From Nanobdellota archaeon (lineage in GTDB: Archaea; Nanobdellota; Nanobdellia; Parvarchaeales; Parvarchaeaceae): DNA of 58,269 nt. This document shows positions 1-58,269 of the stretch, one piece after another. Position numbers and translations under genes: made by a program. How positions within the stretch are numbered: the first letter of the stretch is position 1; each line of letters starts with the position of its first letter. The notes below the pieces were generated by a model. That model worked only from the letters and a program-made list of their open reading frames with translations, was not told the origin of the DNA and ran no database searches. The stretch lies in NCBI GenBank assembly GCA_021818905.1, contig JAKASS010000005.1, positions 1-58,269 on the forward strand, written 5' to 3'.

Positions 1-63
1 GAAGGATATCTGGAAGCCGATGAGGACATGGTGGAAGGGTATGTGCACGGACTCCCACAATAA
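1..63 (+). CDS. C-terminal end of a gene cut by the window edge
   Basis: Reading frame 1 is open from the first base and ends in TAA at 61-63. It gives the last 20 residues of an acidic protein (EGYLEADEDM...GLPQ). Too little is present to assign a family. A short minus-strand gene remnant lies about 35 bases downstream. Confidence 0.4.
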   Translation, partial: EGYLEADEDMVEGYVHGLPQ

Positions 64-99
64 ACTACTTTCTTCCTAGATGTCGGCTCCGCGGTTCGC

Positions 100-182
100 T
101 CAGTAATAGTGCGTTTTGACTACGTGGTCGAACAGCTTTCCTTCTTTTCCAGAGCTTTCGCATATGGGACTAAGGAGACAGG
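100..182 (-). pseudogene. 3' remnant of a second copy of the Cys-rich protein encoded at 15356-16366
   Basis: On the minus strand this stretch encodes a CLLSPIC motif followed by ESSGKEGKLFDHVVKTHYY and a TGA stop at 100-102. That is the same C-terminus as the plus-strand gene ending at 16366. Nucleotide similarity runs from about 91 to 182 (matching 16288-16375 in inverted orientation), with only a few substitutions and 8-9 bases shared beyond the stop. Upstream of 182 the similarity ends, and the frame meets a TAG a few codons away. It is a decayed partial paralogue, not a functional gene. Confidence 0.7.
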
Positions 183-210
183 CACACGCCTAAGAATGCG
201 CGTAAAGCAT

Positions 211-220
211 TTATATTAAA
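211..220 (+). promoter_or_regulatory. TATA-like box for eIF5A
   Basis: The AT-rich sequence TTATATTAAA lies 27-36 bases before the ATG at 247. There is no clear Shine-Dalgarno sequence in between, which fits a leaderless archaeal transcript starting at or next to the ATG. Confidence 0.5.
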
Positions 221-246
221 AAATTTATTACTACCTATAACTACTC

Positions 247-639
247 ATGGAATTCAAACAGGTCGGGATAAATGAATTAAGAAAAGGCGATTCTATCCTT
301 GTCGATGACCAGTTTATCTGTAAGATAACCGAGATAAGCCTAAGCGCACCTGGAAAACACGGTCATGCTAAAGCCAGGATAGAGGCTGTGGGGCTGTTAG
401 ATGATAAAAAGAGAGTCTTCATAATGTCGGCTGAGGACCGGGCAAAGATACCTCTCATAGAGAAGAGGACGGGACAGGTGATAAGCGTGACTGGGGACAA
501 GGCGCAGATCATGGACATGGAGACATATGACGTTTTTGAGACCACCGTTCCAGAAGAACTCAAAGAAAAATTAACCGATGGCGTTCAGGTCACTTATTCC
601 GACTTAATGGGCCAAAAAGTAATAAAAGGAATAAAGTAA
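247..639 (+). CDS. eif5A: Translation initiation factor 5A (aIF5A)
   Basis: This 130-residue protein has the length and two-domain layout of archaeal IF5A: an N-terminal SH3-like domain (about 1-70) followed by an OB-fold domain. The conserved loop PGKHGHAK is present at 35-42, and Lys37 is the expected site of deoxyhypusine/hypusine modification. In archaea and eukaryotes the factor binds the ribosomal E site and relieves stalling on difficult peptide bonds such as polyproline. A TATA-like element close upstream and no leader suggest a monocistronic leaderless message. The residues before the loop (SLSA) differ from the more usual SKPG context, but the modification site is intact. Confidence 0.95.
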   Translation: MEFKQVGINELRKGDSILVDDQFICKITEISLSAPGKHGHAKARIEAVGLLDDKKRVFIMSAEDRAKIPLIEKRTGQVISVTGDKAQIMDMETYDVFETTVPEELKEKLTDGVQVTYSDLMGQKVIKGIK

Positions 640-680
640 GGCCGAAAAAGTCTTAAATATATGCGTTTCTTCGAGTTTAT

Positions 681-1262
681 ATGGGATTGACAAACTGGTA
701 TTCCGCTCTTTCGATGAACCAGTGGTATATGTTTGCATTCGCAATTTTATTGGGCGTTTTGGCGGGTTTTGCACTGTCCAAATACTTGGACAGGGACCAT
801 AAGGTAATAAGATTAGACGGTGCGCAGATTCCGACGCTTCTTACAGTTTCCTTGTTTATAGAACTTGTAGCGGCTATCTATCTTCTGGTATTTGACTCAA
901 ATCTTGTAACTTACGCGCAGCTTCACTGGTTAGGTCTGCTAGTATTCGCAGCAGTGACTATAGCATTGCTTGAAATGCACCTGACTTCCAAAAGACGCCT
1001 TGCAGCCTTCGGTTTGATGGCATGGGGATTATTGGGTGTCGTTGTAATGTTATTGGATGCAGGGCTCAATCTTCCGCTAAGTGGCTTTGCAGGTGCGATA
1101 GGCGGAACTGCCGGCTGGCAATATCTATTCGGCTTCGGTGTTGTAGTAGGATCGACGTTCGGCGTCTCATTCGCATTCGCCTTGCTATTAGTTTTCTCGG
1201 GAGTAGTGTTCGTAGACGGGCTCCTAAAATCTCTTAAGAAACAAAAGAAAAGAAAGCGGTAG
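681..1262 (+). CDS. Multi-pass membrane protein, function unknown
   Basis: The 193-residue product has about five hydrophobic segments (roughly 13-33, 50-70, 83-97, 107-125 and 150-182) and a very basic C-terminus (KSLKKQKKRKR) that should stay in the cytoplasm. I recognise no family motif. A TATA-like sequence (CTTAAATATA, 652-661) sits about 20 bases upstream of the ATG, so it is probably leaderless. Its last 39 bases overlap the 3' end of the convergent aldo/keto reductase gene, so either mRNA could interfere with the other. Confidence 0.75.
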   Translation: MGLTNWYSALSMNQWYMFAFAILLGVLAGFALSKYLDRDHKVIRLDGAQIPTLLTVSLFIELVAAIYLLVFDSNLVTYAQLHWLGLLVFAAVTIALLEMHLTSKRRLAAFGLMAWGLLGVVVMLLDAGLNLPLSGFAGAIGGTAGWQYLFGFGVVVGSTFGVSFAFALLLVFSGVVFVDGLLKSLKKQKKRKR

Positions 1263-2099
1263 ATTGACCGTATCTTTCAACGATTTCGTCTTGTGATTCC
1301 TGCTAGCCATATCTATAGCAAGAGAATCTTTCAGTTTTAATTTAAAGGAGGTAGCGCCCGCATTCTCCACTGCATGTTTGACGCTGCCGGCCTTGGGTAT
1401 CGCAAAAACTTCCTTTTTTGAGACTAACCAGTTAAGCGCAACCTGTGCGGCGGTCTTGTGATAGTCTTTCCCAATCTTAGAAAGCAGATCAAAAAGTTTC
1501 TTGTATCTGCCCATAAACAGTTTCCCATGCCCAAGCGGGCTATAAGCTATAACGCTTATTTTCTGTTTTTTGCAGTATGGCAGCAGTTCTTCTTCTGGGT
1601 CTCTCACCATAAGGCTATATTCTACCTGATTCGAAACTATCTCCTCCCTTTTCATTGCATTCTGTGCGGCGATAAGCTGCGTTTTGTCGAAATTACTCAC
1701 ACCGATGTACCGTATCTTTCCGCTTTTTACCAGGTTTTCCATTGCGCGCATCGTCTCCTCTATTCGTATGAACTTATTCGGCCAGTGTAACTGGTATAAG
1801 TCGATTTGTTTTACGCCAAGAGTTTTTAGGCTCTTATCACAGGCCCTTATGACATCATCGTAGTGAAAGTGGGCCGGCCAGACTTTTGTCGCGACAAAGA
1901 TGCCTTTCATGCCTTTTAGTGCCTTATTTACTATCGGCTCGCTGCCGTATATCTCTGCGGTGTCTATAAAGTTTACACCATTTTTCATCGCAGTTTTGAT
2001 TGCCTTTACTTCTTCAGAAGGATTCTTTCCAAGCTGCCAGGTACCTATACCTACAGAAGAAAGTTTCTCTCCGGTCTTGCCAAGTTCTTTGTAGATCAT
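1224..2099 (-). CDS. Aldo/keto reductase
   Basis: The 291-residue protein is a typical TIM-barrel NAD(P)H-dependent aldo/keto reductase. The catalytic tetrad is visible as Asp46 and Tyr51 (in FIDTAEIYG), Lys72 (VATKVWP) and His105 (LYQLHWPN), and the C-terminal half carries the SNQVEYS and IPKAG cofactor-binding elements. These enzymes reduce carbonyl compounds in the cytoplasm; the natural substrate cannot be read from the sequence. The start lies 1 base downstream of the stop of the phosphoribosyltransferase gene, so the two are almost certainly co-transcribed. The C-terminus overlaps the convergent membrane-protein gene by 39 bases. Confidence 0.92.
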   Translation of the reverse strand: MIYKELGKTGEKLSSVGIGTWQLGKNPSEEVKAIKTAMKNGVNFIDTAEIYGSEPIVNKALKGMKGIFVATKVWPAHFHYDDVIRACDKSLKTLGVKQIDLYQLHWPNKFIRIEETMRAMENLVKSGKIRYIGVSNFDKTQLIAAQNAMKREEIVSNQVEYSLMVRDPEEELLPYCKKQKISVIAYSPLGHGKLFMGRYKKLFDLLSKIGKDYHKTAAQVALNWLVSKKEVFAIPKAGSVKHAVENAGATSFKLKLKDSLAIDMASRNHKTKSLKDTVNLPLSFLLFLKRF

Positions 2100-2100
2100 T

Positions 2101-2562
2101 TTACTTTTCTTCTTCCCAAGGGAAGACTATCCATTCTGATCTTTCTTGTACATAGTCATCGGGTCTAAATTCGCTGTGTGGTTTGACGATTATCGACGCC
2201 GTGACAATTTTTTTAGGGCGGTACTTTCCGTTAAGGTAATTTATCGCGAACTGCATCGTTTTTCCTTCGTCTACTATGTCATCGACAAGCATTATAATTT
2301 TATCAGTAAGGTCTGTATTGACATCGTATACTAATTCGATTTTACCTCTGATGCCATCTCCCGTATAGGATTTTATTCTCATAGAATCCCATTTAGTACC
2401 CAAAGAATTAGCCAAACAAATAGAAATGGGCAGGCCGCCTCTAGCTATTCCGATTACCACGTCGATTTCTTTATTGTATTTAGATTTCACCTCTGTTTTA
2501 AGTTTATCAGAAAGAACGCCAAACTCTTGCCAGCTAAGTAAGATTTTTTCTAGGCCCCCCAT
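2101..2562 (-). CDS. Purine-type phosphoribosyltransferase
   Basis: The 153-residue protein has the type I phosphoribosyltransferase fold. The PRPP-binding signature is at 91-103 (MLVDDIVDEGKTM), an IARGGLP segment at 39-45 forms the PPi loop, and the tail IVFPWEEE matches the short hypoxanthine/xanthine-guanine group found in archaea. It would salvage purine bases to nucleotides using PRPP in the cytoplasm. It is the first gene of a two-gene minus-strand operon with the aldo/keto reductase. Base specificity (hypoxanthine, guanine or xanthine) is not decided by the sequence. Confidence 0.85.
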   Translation of the reverse strand: MGGLEKILLSWQEFGVLSDKLKTEVKSKYNKEIDVVIGIARGGLPISICLANSLGTKWDSMRIKSYTGDGIRGKIELVYDVNTDLTDKIIMLVDDIVDEGKTMQFAINYLNGKYRPKKIVTASIIVKPHSEFRPDDYVQERSEWIVFPWEEEK

Positions 2563-2690
2563 ATTTTGCTATTGATGATCATACATATATAAGTGTCTGT
2601 CACTACAGTTTTTAACGGCGATACCGCTCATTAAAAAGATTAGTCTAAAATCAAAGGCGTTTTTCGTATTTTTGGTATTTATAAAAAAGA

Positions 2691-2700
2691 TTTAAATATA
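2691..2700 (+). promoter_or_regulatory. TATA-like box for the ppa-proline dehydrogenase unit
   Basis: TTTAAATATA ends 20 bases before the ATG at 2721, with no ribosome binding site between them. This is the arrangement of a leaderless archaeal promoter. The minus-strand phosphoribosyltransferase gene starts at 2562, so this intergenic region holds divergent promoters. Confidence 0.5.
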
Positions 2701-2720
2701 AAAAACAAACCCTATAGGTT

Positions 2721-3227
2721 ATGGATTTATCGCAACAGACTAAGGACTTTCCAGAGACCTTCTACGCTTTTGTAGAGATCCCCGCCGGCAGCAATTGCAA
2801 ATACGAATTCAAGGAGGATTTAGAGGCGGTAGCATTGGATAGGATACTTCATACCTCGATGGTTTATCCGACAAATTACGGTTTTATACTGAACACAGAA
2901 GGAAAAGACGGGGACCCGATGGACGTGTTAGTGATGTCTTCGGTTTCTATAGCATCTGGTATAATAGTAAAATGCAGGGCCGTGGGCGTAGCAGAGATGA
3001 ATGATGAGGAAGGTTCGGACAATAAAATACTCGCTGTGCCAGTAGATAAGGTGGATCCATCAATGTTGGATATAAAAGACGCTTCTGATATACCAGAATA
3101 CACGAAAGACAAGCTCAAACATTTCTTTGAGCATTACAAGGAGCTCGAAAAAGGGAAATTCATGAAGTTTCTAGGAATAAAGGGGAGAGAAGAAGCTTTG
3201 AAACAGATAAAAGAATCTAAATTGTAA
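2721..3227 (+). CDS. ppa: Inorganic pyrophosphatase, family I
   Basis: The 168-residue length is typical of the soluble family I enzyme that hydrolyses pyrophosphate to two phosphates and drives biosynthetic reactions forward. The metal-binding signature GDPMDVL is present, with Asp63, Asp65 and Asp68 as the expected ligands; Glu/Lys residues near 28-31 and the C-terminal KFLGI segment also fit the family. It lies 17 bases upstream of the proline dehydrogenase gene on the same strand and probably shares its promoter. Confidence 0.95.
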   Translation: MDLSQQTKDFPETFYAFVEIPAGSNCKYEFKEDLEAVALDRILHTSMVYPTNYGFILNTEGKDGDPMDVLVMSSVSIASGIIVKCRAVGVAEMNDEEGSDNKILAVPVDKVDPSMLDIKDASDIPEYTKDKLKHFFEHYKELEKGKFMKFLGIKGREEALKQIKESKL

Positions 3228-3244
3228 ATAATTTCTAAACATTC

Positions 3245-4099
3245 ATGAAATTATCAGTCCTATTTGAGAAGGCTTTCGCCAAAAGATGGATTGCCGGCCC
3301 AGGATTAGACGATGCACTGGATTTGACAAGAAGACTAAATGCACGCGGACTTTCTGCCCAGATAAACTATTTAGGTGAAGCATCCAGAGGAAAGGACAGA
3401 ATAAAAGAATCAGTTGACGTGTATCTTAGGATAGTAAGGGAGATAAAACGAAACGGCCTAAATGCCGATGTAGCTTTGAAACTATCCGAGATAGGACTTG
3501 ATGTAAGTATTAGTTTCGCTAAGGAAAATTATGCCAAGATAGTGAATGCGGCACTGAAGAACGGCGTGTTTGTGTGGATAGACATGGAAGAGCACGAGCT
3601 AGTTGACGACACTTTGTCCATTTATGGGAGTTTTATAAAAAAGGGAAACGTAGGATTATGCATACAATCTTATCTTAAGAGAAGCGAAGCCGACCTTCAA
3701 AAGATAGTTCGATCTGGGGGGATCGTAAGGCTTGTTAAAGGCGCTTACATGGAATCTAAAGGAATATCTTATAGAGAACCATTGAGAACCTCCAATTATC
3801 TAAAATTGATGGATTATCTTTTCATACACTCTAAGAAATTTATGATAGCCACACACGATACAAATATGATAAAGACCGCTCTATCACTGAATAAAAAATA
3901 TAAACGTAAAGTCACTTATGCGATGCTTCTCGGCGTTAGAAACAAATACGCGATTGAGTTAGCAAAGACCGAGCGAGTCTCAATATACGTGCCATTCGGG
4001 GAGAGATGGACAAAGTATGCTTTCAGAAGATTGCGCGAAGCTAGCAATTTAAAACTAATAATAAAGTCTTTGATAAAAGAACCGGTTTCGAAAATCTAA
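3245..4099 (+). CDS. Proline dehydrogenase (PRODH)
   Basis: The 284-residue FAD-dependent barrel protein would oxidise L-proline to 1-pyrroline-5-carboxylate. The family motifs RLVKGAY, IATHDT and the C-terminal YVPFGERW...RRLRE are all visible. The size matches monofunctional archaeal/bacterial PRODH rather than the fused PutA. A P5C dehydrogenase is not adjacent, but two aldehyde dehydrogenases occur near 30 kb. Its stop codon overlaps that of the convergent membrane-protein gene by 3 bases. A diverged C-terminal duplicate lies just beyond, interrupted by an IS. Confidence 0.9.
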   Translation: MKLSVLFEKAFAKRWIAGPGLDDALDLTRRLNARGLSAQINYLGEASRGKDRIKESVDVYLRIVREIKRNGLNADVALKLSEIGLDVSISFAKENYAKIVNAALKNGVFVWIDMEEHELVDDTLSIYGSFIKKGNVGLCIQSYLKRSEADLQKIVRSGGIVRLVKGAYMESKGISYREPLRTSNYLKLMDYLFIHSKKFMIATHDTNMIKTALSLNKKYKRKVTYAMLLGVRNKYAIELAKTERVSIYVPFGERWTKYAFRRLREASNLKLIIKSLIKEPVSKI

Positions 4100-4689
4100 A
4101 TGCTTAGAATGTGGGCTAAAATAATAAGTGGACTTATTGAGAATACTGCATTTAACACGATAAATATAAGTTGTATCCTATTTTTATATAAAATAAACGC
4201 CGCGCAAGAGTAGACTGCTATCGCCAAAGAGCCAAAACCCAGTGCAGCACTTGCAATAAGCGGATTGGAACCATTATTGAACGCATATCCTAGCGCTAAA
4301 AGAACGAAACCGAAACTTCCAAACATCCCGATTGGTTCTTTTCTGTAGTGCTCTATCTTGTAAAGATATGTGACCATTATCATTGCTACAAATAGTGTGA
4401 TGGAAAGTGCATATAAAGCACTTACAGTCATAAACGCCACTATGACGCCGATAAGCGTCACAATCTCTAAAGCCTGCAATACTCTCTGGTTTGACAATGT
4501 TGCTACTGTAAACAATAAAAAACCTGCAAATAGAAACAGAAGTTTCTGTTGAATTGAACCAAGGTTAAGAAATGATACCGCGAATATCAGGATTAGCATC
4601 GCAAATATGCCGATATAAAAAAGCAGGTCGTCTTTCTTTTTTGATTTTTTATTCATCAAATACTTAGAAACTCCGAATTTAAAAAGCAT
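4096..4689 (-). CDS. Multi-pass membrane protein, function unknown
   Basis: The 197-residue protein has about six hydrophobic segments and no recognisable catalytic motif. The most likely true start is the second Met (ATG at 4656, MNKKSKKKDDLL), which gives a basic cytoplasmic N-terminus before the first membrane span. The longer start at 4689 sits directly against the remnant of a duplicated proline dehydrogenase. It is convergent with the intact proline dehydrogenase gene, and the stops overlap. Confidence 0.7.
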   Translation of the reverse strand: MLFKFGVSKYLMNKKSKKKDDLLFYIGIFAMLILIFAVSFLNLGSIQQKLLFLFAGFLLFTVATLSNQRVLQALEIVTLIGVIVAFMTVSALYALSITLFVAMIMVTYLYKIEHYRKEPIGMFGSFGFVLLALGYAFNNGSNPLIASAALGFGSLAIAVYSCAAFILYKNRIQLIFIVLNAVFSISPLIILAHILSI

Positions 4690-4692
4690 ATT

Positions 4693-5643
4693 TTACGCGA
4701 CGCTTCTGGAAGTAAGAAACAGACGGGCTCTCAGTCTAACAAAAACCCGGCTCTGTAGAAATCCTATGATAACAATATAAGCAAGCTGTATGCATCGCCG
4801 GATGTCGTAGATTACGTCGATCACCTTCACCTCCTTCAGCTTGTTAAAATGCAGTTTGCTGCCCAGGGTGGAGCCGAACTTCCTCTTCTCCACGAAGTTG
4901 ACGGTCTCCACAAGGCTTCGTTTATGGTACTCGTCGAGTGGAAAAGATGCTTTCATCAGCTTCCTCCATCTTCCCCTGGTCTTCCATATCGGAACGCCTT
5001 CATTCCTTGCAGGAATGATCGATTCTGCGTGAAGACGCTCTCTTGCGAACCTATGATTTCTCTCCGAATCGTATCCTTTGTCAGCCAGTATCTTATCGAT
5101 CTTTACCATTTCGGCGGCTTTCTTCATGAGCGGTCTGAAGGTCTTATTGTCGCTTTCATACCTTCGGTTAGAGGAGGAAACGGCTATCGCTTCCGTCTTC
5201 GGGTCTACGACGATGGAATGCTTGGTAAACACCTTTCTACGCAGTTCTTCTCCTATCCTCCACAGGTAGTGATAGGAAGCGTTTCGTTCATCGTATCCAG
5301 TGGAGTCTATGGCGGCGTCCATTCTTCTTATCCCGAACAGTCTAAACGCGAAGGACAGCATCGCATCCCATACTCGCAGCGGTATCCGTTTGAAGAATTT
5401 CTGCAGTGTCGTATAATGGGGGACTTTATCGAAGTCAAACAACCCTTTAAGCTCTTCCAGCTCGTCTACGACGTCCCGATAAGGCTTCCTTTCGTGTTTC
5501 ATCAGGCAGATGCACGCAGCAAGCTGTGGCTGCGTGTATGTCTTCTTGGAGAACTTGTTCGAGAAGGGCGACAACGCCCTTCTCGCTATGCCCAATACGA
5601 TGGACGCAAATCTTTTATAGTAAGAACTCCCATTTTTATCCAT
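4693..5643 (-). CDS. IS5-family DDE transposase (copy 1)
   Basis: The protein begins MDKNGSSYYKRF and carries a DDE catalytic core: first Asp in DAAIDSTGYDER, second in LADKGYDSE, and Glu in RSLVETVNFVEKRKFG. The frame has no stop codon inside the element. It reads through the terminal inverted repeat (encoding GFLQS) and gains about 18 residues from flanking DNA before a TAA at 4693-4695. The second copy behaves the same way with a different tail. ATG is preceded by a Shine-Dalgarno-like AGGAGG, read on the minus strand. Catalytic residues look intact, so the element may be active. Confidence 0.9.
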   Translation of the reverse strand: MDKNGSSYYKRFASIVLGIARRALSPFSNKFSKKTYTQPQLAACICLMKHERKPYRDVVDELEELKGLFDFDKVPHYTTLQKFFKRIPLRVWDAMLSFAFRLFGIRRMDAAIDSTGYDERNASYHYLWRIGEELRRKVFTKHSIVVDPKTEAIAVSSSNRRYESDNKTFRPLMKKAAEMVKIDKILADKGYDSERNHRFARERLHAESIIPARNEGVPIWKTRGRWRKLMKASFPLDEYHKRSLVETVNFVEKRKFGSTLGSKLHFNKLKEVKVIDVIYDIRRCIQLAYIVIIGFLQSRVFVRLRARLFLTSRSVA

Positions 5644-5846
5644 AACTACCTCCTTTTTTGTTTGTTTTATATAATAATCAAGGAGGTAGTTACTTTAGAG
5701 GATTTCTACAGAGCCCAAAAACCCAGAAAGTATTCATATATGTACCTTTCAGTGAGAGGTGGAAGAGCTACGCATTTGGGAGGCTACGCGAGACAAGTAA
5801 CCTGGAACCTATAATAAAATCTTTGATAGAAGAACTAGTGTCTAAA
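4694..5846 (+). pseudogene. C-terminal fragment of a second proline dehydrogenase, split by an IS
   Basis: Positions 4694-4748 encode YATLLEVRNRRALSLTKT, and after the IS, 5725-5846 encode QKVFIYVPFSERW...GRLRETSNL...SKI. This aligns throughout with the last 64 or so residues of the intact gene (YAMLLGVRN... and YVPFGERW...RRLREASNL...SKI). Removing the IS with one copy of its 9-bp target duplication joins the two parts in one open frame with no stop. The N-terminal three quarters of this copy are missing or unrecognisable; the membrane-protein gene lies there instead. The protein divergence shows that the duplication is old and the IS insertion more recent. Confidence 0.8.
4749..5715 (-). 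mobile_element. IS5-family insertion sequence, copy 1 (967 bp)
   Basis: The element is bounded by perfect 17-bp inverted repeats, GGCTCTGTAGAAATCCT at 4749-4765 and its complement at 5699-5715. It is flanked by a 9-bp direct repeat CAAAAACCC (4740-4748 and 5716-5724). The GGC..TGT ends with 9-bp target duplications resemble the IS903 group of the IS5 family. A near-identical copy of the same length lies at 53552-54518. It carries one DDE transposase gene on the minus strand. Confidence 0.93.
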
Positions 5847-5889
5847 ATTTGGACGCCGATAGTATAATATTAAAGCATTAAATCGAGTT

Positions 5890-6627
5890 TTAAATAACTT
5901 TGTTTGCACTTCGCCAAATTATTTTAAAGTATTGTTTAAATCCTTCAGTTATTTTCTTATTATTTATCTCTATTACTATTGGATAGTTTCCCCACAACAG
6001 TATCGCCACTGAATCCTTAAAAATATCTATTGACATTGGTACGGTATTTTTAAATGGGAGCGTTCTGACTTCGATTAGTTTCTGTTTTTTGTATTCTTCT
6101 ATCCATTCAGTAGCGTCTTCGACTATTATTATCTTCTTTTTAATTCCTATTTTCTCTCTTTTCTTATCCCAGCGCTTGAAAAACCCATATAGCGGCATTG
6201 ATCCCTTCGATACCCCCATTGCCAATTGTTCATCGTCTTTTTTCATCCTTACAAGCATGTCATTAAAAACTGTCATCGCCCCCCTGAGCCCTTCATAAAT
6301 AAATATTTCTTGTTTGGACTTTTCGGTGTTCTGGATTGAGACGAGGTCGGGTATCAGATCGTCGACTTTCAATTCTAGTTCTTTTAATAAGTCCTTCAAT
6401 TTTTCCGGCCGCTCCGCTACGAATGTTTTCGTTTTTCCTGAAATCGTATAAGTCACAAGTCCTCTTTTTATTAGGCCTTCCAAAGTGTAGTAAACTACCG
6501 AACTGTACAAGCCGCATTTTTTTATAAGCGGACCTGTAGTAGAACTACCGAGCTCCAACAATGCAATGTAAACCTTTGCTTCTGGCGAACTAAGCCCCAA
6601 ATCACGAAGAGTTTCCGGTACTTCCAT
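5890..6627 (-). CDS. TrmB-family transcriptional regulator
   Basis: The 245-residue protein begins with a winged helix-turn-helix (about 5-75, with LGLSSPEAKVYIALL and a YSSVVYYTLEGLIKRGLV recognition region), followed by a short helical linker and the C-terminal sensor domain of the TrmB/phospholipase-D-like type (IYEGLRGAMTVFND and onward). TrmB proteins usually respond to sugars or other metabolites, binding near their own promoters. It is transcribed divergently from the gene at 6733, and a 19-bp palindrome lies between them. The effector is unknown. Confidence 0.88.
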   Translation of the reverse strand: MEVPETLRDLGLSSPEAKVYIALLELGSSTTGPLIKKCGLYSSVVYYTLEGLIKRGLVTYTISGKTKTFVAERPEKLKDLLKELELKVDDLIPDLVSIQNTEKSKQEIFIYEGLRGAMTVFNDMLVRMKKDDEQLAMGVSKGSMPLYGFFKRWDKKREKIGIKKKIIIVEDATEWIEEYKKQKLIEVRTLPFKNTVPMSIDIFKDSVAILLWGNYPIVIEINNKKITEGFKQYFKIIWRSANKVI

Positions 6628-6684
6628 TCATTCTCCTAAAAAGAAGAGTGATTCTTTATATTTAAATGTACATCATAAGATATC

Positions 6685-6703
6685 TATGGATAAAAAATCC
6701 ATA
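6685..6703. promoter_or_regulatory. Palindromic candidate operator between the TrmB gene and 6733
   Basis: TATGGATAAAAAATCCATA is a perfect inverted repeat with 7-bp arms and a 5-bp centre. It lies between the TrmB start (6627) and the next gene (6733), beside the TATA-like CTTTATATTTAAAT at about 6654-6667. Position and symmetry suggest a binding site for the adjacent regulator; this is inference. Confidence 0.4.
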
Positions 6704-6732
6704 AAAGAAAAATTCTAGTGCGAGGTAAATAA

Positions 6733-8046
6733 ATGGAAATGAAACAGTTAGATGGAATTTGTCAGGGAAGTTTAAAATTGGAGAATCCATATGAATCAAC
6801 ATCGCCTTATACAAATACCCTAACAAAATTATTCAGAAGCGCGCAAAATAGAATAAACTTTTCTCCATACATAAAAACCGGAATGACAATAAATAACTAC
6901 GCCGGGAACGCGGCTACAGAAAACACATTAGCTTGTAGATTATTTGAAGCGAGCTATGATAATGAAATTGTCGGGGGCCGCAAAGATTCTCTCTTAAGTA
7001 CCCTTTACAAAAACATAAACGGTATCACTTCAAATGTTGATTCTAGCGCATCCAAAGAAGAAGTGCTAAATTCTCTAGAAAGAGAGATCTTTGGAAGTGT
7101 TAGGTACGGAGAAAATTCATTGTATAGCGGGGATTTCGCATCAAAGAACCCTAGTGCAAATTGCGTAGGCTACGCTAGTATCTTAGTAAGCTGTTTGGAA
7201 CAAATCGACAGAAAAGACATTCTTGCTTGCGCTAGTGTAAAAAACGACGATAAGCATGTTTGGATGGAATTTGATTTAGGCAAAAGTAAATATTATTTTA
7301 ACCGACAGAATCATAGTTCTGAAATCTCGCATGATTTAAGTTATTTAGAGTTACTAAACGCCAATAGTCTTGGAAATGAGCTTCTTCGTTCATCCAATTA
7401 CAAAAAGGCATTAAATATCTTTAGAAGAATCGGGAGCGATGTTAATAACTTTGCAATAGGTCAAAGAAATCTGAATATTATATGCGGTAACCTTTTAACA
7501 AGCGGAGGTTGGCAAAGTCAGTTGGATAAGTTATTATTAATCAATCCTCAATGTGACGCGGAATCGGTGGCTTTCATGAACCGAGCAAAAACCAGTGCTA
7601 CATTTCAAACTCAAGCGATGCAGAGCTCGTCTTATTTAAACCTCGAAGAACCACAATATAATAATCATAGTTTCGGGAATCAGAATAATTTAGTAACGGA
7701 GATATCTCATCAAACCGATCCTGACCTTTTTAGAAAACGCAATACGAGTATGTATCGCTCCGGTTTTGATGAAGGCGAGGACGCAGGCTATGCTTACGGG
7801 AGTAGCCTCGCTGTAGACGGCAAAAAACCAACTAAGCAAGGATTGGGTCTACCTTTCGATGATTATTCACTAGGGTATACGCATGGTTTTAATAACGGAA
7901 TAGATGACGGCGTCAAAGCTGGGCGCGCAATAGATGATGCATTTAATAGGGCTTTAAAAGGCACAAATCTAAAACTCATAAAGGGCGGTTTTTTAGTAGA
8001 CTTTTCTGACGACAATAACACGGACTATTCTCATTTTCACGACTGA
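6733..8046 (+). CDS. Transglutaminase-like domain protein
   Basis: This 437-residue protein has no signal peptide or membrane segment. Residues about 140-192 resemble the core of the transglutaminase/cysteine protease fold: Cys144 in SANCVGYASIL, His175 in DKHVWMEF, and a third polar position near Asp181 or Asn190 in YYFNRQ. A helical stretch around 215-235 (NYKKALNIFRRIG) looks like a single TPR-type hairpin. The C-terminus (about 350-405) is rich in Gly, Asp and Tyr (RSGFDEGEDAGYAYG). The start is supported by GAGGTAA 4-10 bases upstream. The region is richer in A+T than its neighbours, as is the next gene, which suggests shared origin. The exact function is unknown. Confidence 0.6.
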   Translation: MEMKQLDGICQGSLKLENPYESTSPYTNTLTKLFRSAQNRINFSPYIKTGMTINNYAGNAATENTLACRLFEASYDNEIVGGRKDSLLSTLYKNINGITSNVDSSASKEEVLNSLEREIFGSVRYGENSLYSGDFASKNPSANCVGYASILVSCLEQIDRKDILACASVKNDDKHVWMEFDLGKSKYYFNRQNHSSEISHDLSYLELLNANSLGNELLRSSNYKKALNIFRRIGSDVNNFAIGQRNLNIICGNLLTSGGWQSQLDKLLLINPQCDAESVAFMNRAKTSATFQTQAMQSSSYLNLEEPQYNNHSFGNQNNLVTEISHQTDPDLFRKRNTSMYRSGFDEGEDAGYAYGSSLAVDGKKPTKQGLGLPFDDYSLGYTHGFNNGIDDGVKAGRAIDDAFNRALKGTNLKLIKGGFLVDFSDDNNTDYSHFHD

Positions 8047-8157
8047 TTTCTGCAGAATACTTCAAAATTCGAAAAATAATCCTTTAAATAAGGTTTAAAG
8101 TGTCATTATAAAGACTAAATAAATCAAAGATTTATTGGTATCTATTACGGTGAAACG

Positions 8158-8229
8158 ATGATTTATATAAAAACGACAATGGCGTATAAGAGTTCTAAAA
8201 TGCTACTTTGGTATTATGAAATACATTAA
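8158..8229 (+). CDS. Possible 23-residue peptide
   Basis: ATG at 8158 is preceded at good spacing by GGTGA (8150-8154), an archaeal ribosome-binding sequence. The peptide starts MIYIKTTMAYKSSKM and ends in TAA at 8227-8229. It lies between the transglutaminase-like and TFB-like genes, just after a hairpin-forming AATAAATC/GATTTATT repeat (about 8125-8143). With no homologue visible, it remains a weak candidate. Confidence 0.2.
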   Translation: MIYIKTTMAYKSSKMLLWYYEIH

Positions 8230-8253
8230 AACTTAAATAGCAGTTTATAATTT

Positions 8254-9891
8254 ATGACAAAAAATAATAAAAAAATCTATGGTTATAAGTCTGTCGATAA
8301 AGGGACTTTAGACCTTCTAAGAGATTTAAGCTCCGCTGGCGACAAATTGAATCTACCAAAAGACTTATTATTAGACGCAATAAAAATTTACGAGGGTGGC
8401 ATAAAAGACAAATGGATTACAGGAGATTTCTCACCTAAAAATTTGATGGCGGCCGCTATAGATATTGCTATTATGAAGCGTAGAAAAATAAGCAAGGCCA
8501 GAGAATTGTCTAATGTATTTGGAATTCTGTTATTAGATTTGCTAAAAACCCGCAATAAAGTCGAGATTGCATTAGATATAGAATTACCGCCAACCCTAAC
8601 TTCTGATTATCTTTTTACACTACAAAAGGCGTATTCGAAATTAAATTTATCGGGGGAAACCCGTGACAAAGCCATTTCTTTAGTGCAAGAAGCATATGAA
8701 AATGGAATAGAAAGTGAAAACAAGCTTGATGCTGCGGCTAACTGGATGGACGTAGCTGCGGCTGCTGTATACATAAGCAGTAAAAATGACCACAAAAACA
8801 TCACTTTAAAGCAAGTTGCCGAAGCAACTGGAATATCTGAAGATATTATAATGAAGCGAGTAATCGAATTGTACTCTAAACTTAATCTTTATAATAAAAA
8901 AGACTTTATAGGATTTGATTTATCTAAAGAGGGCTTAGGGCACGCGTTTGAAAAGATAAAAAACGCGGGTGACGAATTAGGATTATCTGAAGAAATACAA
9001 AAAGAGGCAGCAAATATATACCTTAAAGCAATCTGTAATGAACCAATAAGAGCGGCAATGATAGAATCGGTTACAAACAAGCATAAATTAACAGAAAATT
9101 TAGCGGCTGGGGCATTATACACGGCTGCAAGAAGAAATATAGCACTTGTGTTCTTGGAGAAGATATCCAAACTCTTTGATTTAAAAGAAAAAGATGTAGC
9201 GATGGCTCACCATATTTTACGCAAGGGATTAAATATAGATTTACCGCAAATAACTGCATCGGCTTATTTACATTGGTTGACAGACCATCCGAACTTTTCG
9301 GATAAAACGGTTTCGGATGCAAACAAACTACTTAAAATGATTGAAAAGAATAGTTTGATTACTAAAGAAAATCTTATAATAACAACAAGACAGACGCTTA
9401 ACTTATCTGCACTCATAAATAACGATAATACCCGTGTCTTTATGGATATACTCTCCTTAAGACGCAGTGGATTCCCTTTCTATAATGACGACAAAAACGT
9501 ATACAAGCTGATTAAATCGGCAGAAAGGCGTTTGCCGGATTTTGACAATTCTTTCTTTGCCGACATGCTAACTAATTATAAAGGCATTCGCGATAAAACT
9601 TTAGAGAATATACTTTCAGATGCAAGGCGCCTTAAAGAGACAGGAGAATATAATTTGTCGCAGTTCGATCAATCTAATTATCTAGAAGGGTCAAAATATT
9701 ATAATCTTTCTGGCATAAAAACTCAAGAAAAGATATTCTTGGATGCAAATAAGCTACTGAAAATCGTGAAAGACGCTGGTTTTCTAAATGGAGAAAATTC
9801 CCAGCTTTTAGTTGGGTATATTCTTTTTATCGCAGTACTAATAAATCAGCATCCAAAGGCTAGTCTAGGCAATAAGAACGGCATATCTTAG
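8254..9891 (+). CDS. TFB-like protein built of tandem cyclin-type repeats
   Basis: The 545-residue protein is composed of helical cyclin-like modules resembling the C-terminal core of archaeal transcription factor B. Examples are the stretches around 114-215 (KAYSKLNLSGETRDKAISLV, then AAAAVYISSKN with KQVAEATGISEDIIMKRVIE) and 225-325 (GDELGLSEEIQKEAANIYL, then LAAGALYTAARRNI). A further repeat at about 15-90 and a degenerate C-terminal part follow the same pattern. The N-terminal zinc ribbon and B-finger of true TFB are absent, so it should not recruit RNA polymerase in the normal way. It could be a TBP/DNA-binding modulator or a diverged factor. A TATA-like CTTAAATAG lies about 20 bases upstream. 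Confidence 0.65.
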   Translation: MTKNNKKIYGYKSVDKGTLDLLRDLSSAGDKLNLPKDLLLDAIKIYEGGIKDKWITGDFSPKNLMAAAIDIAIMKRRKISKARELSNVFGILLLDLLKTRNKVEIALDIELPPTLTSDYLFTLQKAYSKLNLSGETRDKAISLVQEAYENGIESENKLDAAANWMDVAAAAVYISSKNDHKNITLKQVAEATGISEDIIMKRVIELYSKLNLYNKKDFIGFDLSKEGLGHAFEKIKNAGDELGLSEEIQKEAANIYLKAICNEPIRAAMIESVTNKHKLTENLAAGALYTAARRNIALVFLEKISKLFDLKEKDVAMAHHILRKGLNIDLPQITASAYLHWLTDHPNFSDKTVSDANKLLKMIEKNSLITKENLIITTRQTLNLSALINNDNTRVFMDILSLRRSGFPFYNDDKNVYKLIKSAERRLPDFDNSFFADMLTNYKGIRDKTLENILSDARRLKETGEYNLSQFDQSNYLEGSKYYNLSGIKTQEKIFLDANKLLKIVKDAGFLNGENSQLLVGYILFIAVLINQHPKASLGNKNGIS

Positions 9892-9898
9892 AAGTAAT

Positions 9899-10339
9899 TT
9901 AGCTTGGATTCTTGATAAGCTTATTACGAATAGCATCAAGTTTCTTCCAGCTGGTGCTGGTCTTTCTATACTTTATGTTAGGCTTGTAAAGCTTGTCTAG
10001 ATTTAATAGTATGTTCTCATAGCTTTTGCCAGGGGTGACTCCGATCTGTTCCTTATTGACTACATAGATCGGTTTTCTCTGCGAGAAAGAAAATCCAAAG
10101 TCCATAACACTTCCGCGAGAGCTCTTAGAGTAGAATAAGTGCACCTCATCTGCCCACATTATCGCATCGAGATTCTCGGATATTATGTTATAGCCTACCG
10201 GATCTTTTTGATTTGTATCCCTATGTGGGTAATGCACGTCATATCCAGCGCTCTCGATCGCCCCAATGTACATCATCATTTGGGCTTTCTGCTCTTCAGA
10301 AGCATTAGCAACTGGACATATAAGGAACGCCTTTGGCAT
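9899..10339 (-). CDS. Nucleoside 2-deoxyribosyltransferase-like protein
   Basis: The 146-residue protein has the Rossmann-like fold of nucleoside 2-deoxyribosyltransferases and their relatives. It starts with a hydrophobic strand (KAFLICPVANA), has the conserved region ENLDAIMWADEVHLFYS, and then SRGSVMDFGFSFSQRKPIYVVN, where the acidic/Gly segment precedes the final strand. Such proteins transfer deoxyribose between bases or hydrolyse deoxynucleotides, in nucleotide salvage. The substrate cannot be assigned. It is convergent with the TFB-like gene (7 bases apart) and divergent from malic enzyme. Confidence 0.7.
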   Translation of the reverse strand: MPKAFLICPVANASEEQKAQMMMYIGAIESAGYDVHYPHRDTNQKDPVGYNIISENLDAIMWADEVHLFYSKSSRGSVMDFGFSFSQRKPIYVVNKEQIGVTPGKSYENILLNLDKLYKPNIKYRKTSTSWKKLDAIRNKLIKNPS

Positions 10340-10439
10340 CTTACTTAATTAGAATAACCAGTTTTTATAGTTTTCTTAGTTTCTACTTTCCTGGGATCGA
10401 AGCAGTTGCTTTTATTTAGGTTCAACTTTTAAGTATCAT

Positions 10440-11711
10440 ATGAAAGACGGTGACTCCGACGCCTATTACGGAAAACGGGCTATAAAACTTTCCAAAAAAT
10501 ATGGCGGCAAGATAACTCTCGAAGCAAACCTAAAAGTAAAATCTCTATCGGATTTTTCTACGGTCTACACTCCTGGCGTTGCTGCGGTTTCCAATGCAAT
10601 AAAAATGCATAAAGATGCATCTTATGATCTAACCTGGCGCTGGAATACGATCTTTATAGTGACTAACGGAAGCCGCGTACTGGGCTTGGGCGACATAGGA
10701 CCTTTAGCTTCTTTGCCGGTTATGGAAGGAAAGTCACTTCTTTACAAGACGCTCGGGGGTGTTAATGCAGTCCCTATCCCTATAGACAGTACGTCGCCGG
10801 AGGATTTCGTCAAGGTCGTAAAATCAATATCGGTGACATCTGGCGGCATACATCTCGAAGACTTGGCTTCGCCATTTTGCTTTGACGTGCTCGAGAAACT
10901 TCAAAAAGAACTAAAGGTCCCGGTATGGCACGATGACCAGCAGGGAACGGCAGCGGCTACCCTCGCAGGACTGATAAATTCATTCAAGATTGTAGGCAAA
11001 GATCTTAAGGATTCGCGGCTGGTGCTCGTCGGCTCTGGTGCTGCTAATATAGCGCTGTTCAATATGCTTGGCGATTATGGCGTTGACCTTGGAAAGGTTG
11101 TGCTTATAGACAGCAAAGGCGTGCTTAGCAGAAAAAGAGAAGACCTGGAACAAATGAAGACCGAGAACATATGGAAACATGATGTGTTGTTGAGGTCAAA
11201 TGCTTCTGATTTTACGAAAATAGAAGATGCATTTTGTGGAGCTGATGCTGTAATTGCTTTCAGCAGACCTGGCCCGGGGATAATAGGGGCGAACTGGATA
11301 CGTTCGATGGGTACCAAACCAATAGTTTTTGCGAATTCAAACCCGACGCCAGAGATATTTCCAGACGCGGCTAAAAGAGCCGGGGCGTACATAGTAGGGA
11401 CGGGCAGGTCGGATTTTCCGAACCAGATAAACAATAGTCTGATATTCCCTGCGCTCTTCAGAGGCGTGCTTGACTCTAGGGCAAAAAGAATCACTGACAG
11501 GACAGCGATAGTCGCTGCAGAGGCTCTGGCAGAGTTCGCAAGAAAGAAGGGGATAAGTAAAAATTACATCGTGCCTAAAATGACTGAACGGGCGCTTTAT
11601 CCCGCGGTCGCCGCATCTGTCGCAGATTACTGCTGCTCTTCTGGGGATTCTTCGCTAAAAGAAGGCTTCGGATACTTCTATAAGAAAGCTAAAAAAATAT
11701 TGGTTAATTAA
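10440..11711 (+). CDS. Malic enzyme (NAD(P)-dependent, decarboxylating)
   Basis: The 423-residue protein matches the short prokaryotic malic enzymes. It has the N-terminal malic domain with YTPGVAAVS, the catalytic region HLEDLASPFCFDVLE, and WHDDQQGTAAATLAGL leading to the NAD-binding domain with LVGSGAANIAL. It converts malate to pyruvate and CO2 while reducing NAD(P)+. With the isocitrate dehydrogenase at 17.8 kb, it indicates a partial TCA-linked metabolism. A TATA-like TTTAAGTATC ends about 2 bases before the ATG, close for a leaderless start, so the promoter position is uncertain. No phosphotransacetylase fusion is present. Confidence 0.92.
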   Translation: MKDGDSDAYYGKRAIKLSKKYGGKITLEANLKVKSLSDFSTVYTPGVAAVSNAIKMHKDASYDLTWRWNTIFIVTNGSRVLGLGDIGPLASLPVMEGKSLLYKTLGGVNAVPIPIDSTSPEDFVKVVKSISVTSGGIHLEDLASPFCFDVLEKLQKELKVPVWHDDQQGTAAATLAGLINSFKIVGKDLKDSRLVLVGSGAANIALFNMLGDYGVDLGKVVLIDSKGVLSRKREDLEQMKTENIWKHDVLLRSNASDFTKIEDAFCGADAVIAFSRPGPGIIGANWIRSMGTKPIVFANSNPTPEIFPDAAKRAGAYIVGTGRSDFPNQINNSLIFPALFRGVLDSRAKRITDRTAIVAAEALAEFARKKGISKNYIVPKMTERALYPAVAASVADYCCSSGDSSLKEGFGYFYKKAKKILVN

Positions 11712-11764
11712 GCGTTTAGAAAACTACAAAACGCAGAAGAGCCGACCGCATTGATAACGTTCCG

Positions 11765-12382
11765 TTATTTCTTTCTGTGGTCTTTCATTATTTCTTGATA
11801 GCCGTCTTTAGTTTTTACCAAATCTGTGTGATATGGCGTGTCATAGCAATCGCCGGTCTTGTCGATCTGCACGGCTTCATAGGCAGTGTTAACGCGCCTC
11901 TTGTATTCGTCCTTTATGTCATTAAAGACCCCTATTAATCCATCTATTATCCAGCTATCATTATCCCTATATTTATCGTGTATCTCGAGTGGAATTCTAG
12001 TAAGAGCGCCAGCGGTTTGAGCGTATATCCAATACCTAAATGCTTCTTTCCATATGCCTCTGTCCACCATATTTTGCGGAACCACTTGTATGAGTCTTGT
12101 TATTGAATAGTTAAGTTCGCCATCGAAGTCTCCTTTATATCCGTATTTATCAGCGACTTTCACGATTTCGTGTGCCAATCTTTTTGCAGGAGTATCGCTA
12201 GGAATAGGCTTTTTTGTTTCTAAAGCAAGTATCACATCTGCTATCTCCATAAAGGCGTGACGATAGAATTGAGAAAGCTCCGCGCTTCCGTCAGTATCAA
12301 TCAAATTTTTACAAATGCTCTCCGCTGCTTCGGTGACCGACTTATCTAATACTAGTCTATCTTCCTTTGCTACATACGGCAT
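11765..12382 (-). CDS. Conserved-type hypothetical protein (MPY... family)
   Basis: The 205-residue soluble protein begins MPYVAKEDRLVLD and has helical segments. These include ELNYSITRLIQVVPQ and a region with several aromatic residues (EAFRYWIYAQTAGALTR). The start resembles a group of small proteins of unknown function (MPYI..E.R) common in archaea and phages, but this is only an impression. It lies 39 bases downstream of the DHH phosphoesterase on the same strand and could be the last gene of the dnaG operon. No catalytic motif is recognised. Confidence 0.6.
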   Translation of the reverse strand: MPYVAKEDRLVLDKSVTEAAESICKNLIDTDGSAELSQFYRHAFMEIADVILALETKKPIPSDTPAKRLAHEIVKVADKYGYKGDFDGELNYSITRLIQVVPQNMVDRGIWKEAFRYWIYAQTAGALTRIPLEIHDKYRDNDSWIIDGLIGVFNDIKDEYKRRVNTAYEAVQIDKTGDCYDTPYHTDLVKTKDGYQEIMKDHRKK

Positions 12383-12421
12383 TCGATAACTAGAAGATGC
12401 AGCTATAAAAAGCTTTTTATA

Positions 12422-13459
12422 TTATTTATATTGGGTTGAGAACCTGCTCCTTATTAATTCTTTTGCTTTAGAAATATCCTCTGTATTCTGTATTTCCATG
12501 CCCAAGTTGCCGCCGGCTGCGTACTCATGCCCGCCACCGCCGAACAGCTTTGCGATTTTATTGCATTTTATATCTAGTCTGGAATTATCTCTTCTTATAG
12601 AAAGTCTGCCGTCCTGATGAAATGCGAAAGCGATTTGTGTATTGCCCTTGGTTAACAGCGACCCGCAGGCTAGAGAAGAAGATATTATGTCATCTGCGAA
12701 TCCGATAGAACAACTATAAGATCCTGACTTAAAAGTTTCTGCCGTTGAAAGGCATTCCTCAAGCTTTGAGACTTCTAATCCCCTGTATTTTTCCCAGTCA
12801 TTCTCAAGGTCTTTGTCCCATAGAGGTTGTTTAAAATCTTTGTTCAATATCTGCTGGAGAGAAACTTTTGAAAGTTTGTCGACTAGACTAGATAAAAGTT
12901 TTCGTCTCTTCTCTCTGTCCTTACCACCGAGATAGTTATAGTAGGTTATGATGTTGCCTATCGGCAAAGTCAGAGCATACGTTGGACTTGGGGGGTCAGT
13001 TTTCCACATATCTATATCGGCATCCCTGCCTAGCTTTGCAAGAGCTTCGGATATCTTGTCGTCCTTCATGTATTCCAAGTAAGACAGCTCTGCGCCACAA
13101 AATTCGCGGGATCCCGAAAGCCTTATTTTTGCAAATCTAGAAAGGTTCTGCCTTCCGCCGTCATCCCATTTGTGGTGATCAAGCCATACTATATTGCCGC
13201 CTTTGCTTTTCAATTTTCTGAAAGCTGTCTCGGCTAAAGATTCTATTCCGCCACTGCAGCCAAAGTCTGCTATTATCGCAGTCGCCTCGCTGTCCAAGTC
13301 TCCTATCTCTTTGAATATTTCCGCCAATTCTCCAGGCGGATCGTAGTTTATGAAGTCTATTCTACCTTCGAAATTTTCTTTCTCTATGTATCTTTTGAGA
13401 ATAGCCGCCGAGCAGATGCCGTCGCAATCAACCCTATGCGTGTATACACTGACCTTCAT
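12422..13459 (-). CDS. DHH/DHHA1 family phosphoesterase
   Basis: The 345-residue protein has the RecJ/nanoRNase-type DHH domain: motif I THRVDCDGICSAAI (Asp11 and Asp13), a DFGCSGG motif near 65, and LDHHKWDD near 94-101. The C-terminal DHHA1 signature is GGGGHEYAAG near 310. These enzymes are Mn-dependent exonucleases or phosphodiesterases acting on single-stranded nucleic acid or short oligonucleotides. The gene starts 15 bases after dnaG ends, a pairing consistent with a role in replication or RNA/DNA turnover. The protein is shorter than GAN/RecJ nucleases, so nanoRNase-like activity is also possible. Confidence 0.85.
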   Translation of the reverse strand: MKVSVYTHRVDCDGICSAAILKRYIEKENFEGRIDFINYDPPGELAEIFKEIGDLDSEATAIIADFGCSGGIESLAETAFRKLKSKGGNIVWLDHHKWDDGGRQNLSRFAKIRLSGSREFCGAELSYLEYMKDDKISEALAKLGRDADIDMWKTDPPSPTYALTLPIGNIITYYNYLGGKDREKRRKLLSSLVDKLSKVSLQQILNKDFKQPLWDKDLENDWEKYRGLEVSKLEECLSTAETFKSGSYSCSIGFADDIISSSLACGSLLTKGNTQIAFAFHQDGRLSIRRDNSRLDIKCNKIAKLFGGGGHEYAAGGNLGMEIQNTEDISKAKELIRSRFSTQYK

Positions 13460-13474
13460 AGTTTGTTAAATGCG

Positions 13475-14671
13475 CTATCTGTATTTATATCCTACATCTT
13501 CGTATGAGAGAAGTTTTACAGCTTGACTGTTTCCAGAGACTCTGCTTCCGATAACGTACTTCACTTCGCTCTGTTCGGAAGATTTTGCTATCTCCTCGGT
13601 TATCGAACCGTCAAGGACCAGCATGAATACGTTTTCTATGTTCAGTATCGCAGCTTCTACTTCTTTGTAAGGTATCTTGCCCATTATCTCGAATTTTTCG
13701 TTTACCAAAAAGGCGCCTCTCGTACCTATAATCTCATTTATGAGGCCAGGTGCTTTTTCTTTCAGTTCCGGTGGAACCTCTATAGGTTGCCTCTGTACCG
13801 GTGCAGCTTTTCGTTCTGGTAACGGTTCCTTGGATCTGCTTGCAGCCGAAGCATCGTACTCTTCAAAAGGCACTTTCACGCGCAACGCCTGGTTTATCTC
13901 TTTCTTTGCGAGTTCTTCTACTTCCGTGCCGCTTGGCGCCTTTGCAATGAAATCAACGTGCCCCATCTGCGAGAAAGCGCTTATTATCATGTCGCCGCCC
14001 CTGTCTCCATCTACAAAGAGAGTTATAGTTTTCTTACGGCTAAGCTCTATTACTGTCTTAGGGATGTTCGTTCCGTTCATTCCTATTACGTTTGTAAAGC
14101 CGTGCTTTAACATGTTCATTACGTCTGCCCTTCCTTCTACGACTATGACTTCCTCAGAATCGTTTACTTCTGGCCCAGCCGGCAGCTTTTCAGGTCCGTA
14201 TTCTACGAACTCTTTCTGTCTGACGTCCTCGTAAAGCTTCTGTAGTAATTCTGTCGTGTCTACTGACGTTACTTTGAGCGCATCGTTAAGCAACTGTTGT
14301 GCTTTCCTCATTATGTATTCACGCTTTGATACCCTTACATCTTCTATTTTATCCACTGTGACCGTGGCCTTGGACGGGCCTATCCTGTCTATGGTCTCTA
14401 TAGCTGCGCCGATAAGGGCGGTTTCTGCTATTCCCAAAGAAGTAGGTATTGTTATTTCCCCCGTGGTCTTGCCGCTGGAAGAAGTGCTTTCTACGTTTAT
14501 CCTTCCTATCTTTCCATTTTTCTGCGCTTCCCTTAGGTCTAATTCTTCACCCAAAAGTCCTTCGGTCTGGCCGAAGACTGCGCCTATCACATCTGGCTTG
14601 TCTATAAGGCTGTCTGCAGTGAACTTTGCACGCAATACATACTTAAACGAAGCCGGTCCTATTTTTGCCAT
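13475..14671 (-). CDS. dnaG: Archaeal DnaG-type primase/exosome protein
   Basis: The 398-residue protein starts AKIGPASFKYVLRAKFTADSL, typical of archaeal DnaG. It has a central TOPRIM domain with VVEGRADVMNMLKHG and LFVDGDRGGD carrying the acidic metal-binding residues. It lacks the bacterial zinc-binding and helicase-interaction domains. Archaeal DnaG associates with the RNA exosome and has limited primase activity. The region about 270-300 is a low-complexity linker rich in Pro, Arg and Lys. ATG is preceded by a strong ribosome binding site (GGAGGT, 6 bases before). It is the first gene of a minus-strand operon with the DHH phosphoesterase. Confidence 0.95.
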   Translation of the reverse strand: MAKIGPASFKYVLRAKFTADSLIDKPDVIGAVFGQTEGLLGEELDLREAQKNGKIGRINVESTSSSGKTTGEITIPTSLGIAETALIGAAIETIDRIGPSKATVTVDKIEDVRVSKREYIMRKAQQLLNDALKVTSVDTTELLQKLYEDVRQKEFVEYGPEKLPAGPEVNDSEEVIVVEGRADVMNMLKHGFTNVIGMNGTNIPKTVIELSRKKTITLFVDGDRGGDMIISAFSQMGHVDFIAKAPSGTEVEELAKKEINQALRVKVPFEEYDASAASRSKEPLPERKAAPVQRQPIEVPPELKEKAPGLINEIIGTRGAFLVNEKFEIMGKIPYKEVEAAILNIENVFMLVLDGSITEEIAKSSEQSEVKYVIGSRVSGNSQAVKLLSYEDVGYKYR

Positions 14672-14935
14672 ATTTTTACCTCCAATATCAAATTAAAAGG
14701 CTTCCAATAAAGCCTAACTACTAATTATAAAGTGATATTTAAACTGTTATTATCGATGACCTCCAAGTCATCAAATCTATAATATATAGGATAATATTTG
14801 GTATAAATAGCTTTCACTGGGATCATAAAACCTAATTTTGTCGCTGAATACGCCCGGAGAAAAATTAACAAATCAATGATTTAAATCTATAAATAGCAGA
14901 AACCTTCTTTAATAATAAAAAGATTCGGAGGTTAT

Positions 14936-15325
14936 ATGTCAAGACTTTTTGAAGTTGAACGAATAGACGATGGTGGGGCTTCCAAATATGGCGGTTGGGA
15001 AGCGATTATTTATAGACCGTCACAAAAAGCGGTATCTTCTGGAGAAGAGACTCTAGAGAAAGCGGTATTAAAGATGGCCAAGCATGCATTTAGAGATTAT
15101 ATGTGGCGTAGCTGTGGTCAAATGGCAGGAACTAGTTATGTCATAGACGCCGGTGGCTTGGAACCGACGGCAAGAAGCACTATAGAGAAAGTGCTTTCTA
15201 AAATTTCTGATGGTTACGAGAAGGCATTCTTACCGAAAGAAGGCAGTAAAAGCCGGGATTATAATCTTGAGGATACAGAAGGGTGGCGCAGACTGTTTTA
15301 TAAACAGATTTCAGTAGCAGCGTGA
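14936..15325 (+). CDS. Hypothetical protein of 129 residues
   Basis: A clear GGAGGT lies 4 bases before the ATG. The protein is soluble and polar, beginning MSRLFEVERIDDGGASKYGG, with no recognised motif. It is followed after 30 bases by the Cys-rich protein gene, which also carries a GAGGA ribosome-binding sequence, so the two are likely co-transcribed. The region upstream (14700-14935) holds a TATA-like AAATCTATAAATAG and a small GATGAC/GTCATC hairpin near 14755-14773. Confidence 0.6.
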   Translation: MSRLFEVERIDDGGASKYGGWEAIIYRPSQKAVSSGEETLEKAVLKMAKHAFRDYMWRSCGQMAGTSYVIDAGGLEPTARSTIEKVLSKISDGYEKAFLPKEGSKSRDYNLEDTEGWRRLFYKQISVAA

Positions 15326-15355
15326 AAGTAATTTAGACTTTAGAACGAGGAAATT

Positions 15356-16366
15356 ACGGAAAAGATAATCATAGATTACAAAAGCTGTGACAAGCTCGTA
15401 GACTTTCTAAAGGAACGCCCAGTACCGGAAGATAGCGAAGAACCGACAAAAATAAGCTTACCGGACGATGTAACTAAAAATTTCTATTTGGCTCTTGTAG
15501 CCATATGCCACCAGACCACGCCCATGACGGGTCCCGCATTGCAAGGTACCGTAGACGGCACTTTCTTGAGGGGATGGGATTATTTACGCGCAGCTATGCT
15601 TAAAGCTACCGCCAAGGACAATCCCATAGTTTATCCGACCGCCTTGTCAAAGATGACCGGCGCAACCCTGCTAGATATAATAAAAGGCGATGACAGAAAG
15701 GGCGAAATTTCCGATCTAGAAGAAAGAGTCCGTCTGCTCAATGATATGGGCTCGAAGATGCAGCAAAACGGTGTAGATTCGGTCCAAAAACTATTCGAAC
15801 AAAGTGGGGGCCACCTCGATCAGTATGGCGAAAAGCAAGGGCTCTACCGATTACTATCGGGATTCGAGGCTTACTCCGATCCGGTAAAAAAGAAAAGCTC
15901 ATACTTCTTTACGCTTATGAAAAGGCAGGGTTTTTGGGATTATGCCGACCCAGAAAATCTTCTTCCAGTAGTCGATTATCACGAGATAAGGATAAACCTG
16001 CGTTTAGGGACGGTAAAGATAAATGATGAAGAATTAAGGTCTAAACTCGCGACTAAGCAGGAAGTTACCTGGCAGGACGATATAGACATAAGAAGTAGCG
16101 TGCAGCAGGCTATGGTCTATATCGCGAAGGAAGCAGGTATCGGGCACGGCAAACTTCACTATTTTTTATGGAATCTTTCAAGGAATTGTTGCAATAGAGA
16201 TGCGCCCCACTGTCCTTCTCATGGGGCAAAATGCGCTTTGCCGCAGAGATACGTACAGATTGGCCAGGAAATCGGCAGCACGTCCTGTCTCCTTAGTCCC
16301 ATATGCGAAAGCTCTGGAAAAGAAGGAAAGTTATTCGACCACGTAGTTAAAACGCACTATTACTGA
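15356..16366 (+). CDS. Uncharacterised Cys-rich protein, possible Fe-S HhH-GPD-like
   Basis: The frame is open from after a TAG at about 15341 and encodes about 336 residues. No ATG, GTG or TTG precedes the conserved-looking region FYLALVAICHQTTPMTGP. The codon with proper spacing after GAGGA is ACG at 15356; the first TTG is at 15488. The C-terminus has LHYFLWNLSRNCC, then C-x6-C (CNRDAPHC), another Cys at the end of PSHGAKC, and CLLSPIC (C-x5-C). This resembles the Fe-S loop of endonuclease III-type DNA glycosylases with an insertion, which is inference only. Its C-terminal 26 codons recur inverted at 100-182. A transposase remnant begins 15 bases after the stop. Confidence 0.6.
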   Translation, partial: TEKIIIDYKSCDKLVDFLKERPVPEDSEEPTKISLPDDVTKNFYLALVAICHQTTPMTGPALQGTVDGTFLRGWDYLRAAMLKATAKDNPIVYPTALSKMTGATLLDIIKGDDRKGEISDLEERVRLLNDMGSKMQQNGVDSVQKLFEQSGGHLDQYGEKQGLYRLLSGFEAYSDPVKKKSSYFFTLMKRQGFWDYADPENLLPVVDYHEIRINLRLGTVKINDEELRSKLATKQEVTWQDDIDIRSSVQQAMVYIAKEAGIGHGKLHYFLWNLSRNCCNRDAPHCPSHGAKCALPQRYVQIGQEIGSTSCLLSPICESSGKEGKLFDHVVKTHYY

Positions 16367-16381
16367 GCGAACCGCTATAGT

Positions 16382-16630
16382 GGTATGGTCTGGAGACTCT
16401 CCGTAAAGCCTCCTTACCAGAGCTTCGGTCTGCCTTAGTCTGGGGCAGAAATAGAACCTGAAGAAGCTTATAGCTATAATCAGGTCATCCGAATAAAGGA
16501 AGGGTCTTCCTTCTTTTCTTTTGTTCATAACGGCGAGTTTTTGCGGTTCTTTACGCAAAACGCAATCTATTTTAGCTATCACCGTCTCAGATCTTCGTTG
16601 GGGGCTGTCCTTCTTTTCCATGTTTTTCAC
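16382..16630 (-). pseudogene. N-terminal remnant of an IS5-type transposase
   Basis: The minus strand encodes MEKKDSPQRR...RPFLYSDDLIIAISFFRFYF and RQTEALVRRLYGESPDHTTI. This matches the first part of the transposase at 19252-20046 (SDELITKISFLRFMF, TEALVRRLYGSSPDHTTI). Similarity stops at about 16382, directly beside the end of the preceding gene, so everything downstream of the N-terminal domain is deleted. Upstream, at about 16715-16730, AGTTATGCA may be the old terminal repeat. It is a relic with no catalytic domain. Confidence 0.8.
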
Positions 16631-16776
16631 CGGGTTTGAAGGATCTCCTCCACAAAGATCCTTTTTTAAGCTTATTAGAAGCCATATCCTTGTAGATACG
16701 GCTATTCTATTAATGAGTTATGCAACCGAATAGATTGGAACTAAAGATATTTATATCTTAAGATACTACAATTAAA

Positions 16777-17301
16777 ATGAAAGGATTAAAAATATACCTT
16801 CCGGATTCCCTCGACGAAGAATCCCGCGGGCTCGCGGCAAAAAGATTCGGACTTAGAAGGGGTTCACTGAGCAAGGCCGTGCAGGAAGCGTTGACCCAAT
16901 GGGTAAAACGTGAATCAAAAATAGAATCAAAATTAAACAGCATGACTATGGTCGCGAAGAACGACGGACACGCTATCGCGGTGATAGTCTTTGGCAGCTA
17001 CGCCAGGGGAGACCCTTCGTACAACGACGTCGACATAGCCATAGTATTCGATGGGGGGGGCGATACACTTTCAGCGCTGGCTAAGTACTCCGATCTTGTA
17101 ACGGATAAGTTGGGAAACCCGGACGCACTTTTCGATTTGTCTGCATTTGGCGACCTACCGCTCTACATGAGGCAGCGTATAATAAGGGAAGGAAAGGCCG
17201 TTTATGTCGGAAACGAACCGGAATTTTATCGGCTGGCGGTAAAAACGGCTTTGGACTGGTCGGATTTCAAGCCGATATTTGAAGAGGCGGTAGCGGCATA
17301 A
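16777..17301 (+). CDS. mntA: MntA-type nucleotidyltransferase antitoxin with N-terminal DNA-binding-like region
   Basis: The 174-residue protein has a nucleotidyltransferase core GSYARGDPSYNDVDIAIV (Gly73, Ser74, Asp84, Asp86), as in MntA antitoxins that AMPylate the HepT toxin. The first 45 residues (MKGLKIYLPDSLDEESRGLA followed by a basic helix) look like a ribbon-helix-helix DNA-binding segment. Plain MntA proteins lack this, and it could provide autoregulation. It is 1 base upstream of the HEPN gene. A TATA-like TTTATATCTTAA lies about 20 bases upstream of the ATG. Confidence 0.85.
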   Translation: MKGLKIYLPDSLDEESRGLAAKRFGLRRGSLSKAVQEALTQWVKRESKIESKLNSMTMVAKNDGHAIAVIVFGSYARGDPSYNDVDIAIVFDGGGDTLSALAKYSDLVTDKLGNPDALFDLSAFGDLPLYMRQRIIREGKAVYVGNEPEFYRLAVKTALDWSDFKPIFEEAVAA

Positions 17302-17302
17302 T

Positions 17303-17728
17303 ATGGATAGCGAAAGAATAAACGCAAGGCTGACGGACCTGTCATCGTTTATTGGTGAATTAAAGAAACTACCCCTGCCTAAAAATGTGGGGGATTACGA
17401 AAGAAGCAGTCCTGCGATAAAACGCGCTGTCGAAAGGGACTTGCAGCTCATAAGCGAGGCGGAACTGGAAATCATGGTGCAAGTGTATAAGAACCTAAAC
17501 CTAAAAGCGCCGGGCGAGGAAGAATCCATAATAAACGCAATGGAGATGGTGATGGATCGAGAGCTGGTCAAGAAAGCTAAAGAAAGGAGGGAATTACGCA
17601 ATCACTTAGTGCATGCCTATTTCAATATCGATGATAAGAAAGTCTTTATGCTGGCCAGCGATGTCCGCGACATAGAACAGTTTACTGCTGCAGTCAGAAA
17701 AATCGTGAATAAATACACGAGTCATTGA
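17303..17728 (+). CDS. hepT: HepT-type HEPN toxin
   Basis: The 141-residue helical protein has the HEPN ribonuclease motif R-x4-H-x-Y at 99-106 (RNHLVHAY). This is the hallmark of HepT toxins, whose RNase activity is blocked when the partner nucleotidyltransferase AMPylates the Tyr. It follows mntA by 1 base, so both are made from one mRNA with the antitoxin first. All key residues are present, so the pair is probably functional. Confidence 0.88.
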   Translation: MDSERINARLTDLSSFIGELKKLPLPKNVGDYERSSPAIKRAVERDLQLISEAELEIMVQVYKNLNLKAPGEEESIINAMEMVMDRELVKKAKERRELRNHLVHAYFNIDDKKVFMLASDVRDIEQFTAAVRKIVNKYTSH

Positions 17729-17799
17729 TACACGCTTAAGCGAACGAAAGGCAGGCGCAGAAAATCGCGCAAAAACTTTTTAATCCTTATGCGACCCGG

Positions 17800-18819
17800 T
17801 CATATCTTGCCCGCGATTTCTTTTCCTACTTCAGAACATTTCGCTGTGCCACCCAGATCGTATGTAAGGACTTTGCCTTCTTTTAGGACAGTTTCCACGG
17901 CTTTCTGTACTGCAATCGCAGCATCCTTGTAACCCATCCATTCAAACATCATCCTGACCGAAAGGATAGTAGCTACCGGGTCTACCTTATCCATCCCAGT
18001 GTACTTTGGTGCAGAGCCATGTATCGGTTCGAACATCGCGTATTTGTCGCCTATGTTTGCGCCGGGCCCTACGCCGACTCCTCCGACGATCTCAGCACCC
18101 TCATCTGATATTATATCTCCAAAAAGGTTTTCCGTTACTAAAACGTCGAAGGTTTCTGGTTTGCTTATGAGCCATTGTGTTATTGCGTCTGTGTGAGCGT
18201 CATCCGCCGTTACATCAGGGTATTCCTTACCGACACCATAAAATACTTCTTTGAACAAACCATCAGTTACTTTTAATATATTTCCCTTATGGACAAAGGT
18301 AAGGTGCTTCTTTCTTGTTCTTGCTAAATCAAAGGCGAATCTGCAAATTCTTTCGCACCCTTTGCGAGTTATTACCCTTAATCCTATCGCTGCGTCATTT
18401 CCTATTTTAAATTCTAAACCGGAATACATGCCTTCTGTGTTCTCCCTTACGATCACAAGGTCTATATTTGGTTTTAAACTTTTTACATTAGGAAGCGTCT
18501 TGCAAGGCCTAACATTTGCGTATAGATCAAAGGTCTTTCTTATCTGGACCGCGAGACTGGGTATCGACTCGGCACCTTCCGGTGTAGTTGCCGGACCCTT
18601 TATGACACAATCGCTTCGCTTTAGAAGTTCCAAGGTTTCTGGAGGTAGATTAGTGCCATATTTTTCTACACAATGTAATCCCCCTTCTCCAAAAGTGAGA
18701 TTAATGTTTAATTTGAATTTTTTCTTTACCGCATCAATTACCGGGATAGTCGCGGCAATTATGTCCGGGCCAGTACCATCTCCAGCGATGACTGCCACAT
18801 TCCAGACTTTGTTGACCAT
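17800..18819 (-). CDS. NAD(P)-dependent isocitrate dehydrogenase-type enzyme
   Basis: The 339-residue protein belongs to the beta-decarboxylating dehydrogenases (isocitrate/isopropylmalate/homoisocitrate). It has the N-terminal AGDGTGPDI and the substrate-binding segment IRKTFDLYANVRPCKTLP, which is closest to isocitrate dehydrogenases. RENTEGMYSG and TENLFGDIISDEGAEIVGG carry the metal-binding Asp residues. The most likely reaction is oxidative decarboxylation of isocitrate to 2-oxoglutarate; isopropylmalate or homoisocitrate cannot be fully excluded. No leucine-biosynthesis genes are nearby, and malic enzyme is 6 kb away. Confidence 0.85.
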   Translation of the reverse strand: MVNKVWNVAVIAGDGTGPDIIAATIPVIDAVKKKFKLNINLTFGEGGLHCVEKYGTNLPPETLELLKRSDCVIKGPATTPEGAESIPSLAVQIRKTFDLYANVRPCKTLPNVKSLKPNIDLVIVRENTEGMYSGLEFKIGNDAAIGLRVITRKGCERICRFAFDLARTRKKHLTFVHKGNILKVTDGLFKEVFYGVGKEYPDVTADDAHTDAITQWLISKPETFDVLVTENLFGDIISDEGAEIVGGVGVGPGANIGDKYAMFEPIHGSAPKYTGMDKVDPVATILSVRMMFEWMGYKDAAIAVQKAVETVLKEGKVLTYDLGGTAKCSEVGKEIAGKI

Positions 18820-18926
18820 AATAAGTTTTGGATTTACTAAAATAAAAACGTGAAATCACGGCATACGCGTGTGCATGAGTGCTTTATAGGATCACTGCTT
18901 CTGCAAGGATATGGCGCCTAATGTCG

Positions 18927-19073
18927 CTAAAATAAACTCGTATGGTAGTAATGCCGGCACTTGGAGCAAAAAATCACAACATTTCTTGTTGTTACATGCT
19001 TTCTGTTGTTAGAACAATCGCTGCAATTGCAAACCACCGACCACCCCGCCTCGTCACTACAATCTTCGCACAT
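18927..19073 (-). CDS. Small Cys-rich (zinc-ribbon-like) protein, 48 residues
   Basis: On the minus strand ATG at 19073 opens a 48-residue frame beginning MCEDCSDEAGW and ending at TAG 18927-18929. It has C-x2-C near the N-terminus, C-x-C-x2-C in VCNCSDCSN, and C-x2-C in FCSKCRHYY, spaced like zinc-binding knuckles. A T/A-rich TATA-like sequence lies upstream (about 19095-19110). No family is recognised, but the regular Cys pairs argue for a real gene. Confidence 0.5.
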   Translation of the reverse strand: MCEDCSDEAGWSVVCNCSDCSNNRKHVTTRNVVIFCSKCRHYYHTSLF

Positions 19074-19251
19074 AACTATAATATTAGACCCGGCACCGAA
19101 TAAATAGATTTATTTTTATTTCCTTTTTATAAATTTACTATGAAACTGTAGTTCCGAATGTAAATTTTGGCGATTATCTATCGTAAAACGTTACTAGTAA
19201 GTCACTAGTCGCGGTCTTTAACATAGCGACCCTATAAAACAATCGACCTAA

Positions 19252-20046
19252 AATTCGGACGAGCTTATCACAAAGATAAGCTTCTTGAGATTCATGTTCT
19301 GCGACAAGCTCATCCCGACCGAAGCTCTGGTAAGGAGGCTTTACGGCAGCTCTCCAGACCATACCACGATAAGCAGGAGGCTTTACCGCCTTGATGTGAA
19401 ATGGACCATCGACAAGAAACGCAGGAAAGGAAGGCTCTTGGCGATAGACGCCACAGGGATATCCATATGCAGGACCGGCAGCTATAGGCATTCAAAGTAC
19501 GGGGGGATGCCTAGATTCTGCAAACTACATGCTTTGATCGACCCCGATACCAAAGAGATCGTGGACTTAAGGGTCACCACAGACCGCTGTCATGACAATA
19601 GGAAGTTCCGTCCCATAGTCAGGGAAGCCGCGAAAAGAGGGGACACCGTCTACGCCGACGGAGCTTATGATTCAAAGGAGAACTTTGACTATCTCTCAAG
19701 GAACGGCATCAGAAGCGGCATAAAGATAAGGAGGAACTTCTCCACTAAGGCTGGGGGGAGCTACGCCAGGCAGAAAGCCGTGATGGAGCAGTTCGGGATA
19801 TCGACTGCGCGTCTCAAGGGAAGGGCCCATTTCCTGCCTATCGAAGGGATCGTCTTCGACAAGATAGGATACTACCAGCAAAAATGGAAAGAAAAGGTCG
19901 GATACGGCAGAAGATGGCTGGTCGAGTCCTTCTTCTCCGCCTTCAAGCGGAGGTTCGGGGAGCACGTATGCTCTCGAAGATGGAAGTCTGTGCAGGACGA
20001 GCCCGAGCTGGAGGCGATGCTTTACAATAGGCTTCTCGAAACGTAA
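19252..20046 (+). pseudogene. IS5-type DDE transposase, 5'-truncated
   Basis: The frame is open from after a TAA at 19249-19251 and begins NSDELITKISFLRFMF, so it lacks the about 35 N-terminal residues kept in the remnant at 16.4-16.6 kb. It then has TEALVRRLYGSSPDHTTI, a first catalytic Asp in LLAIDATGISI, the second in VYADGAYDSKENF and Glu in RRWLVESFFSAFKRRFGE. The DDE residues are intact, but only non-ATG starts such as TTG at 19285 are available. It is probably inactive in cis. Confidence 0.8.
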
Positions 20047-20113
20047 GCCGATACGAGAAATATGGAAGGTCGCTAGCTGTGGCTATTGTCTTCTAGGCTA
20101 GTTATGCACAGGC
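19252..20113 (+). mobile_element. Partial IS5-type element
   Basis: This comprises the truncated transposase frame and the right end of the element. The sequence AGTTATGCACAGGC ending at 20113 (complement GCCTGTGCATAACT) matches the terminal repeat of the MITE at 38505-38606 and resembles a sequence upstream of the transposase remnant at 16.4 kb. The left end is lost and no target duplication can be assigned. Confidence 0.55.
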
Positions 20114-20131
20114 GTAGCGCATTCTTATTTT

Positions 20132-20659
20132 ATGACGACAGAGGTCGAGATAAGGGCGTTTATAGACAAGAATAAGTATAACGAGCTTCTAGCTTTCTTT
20201 AAAAAGAACGGTAAATATCTCGGGGTAGATCACCAAGAAACCTACTATCTTGATTCTGAAAGCGACTTGAGAATACAGAAAAATAATTCTTTCTCAAAAA
20301 TCTGGCTTAAGAAGGGTAATATGCATGACGAGGCTAGAGAGGAGATAGAGGTAAAATTCGCCAGAGAAGACTTCCCAAAAATTGAGAAAATATTCCGACT
20401 CCTCGGTTTCGCTGTAAAAATAAAATGGCTTAGATTAAGAAAAACTTTCGAATGGTAGGGAGTTAACGTGATGTTGGACTCGACGAGGGGCTATGGCCAT
20501 ATAATCGAGCTAGAAAAGCTTATTGGGGGCAGAGAAAAGGAAGAAACGATAAGACTACTGAAGGGAAAATTAGAATCACTTGGAATACCGCTGACCAAAA
20601 AGAAGGTGTTCGACCAAAAGTATGCGTATTATCAGGATCACCGGAAAGAATTTTTATAG
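20132..20659 (+). pseudogene. CYTH-domain protein interrupted by an amber codon
   Basis: The two parts are in the same frame. MTTEVEIRAFIDKNKY, ETYYLD and EEIEVKF are typical of the CYTH triphosphate-tunnel fold (class IV adenylate cyclase/thiamine triphosphatase group). After RKTFEW comes TAG at 20456-20458, and the frame continues GVNVMLDSTRGYGHIIELEKL, the conserved end of the domain. A single change (for example AAG to TAG) explains the break. The second half has a GTG/ATG at 20468-20473, but it alone could not form the tunnel. It follows the IS right end by about 20 bases. Confidence 0.8.
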
Positions 20660-20719
20660 TCCACCATATTTTGGTAAAACCTTATTTATTTTAAGTGATG
20701 TTCGGATTTGTATCTCTTT

Positions 20720-20866
20720 GCAGTGGCTTTTGCATCTTTAATGCAGTCTTCGAAAAATAAAGAGAAAATAACATTGGAAGACGTCGCAAGAGCTTCAAAG
20801 ACAGATAAAAATGTTTTATTAAATCGTATAAATGAAATGCATATCAAACTTAATCTTAAGCGATAA
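20720..20866 (+). pseudogene. Fragment of a TFB-like cyclin repeat
   Basis: The frame encodes AVAFASLMQSSKNKEKITLE, then DVARASKTDKNVLLNRINEM, KLNLKR and a TAA. This aligns with the cyclin repeat of the protein at 8254 (AAAAVYISSKN, ITLKQVAEATGISEDIIMKR, KLNL). It has no start and no preceding repeat, so it is the tail of a lost TFB-like gene. Confidence 0.65.
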
Positions 20867-21041
20867 TCGAATATTTAATTCTCATTAGCGTAAAGTTACT
20901 AATTCGATACGCAAGTGTCTTAATCTGTAATAGTCCTTCTAGACTAAGAGAATTGAACATAAAATTATTGTATCTTAGTATTTCTTTAAAAATTGCAACG
21001 TTAAAACTTTTAAATTGTCTTTAGGTTAGTATAGTAGTAAT

Positions 21042-21114
21042 AGCCCCGTAGTCTAGTGGCCAAGGACAACTGGCTCTGAACCAGTGAACATCGGTCCAAA
21101 TCCGATCGGGGCTA
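21042..21114 (+). tRNA. tRNA-Gln (CUG anticodon)
   Basis: A full cloverleaf can be drawn. The acceptor stem is AGCCCCG with CGGGGCT and discriminator A at 21114. The anticodon stem is ACTGG/CCAGT with loop CTCTGAA, giving anticodon CTG. The T-arm is ATCGG/CCGAT with TCCAAAT in the loop. There is no intron and no encoded CCA. A TATA-like CTTTTAAATT lies about 30 bases upstream. Confidence 0.92.
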
Positions 21115-21189
21115 AATTTTGTTGGGGGATATAGGTAGGAACCAAAAAGTGGAATTAAATTTATGCCCAAATATTATAGAATTTAGAGC

Positions 21190-21399
21190 AGCTTTTTTTA
21201 TATTCTCTCATCCAATTGAAATTATGAAAAAAGGGTAGGATCGAGTTGGTATTCTTCAGACCCAACCAAATTTAGAGGATTTGTCCCAGAAAAACTGCTT
21301 AAAACTTTAAAATAGGACGGACTAATAAAAATTACAGAAATAGACGATAAAACCATTTCTATCAGATTAACTAAAGATGGGATTCTTTTTGTGCAGTAG
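21190..21399 (+). pseudogene. Winged-helix regulator remnant
   Basis: One frame gives ILSHPIEIMKKG, the typical start of an ArsR-like winged helix. After a frameshift, 21238-21399 gives PEKLLKTLK, an in-frame TAG, then DGLIKITEIDDKTISIRLTK, the wing and following strand. At least one frameshift and one nonsense codon show it is decayed. Confidence 0.5.
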
Positions 21400-21454
21400 A
21401 TGAACTATTAGTAGAATTATAAGTCTCTTTTGTAATATTGTTACTAGTCACTCT

Positions 21455-21939
21455 TTAAGTGTTACTAAACTCAACATATGAATTACTATTCGAACAAGTT
21501 GCACCACTTGCACCCGTTGAAAGTAGAACCGAGTAAGTTCCAGTAGGTAATGACAAGTTTTGTGTAGCGTATAAGCAGTACAGAGGATAGCTTTTACTAT
21601 TATTGGCTGAAAAATCATAAGAATAGCCTACATTATTTGTAAGATTCACAGCGATAGCCATTAATTCTCCGGTGCTCCAAGACATGCTTAGATTACCGCC
21701 CGGCCACTTACAAGACCCGGATACCTGTGAATTTGGTGAGGTAGACTGTAAATTAAGAGTACTACATAAATTAGTTATATTTGTATTAGAACTATTTTTT
21801 GTCGTAGACAGATTAGTTGTCGGTTGGCTACTTAGAACAATTACTATAACAATAACGAGACAAACCCCGATTATAAGAATAAATTTAGGACTTAGGCACT
21901 GTTTAAGGCCGTTCCTTCTATCTTTTCCGTTTCTCCCAT
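21455..21939 (-). CDS. Membrane-anchored extracellular protein with unclear start
   Basis: The minus-strand frame ends in TAA at 21455-21457. It encodes a basic N-terminal stretch, then LKQCLSPKFILIIGVCLVIV (one membrane anchor), a Ser/Thr/Asn-rich linker with several N-glycosylation sequons, and a domain with GGNLSMSWSTGELMAIAVN and SLPTGTYSVLLSTGAS. The frame is open up to 21994, but no ATG/GTG/TTG precedes the anchor in frame. The only ATG there (21939) is in another frame and ends after 15 codons. Either an unusual start is used or a one-base indel has damaged the N-terminus. Confidence 0.5.
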
Positions 21940-21955
21940 ACTCTTTTTGCCTCCG

Positions 21956-21986
21956 AAAGCGACGACTTTTGACTTGTCGTCGCTTT
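21956..21986. promoter_or_regulatory. Perfect 11-bp hairpin between divergent surface-protein genes
   Basis: AAAGCGACGAC (21956-21966) pairs with GTCGTCGCTTT (21976-21986) around a 9-base loop. It is followed by a short T-run on the plus strand. It lies just upstream of the TATA box of the gene at 22023 and at the head of the minus-strand frame. It could be a protein-binding palindrome, or a terminator of a plus-strand transcript entering the region. Confidence 0.45.
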
Positions 21987-22002
21987 TCCGTAAACTATTT
22001 AT

Positions 22003-22020
22003 TCTCTCTCTCTCTCTCTC
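22003..22020 (+). repeat. (TC)9 dinucleotide tract just before the start of the beta-propeller gene
   Basis: Nine TC units run from 22003 to 22020 and end 2 bases before the ATG at 22023. A TATA-like ACTATTTATT (about 21994-22003) directly precedes the tract, so the repeat fills the spacer in which transcription should begin. Confidence 0.9.
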
Positions 22021-22022
22021 TT

Positions 22023-23573
22023 ATGCTCCACGATCATAAGTCGCAATCAGCATTAGAATATCTCATGACCTATGGCTGGGCCATACTGATCATAGTGATA
22101 GTAGCGGCAGTCCTTGATGCAATGGGCATCTTCAATCCCGCTGCGGCGGCAAACGTCCCATTCACAGTGACAGGCACGTCAGGAACGGTGATAGCCGCAG
22201 GTCAGGGGAATGCGACGCAGATATATCTTACGATATACGATCAAACGGGTTATCCTGTGACAATAGACTATCTATCCTTCGAATCGGGCGGAGCGACCTA
22301 TTCTGCATTCGGCTGTGCCGGCTTCCCGCCTTACCAGCTTGTGGCAGGCCAAAGCACCATATGTGCCATCCGTTCATCCCCGAACGGCAACTTCCGGAGT
22401 CCGCTAGGAGGGCAGGTGTCCATAACATACCTGGAAGACAACGGCGTACCGGGACAGAACTTCATGACGACAAGCTCGATAAGGATGTCATTGACGACCT
22501 CTAAGCTGGACAACAACGGCGAGAACCTCTCTTTTCCTTTAATGACTACGTTCACAGAATCAGGTCTTCCTTCCGGTACATCGTGGAATGTCACGTATGA
22601 CGGAGTGACTAACCACTCTGCCACAAATACAATAACGTTTTTGGCATTGGCAGACCCATTTTCGTACACGATATACAATCAACTAATTTCAAGTACTGCG
22701 GGTTACTGTTATCTTAAAATGTATTCCGTGCCAGTTCTATCTTCAGGCTCGGCTAATGGCGGTTCTTCCATACCGGTCACGTTCACAAATTCTTCCGGGT
22801 GTACGCTCGCATACGTTGCAAATTATGGTGCAAATACCACTTCCGTCATCAATACCTCTACCAATACAGTCATAGGCGGCCCGATAACCGTCGGTTCCCA
22901 TCCGGATGGTGTAGCCATAACCCCCAATGGTAAATTTGCATACGTTACAAATTTTTATGTAAATGCAGTTTCCGTCATCAATACCTCTTCCAATACGGTC
23001 ATAGCCACCATAACCGTAAGTGCTAACCCGAATGGTGTAGCCATAACCCCCAATGGTAAATTTGCATACGTTACGAATCAGAATGCAAATGCAGTTTCCG
23101 TCATCAATACCTCTTCCAATACGGTCATAGCCACCATAACCGTAAGTGCTAACCCGAATGGTGTAGCCATAACCCCCAATGGTAAATTTGCATACGTTAC
23201 GAATCAGAATGCAAATGCAGTTTCCGTCATCAATACCTCTTCCAATACGGTCATAGCCACCATAACCGTCGGTTCCCATCCGTTTGGCGTAGCCATAACC
23301 CCCAATGGTAAATTTGCATACGTTACGAATCAGAATGCAAATGCAGTTTCCGTCATCAATACCTCTTCCAATACGGTCATAGCCACCATAACCGTAGGTG
23401 CTTATCCAGAGGGCATAGCCATAACCCCCAATGGTAAATTCGTATACGTTGTAGATTATAATACAAATACAGTTACTGTCATCAATACTACTTCCAATAT
23501 GGCCATAGGCCCCCTGATAGCCGTAGGTAATAGCCCGATTGACATGTCACTTTCTTCCGTAGATTCAGTTTGA
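22023..23573 (+). CDS. Surface protein: class III signal peptide plus YVTN beta-propeller
   Basis: The 516-residue protein begins MLHDHKSQSALEYLMTYGWA, the class III (type IV pilin-like) signal common in DPANN archaea. Cleavage is expected before the QSALEYL segment, leaving the hydrophobic helix for pilus-like assembly or membrane anchoring. A pilin-like domain with GQGNATQIYL and a link domain (FTESGLPSGTSWNVTYDG) follow. Then five to six 42-residue YVTN repeats (AITPNGKFAYVTN, SVINTSSNTVIATITV) form a beta-propeller. Longer upstream starts are unlikely because they would translate the (TC)n tract and the hairpin. It is probably an adhesin or S-layer-associated protein. Confidence 0.85.
   Translation: MLHDHKSQSALEYLMTYGWAILIIVIVAAVLDAMGIFNPAAAANVPFTVTGTSGTVIAAGQGNATQIYLTIYDQTGYPVTIDYLSFESGGATYSAFGCAGFPPYQLVAGQSTICAIRSSPNGNFRSPLGGQVSITYLEDNGVPGQNFMTTSSIRMSLTTSKLDNNGENLSFPLMTTFTESGLPSGTSWNVTYDGVTNHSATNTITFLALADPFSYTIYNQLISSTAGYCYLKMYSVPVLSSGSANGGSSIPVTFTNSSGCTLAYVANYGANTTSVINTSTNTVIGGPITVGSHPDGVAITPNGKFAYVTNFYVNAVSVINTSSNTVIATITVSANPNGVAITPNGKFAYVTNQNANAVSVINTSSNTVIATITVSANPNGVAITPNGKFAYVTNQNANAVSVINTSSNTVIATITVGSHPFGVAITPNGKFAYVTNQNANAVSVINTSSNTVIATITVGAYPEGIAITPNGKFVYVVDYNTNTVTVINTTSNMAIGPLIAVGNSPIDMSLSSVDSV
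22917..23500 (+). repeat. Tandem 126-bp repeats encoding YVTN blades
   Basis: The sequence CCCCCAATGGTAAATTTGCA recurs at about 22921, 23047, 23173 and 23299, with a variant at 23425: a strict 126-bp period (42 codons). The central units are nearly identical in DNA, not only in protein, indicating recent duplication or gene conversion. Confidence 0.9.
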
Positions 23574-24003
23574 TTACTCGATAAACAGAGTCATGGTAAC
23601 AGTTATAGTAGATCTATAACTTATTAGCTTCATTTTGCATCCTTTATATGAATCTTTGAGTTTTCAAATGGTAAAGGTGGAATATCTCCGTTCTTAGAAA
23701 GGGTTATTTCCAGTTTCTTTGGAACAAATTGTTTCTGTTCTTTTTCTTCTATCTTTAGCATTTTTTGTTCTATTTTGGGGGAGTTCTATTTTATTCTAAT
23801 TTACAACTGGTTCCATTCTATTTTAATTCTGTTTAATTCTATTTTGAGCTGTTTTTATAGGCTCTAATTTCTATTTTTACTCTATCTGATTCTATTTTAT
23901 TCTAATTTTTCTTGGATTAGAATCGGTTCCATTCTATTTTGAATCTGTTTTTATTCTGTTTAATTCTATTTTATTCTAATTTATTCTGTTTTTAAGGCTT
24001 TGT
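23574..24003. repeat. Non-coding stretch with a T-rich imperfect repeat tract
   Basis: No gene is seen here. From about 23765 to 23995 the plus strand is built from recurring TTCTATTTT, TTCTAATTT and TTCTGTTTA words. Two longer related blocks each contain GGTTCCATTCTATTTT (near 23811 and 23925). Neither strand is open. There are no spacer-like unique inserts as in CRISPR. Confidence 0.6.
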
Positions 24004-24365
24004 TTATAAGTCTTCAAGTTTCTTTAGAATATTTTTAGAAAGATGCGCCGGCTTTCGTTCCTTAATCCGCTTTTTTATCTTCCAAAGTGTCGATGTATTT
24101 ATTCCGATTCTTTCAGCGTCTTTAACTTTCATTTTTCTAATCAGCCTTTCCAGCTCTTTTTGGTCTGTATAAACGTTTTGCTCTAATCTGTTGAGACAAA
24201 CTAAGGCCTTTTCTACGTTGTTGGCTTCCTTTCCTATCGACGTTATTTTATCAACTACTATATGCTTTCTATGTAAAATTCCCTCGTGACCATCGAGTTT
24301 ATGCTCTGGGTGTTTTACGTATCTCCAAAGTTCATCACTTAAAGTTTTCCAGTATTCAACTCCTT
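24004..24365 (-). pseudogene. 5'-truncated gene cut by the IS6-type element
   Basis: The minus strand is open from the IS border (24365) to TAA at 24004-24006, about 120 codons with no start. It encodes YWKTLSDELWRYVKHPEHKL, HRKHIVVDKITSIGKEANNV and, near the end, KMKVKDAERIGINTSTLWKI, a helix-turn-helix-like ending. The family is not recognised. On the far side of the IS (25306-25350) lie only a TATA-like AAATTTATAA and the end of the relE gene, so the N-terminal part was deleted as well as displaced. Confidence 0.7.
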
Positions 24366-25305
24366 GGCACTGTTACCAAATACGGTTGGTGAATCTTAAT
24401 TACACCGGCTGCCATCTTTATTTAAGGTGAAAATGGAAAACCGATGTAATTATTGTAAAAGTAGCAGCGCAGCCTTAAATGGTTTTAGAAAGACGAAAAA
24501 CAGGGGAAACGTACAGCGATACCGTTGTACGTCCTGTGGCAAGACGTTCGTAGAAAACATCGGTTTCAGGTGGAAACACCATGCGAAACGCACCATGATC
24601 GGCAGCATCCACCTGCATCTGATGGGATCGTCGCTTAGGGAAGCCGCGAAGTTCCTTTCCGTGTCCGTTGATTCCGTATTCAGGTGATTCCTGGAATATG
24701 GAAAGATGATCGTAGGATACGTAAAGGACATCAAGCCTTTCAGGACGGAAAGGCTTCACATGGACGAGATGTCCGTAAAGATGCGCGGGAAGTCCTTTTA
24801 CGTATGGGCTTCCATCTGCAGGGAAAGCAGGTTTGCCACGGCTTTCCTCGCTTCCGACAGGACGAAGAAGAACGCCAGACTGCTGATGAAAGAGTCCCCG
24901 CCCGCCATCAACATCACTACGGATGGCGCATTTGGATACGGCTCCGTCATAAGGGAAGCCAAGGGATCGTGGTATTACCACAATCGTTATCATCGCTGCG
25001 CTTCCTTCGAGGACAAGAAGGACAATGATCCCATGGAAAGACGGGACAATCCCTATCGTGCTAATACTCACGAGCTTCGCGGCTTCAAGAAGCTCGCCAC
25101 TGGAGACCTGTTCGTAAGGTTGTGGACGTTCTACTATGACTTCATAAGGCCGCATTCTTCCCTCGGCAGGACCCCTGCTGAAGAAGCGGGACTTGTAAGG
25201 TATTACAAAGGCGATGATTGGTTAGGACGGTGGGAGCGATGGGTCGAGAGAGCTTCGCTCTCTTTTTATTTGGCTTATATATCAACCGTATTTAGTAACA
25301 GTGCC
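24366..25305 (+). mobile_element. IS6-family-like insertion sequence (940 bp)
   Basis: Inverted repeats of 23 bp with one mismatch bound the element: GGCACTGTTACCAAATACGG at 24366 and its complement ending at 25305. The GGCACTGTT end is characteristic of the IS6/IS26 group. The expected 8-bp target duplication is absent (AACTCCTT on the left, TTATAAAT on the right). This suggests replicon fusion and recombination or an adjacent deletion, as IS6 elements cause. Confidence 0.85.
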
Positions 25306-25311
25306 TTATAA
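24427..25311 (+). pseudogene. IS6-type transposase with an in-frame TGA
   Basis: The N-terminal part has a zinc ribbon (CNYCKSS, YRCTSCGKTF) and ends at TGA 24685-24687 after SVSVDSVFR. The same frame continues FLEYGKMIVGYVKDIKPF and holds the DDE domain: HMDEMSVKMRGKSFYVW, ITTDGAFGY and the Glu region MERRDN. Then come THELRGFKKL and FIRPHSSLGRTPAEEAGL. A single G-to-A change (TGG to TGA) would account for the stop. The C-terminus reads through the right inverted repeat and ends at 25311, just outside the element. Confidence 0.8.
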
Positions 25312-25352
25312 ATTTATGACTTTAGATTCTCTTCACTTATTTTATCCTTTGT

Positions 25353-25619
25353 TTAGTCTTTACCGTATACCTGTTTATGCGAACAGACCTTCAGCAAGAA
25401 TATCTCTCTGTTCTTGAAATCAACTGTATAAGCTATCCGATTGCTGTGACTTATATCCAGCGCATAGAAGCCAAGATTTCCTTTCTTTACACCAAGTTGC
25501 AGAGGATTTTCCACCGCGCCCAGTTCGATGATTTTACTTTTAGTTCTTTCTTGCATTTCCGTGCTCTTATTTTTGAACAATCTCTTGAAAGTCTTGGTTA
25601 TGACAAACGACCAAACCAT
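25353..25619 (-). CDS. relE: RelE/ParE-type toxin
   Basis: The 88-residue protein has the compact RelE fold pattern: MVWSFVITKTFKRLFKNKS, then LGVKKGNLGFYALDIS, NRIAYTVDFKNREIFLLKV and a final CSHKQVYGKD. RelE-family toxins cleave mRNA in the ribosomal A site or poison gyrase; which applies here is unknown. It follows its antitoxin gene by 1 base, with the antitoxin translated first. Confidence 0.85.
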   Translation of the reverse strand: MVWSFVITKTFKRLFKNKSTEMQERTKSKIIELGAVENPLQLGVKKGNLGFYALDISHSNRIAYTVDFKNREIFLLKVCSHKQVYGKD

Positions 25620-25620
25620 A

Positions 25621-25857
25621 TCAGCTTTCTAGGTGTTTAATCGCGCTTTTTGCGTCTGAGAATTTTACAAAATCTCCTTTTTTGATGTCTATAAGGCTGT
25701 TTTTTATCTCTTCTATCTCGTTTAAGTCAAATCCGCCGACACTTTCATCTATGCCTATCAATCTTTTGATTACTTCATTCAAGGCTTCTCTTTTGTGGAT
25801 CTTGAGCTTTTCCAGCTCTTTTCTTACTTCTGAACTTATTTGTATCGTCGTTGCCAT
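25621..25857 (-). CDS. RelB/VapB-like antitoxin
   Basis: The 78-residue protein starts with a short DNA-binding segment of ribbon-helix-helix type (TTIQISSEVRKELEKLKIHK) and has an acidic C-terminal tail that would wrap the toxin. It is the first gene of a two-gene toxin-antitoxin operon. A palindromic AGTATTAATACT lies about 25-35 bases upstream and may be both TATA box and autoregulatory site. Confidence 0.8.
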   Translation of the reverse strand: MATTIQISSEVRKELEKLKIHKREALNEVIKRLIGIDESVGGFDLNEIEEIKNSLIDIKKGDFVKFSDAKSAIKHLES

Positions 25858-26100
25858 AGCTAGTTATAACACGCTATAGTATTAATACTTTATTGTCGTC
25901 TTCCCTTATTTTATGCTTTTGTTAGCTCTTCTTTTATTCCTTATTTTGGAGCATCCCCTTTATAACCCACCACAACTTTATCCGCACAGCTAAAAACGGT
26001 TCAAATATAGTCTAGTTCATGTAGCAAGGGAATATAGATATCTCCAGAAATGGCGCAACTTTATAACCGTCTTTCCTTGCGGTTTTGAGTGGACCGGCCC

Positions 26101-26709
26101 TTAATAGAGCCAGGGGAATAATCGATACGTCCGCCCTGCATATTTCTCGTACTCAGCGCCGAAGCGGGAACGCAAGGCATTTTCTTCGATTTTGATTCGA
26201 TAGACATATACAGTAAGACCAGATGCGATTGTGATAACGATTCCGAACACCGGGCCAAGAGTGACTGCCAAGCCGATTATAGTCAGGAAGCCACCCGTGT
26301 AAGCGGGGTGGCGGATCCATCGATATGGGCCGTTTTTTACGATCCGATGATCTTGGGAGATGGTGATCGGCATGGTGAAGAATCGACCGAGGGTTCGTAA
26401 CGCCCATTCTCGTATCGCTAACCCGATTGCTACTATAGCGATTCCTAACGCGACTGTATATACTGGCAGATAGCCGCCGATGCCGGTCACAAATCCGAAC
26501 AAATCGGCAATTAAGCCGATCGTGATCCCGATCGCTATTATCGGATAGGTGCCTTTGTCGATTCTGGAGGAAGGATGTTTAGGAGCACCTTGGCGCCACG
26601 TGGATCGCCTAGCGAAATATTCCGACACGCACCAAGCGATGGCAAGCAAAAACGTCGCGACTACGGGAATGGAATGCATTGCAAATAGATTACTTAAGAA
26701 TCCAAACAT
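26101..26709 (-). CDS. ICMT-like membrane methyltransferase
   Basis: The 202-residue protein has about five membrane spans and the isoprenylcysteine carboxyl methyltransferase/PEMT signature: GPYRWIRHPAYTGGFL, then EENALRSRFGAEYEKYAGRT and RLFPWLY. Such enzymes methylate lipophilic substrates at the membrane using S-adenosylmethionine. Prokaryotic members act on lipids, isoprenoids or unknown compounds. Its GC content and codon use (many CCG, GCG, ATC) look higher than in its neighbours, suggesting acquisition from another lineage. Confidence 0.85.
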   Translation of the reverse strand: MFGFLSNLFAMHSIPVVATFLLAIAWCVSEYFARRSTWRQGAPKHPSSRIDKGTYPIIAIGITIGLIADLFGFVTGIGGYLPVYTVALGIAIVAIGLAIREWALRTLGRFFTMPITISQDHRIVKNGPYRWIRHPAYTGGFLTIIGLAVTLGPVFGIVITIASGLTVYVYRIKIEENALRSRFGAEYEKYAGRTYRLFPWLY

Positions 26710-26853
26710 AAGTTTCCACTGACCATTTCAGCGACATCCAAGGCAAGCTCACCGCATTCGTTAGTCATAAATTTTATCGTTTCTCCCTATCCTTTTTGTA
26801 AGTCATCCCTTATTTACCTTTAATGTGGTCAAAAGACCCCTTAAATTTATTTA

Positions 26854-27184
26854 TCAAGCCTTTTTTATTTTGCCGGGGGTTTTATGCATAAGCCTCTTAT
26901 CTTCAAAGGCCAGCAGTTTAAGGATGCGGTCTCTATTTCTTACATACAAGCGGTTATTAGGGTCGATAGATATGGCGGCATCAAACTCCATCACAGCATC
27001 TACATATTTTCTAACGCATTTCCGTTGCTGTTATATGCCGCAGCATTTTTGGGTCGAATCTTATAGCATTTTCATATTCTTTTGTCGCTTCTCCATACTT
27101 TCCGAGGGAAAACAACGCAACCCCTCTGTCAAAGTGAACCTTTCCATCAGAAGCATCTCGTCTGGCTGACAGTTTTCTGGGCAC
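26854..27184 (-). pseudogene. TPR-repeat protein with a frameshift
   Basis: From a GTG at 27184 the minus strand encodes PRKLSARRDASDGKVHFDRG, ALFSLGKYGEATKEYENAIR and FDPK. The reading frame then shifts and continues NAAAYNSNGNALEKYVDAVM and FDAAISIDPNNRL to a TGA at 26854-26856. Both segments are canonical tetratricopeptide repeats in different frames. It lies 4 bases downstream of the gene at 27189 on the same strand. Confidence 0.65.
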
Positions 27185-27188
27185 ATGA

Positions 27189-27788
27189 TTACTTTCTTCT
27201 TTGCAATAATTTATTGGACTGGTAAAAGCTTTCTACGCTCGATCTCTCCCACCAGCCTTCTAGTTCTGGATTTTCTATGAGTTCAGGCTTGTGGAATGGC
27301 ACCCTGCCCGGAGACAATGTCATACTAAGTGGATGTACACCTACTTTGTCTCGGATTTGTATCGGCTTGTCCCCTTTGAACCAAGTTCCTAATCTTATTA
27401 GCGACCTCCGTATAGCTATATCCTGCAGGTGCGTCCGATCGGTTTCCTGTACTGCGTAGTCCAAGCCGCAATTTACGTTGGAAGGCGAATCATCATATAC
27501 TTCAGACGCATCCGAAATCAATTGCTTTAGCACATTTGGGTTTCTCTTTAAGAATTCAAAATACGCGTCTTCATAAAGTGCATATGCGCCGGGTTCTCCC
27601 ACATAAATGTCCCCAATTTTCCAGACGACTCGCCAGTTTCCCTCGCCGTATTTGTCATCCCGCTCCTTGCGTTTGTCGTTTCTTTTAGAGCCCAAGTATC
27701 CAGTCCTGCCGACGGTTTCCCAGTTGGAAAGATTTTTTTCTACGCCAAAAAGCCTGTGTTCCTCTCTTTTAAGATCTAATTGTTCCAT
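27189..27788 (-). CDS. Hypothetical protein of 199 residues
   Basis: The soluble protein begins MEQLDLKREEHRLFGVEKN. It has a strongly patterned C-terminal half (DRTHLQDIAIRRSLIRLGTW, LSPGRVPFHKP, GWWERSSVESFYQSNKLLQ). The density of Trp, His and Arg suggests a nucleic-acid or enzyme role, but no family is recognised. Its upstream region, shared with 27852, is short, with a TATA-like TTATATG element near the start. Confidence 0.6.
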   Translation of the reverse strand: MEQLDLKREEHRLFGVEKNLSNWETVGRTGYLGSKRNDKRKERDDKYGEGNWRVVWKIGDIYVGEPGAYALYEDAYFEFLKRNPNVLKQLISDASEVYDDSPSNVNCGLDYAVQETDRTHLQDIAIRRSLIRLGTWFKGDKPIQIRDKVGVHPLSMTLSPGRVPFHKPELIENPELEGWWERSSVESFYQSNKLLQRRK

Positions 27789-27851
27789 ACGTTTAGCTTT
27801 TTGTTATAATTTATATGCTTTATGCATAATCTAATTTTGTCTATTCTAGCA

Positions 27852-28559
27852 TTATCTCTTTGCAGTCCCATAGATTATAGTAGCAAATCCCGTGTCAGCT
27901 TTGTTCTTTTTGTACGCCAATTTTATATTTCTAAATCCTGCCTTTTTAAATACCTTTTTGAAGATGGCTATTGATATAGGGGCCATACCATCGAACTGAG
28001 GAACTTCTTCAGCTATATCAGTTCTCCTGGCCAACCAGTTTACGAACAGAGCGCTTCCATCCTTCTTTAAGCGCGCGTACATGTTCTTAACGGCAATCAA
28101 AAGTTCAGATTCACTGTTAACACAACCTATACAGCCGATTTCTGTTACATAATCATATTTTTTCTTAAACGGAAGAGATTTTAGTATATTCGCAACTTTC
28201 AATTTTCCTATTTTTTTGAAAGCATCCATTACTAAGCTTTTGTCTTTTTTTGAATATGGGTTAGCAGCCAATCCGTGGGTTAGCAGCCAATCCGCAAGTT
28301 TGTAATAAATCTCTGGCTTTTTGCTTTTTACCAAAAGATTTTTAAGATATTCTATATTCTCTGACAAAATGTCAAAAGCATCTATGCTAGTTGCGTTTTG
28401 CATGAACATCGCCCAGTAAAGCAATGAAGGTCCACAGCCAAAGTCCAATACCTTCCCCTTTACATTATTAAATAATAGTTTACCCACAAAAGCAGTTTCT
28501 GGCGTGATTGAACCATACTCTTCTTTTATGTATCTGTCAATGCAGCTCTTAACGCTCAT
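27852..28559 (-). CDS. Class I SAM-dependent methyltransferase
   Basis: The 235-residue protein has the SAM-binding motif I VLDFGCGPSLLYWAMFM near residues 35-51, an acidic end of strand 2 (SIDAFDILSENIEYLK) and the VTEIGCIGCVNSESELL region corresponding to motif IV. The N-terminal IDRYIKEEYGSITPE and overall layout resemble the NNMT/PNMT-like small-molecule methyltransferases. The substrate is unknown. It lies about 20 bases downstream of the deaminase gene on the same strand, so they may form an operon. Confidence 0.75.
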   Translation of the reverse strand: MSVKSCIDRYIKEEYGSITPETAFVGKLLFNNVKGKVLDFGCGPSLLYWAMFMQNATSIDAFDILSENIEYLKNLLVKSKKPEIYYKLADWLLTHGLAANPYSKKDKSLVMDAFKKIGKLKVANILKSLPFKKKYDYVTEIGCIGCVNSESELLIAVKNMYARLKKDGSALFVNWLARRTDIAEEVPQFDGMAPISIAIFKKVFKKAGFRNIKLAYKKNKADTGFATIIYGTAKR

Positions 28560-28579
28560 AAAAATCGGTAGAGTATCAT

Positions 28580-29137
28580 TTATTGTATACTTTTAGATTT
28601 GTAATTCTGCTTCGTAGTTTCTGCCGTCATGGCATCAAGCTTTATCTCTGTTATCCCGACCGTCTTTAGAAAAGATACGCAGCCATCGCATGCCCAGTAA
28701 TGCCCAGCGAGGTATAAACTAGCCCCTTTAAGTTTTTCAAGTTCTTCCTTCGAAAAAGCGGAAAGGACCACGTCTTCTGAGACCTTTAAGTTGCTCGCGA
28801 ATTTCTTCGTTTCCGTGAGTTCTCTTTCTTCTCGTATATTAAGACATGCCATTATTTCTGCATGTAACGGTGCACATAGCTCATAACCCGTTCCCGTCTT
28901 TACATTTGATCTAGGACACATCGCGAGAATCTGGCCATACTCACACTCGGCAGGCGCGCAGGAATTGCACCCTATAGAAAGTATCCTATACTTATTCAGA
29001 GAAGATTCGTAGCGAGCTATCGCCGCAGCCGTACGAGTTTTGAGACAGTTTGAATTGATTAGGTAATCGCGGACAGATTTTTTAATGTCGTCTTCTGTGT
29101 CAACTAATAAATCTTGTAATTTAGGCCCCGCCATCAT
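28580..29137 (-). CDS. Cytidine/deoxycytidylate deaminase-family protein
   Basis: The 185-residue protein carries the zinc-dependent deaminase signature: His-Ala-Glu in APLHAEIMACLNI (catalytic Glu) and Cys-x2-Cys in HYWACDGCVSFLKTVGI. Several extra Cys residues occur in an earlier segment (GCNSCAPAECEYGQILAMC), as in dCMP deaminases with a second structural metal site. A likely role is pyrimidine or modified-nucleoside deamination. The substrate is not determined by the sequence. Confidence 0.75.
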   Translation of the reverse strand: MMAGPKLQDLLVDTEDDIKKSVRDYLINSNCLKTRTAAAIARYESSLNKYRILSIGCNSCAPAECEYGQILAMCPRSNVKTGTGYELCAPLHAEIMACLNIREERELTETKKFASNLKVSEDVVLSAFSKEELEKLKGASLYLAGHYWACDGCVSFLKTVGITEIKLDAMTAETTKQNYKSKSIQ

Positions 29138-29179
29138 CCAATAATATGGATCTGGACGGATTATATACTTATTTGACGG

Positions 29180-29683
29180 ATGTTAAAGCCAAGATCGCTA
29201 ATAAATCCACTTTATGCAAGACTATTTATTATGTGGAAGCAACATTATTCTATACACCATATGCGAGAGGACAATAAGCATAAAAAAATTGAGAATTGGC
29301 GCCAGATGCGTTCTCATCGTTTTTGGTTTTTTCCTTTTAGGTTAGTCGTCTTTTTTATAATAATATATGTATTCATCGCGATTGTCAGCGGGATAGCGGG
29401 CTATTATAATCTCAGCACAGGGCCGTTTGTAGGAATAATCGTAGGGATAAGTTGGATGTTCTGGGCATTCGTGCTAATTTTCGTTCTCTTCTTCGCTTTA
29501 CGACTCTTTTTCGGTGGATTTTGGTATGCTTACTCCGGCATGCCAAGTAGATTGCCCCATGGTGACTTTCGCCACGTGGATTGGGATAAAATGGCGTTAA
29601 ACCGCGCTAAGATGCGCCTAGCGTCCGGTGAAATATCAGAAAAAGAGTATAGAAACATAGTAAAGCTGATAAAAGGCAAGTAG
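29180..29683 (+). CDS. Membrane protein with C-terminal SHOCT-like domain
   Basis: A Met at 29231 (MWKQHYSIHHMREDN) is a likelier start than 29180. It gives a basic cytoplasmic N-terminus, two membrane helices (VVFFIIIYVFIAIVSG and ISWMFWAFVLIFVLFF) and a C-terminal KMRLASGEISEKEYRNIVKL segment. The last has the short helical SHOCT pattern (about 30 residues, oligomerisation-like). It ends 6 bases before the aldehyde dehydrogenase and may be co-transcribed with it. Its function is unknown. Confidence 0.7.
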   Translation: MLKPRSLINPLYARLFIMWKQHYSIHHMREDNKHKKIENWRQMRSHRFWFFPFRLVVFFIIIYVFIAIVSGIAGYYNLSTGPFVGIIVGISWMFWAFVLIFVLFFALRLFFGGFWYAYSGMPSRLPHGDFRHVDWDKMALNRAKMRLASGEISEKEYRNIVKLIKGK

Positions 29684-29689
29684 TTCTTT

Positions 29690-31183
29690 ATGGTCCAGGA
29701 ATACAAGATATTCATCGACGGAGAATGGGTAAACTCCGAAAGCAAAGAGTTTTTTGACGTAATAAATCCTGCGACAGAGCAGGTAATAGCAAAGGTTGCA
29801 AAGGGCAATGCAAAGGACACAAAAAAGGCAATCGACGCGGCAAGGAGGGCCTTTGATAACGGCTCTTGGTCTAACAAGACCCCTGCGGAGAGGGCGCAGG
29901 CGCTATGGCAGCTCGCAGAATTAGTCGAAAAGAACAAGGACAAACTTGCTGCGTTAGAATCTACGAATGTCGGTAAGACGATTAAATACGCGCGGGATTC
30001 AGATCTTCCTTTCATAATAGACAATCTAAAGTTTTTTGCAGGGGCTGCAAGGATGCTAGAAGGGAAATCTGCAAATGAATATTCTGGTATAGGGATAAGC
30101 ATAACAAGAAGAGAACCGGTTGGAGTAGTAGGTGCAATAATACCCTGGAATTATCCTTTATACATAGCGATATGGAAGATCGCCCCCGCGTTGGCGGCTG
30201 GAAATACTTTAGTAATAAAGCCCGCAAGCAAAACGCCGTTGACTTTATTGGAGTTCGCAAAGCTCGCAGAAACTGTTCTGCCAAAAGGCGTCTTGAATGT
30301 AATAACTGGGCCCGGCGAAATAGTCGGCGAAGAGCTGGCTTTGAATAACAAAGTAGACATGATCGCACTCACAGGGGACACGTCGACTGGGAAAGAAATA
30401 ATGCGCCTAGCATCAGGAAATGTAAAAAGAGTGCAATTAGAGTTGGGCGGAAAAGCACCCTTCATAGTGCTCCCAGACGCATCGATAGAAGCCGCGACAG
30501 AAGGTGCGGTAGTATCGGCTTTTTGGAATAACGCGCAGGACTGCACAGCGACTACGAGAGTCTACGTTCACGAATCCATTTACGATAAGTTTTTAGAAGC
30601 TCTAGTTGGGAAAGTAAAGAAAATACGATTGGGCGACCCGCAAAATGAGAAGACAGATATGGGTCCTTTGATTTCAGAGTCACAGCGCGAGCACGTAGAA
30701 GAGTTCGTAAAATCTGGTGTAAACCAGGGCGCTAGGCTGCTATGCGGCGGCCGTAGGTCCAAGGAAATGAATAAAGGATTTTTCTTTGAACCCACTGTAT
30801 TCGCAGACGTTGGGCAGAAGATGAGGATATGTCAGGAAGAAATATTTGGTCCAGTGCTATCAGTGTTGAAATATTCCACGGTTGATGAAGCCATAACAAA
30901 TTCAAATGATGTCATTTATGGACTAGCCGCATCTGTATGGGGCAAGGACATAACTACTCTAATGAAAGTAGCGAATTCGCTCAAGTTCGGGACAGTATGG
31001 ATAAATGAACACGGCGTCTTGGTTTCGGAGATGCCGCATGGTGGCTTCAAGCAGAGCGGCTTTGGCAAAGATCTTTCTATGTATGCTCTTGAGGACTTTA
31101 CGCAGATAAAACACATTTACATAGACGAGACAGGCCTGGTAAGAAAACCATGGTATTATACCGTGTACGGAGACAAAGAATGA
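29690..31183 (+). CDS. Aldehyde dehydrogenase (aminoaldehyde type)
   Basis: The 497-residue NAD(P)-dependent enzyme has PWNYPLYIAIWKIAPALAAG, the Glu motif VQLELGGKAPFIV, and the catalytic Cys in NNAQDCTATTRVYV. The NAQDCTA context resembles gamma-aminobutyraldehyde/betaine aldehyde dehydrogenases. It would oxidise an aminoaldehyde, such as 4-aminobutanal or the semialdehyde produced by the nearby lysine aminotransferase. Its TGA overlaps the ATG of the next aldehyde dehydrogenase (ATGA at 31180-31183), so the pair is translationally coupled. Confidence 0.9.
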   Translation: MVQEYKIFIDGEWVNSESKEFFDVINPATEQVIAKVAKGNAKDTKKAIDAARRAFDNGSWSNKTPAERAQALWQLAELVEKNKDKLAALESTNVGKTIKYARDSDLPFIIDNLKFFAGAARMLEGKSANEYSGIGISITRREPVGVVGAIIPWNYPLYIAIWKIAPALAAGNTLVIKPASKTPLTLLEFAKLAETVLPKGVLNVITGPGEIVGEELALNNKVDMIALTGDTSTGKEIMRLASGNVKRVQLELGGKAPFIVLPDASIEAATEGAVVSAFWNNAQDCTATTRVYVHESIYDKFLEALVGKVKKIRLGDPQNEKTDMGPLISESQREHVEEFVKSGVNQGARLLCGGRRSKEMNKGFFFEPTVFADVGQKMRICQEEIFGPVLSVLKYSTVDEAITNSNDVIYGLAASVWGKDITTLMKVANSLKFGTVWINEHGVLVSEMPHGGFKQSGFGKDLSMYALEDFTQIKHIYIDETGLVRKPWYYTVYGDKE

Positions 31184-32544
31184 AAATAAGTTCTGTAGAC
31201 CCGTCGAATAACAAGCTAAACAAAAGTTTTACAGTTTTTACAAAGACAAAATCACTTGATATAGCGAGAGAGGCAAAAGAGGCGTTTCTAGACTGGAAAA
31301 ATCTTGGAGTTTCTAAAAGAGCTGCTTATCTGCGTAACCTTTCCAAAGTATTAAGAGAGAAAAAAGAGGACTATGCGCGGTTAATAACTATCGAGATGGG
31401 CAAACCAATCGGTCAGTCGCTTTCCGAAGTAGAGAAATGTGCTTGGACGGCAGATTTCTTTGCAGATAAATCAGAAAAATGGCTTAGTGACGAGCCGATA
31501 GAAATGGACGGGCAAAAGGCGTTCTTGTCTTTCGAACCTATAGGCGAAGTCCTGGCGATAATGCCTTGGAACTTCCCATTTTGGCAGGCGTTAAGATGTG
31601 CTATACCGGCTTTGGTAGCAGGCAATGTTGTTGTCCTTAGACATTCTAATATAGTTCCACTATGTGCTTTAGCGATAGAAAAGGCGTTTAGCCTCGCAGA
31701 ATTTCCAGAAAACGTTTTTAGAACCACAATAACAGACCATACCGTCGTAGATGAACTTATAAAGAGCCGATATGTCGATGGAGTTTCCATTACCGGGAGC
31801 GTAGAAACGGGCCGTACAGTAGCAAAAATTGCCGGAGAAAGCTTGAAAAAATGTGTACTTGAGCTTGGAGGTTCCGATCCGTTTATAGTTTTAGAAGATG
31901 CGGATATAGAATTAGCCTGTAAAAGCGCTTTTACTTCTAGATTGATAAGCAACGGGCAAAGTTGCATATGCGCAAAGAGATTCATAGTCATAAAAGAAAG
32001 ATTCAACGAATTCGTAAGCAAATTCGTGAGCTTAATGTCTGCAGCAAAAATAGGAACCCCTCTTGATAGATCCACCGACGTCGGTCCGCTCGCAAGCGCA
32101 CAGCAGCTCAAGACCATAGAAGCACAGGTAAACGATGCTAAAAAGAAAGGCGCAAAGATAGAATGTGGCGGCAAGAGGTTAGGCGATAAAGGTTTTTTCT
32201 TTGAACCAACCGTGATTACTAACGTAAAAAGCGATATGCGCATAGCAAAAGAAGAAGTTTTTGGACCAGTGGCAGTTATTCTTCCCGCTAGAAACGAACA
32301 AGAAGTACTGCAGATAGCAAACGATTCTAATTTCGGTCTGGGCGGCAGCGTATGGACTACGGACAGTAAAAAAGGAGAAAGAATGGCCCGCGCGCTTGAA
32401 AGTGGCATGATTTACGTAAATGACTTTACAAAGTCTGATCCTAGGATTCCATTTGGAGGCGTAAAGGATAGCGGCATAGGGAGGGAACTTTCGCGATACG
32501 GTTTGCTAGAATTTATAAATATCAAGCCGATAATACTTAAGTAA
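31180..32544 (+). CDS. Succinate-semialdehyde dehydrogenase-type aldehyde dehydrogenase
   Basis: I use the ATG at 31180, which overlaps the upstream stop and gives 454 residues (MKISSVDPSNNK). An earlier ATG at 31150 would overlap more. It has MPWNFPFWQALRCAIPALVA, CVLELGGSDPFIV and the catalytic Cys in SNGQSCICAKRFIV. The short form with YVNDFTKSDPRIPFGGVKDS matches GabD-type enzymes that oxidise succinate semialdehyde to succinate. Together with the class III aminotransferase at 35.9 kb it would complete a 4-aminobutyrate shunt. Confidence 0.88.
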   Translation: MKISSVDPSNNKLNKSFTVFTKTKSLDIAREAKEAFLDWKNLGVSKRAAYLRNLSKVLREKKEDYARLITIEMGKPIGQSLSEVEKCAWTADFFADKSEKWLSDEPIEMDGQKAFLSFEPIGEVLAIMPWNFPFWQALRCAIPALVAGNVVVLRHSNIVPLCALAIEKAFSLAEFPENVFRTTITDHTVVDELIKSRYVDGVSITGSVETGRTVAKIAGESLKKCVLELGGSDPFIVLEDADIELACKSAFTSRLISNGQSCICAKRFIVIKERFNEFVSKFVSLMSAAKIGTPLDRSTDVGPLASAQQLKTIEAQVNDAKKKGAKIECGGKRLGDKGFFFEPTVITNVKSDMRIAKEEVFGPVAVILPARNEQEVLQIANDSNFGLGGSVWTTDSKKGERMARALESGMIYVNDFTKSDPRIPFGGVKDSGIGRELSRYGLLEFINIKPIILK

Positions 32545-32551
32545 ATATGAT

Positions 32552-32800
32552 ATGGCTAAAAATAAAGTATTCAAATTAACAAAATCAGGTGAGCTTTACG
32601 CAAAAGCACTAAAAGCAGAAGAATATAACGCAGACGGGTTTGGAACTCAAGAAGACCTTTTAAACGGCATGCATAAATATTATCCGAAGATAGATTATGC
32701 ATCGCCGGTAACCGTAATAAAGTGGGATAACATACGCGGCAAGCTTGTTGACGAATATAAATCCAGGAAAGTGCCTTCAGAAATGTGCAATTCGCCTTAA
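32552..32800 (+). CDS. Small hypothetical protein of 82 residues
   Basis: It starts 7 bases after the second aldehyde dehydrogenase (MAKNKVFKLTKSGELYAKAL), is soluble and basic-acidic mixed, and has no recognised motif. Placement suggests it is the last gene of the aldehyde dehydrogenase operon. It is convergent with the saccharopine-dehydrogenase-like gene, 6 bases away. Confidence 0.6.
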   Translation: MAKNKVFKLTKSGELYAKALKAEEYNADGFGTQEDLLNGMHKYYPKIDYASPVTVIKWDNIRGKLVDEYKSRKVPSEMCNSP

Positions 32801-32806
32801 AAAAGA

Positions 32807-33973
32807 TTATTTATTGGCAGTCCAGACCTTCATGTTTCTTTTTTCAAGCTCTTTGAACATGATATCTGGTTGTATAGATATTTCTGGCGGGACGACGCCG
32901 GTCCGTTTTATTTCTCCGCTAGCAATCATCTGAGCGACAACGGAGGGAGCGACGCCGGTATTCCATGAGCCTGCAGGAATATTCCATTTCTCGTTTGTGA
33001 AGCTTTCACAGTAAACTACAAGTTTCTTTTTCTTGCCTTTAGATTTTCCGATAAGTTCAACGTGCAAGAATTCCAAATCGTTTATCTTTATATCAGGTGT
33101 CGGCACGAATCTGTCCAGCAACTTGACTACAAATTTTTTGGGCGATACTGACTGGCCGCCCGGTAAATTTATTTCTTCATCCGATGCAAATCCCGCGTCT
33201 AAAAGAAACTTCACCTTGCTTACTAAGCTGGGGTCAAAGCCGCCCCTGAAGCTGCAGTTCTTCAATTTAAAACTGGATGGTAATGTGGCTACCTCGGAAT
33301 GTAGAGTATAAAAGCAAGAAGCGCTATTCAAAGGCTTTGGAAAATTTATCTTCTCGGACCCGCTTAGAGGCTCCACGAATTCGATTTTTCCATTCCGTAA
33401 TACTGCAGGCTTTTTTCCAAATTCATCAAAAAGGGTCTGTATAGAATAAGGAAGAACTATGGGTGTATTGTATTTAGTGTAATCTTTATCAGCAAAACTA
33501 ACATGTATATCAGTTACTTTATCAAATTTTCTTGCACCGAAAGCAGCAAGGACGTTCATTATTCCCGGAGAAGAACCGCAACCAGGTATAGCCAATAAGT
33601 TCTGGCTCCCAAAAACTTTGTCGAGCTCAAGCTGTTTTAGTGTTGTGTGGAACAAACCGCCCAGATCTATGTAATTTACATGGGCCTCAAGACATGCAAG
33701 CATTACATCAAGATTAAAATAATAATTTACGGCGTTTATCACAACGTTCGCGCCAGACTCCTTTATAGTATTGACAAGGTTTTTATGGTCCTTAACGTTT
33801 ACAGAAGCTAGCCTTACTTTTCTTTTAGGGTATCTTGCTGCCAATGTTTTTGCTCTTTCAATCTCCAAGTCAGCAAATGTTAGGTCGCCTTCGTAAGTTT
33901 CTAGAAGATCTGTACCAGTTACGCTGCCCATCTCTCCGCAGCCGAGCAGGAATATCCCCATAAAGCTATTCAA
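32807..33973 (-). CDS. Saccharopine dehydrogenase-family oxidoreductase
   Basis: The 388-residue protein begins with a Rossmann NAD(P) site (GIFLLGCGEMGSVTGTDLLE). It continues with VVINAVNYYFNLDVMLAC, YIDLGGLFHTT and PGCGSSPGIMNVLAAFGA, hallmarks of the saccharopine dehydrogenase/lysine dehydrogenase family. It probably acts on lysine, saccharopine or 2-aminoadipate semialdehyde, in line with the lysine aminotransferase upstream on the same strand (about 60 bases away). The second Met (MGIFLLG) is an equally possible start. Direction of the reaction is not known. Confidence 0.85.
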   Translation of the reverse strand: MNSFMGIFLLGCGEMGSVTGTDLLETYEGDLTFADLEIERAKTLAARYPKRKVRLASVNVKDHKNLVNTIKESGANVVINAVNYYFNLDVMLACLEAHVNYIDLGGLFHTTLKQLELDKVFGSQNLLAIPGCGSSPGIMNVLAAFGARKFDKVTDIHVSFADKDYTKYNTPIVLPYSIQTLFDEFGKKPAVLRNGKIEFVEPLSGSEKINFPKPLNSASCFYTLHSEVATLPSSFKLKNCSFRGGFDPSLVSKVKFLLDAGFASDEEINLPGGQSVSPKKFVVKLLDRFVPTPDIKINDLEFLHVELIGKSKGKKKKLVVYCESFTNEKWNIPAGSWNTGVAPSVVAQMIASGEIKRTGVVPPEISIQPDIMFKELEKRNMKVWTANK

Positions 33974-34034
33974 ACATCAGCAAAATAAATAGACAATATA
34001 ATCTTTTAGGGGGACCGACATTAAATTAAGCTAC

Positions 34035-35600
34035 TTAGGCGCCCGGCGGTGCATCCTTAGAAATGAAGTAAACTTTGCTTTCTTTTATCCCGCCGTCGTT
34101 TTCTGGCGCCGTGAAGGCGGACTTTGCAGGACCATCCGCGGTTTTTTTCTCGGTTTGGGCACCTTGGTCCTTTGTTTCATCTGACTTCTTTGAAGTGACG
34201 GGCAACGCAAGCCTTATAGGTGCCGAAGAAGCTTGAGACGCGGTCGGTTTTGAAGATCCGCGCGCCTTGCCGAAGAGTTCTGTCGCTACCTTTTCCATAA
34301 TCGAAAGCGCGTCGTTTATATGATTTTCTTCTATGATAAGAGAAGGTCTAAATCTTATACCGCTCGCGCCAGTCCTTAAAACTAAGAGCTTATTATCATA
34401 ACATCTATTATAAAATTCCTCTCTAAGCGCAGGGCTTTTAAGGTCAAATGCGCACATGAGGCCGCGCCCCCGCGCGTTGAATATATCATCAGGAAATTTA
34501 TCCTGTAGTCCTTCAAGGCCTTTAAGAAATATTTTGCCCATCTTTGCGGCGTTGTCGACAAGTTTTTCTTCGTTTATTATCTCGAGATATTTTGTCGCCC
34601 TGACCATGTCTGTTAAATTTCCGCCCCAGGTAGAGTCTATCCTGTTAGGCACCCTAAAAACGTGGTCGTTTATGTCTTCAAGCTTGTGGCCCGCCATTAT
34701 ACCGCATACTTGCATCTTCTTCCCGAATGCGATTATGTCCGGTCTTATGTCAAAGTGCTGGTGCGCCCACCACTTGCCGGTTATTCCTACGCCGGTCTGT
34801 ATCTCGTCTAATATGAAAAGGATATCGTTCTCTGCGGTTATTTTCCTGACAGCTTGCATGTATTCTTTCCTAAAGTGGTTATCGCCGCCCTCGCCTTGTA
34901 TAGGCTCCATTATCAATGCAGCTATCTGGTCACCTTCCTGGGATATTGCCTTTTGTATCTCTTCTATGCTCTGCTTTTCAAGCTCTTCCGCTTTCTTCGT
35001 GTTCTCTGCGTTTAGCGGGAAGGTTATCTTTGGATTCGAAACCCTTGGCCAGCTGAACCTTGGAAAATATTGTACTTTTTTTATGCTTGCGGTATTCGTT
35101 ATAGCGAGTGTGTAGCCGGATCTCCCATGGAACGCTTCCATAAGATATATTACTTTCTGCCCGCGGACTTCCTGTATCCCCTTTGTAAAGTTCTTCCTTA
35201 TCTTCCAGTCAAACGCGGTCTTAAGGGCATTTTCAACGGCCAATGCGCCGCCCTCGATGAAGAAGAAGTATTTCATGTAAGGTGGCGTCGCTATCCTGGA
35301 TAGAGTGTCGACGAATTCCGCCATTTCGACCGTTAAGACATCGCTGTTCGTAGGCTTGTTTATGGAGGCGCGCTGCAACTTTTTAAGAAAACCAGGCTCG
35401 AACATCTTTTCATGGTTCATTCCTATGGCAGAAGAAGCGAAAAAGCCAAAGAAATCAAGGAATTTCCTGTCGCTTTTTGCATCTTGGAGGTACATCCCCT
35501 TGCTTTTGTCAAGATCAAGGACAAAGTCGAAGACGTCGCTTATCATCCTTTTCTTAATTATGCCGTGAACATCATTCGGCGTTATCATAAAAATACTCAT
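34035..35600 (-). CDS. lat: L-lysine 6-aminotransferase with a C-terminal extension
   Basis: Residues 1-445 match PLP-dependent class III lysine 6-transaminases: ITPNDVHGIIKKRMISDVFD, LDFFGFFASSAIGMNHE, ILDEIQTGVGITGKW and the PLP-lysine region PDIIAFGKKMQVCGIMAGHK. The enzyme moves the epsilon-amino group of lysine to 2-oxoglutarate, giving 2-aminoadipate semialdehyde. The last 76 or so residues are a low-complexity tail rich in Ala, Ser, Lys and Pro, not expected in the family. The ATG is preceded by a GGAGGT 3 bases before it. It is likely co-transcribed with the saccharopine-dehydrogenase-like gene. Confidence 0.9.
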   Translation of the reverse strand: MSIFMITPNDVHGIIKKRMISDVFDFVLDLDKSKGMYLQDAKSDRKFLDFFGFFASSAIGMNHEKMFEPGFLKKLQRASINKPTNSDVLTVEMAEFVDTLSRIATPPYMKYFFFIEGGALAVENALKTAFDWKIRKNFTKGIQEVRGQKVIYLMEAFHGRSGYTLAITNTASIKKVQYFPRFSWPRVSNPKITFPLNAENTKKAEELEKQSIEEIQKAISQEGDQIAALIMEPIQGEGGDNHFRKEYMQAVRKITAENDILFILDEIQTGVGITGKWWAHQHFDIRPDIIAFGKKMQVCGIMAGHKLEDINDHVFRVPNRIDSTWGGNLTDMVRATKYLEIINEEKLVDNAAKMGKIFLKGLEGLQDKFPDDIFNARGRGLMCAFDLKSPALREEFYNRCYDNKLLVLRTGASGIRFRPSLIIEENHINDALSIMEKVATELFGKARGSSKPTASQASSAPIRLALPVTSKKSDETKDQGAQTEKKTADGPAKSAFTAPENDGGIKESKVYFISKDAPPGA

Positions 35601-35931
35601 AACCTCCTAGCTCAACTATACTAGGCTCAAATTCTATATATGCGTTCTAGGTGTATATATAGATTTTTCCGAGCCAGGAAATTTTTAATGCTACTATAAG
35701 AATAACTGAATACCTATGATACCTCTCTGGATACTCTTGTAAAGTGCTAAATATGCTATAAATCGTAAGATGATATGGCCAAAACTATTGACTAGATATC
35801 GCTTTCGCTGATCGTTTCGAGTTTCTCGATGTCGATCTTGCTAGGATTTATTTATCTTCTATGAAAAGACATCATGTATAAAACTTTTTTTGTAGAAGAT
35901 CGATTTACTAGCGTAAACTTATATAATTCGA
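35601..35931. other. Intergenic region between divergent aminotransferase genes
   Basis: About 330 bases without a convincing gene. It holds the ribosome binding site of the lysine aminotransferase (35603-35608, minus strand), several TATATA stretches near 35635-35660, and a CCTAG...CTAGG inverted repeat just upstream of the lat start. The TATA box of the plus-strand aminotransferase (TTATATAAT, 35918-35926) is at its end. Control of the two aminotransferases probably lies here. Confidence 0.4.
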
Positions 35932-35946
35932 GTGGCAATAAAGGAT

Positions 35947-37326
35947 ATGGATTTCAAGAAATTACATTTCAATGACGCACCGGACATGCGCATTCCTCCG
36001 CCGGGGCCAAAAGCAAAGAAGATATTAGACGCTCAGGCAAAAACAGAAGGCAACGCAGTCTATTATCCCAAGGTCCTTCCATTCGTACCAGAAGAAGGGA
36101 TGGGAGCTACGATAAGGGACGCAGATGGAAATACTTACATAGATTTTTACGCAGGCGTTTCCGTGCTTAATTTTGGCCATTCGAATCCTTACATATTAGA
36201 TAAGGCACTTGCACAGATGAAGAAGCTTACGCACAGTCTCGACTTTCCTACGGCTGCGAGGACAGAGCTTGTCAGAAGACTCATAGGACTTGCGCCAGGT
36301 AACATGAAAAACGATGCAAAGGTCGTCTTTGGCGGCCCGACCGGATCCGACGCGGTAGAGTCAGCGATCAAATTGGCAAAGTCCAATACAAAGAGGCTTT
36401 CAGTCATAGCCTTCGAAGGTTCCTATCATGGTCAGACTACCATGGCTTTAGCGGCCACGGCCGAAAAGAAATACAGGGAAAATTATTCGCCGCTCGGACC
36501 AGAAGTTCATTTTGCTCCTTATCCAAACGTTTACAGAAATCCTTTCAGGACAGATGATCCAAATACCTGCGTAGAGATGTGCATTGATTATCTTGAAGAC
36601 ATGGTCCAGAACCCGGATTCCGGTGTATTATCGCCAGCGGCTATGATAGTCGAACCCATACAAGGCGAAGGGGGAATCATCGTTCCACCAGATAACTTCT
36701 TGCCGGAAGTAGAAAGAATATGCAGAAAGAACGGCATCGTGTTGATAGTAGACGAAGTACAAGCAGCTTTTGGAAGGGCCGGAAAATGGTTTGCTTCTGA
36801 ATACTCGGGTGTCAATCCAGATGTAATAACGATGGCCAAGTCGATCGGTGGCATCGGTCTTCCATTAAGCGGTATAATGTATAGGGGCGATCTGGACATA
36901 TGGAAACCCGGGGCCCACTTAGGTACTTTTAGGGGAGACGTGGTCGCGATGGCGGCCGGTGTGGCAGCCATAGATTTTGCTGAAGAAAGCGATTTACTGA
37001 AACACGTTAACATGGTCGGAGAAAAAGCTTTGAAGTATTTGAAAGACTTGATGAAAGAAAATAAATGTATCGGCGATGTCAGAGGCAAAGGATTATTCAT
37101 AGGAGTGGAATTCGTAAAAGACAGAAAGACCAAGGTCCCATGGAAAGAAATCTGCGACAAGATCCAACTCGAATGTTTCAAAAATGGGCTTATTGTGTGG
37201 CGTGCTGGAGCGTATGGAAACATAATAAGGATAATGCCGCCTTTGACGATCACAGATGAATTGATGACAAAGGGACTTGATATCTTCTCAAAGGAAATCA
37301 AATCTAGCGAAAAATCTTTGTTATAA
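35947..37326 (+). CDS. Class III aminotransferase (4-aminobutyrate type)
   Basis: I prefer the ATG at 35947 (MDFKKLHFND), because the TATA box TTATATAAT at 35918-35926 is 21 bases upstream, as expected for a leaderless transcript. A GTG at 35932 would give 5 more residues. The 459-residue protein has VFGGPTGSDAVESAIKLAK, EGSYHGQTTMA, VDEVQAAFGRAGKWFA and the PLP-lysine region ITMAKSIGGIGLPLSG. It fits archaeal 4-aminobutyrate or broad-specificity omega-aminotransferases and would supply semialdehydes to the aldehyde dehydrogenases on the other side of the cluster. Confidence 0.85.
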   Translation: MDFKKLHFNDAPDMRIPPPGPKAKKILDAQAKTEGNAVYYPKVLPFVPEEGMGATIRDADGNTYIDFYAGVSVLNFGHSNPYILDKALAQMKKLTHSLDFPTAARTELVRRLIGLAPGNMKNDAKVVFGGPTGSDAVESAIKLAKSNTKRLSVIAFEGSYHGQTTMALAATAEKKYRENYSPLGPEVHFAPYPNVYRNPFRTDDPNTCVEMCIDYLEDMVQNPDSGVLSPAAMIVEPIQGEGGIIVPPDNFLPEVERICRKNGIVLIVDEVQAAFGRAGKWFASEYSGVNPDVITMAKSIGGIGLPLSGIMYRGDLDIWKPGAHLGTFRGDVVAMAAGVAAIDFAEESDLLKHVNMVGEKALKYLKDLMKENKCIGDVRGKGLFIGVEFVKDRKTKVPWKEICDKIQLECFKNGLIVWRAGAYGNIIRIMPPLTITDELMTKGLDIFSKEIKSSEKSLL

Positions 37327-37430
37327 AGATTATTTTCAAGTGAAAACTTTTCAGCAGACGGATAGGCGTTTTAAATCCGGTTTAGATATATGACCTATCA
37401 GTTAATGGAAAAGGTTAGTAGAACCTATTA

Positions 37431-37508
37431 ATGATGGCACCTATCGCAGTACTCCCCGGGCTCGCAGCCACCGCGGCCGCATGCAGTATGTCGATATCAG
37501 CCGGTTAG
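37431..37508 (+). CDS. Possible 25-residue hydrophobic peptide
   Basis: ATG at 37431 opens MMAPIAVLPGLAATAAACSM, ending at TAG 37506-37508. The DNA is unusually GC-rich for the window and packed with palindromic hexamers (CCCGGG, CCGCGG, GCGGCC, GCATGC, GATATC). There is no clear ribosome binding site. The peptide could be a small membrane protein or chance. Confidence 0.2.
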   Translation: MMAPIAVLPGLAATAAACSMSISAG

Positions 37509-37551
37509 CCGAAATAAATACAAATAAGAATAATGGCATACTCAAATAAGC

Positions 37552-38436
37552 ATGAAAAATAGAGCCTTAGAAGTGGTTATAATCATTGCGATTCTGGCAC
37601 CGATAGCCTATCTAATTTATTTTTTACTTAGGACTCCATCGCCTTATGACTCCGCTATGCTATCGATACTTGTATCGATACTCGTGATAGTTTTGGGGTA
37701 TATGACAGTCAGGGAGATCTCAAGAGTACTGGAAGGGTCTTTTGTAGGCAGACAGCACAAGAGTATAACGGGGGTCATAAACTACCTGATACGCGTAACG
37801 GCTTTCTTTGTCATACTATTCGTGATCCTTTCGGTTTTCCGCATTAACCTGACCGGCATACTTATAGCCGGGGGATTCGCGGGCATAGTGATCGGTCTTG
37901 CGGCTCAGACAGTCCTGTCAAATATATTTGCGGGGATAGCAATAACCGTCAGCGACATGGTAAAACCGGAAGAGGAGGTCACTGTACAGGGATGGCAATG
38001 GGGGTTTGGATTCCCGTTTTTTAAACCGAAGGGTCTTTCAGCAGACAGGATGCCTGCCGGTTTCACGGGAAAAGTACTGGCTATCAAGGCTTTTTACATC
38101 GAGATAATGATGGATGACGGCAACATCGTTAAGCTGCCGAACAGCGAATTTATAGGTGCTGCAATAACTTCACACACAAGAAATTCCATGGTCGTGGACA
38201 AACTGCAGATAGAGGTCCCGATAAAGACAAACATACTAAAATTCAACGGTTCACTTAGAAGAGCATTAGTCAAAGTAAAGAAGACAGAGGATCTGGAAGT
38301 CCATATTGAAGAGATGAGCATGGATGAATACCTAGTAAAGATAACTTGGAAATGCAAGAACATCAAGGAAGAGAGAAGGGAAATACGAGACAGCATAATA
38401 GCGATCACTTCAAAAGTCATAAGGAAGAAACCCTAA
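37552..38436 (+). CDS. mscS: MscS-family mechanosensitive channel
   Basis: The 294-residue membrane protein has three N-terminal membrane helices (about 8-27, 34-53, 80-105). The pore helix region GGFAGIVIGLAAQTVLSNIF has the Gly/Ala-rich packing of TM3 in MscS. A beta domain follows (PEEEVTVQGW, VLAIKAFYIEIMMDDGNIVK, LPNSEF), with a short C-terminal alpha/beta domain. It would open on membrane tension and release solutes in hypo-osmotic shock. A TATA-like sequence and no close neighbour on the same strand suggest it is monocistronic. Confidence 0.92.
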   Translation: MKNRALEVVIIIAILAPIAYLIYFLLRTPSPYDSAMLSILVSILVIVLGYMTVREISRVLEGSFVGRQHKSITGVINYLIRVTAFFVILFVILSVFRINLTGILIAGGFAGIVIGLAAQTVLSNIFAGIAITVSDMVKPEEEVTVQGWQWGFGFPFFKPKGLSADRMPAGFTGKVLAIKAFYIEIMMDDGNIVKLPNSEFIGAAITSHTRNSMVVDKLQIEVPIKTNILKFNGSLRRALVKVKKTEDLEVHIEEMSMDEYLVKITWKCKNIKEERREIRDSIIAITSKVIRKKP

Positions 38437-38504
38437 AACTTGCGATAACGATCAGTAGATGGACAGGTAAATGATTCCTTAGAATTTAACTCTTAATTAT
38501 AAAG

Positions 38505-38606
38505 GTACGCTTGTGCATAACTGTCTTGTAGCGTGACTAGATACTCATCAAAATTACCCCGTTCCTGCGCACAAAGTAGAAAATGAGGAGTCATGCACAA
38601 GCGTAC
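38505..38606. mobile_element. Miniature inverted-repeat element (MITE), about 100 bp
   Basis: GTACGCTTGTGCATAACT at 38505-38522 is mirrored by AGTCATGCACAAGCGTAC at 38589-38606 (18 bp, one mismatch). No reading frame fills the 66 bases between. The outermost palindromic GTAC may be a target duplication. The core GCTTGTGCATAACT matches the right end of the IS5-type element at about 20100-20113, so the MITE may be mobilised by that transposase. Confidence 0.75.
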
Positions 38607-38701
38607 GATTTATATGCCAGAATGGCTTCTGCCTAATTGATGTGCAAAGCCGCTTATTGCATCACCTATATATTTGTACTAAACCATTCTTAGGATATTG
38701 T

Positions 38702-38815
38702 ATGAAAAAACAGGAAAAACCGGAAACATATACCTGCCCTATGCATCCTGATATAAGAATGAAAAAGAAAGGGAAGTGTCCTGAATGCGGGATGCAGCTC
38801 ATATCTTCAAAGTGA
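38702..38815 (+). CDS. Heavy-metal-binding-domain peptide, 37 residues
   Basis: The short frame encodes ETYTCPMHPDIRMKKKGKCP and ECGMQLIS. This is the heavy-metal-binding domain pattern Y-x-CPMHP...G-x-CP-x-CGM-x-L found at the N-terminus of, or as a small protein beside, copper/heavy-metal P-type ATPases. It is 122 bases upstream of such an ATPase on the same strand. It may act as a metal chaperone or sensor, or be a detached domain of the pump. Confidence 0.75.
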   Translation: MKKQEKPETYTCPMHPDIRMKKKGKCPECGMQLISSK

Positions 38816-38937
38816 CGGACTGCCGATGCAGCACATATGGACGGCGTTTGCGAGCGGTATTCATGTATAAAGACCATAATCTTGAACTAGCAAAACGTCG
38901 CATTGAAGAAAATAGACACAAAAGAAGTGGTAGATAA

Positions 38938-41022
38938 ATGGCAACTGACCCGATATGCGGAATGAGTGTAGACGAACACACTACTACTTTGATCAATGAA
39001 AGTGGCGGGAAAAAATATTATTTCTGCAGTGCTTCATGCAAGCTGCAATTTGAAAAACCTGCCAAAGAATTGAAAGGATTGAAAATGTCTTTGTCTATTT
39101 CTTGGCCGTTGACTGCCCTCGTCGTGGCCATCACATATGGTTTGTCATTTGCATATTCAAATTATCTAATGTTTGCTTTGGCAAGTGTGGTACAGTTTTA
39201 CGTCGGGATTAGATTCTATGCAGGCACATTAGATGCAATTAAAAACAGATCGAGTAACATGGACACGCTTATAGCAATGGGCACCTCTGCTGCGTGGGCT
39301 TATAGTTCGATAGTGACCTTCTTCCCAAGAATAGTACCGGCACAAGGAGTATACTTTGATACATCGACCATAATAATATCTTTGATCCTAACTGGCGTAT
39401 ACATGCAGAGACTGGCAGAAACCCGCGCTTCTTCTGCTGTGGCGGCGTTGATGTCACTTCAGCCAAAGATAGCACATCTAGTGGCGGGCCGTAATATCAT
39501 CGACAAATCGATAGAAGAAATCAAAAGAGGGAACATTCTACTGGTAAAGCCGGGCGAAAAGGTCCCGACAGACGCTATCGTCGTATATGGGACTAGCGCA
39601 ATCGATGAATCGATGATCACCGGCGAAAGCATGCCGATCGATAAAAAAATCGGTGATAAAATAACCGGCGGTACGATAAATGAAACGGGCTCTCTAAAAG
39701 TAAAGGTAACCGGCGTCGGCGAAGATACGACATTAGCACAAATAATAAAGATAGTGAAAGAAGCGGCATCGAGTAAAGTGCCCATACAAAAATTAGCAGA
39801 CAGGATATCTTCGGTTTTTGTGCCGCTGGTCATAGTGATAGCCATCGTTTCTTCGCTTTCTTGGTACCTTTTCGGGGGGATAGGACAGGCCTTTTCAATA
39901 TTAGTATTTGTCAGTGTATTGATCATAGCCTGCCCATGTGCATTAGGAATAGCGACGCCGGCAGCATTATTGGTTTCTTCTGGAAAGGCAGCTAAAAATG
40001 GCATCCTGATAAAAAGTGGCGAAAAGCTGGAGATCGCTAGCAAAGTAGATGTAGTCATATTTGACAAGACGGGGACCTTGACCGAAGGGATCCCAAAAAT
40101 AACTGAAATAGCGGCTGTCAAAGGGTATACAAAAAAGAGACTGCTAAAACTAGCGGCCGTAGCAGAAATAAATTCAGAACATCCGCTTGGCAAGGCCATA
40201 GTCTTGGAAGCCAAAAAAGAAAAATTAAAGGTGCCTTTTCCAATGAAATTTTCCTATAAACAGGGAAGCGGAGTGATAGCGATAGATAAAAGAGGCAGAC
40301 AACTCATATTAGGAAATCGCGATCTTTTTTCAAAGAAAGAACTGGCCCGTTTTGAAGAGAGGATAAAAAATTTAGAATCGAACGGAAATACCACGTTGAT
40401 AGTCGGGTTCGATAAACGGATAATCGGCATGATATCACTGGCCGATGCCCTAAAAAAGGACAGTAAGATCGCAGTTGAAGCATTACAACATTCAGGAAAA
40501 GAAGTCTGGTTGATAACGGGGGACAATGAACTCGTGGCAAAGGCGATCGCAAAGCAGCTTGGAATAAAAAATATGATCGCAAATTCCAAGCCGGGAGATA
40601 AACTGAAGAAGATCAGCGAGCTTCAAAAGAGTGGAAAGATAGTCGCCATGGTGGGTGATGGCATAAACGACGCTCCCGCTTTGACTAAAGCCGACGTAGG
40701 ATTAGCCATCGGCGCCGGGGCAGACATAGCAAGACAGGCTGGCGGTATAATCTTGATGAAAAATAGCCCTTACGGCGTTTTTTTGACCTTAGAGTTGGGC
40801 AAAAAGACCATGAGTAAAATAAGACAGAACCTCTTCTGGGCTTTTGGGTATAATACAGTCTTGATACCGGTGGCTGCCGGTGCTCTGGTCCCGATTTTCA
40901 CCGCGTCCGTCTACACTTTTTTACCCATGTTAGCGGCGTTTGCGATGGCGCTTAGCTCAGTCACTGTGATTTCAAATTCTTTATTATTAAATAGATTCAA
41001 GCTCGTTAAAGACATAAAGTGA
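38938..41022 (+). CDS. Heavy-metal (copper-type) P1B ATPase with N-terminal YHS domain
   Basis: The 694-residue pump begins with a YHS domain (DPICGMSVDEHTTTL, YYFCSASCKLQFEKP). It has about eight membrane helices and the ion-binding motif Cys332-Pro-Cys334 in IIACPCALGIATPAA. MITGESMP lies in the actuator domain, the phosphorylated Asp376 in DKTGTLTEG, SEHPLGKAI in the nucleotide domain and GDGINDAPAL at the hinge. CPC places it with Cu+/Ag+ exporters. The YHS domain in place of HMA domains is common in archaeal CopA/CopB. A metal-binding peptide gene lies just upstream. Confidence 0.93.
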   Translation: MATDPICGMSVDEHTTTLINESGGKKYYFCSASCKLQFEKPAKELKGLKMSLSISWPLTALVVAITYGLSFAYSNYLMFALASVVQFYVGIRFYAGTLDAIKNRSSNMDTLIAMGTSAAWAYSSIVTFFPRIVPAQGVYFDTSTIIISLILTGVYMQRLAETRASSAVAALMSLQPKIAHLVAGRNIIDKSIEEIKRGNILLVKPGEKVPTDAIVVYGTSAIDESMITGESMPIDKKIGDKITGGTINETGSLKVKVTGVGEDTTLAQIIKIVKEAASSKVPIQKLADRISSVFVPLVIVIAIVSSLSWYLFGGIGQAFSILVFVSVLIIACPCALGIATPAALLVSSGKAAKNGILIKSGEKLEIASKVDVVIFDKTGTLTEGIPKITEIAAVKGYTKKRLLKLAAVAEINSEHPLGKAIVLEAKKEKLKVPFPMKFSYKQGSGVIAIDKRGRQLILGNRDLFSKKELARFEERIKNLESNGNTTLIVGFDKRIIGMISLADALKKDSKIAVEALQHSGKEVWLITGDNELVAKAIAKQLGIKNMIANSKPGDKLKKISELQKSGKIVAMVGDGINDAPALTKADVGLAIGAGADIARQAGGIILMKNSPYGVFLTLELGKKTMSKIRQNLFWAFGYNTVLIPVAAGALVPIFTASVYTFLPMLAAFAMALSSVTVISNSLLLNRFKLVKDIK

Positions 41023-41147
41023 CATCCTCTCACCTCTAAAGGGTGTAGGCTTCCGGTTCCCGCTCACCTTTAATAAATCGAGAAGGCGGTTTGTAAGAAA
41101 CGGCCTTAAATTAAGCCGAACCTTCGCTATGATCTTTGAGATAATCC
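41023..41147. other. Start of a 508-base stretch without an intact gene
   Basis: Between the ATPase (ends 41022) and the minus-strand gene ending at 41531 no intact gene is seen. The first 125 bases contain a short inverted repeat CCTCTCACC...GGTGTAGG-like hairpin that may terminate the ATPase transcript. The rest holds the Cys-rich remnant described at 41148-41345, and 41346-41530 is further decayed sequence. Confidence 0.3.
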
Positions 41148-41345
41148 TTAGCATTCGCACTTATGGCAGGTTTCATGAGAAAAACTGCATATATGGGCAG
41201 CTTTGTGCTGAGCCTGTTCGTCTGTTTCAGTGCCGGTGGCCAAATTACTTGTTGTGCAAGTGATTTTAGTCGCACTGACGTTTAGACTAACATTGTCGTA
41301 AAAATGGGCGTTGTAAGCAACTTTTCCGTCTATTATTGTAAAACC
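41148..41345 (-). pseudogene. Remnant of a small secreted Cys/His-rich protein
   Basis: On the minus strand the frame open from after a TAA at 41346-41348 encodes GFTIIDGKVAYNAHFYDNVS, then NVSATKITCTTSNLATGTET and a tail HICSFSHETCHKCEC before TAA at 41148-41150. The C-terminus has regularly placed Cys and His residues that could bind metal, and the body looks like an extracellular beta-rich protein. No start is present; upstream frames are broken by stops. Confidence 0.4.
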
Positions 41346-41530
41346 TTACGAATAGCCAAAAGAAATCATAGGATGATCGTCTACTATCGATGTTTTTAGT
41401 TGCAAGCCCAGAATTGATATAACAAGGAATGCAACTCGGATGCATTTGTCAGCTTTTTCGTCTATTTGGTTCGTTGCAGGCCAGGAATCTCGCTCACTGA
41501 CAATGCAACGTTCGAAAGAGAAAAACTCGC

Positions 41531-42289
41531 TCAGCTAATAGAAAGAGAGTTAACTCGGTATAAGAATGATGATGTCCCCGAGCTCGAAGTCACATGCGCG
41601 TTGGCGTATACGAGTAACTCCATGCTTTGATTGTTCTCCGGCCTACCGAGGCTAAAGATAGCGCTATCGACCTGCCCCCCTCCAGACGAGTTTGAGATCG
41701 GATAAGGATTTATCAGGGTGTACTTAGTGATCACCATGCCGACGTTTCCAATGGTCTGGGTATAAGTATCATTGCTCATGTCCGAGAATATCCCGGGGGT
41801 CTGTGAAGTAGTACCGCTGACAAACTGACCGGTAGTAAGTATCCGAAGCAGCGGGAAAAGGCTAATGGCCTGAATATGATTCCTAAAGGCCCCATAGTTT
41901 ATCGTGCCGTTGGGATACTTGAATCCGCTAAGCGAAAGATTAGAATCGACCGTGCCGTTCATGTAGGTATAAACTAGAGATGAAGTCGCCGGGGCGGAGG
42001 AGTTGGAGGCCGTAACGTTTAATTCGTCCATCTCTACACCGTTTATGGTCGTAGTCTCTATCTTATCGTAACTAATGGTTACATTTAAAGAAGAGGAAGG
42101 GCCGATAGAAATCGTCACCGACATGGATGGAAAGGCATTGATGACGCTTGCGAAGCTCTCATTGTAGAGGAGCGGGACTGCCTGGGGCGGAGCGGTAGGG
42201 ATACTGCCAGTATACTTCATATACATAAAGATGGATACTGCGACTACGACGACTATGATTACCGCAGCCAGAATCGTTCTATTTGACAT
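41531..42289 (-). CDS. Membrane-anchored extracellular protein, Ser/Thr-rich
   Basis: The 252-residue protein begins MSNRTILAAVIIVVVVAVSI, a single N-terminal anchor helix after a short basic head. A beta-rich extracellular part with many N-glycosylation sequons follows (NGTVDSNLSLS, NDTYTQT, NSSGGG, NNQS). No enzyme motif is seen. The plus-strand gene at 42524 encodes a protein of the same design and is divergent from it, so both may be surface components. Confidence 0.7.
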   Translation of the reverse strand: MSNRTILAAVIIVVVVAVSIFMYMKYTGSIPTAPPQAVPLLYNESFASVINAFPSMSVTISIGPSSSLNVTISYDKIETTTINGVEMDELNVTASNSSAPATSSLVYTYMNGTVDSNLSLSGFKYPNGTINYGAFRNHIQAISLFPLLRILTTGQFVSGTTSQTPGIFSDMSNDTYTQTIGNVGMVITKYTLINPYPISNSSGGGQVDSAIFSLGRPENNQSMELLVYANAHVTSSSGTSSFLYRVNSLSIS

Positions 42290-42523
42290 AAATTTATAGA
42301 GCGGTGGTAGAATTAAAAGATGCTGTTCGGTTGTAGGCGTGTGCCGCTGGTGAACCTTATTGCATTAAGAAGATTTGCTGCGGGGGGATTTTGGACTTCG
42401 TAAAAATTTCTGGAGCTTTCCTTGCTGCGACATTATTTATCGGTTTATTGATCATTTATATATGATCTGTTATTTTACAGGAGACTTCAAAAGCTTATAT
42501 GCAACAAAACGCAAAGCCATTAT

Positions 42524-43660
42524 ATGAAAAATACAAGTTTAGCCGTTGCGATTGTTATAATAGTCGCAGCTGTGGGGCTATATCTTTACTTTAATTATCA
42601 CCAAAGTCAGAATAATGTCTTTCTTAGTCTTATGGACCCTGCTAACGTGCCACAAGGTACGCAAAGTTTAAACATAACTTATTCCTCTCTTATGGTTCAT
42701 ACAATCTCAGGAAATAGCAGCGGCTGGGTAAACGTAGCCGGCAGCGGCACTCTTAATCTTTTGTCTGTTGTAAATGTTAGTTCGATTCTGGGAAGCTTAT
42801 ATTTGCAAAATGGTACACGGATCAATCTAGTGAGATTTAATGTTACTTCCTCTAGCATTGAGATAAATAATTCTACTTACCCGGTTACTCTAAAGAACAA
42901 CCAAATAACAGCGACAGTCCTTCAAAATGATATGGTCGAAGGCACTACAAACTTGATTCTTGATTTATCGCCTACGATTATAACAGTACTTAATGCAAAT
43001 TCGACTGTGTTTATAATGGTTCCCTCTATAAGGGCCATTTTAGTTGGAAACACTGCATTACGTGGCGCTTCTTCTGGATCCAGACACGGATTAGACCCTG
43101 AAGAAAAGCTTGCGTTGGATGCTACAAATATGAATATCACATTGTCAAACGCAGTACTCTCTACGTCTGGTAATGTAACTCATTTATCGATAACTATAAA
43201 AGACAATTTAAATGAAAGTGTAGTTTTAAGACAGGTTATAGTATTTGGAAATCAGTCAGTATCGGCGGATCAAGCATCAATAGGTTCCGACGGAGTTATA
43301 TCCAGAGGCGACCATGGAAATCTCAGCGGTGAAAATGATTCTAGAGGAAGCAATGTAACAGCTGGATTAAATGGCTCTGAACGAGATCTAGAACACGAAG
43401 AAAGTTCGCAGGCAGGATTTAGAACAGTTAACTTCTTAGTCGCCCAAAATGGTAGCTTATTATTGCCTTCATTGGAGAGTGATTTCTCGGGGGAAGGATA
43501 TACATTGGCCGCCGGGCAGTTAGTCACGCTGACATTTACAAACGCAATACTTTTAGGTGACGGTCAGGTACTGGTTAAATTCGTTTCTGGTTCTAATTAC
43601 AAGATCGTTGTTCAAGGTGAAGAGGACGCAAGGGCAGCTCTTGATGTCACTGCAAGTTAA
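42524..43660 (+). CDS. Anchored extracellular protein with a DUF4382-like domain
   Basis: The 378-residue protein starts MKNTSLAVAIVIIVAAVGLY (N-terminal anchor). The first domain (about 35-185) has the order of elements of DUF4382: SLNITYSSLMVHTI, GWVNV, a TLNLLSVVN strand, INLVRFNVTSSSIEIN and DLSPTIITV. A Ser/Asn/Glu-rich linker (about 250-300, ISRGDHGNLSGENDSRGS) and a second beta-domain follow. Many N-glycosylation sequons support an outer location. The function is unknown. Confidence 0.7.
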   Translation: MKNTSLAVAIVIIVAAVGLYLYFNYHQSQNNVFLSLMDPANVPQGTQSLNITYSSLMVHTISGNSSGWVNVAGSGTLNLLSVVNVSSILGSLYLQNGTRINLVRFNVTSSSIEINNSTYPVTLKNNQITATVLQNDMVEGTTNLILDLSPTIITVLNANSTVFIMVPSIRAILVGNTALRGASSGSRHGLDPEEKLALDATNMNITLSNAVLSTSGNVTHLSITIKDNLNESVVLRQVIVFGNQSVSADQASIGSDGVISRGDHGNLSGENDSRGSNVTAGLNGSERDLEHEESSQAGFRTVNFLVAQNGSLLLPSLESDFSGEGYTLAAGQLVTLTFTNAILLGDGQVLVKFVSGSNYKIVVQGEEDARAALDVTAS

Positions 43661-43685
43661 ATACGCCGAAGTCGTATAAAATTAT

Positions 43686-43952
43686 ATGCCGATAGTCAAC
43701 AAACGCGCCGGTAGGATGTCGGTTAAAACGGCACATGGCGAGGCGGAACTTCTTTATCGAATAAGAGGAAAAGTCATGGTTATTTATCGTACGTTCACCC
43801 CCGTCGAAGACCAAGGGCATGGTACGGCCGCAAAATTGGCAGAAGAAGCCTTCGCTTTTGCGAAACGGAATGGACTTAAAGTGAAGCCCGATTGTCCGTA
43901 TATCGGCTATTTCGTCGATAAAAACAAGGAATATGCTTCAGAAGTGGTCTAA
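43686..43952 (+). CDS. Small GNAT-like acetyltransferase (YjdJ type)
   Basis: The 88-residue protein has the compact acetyl-CoA-binding fold of the YjdJ/COG2388 group. It has VIYRTFTPVEDQGHGTAAKL, where the QGHGTAAKLAEEA segment is the acetyl-CoA loop and helix, and the end KVKPDCPYIGYFVDKN, matching the family ending. Its biological acceptor is unknown. It follows the surface protein gene by 25 bases on the same strand. Confidence 0.88.
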   Translation: MPIVNKRAGRMSVKTAHGEAELLYRIRGKVMVIYRTFTPVEDQGHGTAAKLAEEAFAFAKRNGLKVKPDCPYIGYFVDKNKEYASEVV

Positions 43953-44001
43953 ACTTTAGATAATTTTATCAATGTGGTCTGATCCGGACAACGTTTAAAC
44001 A

Positions 44002-44009
44002 TTTATATT
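44002..44009 (+). promoter_or_regulatory. TATA-like box of the beta-oxidation operon
   Basis: TTTATATT lies 22-29 bases before the ATG at 44031 with no ribosome binding site between, as for a leaderless first gene. The following genes (45664, 46013, 48011) run on the same strand with short gaps. Confidence 0.5.
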
Positions 44010-44030
44010 GTTAAAGATGCTAGACTAAAA

Positions 44031-45632
44031 ATGGACGAGCCATTTTCTTCAAAATTAATACTAAAAAATCTTTTCTTAAACGCCGTAAGGAGCTTCGGCG
44101 ACAGAGAGATACTCTACGCAAACAAGGAAAGATATTCTTACGAAAAATTCTTTAAAAGAGTCAAAGGACTGGCCGCGGGCCTGGAAAAATTAGGCGTCAA
44201 GAAAGGTGACATCGTCGCGGTACTTGATTGGGACACTAACCGTTATCTCGAAGCATATTTCGCGGTGCCCATGATGGGCGCCATACTGCACACTGTAAAC
44301 ATACGTTACCCGCCCGAATTGATATATTACACTATGAATCACGCAGGTGACAAGTACGTGATAGTCCGGGATGAGTTCGCACCGACAATAGAGCCTAATA
44401 AAGATCTTTTTGATTTTATAAAAGGCTGGATAATATACAATGAGGATAAAGGGAAGGTAAGCAGTTCTTTAAATCCATTTTACGACTATGAAGACTTGAT
44501 TTTAGATGAAGATTATGAATTTCCAGAATTAGATGAAGATACAATCGCTACGATATTTTATACTTCGGGTACCACAGGAATGCCAAAGGGCGTTACTTTC
44601 ACACAAAAGAATCTTGTGCTTCACGCACTCGCGGTCTCTGCAGCCGTGCATTCGCCGCCGCTTAATCTTACGGATAAAGACGTATTCCTCACTGCGGTCC
44701 CATTATTCCACGTGCATCAATGGGGGATGCCGTACGCAGGATTATTATCTGGAAATAAATATGTTCTCGCAGGAAAATACGATGTACCGACTATCTTAGA
44801 ACTTGTCAAAAATGAAAATGTAACTTTCTCCGCAATGGTGCCCGTCATATTAAACATGATATTAAGCTCGCCAAAGATAAGCGAATACAAAAGTTATCTC
44901 AAAAATTGGAAAGTGATAATCGGCGGTGCCGCACTTCAGAAGGGACTTGCCGACAGGGCGAAAGAACTTGGAATAACGGTCATTGGAGGGTACGGACTAT
45001 CAGAAACGGGGCCGGTAATATCTATCGCTACATTCAGCGATTATGTTTCTGGCTTGACGGAAGAACAAAAAACTGAATTTAGATTGAGTGCGGGGTTACC
45101 CATACCTTTGGTAGACGTAAAGATAGTAGACAAGGATATGAAAGAGCTGCCCCGGGATGGAAAAAGCGTGGGTGAAATAGTCGTAAGGTCTCCTTGGGTC
45201 ACAAGGGAATATTACAAAGAACCGGAAAGGACCGCAGGATTATGGCGCGGCGGATGGCTTCACACAGGAGATATCGGTTTTGTAGACCCGCATGGGTATA
45301 TCCACATAGTAGACAGAGAAAAGGACGCAGTAAAAAGCGGCGGAGAATTCATCCCCACCTTAGTGATTGAAAATGCCATAAGCGACAACGAAAAGGTAAG
45401 TGAGGTAGCCGTAGTCGGTATGCCGAGCGAGAAATGGGGCGAAAGACCCGTGGCGTTCATAGTAAAAAGAGGTGAAGTTACTGATAAGGATATATTCGAC
45501 CACCTGCAGAAATACCTACAGACTGGAAGGATACAAAAGTGGTGGATCCCGGACAAGATAATGTTTGTAGATTCTTTGCCAAAGACTAGCACCGGTAAAG
45601 TAGACAAAAAAGAATTAAGGAATCACGTTTAA
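44031..45632 (+). CDS. Long/medium-chain acyl-CoA synthetase (AMP-forming)
   Basis: The 533-residue enzyme has the adenylation motifs FYTSGTTGMPKGVTFTQ (P-loop-like), GGYGLSETGPVIS, GWLHTGDIGFVDPHGYIHIV, REKDAVKSGGEFI and a C-terminal Lys in KTSTGKVDKKEL. It activates fatty acids with ATP to acyl-CoA thioesters at the start of the beta-oxidation operon. Chain length cannot be read from the sequence. It lacks an N-terminal membrane segment. Confidence 0.92.
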   Translation: MDEPFSSKLILKNLFLNAVRSFGDREILYANKERYSYEKFFKRVKGLAAGLEKLGVKKGDIVAVLDWDTNRYLEAYFAVPMMGAILHTVNIRYPPELIYYTMNHAGDKYVIVRDEFAPTIEPNKDLFDFIKGWIIYNEDKGKVSSSLNPFYDYEDLILDEDYEFPELDEDTIATIFYTSGTTGMPKGVTFTQKNLVLHALAVSAAVHSPPLNLTDKDVFLTAVPLFHVHQWGMPYAGLLSGNKYVLAGKYDVPTILELVKNENVTFSAMVPVILNMILSSPKISEYKSYLKNWKVIIGGAALQKGLADRAKELGITVIGGYGLSETGPVISIATFSDYVSGLTEEQKTEFRLSAGLPIPLVDVKIVDKDMKELPRDGKSVGEIVVRSPWVTREYYKEPERTAGLWRGGWLHTGDIGFVDPHGYIHIVDREKDAVKSGGEFIPTLVIENAISDNEKVSEVAVVGMPSEKWGERPVAFIVKRGEVTDKDIFDHLQKYLQTGRIQKWWIPDKIMFVDSLPKTSTGKVDKKELRNHV

Positions 45633-45663
45633 GGTTTATTAACGCATTAAGATTAGTATTACT

Positions 45664-46002
45664 ATGGCTTCACATGATGCTATTAAAGATCTGGTAAGTA
45701 GGTTCAACGTCAAAGATGACTTAAAAAACGATGGGAAGGCGTGGAGTCCATCGAAATTCCAGTTCAAGCCTACGGACGCTTCGGCTTATTATATACTTTT
45801 CAATCAGGATGGATCGATTTCTTTAAACGAAGGCGAGACTACGGACGCCAAAACTACGTTCACTGCCGCAGACCAAGTATTAGAGGATATTTTGAGCGGA
45901 AAACTGGCCGGGGTAAAAGCATTTCTCTTCGGTAAACTAAAGGTTGCCGGAGACCTAGCATCGGCACAAAAATTGGTCGCATTATTGAAGCGCGCCGGGT
46001 GA
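45664..46002 (+). CDS. SCP2-domain lipid-binding protein
   Basis: The 112-residue protein is a stand-alone sterol carrier protein 2-like domain: KFQFKPTDASAYYILFNQDG, TTFTAADQVLEDILSGKL and the C-terminal helix KLKVAGDLASAQKLVALL. Such domains bind acyl chains or acyl-CoA in a hydrophobic tunnel. Its place between the acyl-CoA synthetase and the oxidation enzyme suggests it passes acyl-CoA along the pathway. Confidence 0.9.
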   Translation: MASHDAIKDLVSRFNVKDDLKNDGKAWSPSKFQFKPTDASAYYILFNQDGSISLNEGETTDAKTTFTAADQVLEDILSGKLAGVKAFLFGKLKVAGDLASAQKLVALLKRAG

Positions 46003-46012
46003 AATCCATTAA

Positions 46013-47992
46013 ATGGACATAACTAAAATAGCCGTTGTCGGAGCCGGCGAGATGGGCCACGGAATAGCCGAAGTTTTTTCTCTTTCTGGTTATAATGTGA
46101 ATTTAATCGACATAAGCCAGGATGTACTTACGAAAGCATTAAGCGGGATTGCCGACAGCTTAGACAAACTAGTAAAAAAAGGATTGGTAACACAGGATGC
46201 TGCAGAACAAACAAAAAAAAGAATAAAGGCTTTTACTGATATGCCCGCCGGCGTAAAAGATGCCGAGTTAGTCATGGAAGCCGTTCCAGAGGTCCCAGAT
46301 TTAAAAAGAAAGATATTCAAACAACTTGGAGAGTCGACAAAACCCGACACAATTCTCGGGTCAAATACTTCAAATATAAGGATAACTGAGATAGCTGAAG
46401 GCGTAAAAAATCCAGAGCGGGTAGTAGGAATACATTTTTTTAACCCCCCCGTCATCCTGAAGCTAGTAGAAATAATAAAAGGCGAAAAGACAAGCAATGA
46501 AACCGTTTCTTCTATTTACGCATTGATGCAAAAAATCGGCAGGGCCCCAATAAGGGTGAATAAAGATACTCCTGGCTTTATCGTCAACAGGATAAACGGT
46601 CCCGATATGTTATTTTTCGGGCTTCTTTTCGATAAAAAACTCGCAAGACCCGAAGAAGTAGACGCTTTCATGAAATTGCAAGGTCTTCCGATGGGCCCTT
46701 ACGAACTATTAGACTTCATAGGAATAGACGTGATCAATAGCTCATTGCTTTACTTTGCTAAAGAATTATCACCCGACTTTTCAAAGGTAAAGGTATATGC
46801 AGATTTAGTCAACAAAAAGATGCTTGGGAAAAAGACTGGACGAGGCTTTTATGATTGGAGTGCTGGCAGACCTTCTATAATAGATTCTGCAAAACCTACA
46901 GACAAGTTTTCATTGATGGACATATTTTCTTTGGAGATAAACGAAGCGGTAAAATTGATAGAAGCCGGCGTGGCTACTCCTGAAGACATAGATAACTCTG
47001 TTAAGTTAGGAATGAACAGGCCCTTCGGTCCTATCTCTGTAGCAAAAGGCTTGACCAATGACGAAGTAAAACGGACTTTAGAAAGGTTAGCGAAGACTTT
47101 TGACTGCCAGGTATTTGCTCCAGCCGAAAGCATAAAGCAAGGCAAGATGAGAGATGCGGTTGAAGGCAGATTACAGATAACTAAAGACCCTAACGGCACC
47201 GTCAGTTCGAACCAAACTAAATACAAATATATAATCTTAGAAAAGACAAAGGAAAAGGTTACAACGATATCACTTAATAGACCAAAATTAAACTTGATCA
47301 ACAACGACGTCTTAGATGAACTCGACCTTGCTGCGACCGAGCTATGGGATGATGACGAAACAAGGGTAATATTAGTAAGCGGACGAGGTGGCGTATTCTC
47401 TGCAGGAGCTGACCTTTCTGCTTACTTCGCAAACGAAGGGGAGTTCATCGAATTTTCAAAAAAAGGCCAGACTACGCTGAATAAATTTTCCGAGATACCA
47501 AAGATCACTATTGCGGTACTCGATGGCTATGTTCTTGGTGGAGGATTTGAACTCGCACTTGCCTGTGACATAAGGGTCGCGACGAGCGAGTCTTCTATCG
47601 GGGCCCCGGAGGTATTAAGAGGCTTGATACCTGCATGGGGTGGCTCACAGAGACTTCCAAAATTAATGGGCGTCTCAAATGCATCCAGATTGATATTGAC
47701 CGGCGAAAGAATAACCGGCAAAGAAGCGTTTGAGCTTGGGCTGGTCTCAAAGTTGTTCGATGCGGATATAACATCAGCTGCCATGGCATATGCAAAAGAT
47801 ATAGCCGCAAATACTGCTCCAGTCGCCGCATCGCTTGCAAAAGCTCTAATAAACAAAGGCGCAGAACAACCATTGGAAGTAGGATTCAACATGGAGTCAT
47901 TGGCAGCAGGAGTCGTGTTCAACACAGAAGACCTAAAAGAAGGTTTAATTTCATTCATGCAGAAAAGAACGCCAGAATTCAAAGGTAAATAA
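46013..47992 (+). CDS. 3-hydroxyacyl-CoA dehydrogenase/enoyl-CoA hydratase fusion
   Basis: The 659-residue protein has an N-terminal NAD-binding dehydrogenase domain (VVGAGEMGHGIAEVF, GSNTSNIRITEIA, GIHFFNPP, DTPGFIVNRI) up to about 390. A C-terminal crotonase domain follows (NNDVLDELD, GGVFSAGADLSAYF and GGGFELALACDIRVA for the oxyanion hole, then APEVLRGLIPAWGGSQRL). This order (dehydrogenase first) is the archaeal type. It hydrates enoyl-CoA and oxidises the 3-hydroxyacyl-CoA, the middle steps of beta-oxidation. Confidence 0.93.
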   Translation: MDITKIAVVGAGEMGHGIAEVFSLSGYNVNLIDISQDVLTKALSGIADSLDKLVKKGLVTQDAAEQTKKRIKAFTDMPAGVKDAELVMEAVPEVPDLKRKIFKQLGESTKPDTILGSNTSNIRITEIAEGVKNPERVVGIHFFNPPVILKLVEIIKGEKTSNETVSSIYALMQKIGRAPIRVNKDTPGFIVNRINGPDMLFFGLLFDKKLARPEEVDAFMKLQGLPMGPYELLDFIGIDVINSSLLYFAKELSPDFSKVKVYADLVNKKMLGKKTGRGFYDWSAGRPSIIDSAKPTDKFSLMDIFSLEINEAVKLIEAGVATPEDIDNSVKLGMNRPFGPISVAKGLTNDEVKRTLERLAKTFDCQVFAPAESIKQGKMRDAVEGRLQITKDPNGTVSSNQTKYKYIILEKTKEKVTTISLNRPKLNLINNDVLDELDLAATELWDDDETRVILVSGRGGVFSAGADLSAYFANEGEFIEFSKKGQTTLNKFSEIPKITIAVLDGYVLGGGFELALACDIRVATSESSIGAPEVLRGLIPAWGGSQRLPKLMGVSNASRLILTGERITGKEAFELGLVSKLFDADITSAAMAYAKDIAANTAPVAASLAKALINKGAEQPLEVGFNMESLAAGVVFNTEDLKEGLISFMQKRTPEFKGK

Positions 47993-48010
47993 AATTCAAA
48001 GGTAAATAAA
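47977..48010 (+). repeat. 17-bp tandem duplication at the junction of two beta-oxidation genes
   Basis: ATTCAAAGGTAAATAAA occurs twice in direct tandem (47977-47993 and 47994-48010). The first copy contains the stop codon of the fusion enzyme; the second supplies an AGGT ribosome-binding element directly before the thiolase ATG. Confidence 0.95.
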
Positions 48011-49192
48011 ATGGATGCATACATAGTCGACTATCTCAGAACGGCTTTTTCAAGATCTAGACCAAAAGAACCGGAGAGAGACGTCTTTAATTCCTTAAGA
48101 ATGGATGATGCGACGGGGTCGCTTATAAAAGCCATCCTCCAGAAAAGACAGATAGACACAAAAGACATCGGCGATGTTATTACTGGCTGCGCAATGCAAG
48201 CCGGAGAAAATTGGCTTTATGGTGGGAGACATCCGGTGCTTTCAGCTGGGCTCCCTACTTATGTCCCCGGAGTTGCGGTAGACAGGGCATGTTCATCATC
48301 GATGATGTCGATAAACATCGGCGCAATGGAAATAATGACGGGAAATTCGGAAGTCGTGCTTGCTGGCGGGATGGAACATATGACCCATGTCCCTATATCA
48401 GATAATCGATTGATATCGCCTAATTATAGACTTCTTCTTAGACCAGAATATGCGAAGTACGACATGGCTGTCGGATATAATATGGGCTTGACTGCAGAAA
48501 AGTTAGCAGAACAGAGTGGCATAACAAAAGATTCAATGGATGAATTCTCGCTTAGAAGCCACATGCTTGCATCGAAAGCTCAGAAAGAAGGCTGGTTCAA
48601 AAATGAGATATTGCCTGTCGAAGTGGAATACAATGGACAAAAAACTATAATAGACACCGACCAGAGCATACGAGCGGATACCACACTTGATCAGATAAAG
48701 GCGCTTCCGCCGTCTTTCAAACAAAATGGTGTGATAACCAGTGGAAATTCTTCTCCTCTTAATGCAGGCGCGTCACTTGTGATGCTGATGTCTGAGAACG
48801 CAGTAAAGAAATATGGCTTTAAGCCTATCGCTAAGATAAGATCTGCAGCATGGGTCGGAGTAGACCCAGATGTCATGGGAAAAAGTCCGGTGCCGGCAAG
48901 CAGAAAAGCATTGGAAAAGGCAGGTCTGAAGGTAGAAGACGTCGACTATTGGGAAATAAACGAAGCGTTTGCTGTGGTAAGCCTATACGCTATAAGAGAA
49001 CTTGGGCTCGATCCAAACAAAGTAAACGTCCACGGCGGCGCGATCGCAATAGGACATCCGTTGGGCGCAAGTGGAGCAAGGCTGGTCGGTACACTTTCAA
49101 GGATACTTCAGGATACTAAGAAAAAAATAGGAGTCGCGACGTTGTGTGTTGGTGGTGGGCAAGGCTTTGCGATAGTCTTAGAGAGAATGTAA
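48011..49192 (+). CDS. Acetyl-CoA C-acyltransferase (thiolase)
   Basis: The 393-residue protein has the thiolase nucleophile Cys94 in AVDRACSSSMMSIN, the His motif GGAIAIGHPLGASGAR and the second Cys in ATLCVGGGQGFAI. It cleaves 3-ketoacyl-CoA to acetyl-CoA and a shortened acyl-CoA, finishing the beta-oxidation cycle. It is the last gene of the operon. Its ribosome binding site arises from the second copy of a 17-bp tandem repeat. Confidence 0.93.
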   Translation: MDAYIVDYLRTAFSRSRPKEPERDVFNSLRMDDATGSLIKAILQKRQIDTKDIGDVITGCAMQAGENWLYGGRHPVLSAGLPTYVPGVAVDRACSSSMMSINIGAMEIMTGNSEVVLAGGMEHMTHVPISDNRLISPNYRLLLRPEYAKYDMAVGYNMGLTAEKLAEQSGITKDSMDEFSLRSHMLASKAQKEGWFKNEILPVEVEYNGQKTIIDTDQSIRADTTLDQIKALPPSFKQNGVITSGNSSPLNAGASLVMLMSENAVKKYGFKPIAKIRSAAWVGVDPDVMGKSPVPASRKALEKAGLKVEDVDYWEINEAFAVVSLYAIRELGLDPNKVNVHGGAIAIGHPLGASGARLVGTLSRILQDTKKKIGVATLCVGGGQGFAIVLERM

Positions 49193-49321
49193 ATTTATCG
49201 GGCTTCTCCGACGTAAACCAGTACCTGGTAAAAAATGGGGCTCTGCCACGACCAAGCGGCGCTGGCGCAGTATGTGGAGCATAAAGTGATACGATGGGAT
49301 TAACTTATTTCTCTGTAAATT

Positions 49322-50191
49322 TCAGATGTTCCCTGACGCAGAGCCATTTATTTTTGATTTTCTCGTCTTGGTGGAAGATTTTAGCATGTCTTTTGTGAAA
49401 CCGTTTGGGATCCGATTGTATTTTATAAAATCGTATAATATCAGCTTAAAAAGATTGGACAGGAGGTACCCTATCATTACACCTATCACAAGGATTAAAA
49501 TGCCTACGATTCCGATAACCGCCCCAAAAAGGAAATTCACCATTAACGCTGATGCCAAACCTGCAAAAATGGTTAGAATCCCCACAGCGACTATCGCCAA
49601 GCTATACAAATCTGCATATACTAATCCACCGAAAGATTGTCCGAAGTTCTTGATTATAAAGGAAGCGCTGCTCTTTAACGCTGCTATGGGCCCTAACTTG
49701 TCCTCCAGTATCACTGGGACTACGAACAGCGTCGACAGGCCTATTGCAATAGAAACTGTGGCCCCCAACAATAATCCGGTTATACCTCGTAGCCTGGACT
49801 CGAGCATTCTCACTGCAATTAGGACTATCGAATAGAAAACGCTCCACTCGAGTATCAGCGTGGCGTAGGACTTTACCTGCGAAAACGCGTCTCTAAAGGA
49901 AATCTTTCTGCCAGAAGCGAATGAACGAAAGGCGATGAACATCGCCAGTATTATATAAGTCGAGGTGAAGGTTACCGCTACGTAAACTGCGAAAAGCGGG
50001 AGCAGATAATAATACTGCAAAGCCGGGTTATTCAATAACGGCGCTGAAAGAAGGAAAATAGCGACGACTTCCAGCACCACTGCAAAGGCGGAAACCAGAG
50101 GGTACATGAACAGGTCCTTGTCTTCAAATACCAGTTTTCTGGTCGCTTTTCCGATTGCCCATCCCTTTTTTAGATTTTCAAACATGGCCAT
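49322..50191 (-). CDS. Membrane protein of DUF6159 type
   Basis: The 289-residue protein has about six membrane segments and an N-terminal FENLKKGWAIGKATRKLVFE, then DKDLFMYPLVSAFAVV. This is the pattern of DUF6159-type integral membrane proteins found in archaea and bacteria. The C-terminus is basic (SSTKTRKSKINGS). The function is unknown. It is transcribed alone, convergent with the thiolase operon. Confidence 0.75.
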   Translation of the reverse strand: MAMFENLKKGWAIGKATRKLVFEDKDLFMYPLVSAFAVVLEVVAIFLLSAPLLNNPALQYYYLLPLFAVYVAVTFTSTYIILAMFIAFRSFASGRKISFRDAFSQVKSYATLILEWSVFYSIVLIAVRMLESRLRGITGLLLGATVSIAIGLSTLFVVPVILEDKLGPIAALKSSASFIIKNFGQSFGGLVYADLYSLAIVAVGILTIFAGLASALMVNFLFGAVIGIVGILILVIGVMIGYLLSNLFKLILYDFIKYNRIPNGFTKDMLKSSTKTRKSKINGSASGNI

Positions 50192-50613
50192 AATATTATC
50201 CCGTGAAATTTAAATATAAAAGATTAGAGAAAAGCAATGTGCATGGCTCAAAAGCAGGTTTTAGATCTGATGCCGTCTTTTCCAGGCACTGCCATAAATC
50301 ACTTTCGCTTATTTCCCCATTAAAAATATGCGCTGACAATATCCATAAAATTTTCCTCCTTTAGTTGTTTTATTCTTTTTATATGAATGGTTATCACCTG
50401 CTCTGTAGAAATCCTTTATTAGAACGAAGTCCCTTTAATGATAATAACAAAGGGGAGACAAGAATACCGATAAAAGGAGTGGAGGACCCCCTGACGGAGG
50501 TCCACTCATCATCTTGCGTCTCTGAATAAAGATGCCAGCAAATTTTAGCTGGAGCATATAGAGATTTTGGCAACGATAGTAATGTAATTAAAACTCTGAA
50601 AACAGATAAAAGT
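50192..50613. other. Gene-free region with IS relics and a hairpin
   Basis: No intact gene is seen in these 420 bases. GCTCTGTAGAAATCCT at 50400-50415 is 16 bases of the terminal inverted repeat of the 967-bp IS (4749/53552), but no transposase sequence follows. On the minus strand GGAGGAAAATTTT precedes a short broken frame near 50350. A GAGTGGA/TCCACTC hairpin lies at about 50480-50508. This is probably decayed mobile DNA. Confidence 0.45.
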
Positions 50614-51387
50614 ATGAAAGAAAATCATAACGAGTACATTGAAAATTTGGTATTAGATCCCTCTTTGTTTTTGTCTTATAAATCTATTGAAGAGGCGATA
50701 AATCTAATAAGAAATATACCAGAAATAAACTGCGGAATAAGGATAAAAGAGATTTTTATCCCAGACGACTTATACAACGAGCTGGATATAATAAGAGAAG
50801 AGAGAAAAATTAGCGACAAATTTCAAAAAGTACTAAAGACATGGAAAATTTTAGACGAATCAACTCCTAAAAATTTAAACGATTTATTTTATCAAACAAT
50901 AACCAATCTTTTTTCTTTGCAAGAAAGAGGATTAATGCTTTCGCCAGTAAGTAGTTTAGCTCGCAATAAGTCATTTAAAGAAGATTATTCAAAGTTAAGA
51001 GGAAACTTTGGTAACTATAAGAGACTATCCCTTAGGAGAAGATTAGCACTTGACATGTTATTTGTGTCAAAATACGTAAAATGCGCTATCTTATCATTTG
51101 GTGGAAAAATTAAGGATGTTTTAAAAGGCACCTTTGTACAGATTATTGAAGGCAGATCAGCACTGAAAGAACGACTTAAAAAATCAGCAAAAGTAAGTAG
51201 TGGCGTCAAATTCATCATCGTTTTAATAGAGAACAGAGATGTAATCACGGAAGCAATAGGTAAAATTTTAAAGTTTTTTGAAGTTTCTGGTGCTGCCGGT
51301 TTTGTCGTGAAAGAGGGAATTAATGGCGTACTAGTGTTTGCGGATGATGAAGTAGCTGAAGATTCTAAACAAACAAAACTTACTTGA
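50614..51387 (+). CDS. Hypothetical protein, possibly PIN-like at the N-terminus
   Basis: The 257-residue soluble protein begins with NLVLDPSLFLSYKSIEEAIN and IFIPDDLYNELDIIREERK, a pattern loosely like a PIN nuclease (early Asp, later acidic residues). I cannot place the full set of catalytic residues. The C-terminal half is hydrophobic and basic in turn (KFIIVLIENRDVITEAIGKI). It is the first gene of an overlapping three-gene operon (next start 5 bases after its stop), and the region is rich in A+T. Confidence 0.6.
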   Translation: MKENHNEYIENLVLDPSLFLSYKSIEEAINLIRNIPEINCGIRIKEIFIPDDLYNELDIIREERKISDKFQKVLKTWKILDESTPKNLNDLFYQTITNLFSLQERGLMLSPVSSLARNKSFKEDYSKLRGNFGNYKRLSLRRRLALDMLFVSKYVKCAILSFGGKIKDVLKGTFVQIIEGRSALKERLKKSAKVSSGVKFIIVLIENRDVITEAIGKILKFFEVSGAAGFVVKEGINGVLVFADDEVAEDSKQTKLT

Positions 51388-51392
51388 GTATT

Positions 51393-52174
51393 ATGAGAGC
51401 ATCGGCTACGCTGGACACCGTAAGACTAGTGCCGCTTGGTGGTTATTCTCGAGAGTTGCGTGAGAAAGCTATAGAATTGCTTAGCAAAGGTTTAACAAAG
51501 ACCGGATCGCCGAAGAGTTGCATATAAGCGGAACAACCATAAGAAGATGGCTTCGAACTAGTATGCATCGTTACTTAAGGCCGCATTCATTCGAGATCAA
51601 GCAGAAAGCTTTGGAATTAGTCAAATCTGGATTAAGCAGGCGCGAAGCTGCAGAAAGAGTCGGCGTTAGCTATTTTACTGTCATATTTTGGGCCAAAGAA
51701 TTATTGCCTATTAAAAAGAGCTTATCGGCAAAGCTAAAATATAGAGCAAGAAGGTTGGTAAAAGAAGGGGTTTCTAGATTGCGGATTGCCGAAATCTTAG
51801 GAATTTCTTATCAGACGGTTTTAAAATTGACGCGAGACTTAGGCTCTCCATTTAAGAAACGAATCTTAACTGGAAGGATGGCGTTTTTAGCTTCACAACT
51901 TATTAAAAACGGATATGTATTTTGTAACAAAGAAATTGGTATAAGTACATATAGAGTCCTAAAAAAGAATTTTGATGTCAGATACATAAAAGTTAGGATA
52001 AAGTGGCATAAGGCGTCGATGATTTATCTTGTAGGTAGAGAGGAGAATGCTATTAAAGCATATTTAACTAAAAATCAACTGCATAACCTAACGGAAAGGC
52101 AATTAAACTCGATAAAAGCACGTTATAGTATCAGAAGTAAAGATAAAAGAAGGGGAGAATATAAAATTATATGA
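51393..52174 (+). pseudogene. Triple helix-turn-helix protein with a frameshift
   Basis: From ATG 51393 the frame encodes SRELREKAIELLSKGLT, then breaks near 51495-51503 (TTTAACAAAGACC). Another frame continues KDRIAEELHISGTTIRRWLR, followed by EIKQKALELVKSGLSRREAA with VGVSYFTVIFWAKEL and YRARRLVKEGVSRLRIAEIL with GISYQTVLKLTRDL. These are three similar homeodomain/transposase-type HTH modules in a row. A one-base loss explains the break; translation from 51518 would give a 218-residue protein with two and a half modules. Its TGA overlaps the ATG of the next gene. Confidence 0.65.
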
Positions 52175-53532
52175 CAAATAAATGTGATTTTTGTGGAAAG
52201 CTAGAAGAGTATTCTTTACCATTTAAGTGCCGTCGTTGTGGTAATCAGTTTTGTTCAGAGCACATATTACCAGAAAATCACGATTGTCCTGTCTTGGTGC
52301 AAGAAAAAGCGAAACTTCGGGTAGGCGGGACAGGTATTTTTGGTAGACTTTATTCTAGTAACGAAAATGAAAGCGTAAACCGAAACTTTAAGATTCATAA
52401 TCATGAACGCGGTGCCAAAAAATCGCCACAAGAAATGCATGTACATAAAGTACAAAAATCGGCTGGCTACAAACGATATCTATCATTAATCGGTATAGTT
52501 TTAATTCTTATAATTGCAATAGTATTCCTATTACAATTCTTTGCTGCATCCCAACAAACCTATGTCTATGTAGTTAATGGCAATAAAATTTCTGTTATTA
52601 ATGCGGCAACAAACATCGTAGTAAAAAACATCACTGTTGCGACCACACCATCCTCAATTACAGTAGCTTCTAATGGAGACTATCTATATGTTAGCGAACC
52701 AGCTTTAAATTTTGTGCAGGTTGTCTCTACATCTAGTTATTTGGTTGTTTCAAATATATCTGTAAATGACCCCTCTGAAATTATAAGTTCGCCTAACGGA
52801 GAGTTTGTATATGTTTTAGATACTCCAAAAGAGACCTACAACGCAAATAATGTGCGATTTTTTGATTATTCAATCTACACAATATCAACAGCAACAAATA
52901 AAATAAGCGCTACGGCTACCGGAATAGGTTATCCCTGGAATGCCGTAGTAAGTCCAGACGGCGCGTATTTATACTTCTCGAATTATGGCCCGCGTGGGGA
53001 GGCCCCAATAAATGGCGTGCCATCGGGCTATGTTTCAATACTAAATTTATCTACTGGTAACGTAATCAAAAATATAAGTTTAAATTTTAATCCTAACAGT
53101 ATTACTATAAGTCCGAATGGTCAATACTTATACATTACAAATACTGCAGAAAATTCCTTGTCAATTATAAATACAGCAACAGATTATACTTTGTCAAATA
53201 TACCATTAACTTCCTGTTCATGCGATTTACAAGATATAGCTTCGACTATAGCGTTGACATCAAATGGAGAATATGCTTATGTTTTTGGGGAAACCTGTTC
53301 ATTTTCATCCCCCTGTAATTCTAGCATATATGTAATTAACACGTCGACAAGCGCCATAATTAAAAATATTCCTCTGAGTTTTATTCCGGTCAGTATAGCA
53401 ATAAGTTCAGATTCGAGTAAGTTGTACGTTTCCGGCAACCAGAACCTTTATATTATTGATGCAATTACCTCCCAAATTTTAGATAATAAAAATCTCGGTG
53501 CAGAAACGTCCTTTATCGCAATCGGCCATTAG
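52171..53532 (+). CDS. AN1 zinc finger - membrane helix - YVTN beta-propeller protein
   Basis: The 453-residue protein begins with an AN1-type zinc finger (MTNKCDFCGK, KCRRCGNQFCSEH, HDCP) with ligands Cys5, Cys8, Cys20, Cys23, Cys28, His31, His37 and Cys39. A basic linker and one membrane helix (SLIGIVLILIIAIVFLLQFF, about 107-126) follow. The rest is a beta-propeller of YVTN-like blades (YVYVVNGNKISVINAATN, SPNGEFVYVLD, SPNGQYLYITNTAENS). The finger is predicted to be cytoplasmic and the propeller outside. The start overlaps the preceding stop by 4 bases (ATGA), so it is coupled to the HTH gene. An IS lies 20 bases after its stop. Confidence 0.85.
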   Translation: MTNKCDFCGKLEEYSLPFKCRRCGNQFCSEHILPENHDCPVLVQEKAKLRVGGTGIFGRLYSSNENESVNRNFKIHNHERGAKKSPQEMHVHKVQKSAGYKRYLSLIGIVLILIIAIVFLLQFFAASQQTYVYVVNGNKISVINAATNIVVKNITVATTPSSITVASNGDYLYVSEPALNFVQVVSTSSYLVVSNISVNDPSEIISSPNGEFVYVLDTPKETYNANNVRFFDYSIYTISTATNKISATATGIGYPWNAVVSPDGAYLYFSNYGPRGEAPINGVPSGYVSILNLSTGNVIKNISLNFNPNSITISPNGQYLYITNTAENSLSIINTATDYTLSNIPLTSCSCDLQDIASTIALTSNGEYAYVFGETCSFSSPCNSSIYVINTSTSAIIKNIPLSFIPVSIAISSDSSKLYVSGNQNLYIIDAITSQILDNKNLGAETSFIAIGH

Positions 53533-54446
53533 AGTGCTTTTGAGGTCGTAGGGCTCTGTAGAAATCCTATGATAATGATATAAGCAAGCTGTATGAATCG
53601 CCGGATGTCGTAGACCACGTCGATCACCTTCGCCTCCTTCAGCTTGTTCAAATGCAGTTTGCTGCCCAGGGTGGAGCCGAACTTCCTCTTCTCCACGGAG
53701 TTGACGGTCTCCACGATGCTTCGTTTGTGGTACTCGTCAAGTGGAAAAGATGCTTTCATCAGCTTCCTCCATCTTCCCCTGGTCTTCCATATCGGAACGC
53801 CTTCATTCCTTGCAGGAATGATCGATTCTGCGTGAAGACGCTCTCTTGCGAACCTATGATTTCTCTCCGAATCGTATCCTTTGTCAGCCAGTATCTTATC
53901 GATCTTTACCATTTCGGCGGCTTTCTTCATGAGCGGTCTGAAGGTCTTATTGTCGCTTTCATACCTTCGGTTAGAGGAGGAAACGGCTATCGCTTCCGTC
54001 TTCGGGTCTACGACGATGGAATGCTTGGTAAACTCCCTTATACGCCGTTCTTCGCCTATCCTCCGCAGGTAGTGATAGGAAGCGTTTCGTTCATCGTATC
54101 CAGTGGAGTCTATCGCTGCATCCATTCTTCTTATCCCAAACAGTCTAAACGCGAAGGATAGCATCGCGTCCCATACTCGCAGCGGTATCCGTTTGAAGAA
54201 TTTCTGCAGTGTCGTATAATGAGGGACGTTATCGAAGTCAAACAGCCCCTTGAGCTCTTCCAGCTCGTCTACGACGTCCCGATAAGGCTTCCTTTCGTGT
54301 CTCGTCAGGCAGATGCACGCAGCAAGCTGTGGCTGCGTGTATGTCTTCTTCGAGAATTTGTTCGAGAAGGGCGACAACGCCCTCCGCGCTATGCCCGATA
54401 CGATGGACGCAAATCTTTTATAGTAAGGACTCCCATTTTTATCCAT
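53529..54446 (-). CDS. IS5-family DDE transposase (copy 2)
   Basis: The protein (305 residues) is near-identical to copy 1 at 4693-5643, with the same DDE motifs (DAAIDSTGYDER, LADKGYDSE, RSIVETVNSVEKRKFG). As in copy 1, the frame has no stop within the element. It reads through the inverted repeat (GFLQS) into flanking DNA, adds nine residues (PTTSKAL...) and ends at a TAA that overlaps the 3' end of the beta-propeller gene. Both copies seem to have intact catalytic residues. Confidence 0.9.
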   Translation of the reverse strand: MDKNGSPYYKRFASIVSGIARRALSPFSNKFSKKTYTQPQLAACICLTRHERKPYRDVVDELEELKGLFDFDNVPHYTTLQKFFKRIPLRVWDAMLSFAFRLFGIRRMDAAIDSTGYDERNASYHYLRRIGEERRIREFTKHSIVVDPKTEAIAVSSSNRRYESDNKTFRPLMKKAAEMVKIDKILADKGYDSERNHRFARERLHAESIIPARNEGVPIWKTRGRWRKLMKASFPLDEYHKRSIVETVNSVEKRKFGSTLGSKLHLNKLKEAKVIDVVYDIRRFIQLAYIIIIGFLQSPTTSKAL

Positions 54447-54518
54447 AACTACCTCTTTTTTTGTTTATTTACTATAATAATTAAAGAGGTGCTTACTTTA
54501 GAGGATTTCTACAGAGCC
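53552..54518 (-). mobile_element. IS5-family insertion sequence, copy 2 (967 bp)
   Basis: Perfect 17-bp inverted repeats (GGCTCTGTAGAAATCCT at 53552-53568 and its complement at 54502-54518) bound the element. They are flanked by a perfect 9-bp direct repeat AGGTCGTAG (53543-53551 and 54519-54527). The length equals copy 1. The intact target duplication shows a simple transposition just downstream of the 52171 operon. Confidence 0.95.
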
Positions 54519-54742
54519 AGGTCGTAGTATTACTATAAATATTGAGAAAACTCTAATTTATAGCTCTCCACAGAAGTAATCCGACACCAAAATAGGCAAC
54601 CGAAAAGTATTTCGGGAAGTAGCGTTCTTAATAATAGCATAAGAGAGTGGGGGAAAGCCGAAGTTGAAAGGAAAAGAGGTTTTCCAACTTAGAAAGATAT
54701 TAAAGGGCGGAGTGTAGGATTACTTTCGAAGATTGCTATAAT

Positions 54743-55045
54743 ATGCAAGAAATAACCGTATATACTCCAAGAGAAGCCGCAAAGAGTAAATTAATTGATT
54801 TTCTTGTTGGTTTTTTAATAATTAATGGCTTGATGGGCCTTGGAATTTTAGGTGCTGCCTCAGTTTCTGCTATAAATATACAAACAAGAATTTTTAGTGG
54901 CGTTGTAGGTCCAATATACATATTTGCTAGCGTCTATGTATGGTACAGGGCTTATAAAAGACATTACAGTCTTCCTAGGGGAGTAATATTTGAACTTTTA
55001 TTATTTTTTGTAGGAGTCTTTCTACTTGGCGTTGCTTATATCTAA
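54743..55045 (+). CDS. Small membrane protein of 100 residues
   Basis: The protein has three hydrophobic segments (about 17-42, 52-70 and 82-99) and begins MQEITVYTPREAAKSKLIDF. No family is recognised. It faces a convergent pair of small membrane-protein genes. The 200 bases before it hold a GGAAAA/TTTTCC hairpin (54670-54685) but no gene. Confidence 0.6.
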   Translation: MQEITVYTPREAAKSKLIDFLVGFLIINGLMGLGILGAASVSAINIQTRIFSGVVGPIYIFASVYVWYRAYKRHYSLPRGVIFELLLFFVGVFLLGVAYI

Positions 55046-55069
55046 TAGTTTGTAACCTAGTTTAAACAA

Positions 55070-55438
55070 CTAGAGTTTGGATCTAATGTACTTATATGCT
55101 TGATACGAAAGAATACCAACTGGAGCAACCAAGCAGAAAATTATATCGGTTATACTCAATATATTTCCCCCTAAAAGTATTGTGGCACCAAATATGGTAC
55201 CTAATAGATAAAAAATACTTGTGGTTTCTAAACTAGCGATAGAAAAGGCTATAGCAACAAGTTCAAAGAGAACTATTGCAATTACCGGAACCCATGCAGA
55301 CGCATCGTAAGGATAAGATTCAAGTACTGCAGGCAGTACGCCGCCGAGTATCGTGGTACCTACGATTCCGGCAATCAGCCCCGTAAAAACACTTTTTACC
55401 CCCTCCCGGAAATCGTCTATTAAATCATCTAACCCCAT
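55070..55438 (-). CDS. Small membrane protein of 122 residues
   Basis: After an amphipathic start (MGLDDLIDDFREGVKSVF) there are about four membrane segments, several Gly/Ala-rich (LIAGIVGTTILGGVLPAV, FYLLGTIFGATILLGGNIL). The layout resembles archaeal DUF5518-like proteins but is not diagnostic. It starts 3 bases after the stop of the upstream gene (55442) and is likely translated from the same mRNA. Confidence 0.6.
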   Translation of the reverse strand: MGLDDLIDDFREGVKSVFTGLIAGIVGTTILGGVLPAVLESYPYDASAWVPVIAIVLFELVAIAFSIASLETTSIFYLLGTIFGATILLGGNILSITDIIFCLVAPVGILSYQAYKYIRSKL

Positions 55439-55441
55439 ACT

Positions 55442-55963
55442 TTATATTTTATTTTTTGTTATTAGCTTTGCAACTTCGCTGTAATATTCAACTATAATAC
55501 CTGCTCCAATAGGCAATAATATTGCACTTGTAAAATTAAAGATAGAATAAGCGTAATAATAAGTTAAAGTTCCTAAGAAAAGCCAAGAAAAAATAGCAAA
55601 AAATGCCAGTGGTAAAGCTTCTTTCCTACCTAAAGTCTTAACTAATTTTTTGAGGTATGCGCAGTAATACCCAAAAAATATTCCGAGAGCAAATATAAAT
55701 CCTGCATCAAGAACTATACATAGGCTAAAACCAGATTTAATCTGATTCACAGCTATATTTATGAATTCAAGGAATAATCCAAAAAACATGGCTGCTAAAA
55801 GCGGAGAAATAAAAATCCAAATCAGACGTGTTGCTTCTAAAAATGCTTTTCTTGTAGGTTTTTCTCTGATAGATTTACCAATCTTTCTAATCTTTATTTC
55901 TGCCCCGGCGTTTACTTTGTGCAAAAGAAAAGATGTAATTTTTTCGCCAGGTGTTTTCTTCAT
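55442..55963 (-). CDS. Membrane protein of 173 residues
   Basis: A basic cytoplasmic N-terminal region (about 1-45) is followed by four to five membrane helices (RLIWIFISPLLAAMFFGLFL, IVLDAGFIFALGIFFGYYCA, LAFFAIFSWLFLGTLTYYYA, SAILLPIGAGIIVEYYSEV). No family is recognised. It is the first gene of a two-gene operon with 55070. Confidence 0.6.
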   Translation of the reverse strand: MKKTPGEKITSFLLHKVNAGAEIKIRKIGKSIREKPTRKAFLEATRLIWIFISPLLAAMFFGLFLEFINIAVNQIKSGFSLCIVLDAGFIFALGIFFGYYCAYLKKLVKTLGRKEALPLAFFAIFSWLFLGTLTYYYAYSIFNFTSAILLPIGAGIIVEYYSEVAKLITKNKI

Positions 55964-56015
55964 AATATAATTAGTTACTAGAGTTGTATTTTATATTTTT
56001 TTATTCTGCATAGGA

Positions 56016-56282
56016 TTAGTTTCCAAATGCCGCTTTTGTATAGTCTTCCATTGTCTCTTTGATGGGCTTTAATGAGTATAGTCGTTTTCTATTATCATCT
56101 TTGCTTAATTTAACATTAATCCAACCCAATTTTCTTAGTCTAGAGATAGTGACACTAACAAACTTTTCATCTTTCTCTTTAAGCGATTTAGATGCGTCCC
56201 CGAACGTAAATTCTTTGTCTTGAAACGACCCCCACAATTCTTTGTAGCGTTTTATAATCCAAATAGGAACCTGACTTTCCAT
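56016..56282 (-). CDS. Small winged-helix regulator
   Basis: The 88-residue protein is predicted to be a compact winged helix: ELWGSFQDKEFTFGDASKSL, VSVTISRLRKLGWINVKLSK and a wing DNRKRLYSLKP. It is divergent from the transposase at 56370. The 90 bases between them contain several TAGTATAT/AAGTATAT repeats that look like its binding sites, so it may control transposase expression. Confidence 0.65.
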   Translation of the reverse strand: MESQVPIWIIKRYKELWGSFQDKEFTFGDASKSLKEKDEKFVSVTISRLRKLGWINVKLSKDDNRKRLYSLKPIKETMEDYTKAAFGN

Positions 56283-56290
56283 CGTATAAT

Positions 56291-56365
56291 TAGTATATGC
56301 TTAGTATATTATATAAACGTTAAGTATATATACTATACGTGCTGTAAGTATATTAGGTATACTAA
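56291..56365. promoter_or_regulatory. Repeated TAGTATAT/AAGTATAT sites between regulator and transposase
   Basis: TAGTATAT occurs at 56291 and 56302, AAGTATAT at 56322 and 56346, and a related GGTATACTAATAGTA runs up to the transposase ATG. Spacings are 11, 20 and 24 bases. The set covers both divergent promoters, including TATA-like elements, suggesting operator sites or a cooperatively bound array. Confidence 0.5.
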
Positions 56366-56369
56366 TAGT

Positions 56370-57899
56370 ATGGACAAATCTAAATTTGGATTAAAACTAG
56401 TAATTAAAAATTATCGAGGTAAAAAGCTAGACCCGGCTAAAATATTAAATCAGCTAGAGTTTTGCCTTTCAATAAAGAAGCGTTTAGAATTTGATTATGA
56501 AACGATATTTAAAGCATTGTTATTCAAAGAATTGAAGGGCCTAAAGTCGGATAGATCTCTTGTATGGTATTTGCATGGTAACCCCGCAGAAGCGACTTTG
56601 CTCGGGTTCGACAAGGACATAAATAATAATGTACGAATACCATCGCGAAGGGCCATTGCTTACTTTAAATCTAAATTACTGACCTCGCAAGACAAAGCGT
56701 TGCTAGAAACTACTTTCAAGTTAATAAATGAAACCATAGAAAAGTTCAATATAAAGTTAGATAGAACCTCCGTCGCCTCCAAACTAATAGAAATAAAAGA
56801 ATCCAACTTTCAGTATCAAAAGGAAAGGAAGCTTATAGAAGCAGTCGAGATAGCTAAAAGGTTCTTGTCTAAAGAAATAAAACTTAATGTTAAGCCAAAT
56901 TCTAAATATAGCAAGGCGGAGATGTTAAATGTATTTCTTCATTCCGCATTAGAAAATCAGTTTACTCATGGTGGTGCCGAGTCTTTCAGAAAAACTAAAG
57001 GTTATGGCCCAGTCTCCGCAACTCTCCTTAGGAATATTAGGCTAAAAGACTTGACAGAGTTAAAAGAATCCTTTGAAAAGGCCATCGATAAAGTTCTTGA
57101 CAAGTCGATAAGGCAAGGCAGGTTACAAAGAAAAGTCGTAGACGTCGCAATAGATTATACCTTGATCCATTATTATGGCGATGGTGCATGTCCAGATATA
57201 GTCAGATCAAAGGACGATAGAGGTACCAACAAATACTTCGGCTTCATAACGCTAGATGTCGTTGATAAAGGTTGTAGACTTACCGTAAAGGCTATACCGA
57301 TATTCGGAGATCTTCGAAAAGAGCCGCAGGCTGATTTGGTAAGGCAGCTTGTAGAATACGCGAAAAGCAAGTTCAAGATAAGATACATTTTGATGGACAG
57401 GGGATTTGCTAGTGCAGAGACTTTTAGGGCACTTAAAGAGCTAAAGGTAAACTACATTGTACCGTTGCCAGAAGATGTTAGAATAAAGGGGCTTATAGCA
57501 ACTTTAAAGCCGCCCTTTGTCGTAAAAGATTACCTTAGGGGCGGGGAAGTAATCCCAAACGTAGTTCTGGTAAATGGCCAGAAGGGACTCATGAAGTTGG
57601 CTACAAACATAAAGCTGTCAAAGGACGACGTAGTTTTGCTTAATAGATTGCCAATAATTTATGGCGAGCGATGGGGAATCGAGACAGGTTATAGAGTCAA
57701 GAAAAGGCAAGGAATGGTCAAGACGACTTCTAATGATTATAAAGTAAGGTTTTTTTATTTCATGTTGTCCGTCCTGCTTTACGATGCTTGGATCTTAACT
57801 GGCATTATAGTTGCCGTTTTTCTAGGTAAATTTTTAGCAGAAAGACATGGTACTAGATTCAAGTCGTTTCTATTGGCACTGGAAACGGCAATCACCTAA
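56370..57899 (+). CDS. Large DDE transposase (ISH3/IS4-like)
   Basis: I use ATG 56370 (MDKSKFGLKLVIKNYRGKKL), giving 509 residues; a longer frame to 56220 would overlap the divergent regulator gene. The DDE domain has VVDVAIDYTLIHYYGD (first Asp), ILMDRGFASAETF (second Asp) and RWGIETGYRVKKRQGMVKTT (Glu in the YREK-like region). A helical N-terminal domain and a hydrophobic C-terminus (FFYFMLSVLLYDAWILTGII) fit the ISH3/IS4-like archaeal transposases. I found no convincing inverted repeats or target duplication. Confidence 0.85.
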   Translation: MDKSKFGLKLVIKNYRGKKLDPAKILNQLEFCLSIKKRLEFDYETIFKALLFKELKGLKSDRSLVWYLHGNPAEATLLGFDKDINNNVRIPSRRAIAYFKSKLLTSQDKALLETTFKLINETIEKFNIKLDRTSVASKLIEIKESNFQYQKERKLIEAVEIAKRFLSKEIKLNVKPNSKYSKAEMLNVFLHSALENQFTHGGAESFRKTKGYGPVSATLLRNIRLKDLTELKESFEKAIDKVLDKSIRQGRLQRKVVDVAIDYTLIHYYGDGACPDIVRSKDDRGTNKYFGFITLDVVDKGCRLTVKAIPIFGDLRKEPQADLVRQLVEYAKSKFKIRYILMDRGFASAETFRALKELKVNYIVPLPEDVRIKGLIATLKPPFVVKDYLRGGEVIPNVVLVNGQKGLMKLATNIKLSKDDVVLLNRLPIIYGERWGIETGYRVKKRQGMVKTTSNDYKVRFFYFMLSVLLYDAWILTGIIVAVFLGKFLAERHGTRFKSFLLALETAIT

Positions 57900-58132
57900 C
57901 TAAACACTTTAGACATTGTATGATTTACCTTAGTCGTAAATATCTTCAAGTTCGTTAATTTTAAGATTAAAGAATCTCTTCTCCGAAGTTTCTTTTAACT
58001 GCGCCGTTGTTTATTATTAAAAAGATTTAATACCATAGCATTTTGATGCTTATCAGTTATCTGTATAGAGGGACTTTTTCAAGTACTGTATAATAAGAAA
58101 AGCTTTTAAACCATGCCATCTTTTGTAATAAA

Positions 58133-58244
58133 GATAGCGTCCATAGGCCGGTGGCAAATCCCGTTCCCATTTCGAACACGGAAGATAATCGCCGGTGCGT
58201 CTTATCGGTATTCCGTAAAAGGGAGAAAGTAAGTTGATGCTATC
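58133..58244 (+). rRNA. rrf: 5S ribosomal RNA
   Basis: The ends pair as GATAGCGTC with GATGCTATC. The core contains CCCGTTCCCATTTCGAACACGG (split here: CCCGTTCCC, ATTTCGAACACGGAAG), the universal 5S loop A/helix II-III sequence, and GCCGG/ATCGCCGG helix elements. It is about 112 bases long and stands alone, without 16S or 23S nearby in the window, as in several archaea with dispersed rRNA genes. TTTTAAAC at 58104-58111 is a likely TATA box. Confidence 0.9.
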
Positions 58245-58252
58245 ACTTTTTT
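58245..58252 (+). terminator. T-run terminator after 5S rRNA
   Basis: ACTTTTTT directly follows the 3' end of the 5S gene. A T-run without a hairpin is the usual archaeal intrinsic termination signal. Confidence 0.45.
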
Positions 58253-58269
58253 ATAACCCGACCTAGGCT

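Follow-up and report, generated by a model that had tools for sequence, protein, structure and literature searches.

A TC tract in the promoter spacer of a pilin-type archaeal surface gene: a candidate repeat-length expression switch, probably derived from the left end of an IS110-family element

Phase variation driven by tandem repeats is, to our knowledge, known almost only in bacteria. In the hif fimbrial genes of Haemophilus influenzae, the number of TA repeats reportedly sets promoter spacing. The Piv invertase of the Moraxella type IV pilin is said to act on a conserved site close to the start of the pilin gene, joining one promoter and N-terminus to different C-terminal parts, while IS492 of Pseudoalteromonas atlantica, a member of the IS110 family, reportedly causes on/off phase variation by insertion and precise excision. 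A 2025 review that anticipates future surveys of archaea for repeat-driven phase variation cites a variable repeat in the hif promoter region (PMC11868660), and PMC11208160 cites Piv as an IS110-family recombinase. IS110 and IS1111 elements with a bridge RNA or seekRNA have a recombinase with DEDD and Transposase_20 domains, a long non-coding end with a two-loop RNA fold, and a fixed target in a conserved coding site, with junctions that have a common GT (PMC11208160, PMC11187229).

The locus described here lies in a window of 58,269 nucleotides, the whole stretch of DNA that was analyzed, from a Nanobdellota archaeon, a tiny archaeon of the symbiont type (contig JAKASS010000005.1). A (TC)9 tract (22003 to 22020, plus strand) fills the spacer between a TATA-like box, TATTTAT (21996 to 22002, plus strand, at -27 relative to the ATG), and the start codon of a surface gene, giving the order GTAAACTATTTAT-(TC)9-TT-ATG. 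A sequence-only reading had let the tract begin where a TATA-like sequence ends and stop 2 bases before the ATG. Both placements are correct: ACTATTTATT ends at 22003, from which the tract runs, and TT separates position 22020 from the ATG at 22023 to 22025. The repeat therefore sits between core promoter (TATTTAT at -27) and start codon, the arrangement typical of SSRs that act on promoter spacing. In dinucleotide-preserving shuffles of the window, 0 exact matches to the tract are expected by chance, and 0.05 when 3 mismatches are allowed; the tract is also the sole run of at least six TC units in its own genome of 944,665 bases. As in hif, a dinucleotide repeat is found in the promoter of a surface filament gene, where the number of units alters spacing. 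The hif repeat, however, concerns the bacterial -35/-10 spacing, whereas the TC tract concerns TATA-to-start spacing in an archaeal, probably leaderless gene and is associated with a mobile element. A tRNA-Gln (CTG) gene is located just upstream of the locus, at 21041 to 21115.

The gene itself (22023 to 23573, plus strand) encodes a surface protein of 516 amino acids with a pilin-type (class III) signal and a YVTN beta-propeller, in agreement with what had been read from the sequence alone. The protein opens with the prepilin-type signal KSQSALEYLMTYGWAILIIVIVAAVL, its propeller repeats match TIGR02276 (206 bits), and the blades are encoded by a 126-bp tandem repeat (22809 to 23508, plus strand; 5.5 copies, 89% matches). 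The class III label is motif-based, as none of the Pfam signal models gave a match: MLHDHKS-QSALEYLMTYGWAILIIVIVAAVL shows a short basic n-region, cleavage before Q, E at +5, and a hydrophobic stretch. Degenerate TTCTATTTTA repeats are found 3' of the gene (23784 to 23992), followed at 24427 to 25311 by a transposase gene with broken frames, which resembles an IS240-type DDE transposase found at another locus.

What the sequence-only reading missed is the transposon origin of the promoter. By homology, positions 21937 to 22069 form the left end of an IS110-type element, extending from the transposase start codon to an insertion junction at ..CTCATGAC|CTATGG. This left end is homologous to contigs C5 (90%) and C24 (88%) of the same genome, and to contig C26 of a congeneric genome, G009 (81%). 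The window retains no more of the element than this left end and a 5' stub of its transposase gene (ATGGGAGAAACGGAAAAGA.., MGETEK..; 21909 to 21939, minus strand); the remainder was lost here, and no match to its right end was found on the window contig. An 11-bp inverted repeat, AAAGCGACGAC-9-GTCGTCGCTTT (21956 to 21986), is kept in left ends of the element, and the S-Q-S codons of the signal peptide (GTCGCAATCA, 22040 to 22049) are at the same time the element's subterminal repeat (TGATTGCG..). Beyond the stub lies another secreted-type ORF; on the minus strand at 21455 to 21994, an open frame with an export-signal-like stretch (LSPKFILIIGVCLVIVIVIVLSS) and no clear start codon of its own is fused out of frame to the stub.

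When the promoter and signal region were used as a DNA query, three further partial copies were found in the same genome. On C5 and C24, the promoter diverges from a partly decayed IS110-type transposase gene (PF01548), and the copy on C6 is similar. The sequence that C5, C24, and C12 have in common runs up to ..CTTGAC|CTATG(C/T)ACAAGCG, after which unrelated DNA follows. Since the shared sequence of these copies breaks off at one and the same base, with unrelated DNA beyond it, the class III gene's 5' end must be counted as part of the element's left end. Elsewhere in this genome, a right-end remnant on C17 is joined at this same bond to the decayed 5' end of a class III gene (ATGAATCCCGATAAAAAGTCCTAG..CATGATGAC), and C22 holds a similar but weaker case, with a right-end remnant beside a decayed class III 5' end. 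We are therefore highly confident that the promoter, the tract, and the first ~15 codons correspond to the left end of an IS110-family element. We also considered whether every class III promoter in the genus might descend from the element; weak similarity to half of the repeat was all that was seen, in some promoters of G006 and G016.

An intact copy of the element was found in a sister species, Nanoarchaeota archaeon MAS3.bin90 (G009:C26, JAJZNK010000013.1), on a contig with a coverage of only 1.7x. It spans ~1.34 kb and encodes a 327-aa transposase (PF01548, E 1.7e-15; PF02371, E 6.8e-23), with the DEDD transposase and C-terminal Transposase_20 domains of the IS110 family, of which the window holds the 5' stub only. 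A scan of a contig collection for the element gave matches limited to the G009 contig and one distant bacterial relative. The element lies antisense within a class III gene. One flank, ATGCGAACC..GAGTACATGATGAC, is the 5' end of that gene with its own TATA box, and the other, CTATGGTTGGGC.., is the rest of it; joined, the two give the open frame MRTNQQ..SALEYMMTYGWAIL, and the element's own start joined to the same 3' part gives the open frame MRLHHKSQSALEYLMTYGWAIL. As read from the DNA, insertion in G009 is thus shown to swap the promoter and N-terminus of the gene, in frame. We infer the same swap in the window, where the rest of the element is gone. C48, another contig of G009, has a left end that matches over 143 bases at 99%; it diverges ~12 bases past the junction, where the contig ends, which fits a second class III target.

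Like Piv, the element has an IS110-family recombinase whose conserved site lies close to the start of a pilin-type gene, and one promoter and N-terminus come to be joined to different C-terminal parts; Piv, however, inverts a chromosomal segment, whereas here an inserted element brings its own promoter. With IS492 it would share the link between an IS110-family element and variable expression of a surface trait, but IS492 involves neither promoter delivery nor a tandem repeat.

The right end of the element is a long non-coding stretch, of the kind that encodes a structured guide RNA in IS110-family elements. Two stem-loops are predicted in it (z -3.8 in G009 and -3.4 in C24), and an Rfam search of this RNA gave no match. 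The 3' strand of the internal loop of the first stem-loop reads CCGUAGGU in G009 (target CCATAGGT) and GCAUAGGU in C24 (target GCATAGGT). With two complete elements only, the left guide matches its own target at 7/8 and 8/8 positions and the right guide at 6/8 and 7/8. The 5' strand of the internal loop matches the right target more poorly, and the target of the own element scores above that of the other; overall, the loops match their own targets best or equal best, with matches that differ by few bases between the two elements. IS1111 elements are defined by subterminal inverted repeats of 11-13 bp that lie 7 bp and 3 bp from the ends (PMC11187229). The position of the RNA at the right end agrees with this group, but the repeat found here is shorter, 8-9 bp, and its distances from the ends are ~20 bp and 9 bp; the element was not assigned to IS1111.

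The recombinase domains, the non-coding end with its predicted two-loop fold, the fixed target in a conserved coding site, and the common GT at the junctions are all shared with bridge RNA and seekRNA elements (PMC11208160, PMC11187229). The element differs from these in its left end, where an outward promoter, a start codon, and 15 codons take the place of the target gene's 5' end, and in that codons of the signal peptide double as the element's subterminal repeat. The open-access literature, the coverage of which was incomplete, yielded no IS110 element whose left end is the 5' end of a gene, which is weak support for novelty.

The switch proposed by the sequence-only reading calls for length variation of the tract among reads or strains, and length variation was found between related genomes. 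Among 28 congeneric genomes, runs of at least seven TC units occur in five places only, with 7 to 11 units: the window (9), G010:C18 (8), G014:C8 (11), and G009:C26 and G009:C48 (7 each). In all five, a TATTTATT-type box precedes the tract, and the ATG of a gene with a KSQSALEY-type signal follows it. Other copies of the tract have 4, 7, 9, and 11 units. In G010:C18 and G014:C8, the surface gene occupies the same place between the same neighbors. Their upstream alignment of 4,142 columns contains a single gap, of 6 bases, which falls exactly in the TC tract (8 versus 11 units); the 1.1 kb adjoining the tract has zero mismatches, and 15 occur over the 2,565 columns that precede the tract. As this is the only indel, next to 1.1 kb free of mismatches, the tract appears to change much faster than its surroundings, and we hold with good confidence that its length changes fast, although the two genomes belong to two species and the comparison is one between species rather than a population measurement. 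Recent exchange between the species could be another cause of the near-identical upstream kilobases. The two proteins differ greatly downstream of the signal peptide, yet 98% identity returns in the flank that follows; this pattern is suggestive of a variable surface gene. The gene bodies are very different between flanks that are 92-100% identical, as under diversifying exchange.

A pattern search yielded 46 promoters of the window type. Where the longest TC run had at most three units, the TATTTAT-to-ATG distance was 29 or 31 (25 in two promoters, one of them with a shifted start codon), whereas runs of at least four units had distances of 19, 21, 21, 27, 27, 27, 31, and 37. A permutation test on the spacing variance of 30 interrupted and 8 pure promoters gave a value of 0.0009, with shared ancestry ignored. 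All distances were odd, as length changes in 2-base steps would have it. Pure runs of at least four units were present in 8 of 11 promoters with similarity to the left end versus 0 of ~35 others (Fisher 6e-7, uncorrected for ancestry). Within the window's own genome, element copies without a surface gene have four units and a spacing of 21, compared with nine units and a spacing of 27 for the window copy, which sits on an intact gene. Pure tracts together with this spread in spacing support slippage that alters promoter spacing.

Slippage of this kind could also be neutral. The TC-rich spacer of the left end would then lengthen and shorten as a microsatellite that hardly alters promoter output, with archaeal start-site choice and short leaders tolerating the changes, and the length difference between species could be drift. 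The spacers of sister class III promoters are pyrimidine-rich but interrupted, which would make the composition ancestral, and spacings of 27 to 37, the two extremes included, are present on apparently intact genes; the promoter may tolerate both 27 and 37. The confinement of interrupted promoters to 29 or 31, with 25 also seen, suggests a constraint on spacing, however, and every run of at least seven units in the 28 genomes is found in one context. We take neutral drift seriously as a possibility without favoring it.

An effect on expression also depends on where the transcript starts. Should transcription begin further upstream, for example before the inverted repeat, the tract would be ordinary 5' UTR; the inverted repeat could then belong to a leader or operator, and a frame does run open from upstream through the tract. 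That frame, however, is antisense to the transposase start and the neighboring secreted ORF, for which reason the tract was also rejected as coding sequence, and the TATA box is located downstream of the inverted repeat. In the 36 genes of the window that have free DNA in front of them, A+T content is highest at -29 to -24, and -27 to -31 is the commonest starting range of the best TATA-like 8-mers (15 of 36, counted by eye from a list), as leaderless archaeal genes would lead one to expect. The start of TATTTAT at -27 fits this cluster, which supports the leaderless-type geometry that the first reading had assumed and makes an upstream start improbable. On the minus strand between 21909 and 22002, the TATA-like motif reads AATAAATAGT toward the transposase stub, the ATG of which is preceded by a GGAGG motif, and the TATA region may be shared and used by the element in both directions. 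That the tract mainly serves the element in this way, as a spacer or upstream part of a bidirectional promoter with only incidental effects on the surface gene, seems very improbable despite these motifs, as element copies in the same genome have four units only, and the tracts of 7-11 units sit on left ends joined to class III genes, the window copy lacking a transposase.

The reading we prefer takes the tract as a slippery promoter spacer. It would lie in an outward-facing archaeal promoter within the left end of an IS110-family element, which would have a non-coding guide-type RNA at its right end and target the codons GAC|CTATGG (M-T-Y-G-W), which are conserved in pilin-type surface genes. 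Inserted there, the left end would bring a TATA box, the TC tract, and an ATG with 15 codons that continue in the target's frame, replacing the promoter and N-terminus rather than breaking the gene, as seen in G009. The pure TC run gains and loses units by slippage, as the differences between species and between copies show, and each unit changes the distance from TATA box to ATG by 2 bases, a displacement visible in the sequence. In archaeal transcription, the TATA box sets the start of the mRNA. In a leaderless mRNA, each unit would hence also displace the ATG from the transcript start, and the number of units would decide whether the ATG falls at, just inside, or just outside the 5' end of the transcript. 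In what is the weakest step, the output of surface protein would thus vary, between cells.

We consider the chances of this whole explanation, in which a slippery spacer alters surface-gene output, to be evenly balanced, and those of an effect of tract length on expression as such to fall just short of that. The switch proposed by the sequence-only reading is plausible, in that TC length varies (8 versus 11) and the ATG moves 2 nt per unit; a strict on/off switch is not implied, since (TC)9, 10, and 11 give spacings of 27, 29, and 31, all within the natural range. Graded or fine tuning is as likely as on/off control. More tentatively, two levels of control are possible, in which guide-RNA-directed insertion would select, from the many pilin-type surface genes that these archaea have, the one to receive the promoter, and TC slippage would set its output through TATA-to-start spacing.

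Beyond the genus, 371 genomes of the phylum were searched for runs of at least seven TC units within 10 bases of an ATG. These occurred in four genomes only, which is not above a reversed control, and there is no general enrichment. A scan for a TATA box with at least five units found five genomes versus three in the control, which is not convincing. In G352:C6, from another family of the phylum, TTTATATATGG-(TC)8-TTGT-ATG at a distance of 31 precedes a gene for a secreted Thr/Asn-repeat protein lacking a class III signal; it looks like an independent case of the same design, among counts that do not exceed the control. G133:C19 contains TTTATATA, then a long TC tract, then an ATG with a short ORF only. 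A scan of IMG/VR with the promoter pattern gave two matches, both to unrelated phage-type ATPase genes, and these were discarded. No tandem-repeat promoter switch of an archaeon was found in the open-access literature, incompletely covered, which lends weak support to novelty.

The locus may be an expression switch set by repeat length, and, together with a homologous locus of variable length in sister species, it offers a concrete archaeal candidate for phase variation. Among insertion sequences, the element is unusual in that it would replace the promoter and first 15 codons of its target in frame, with no gene breakage, which may explain both its survival in conserved surface genes and their rewiring. 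DPANN archaea depend on contact with host cells, and variable expression of surface proteins could therefore bear on host choice in these organisms.
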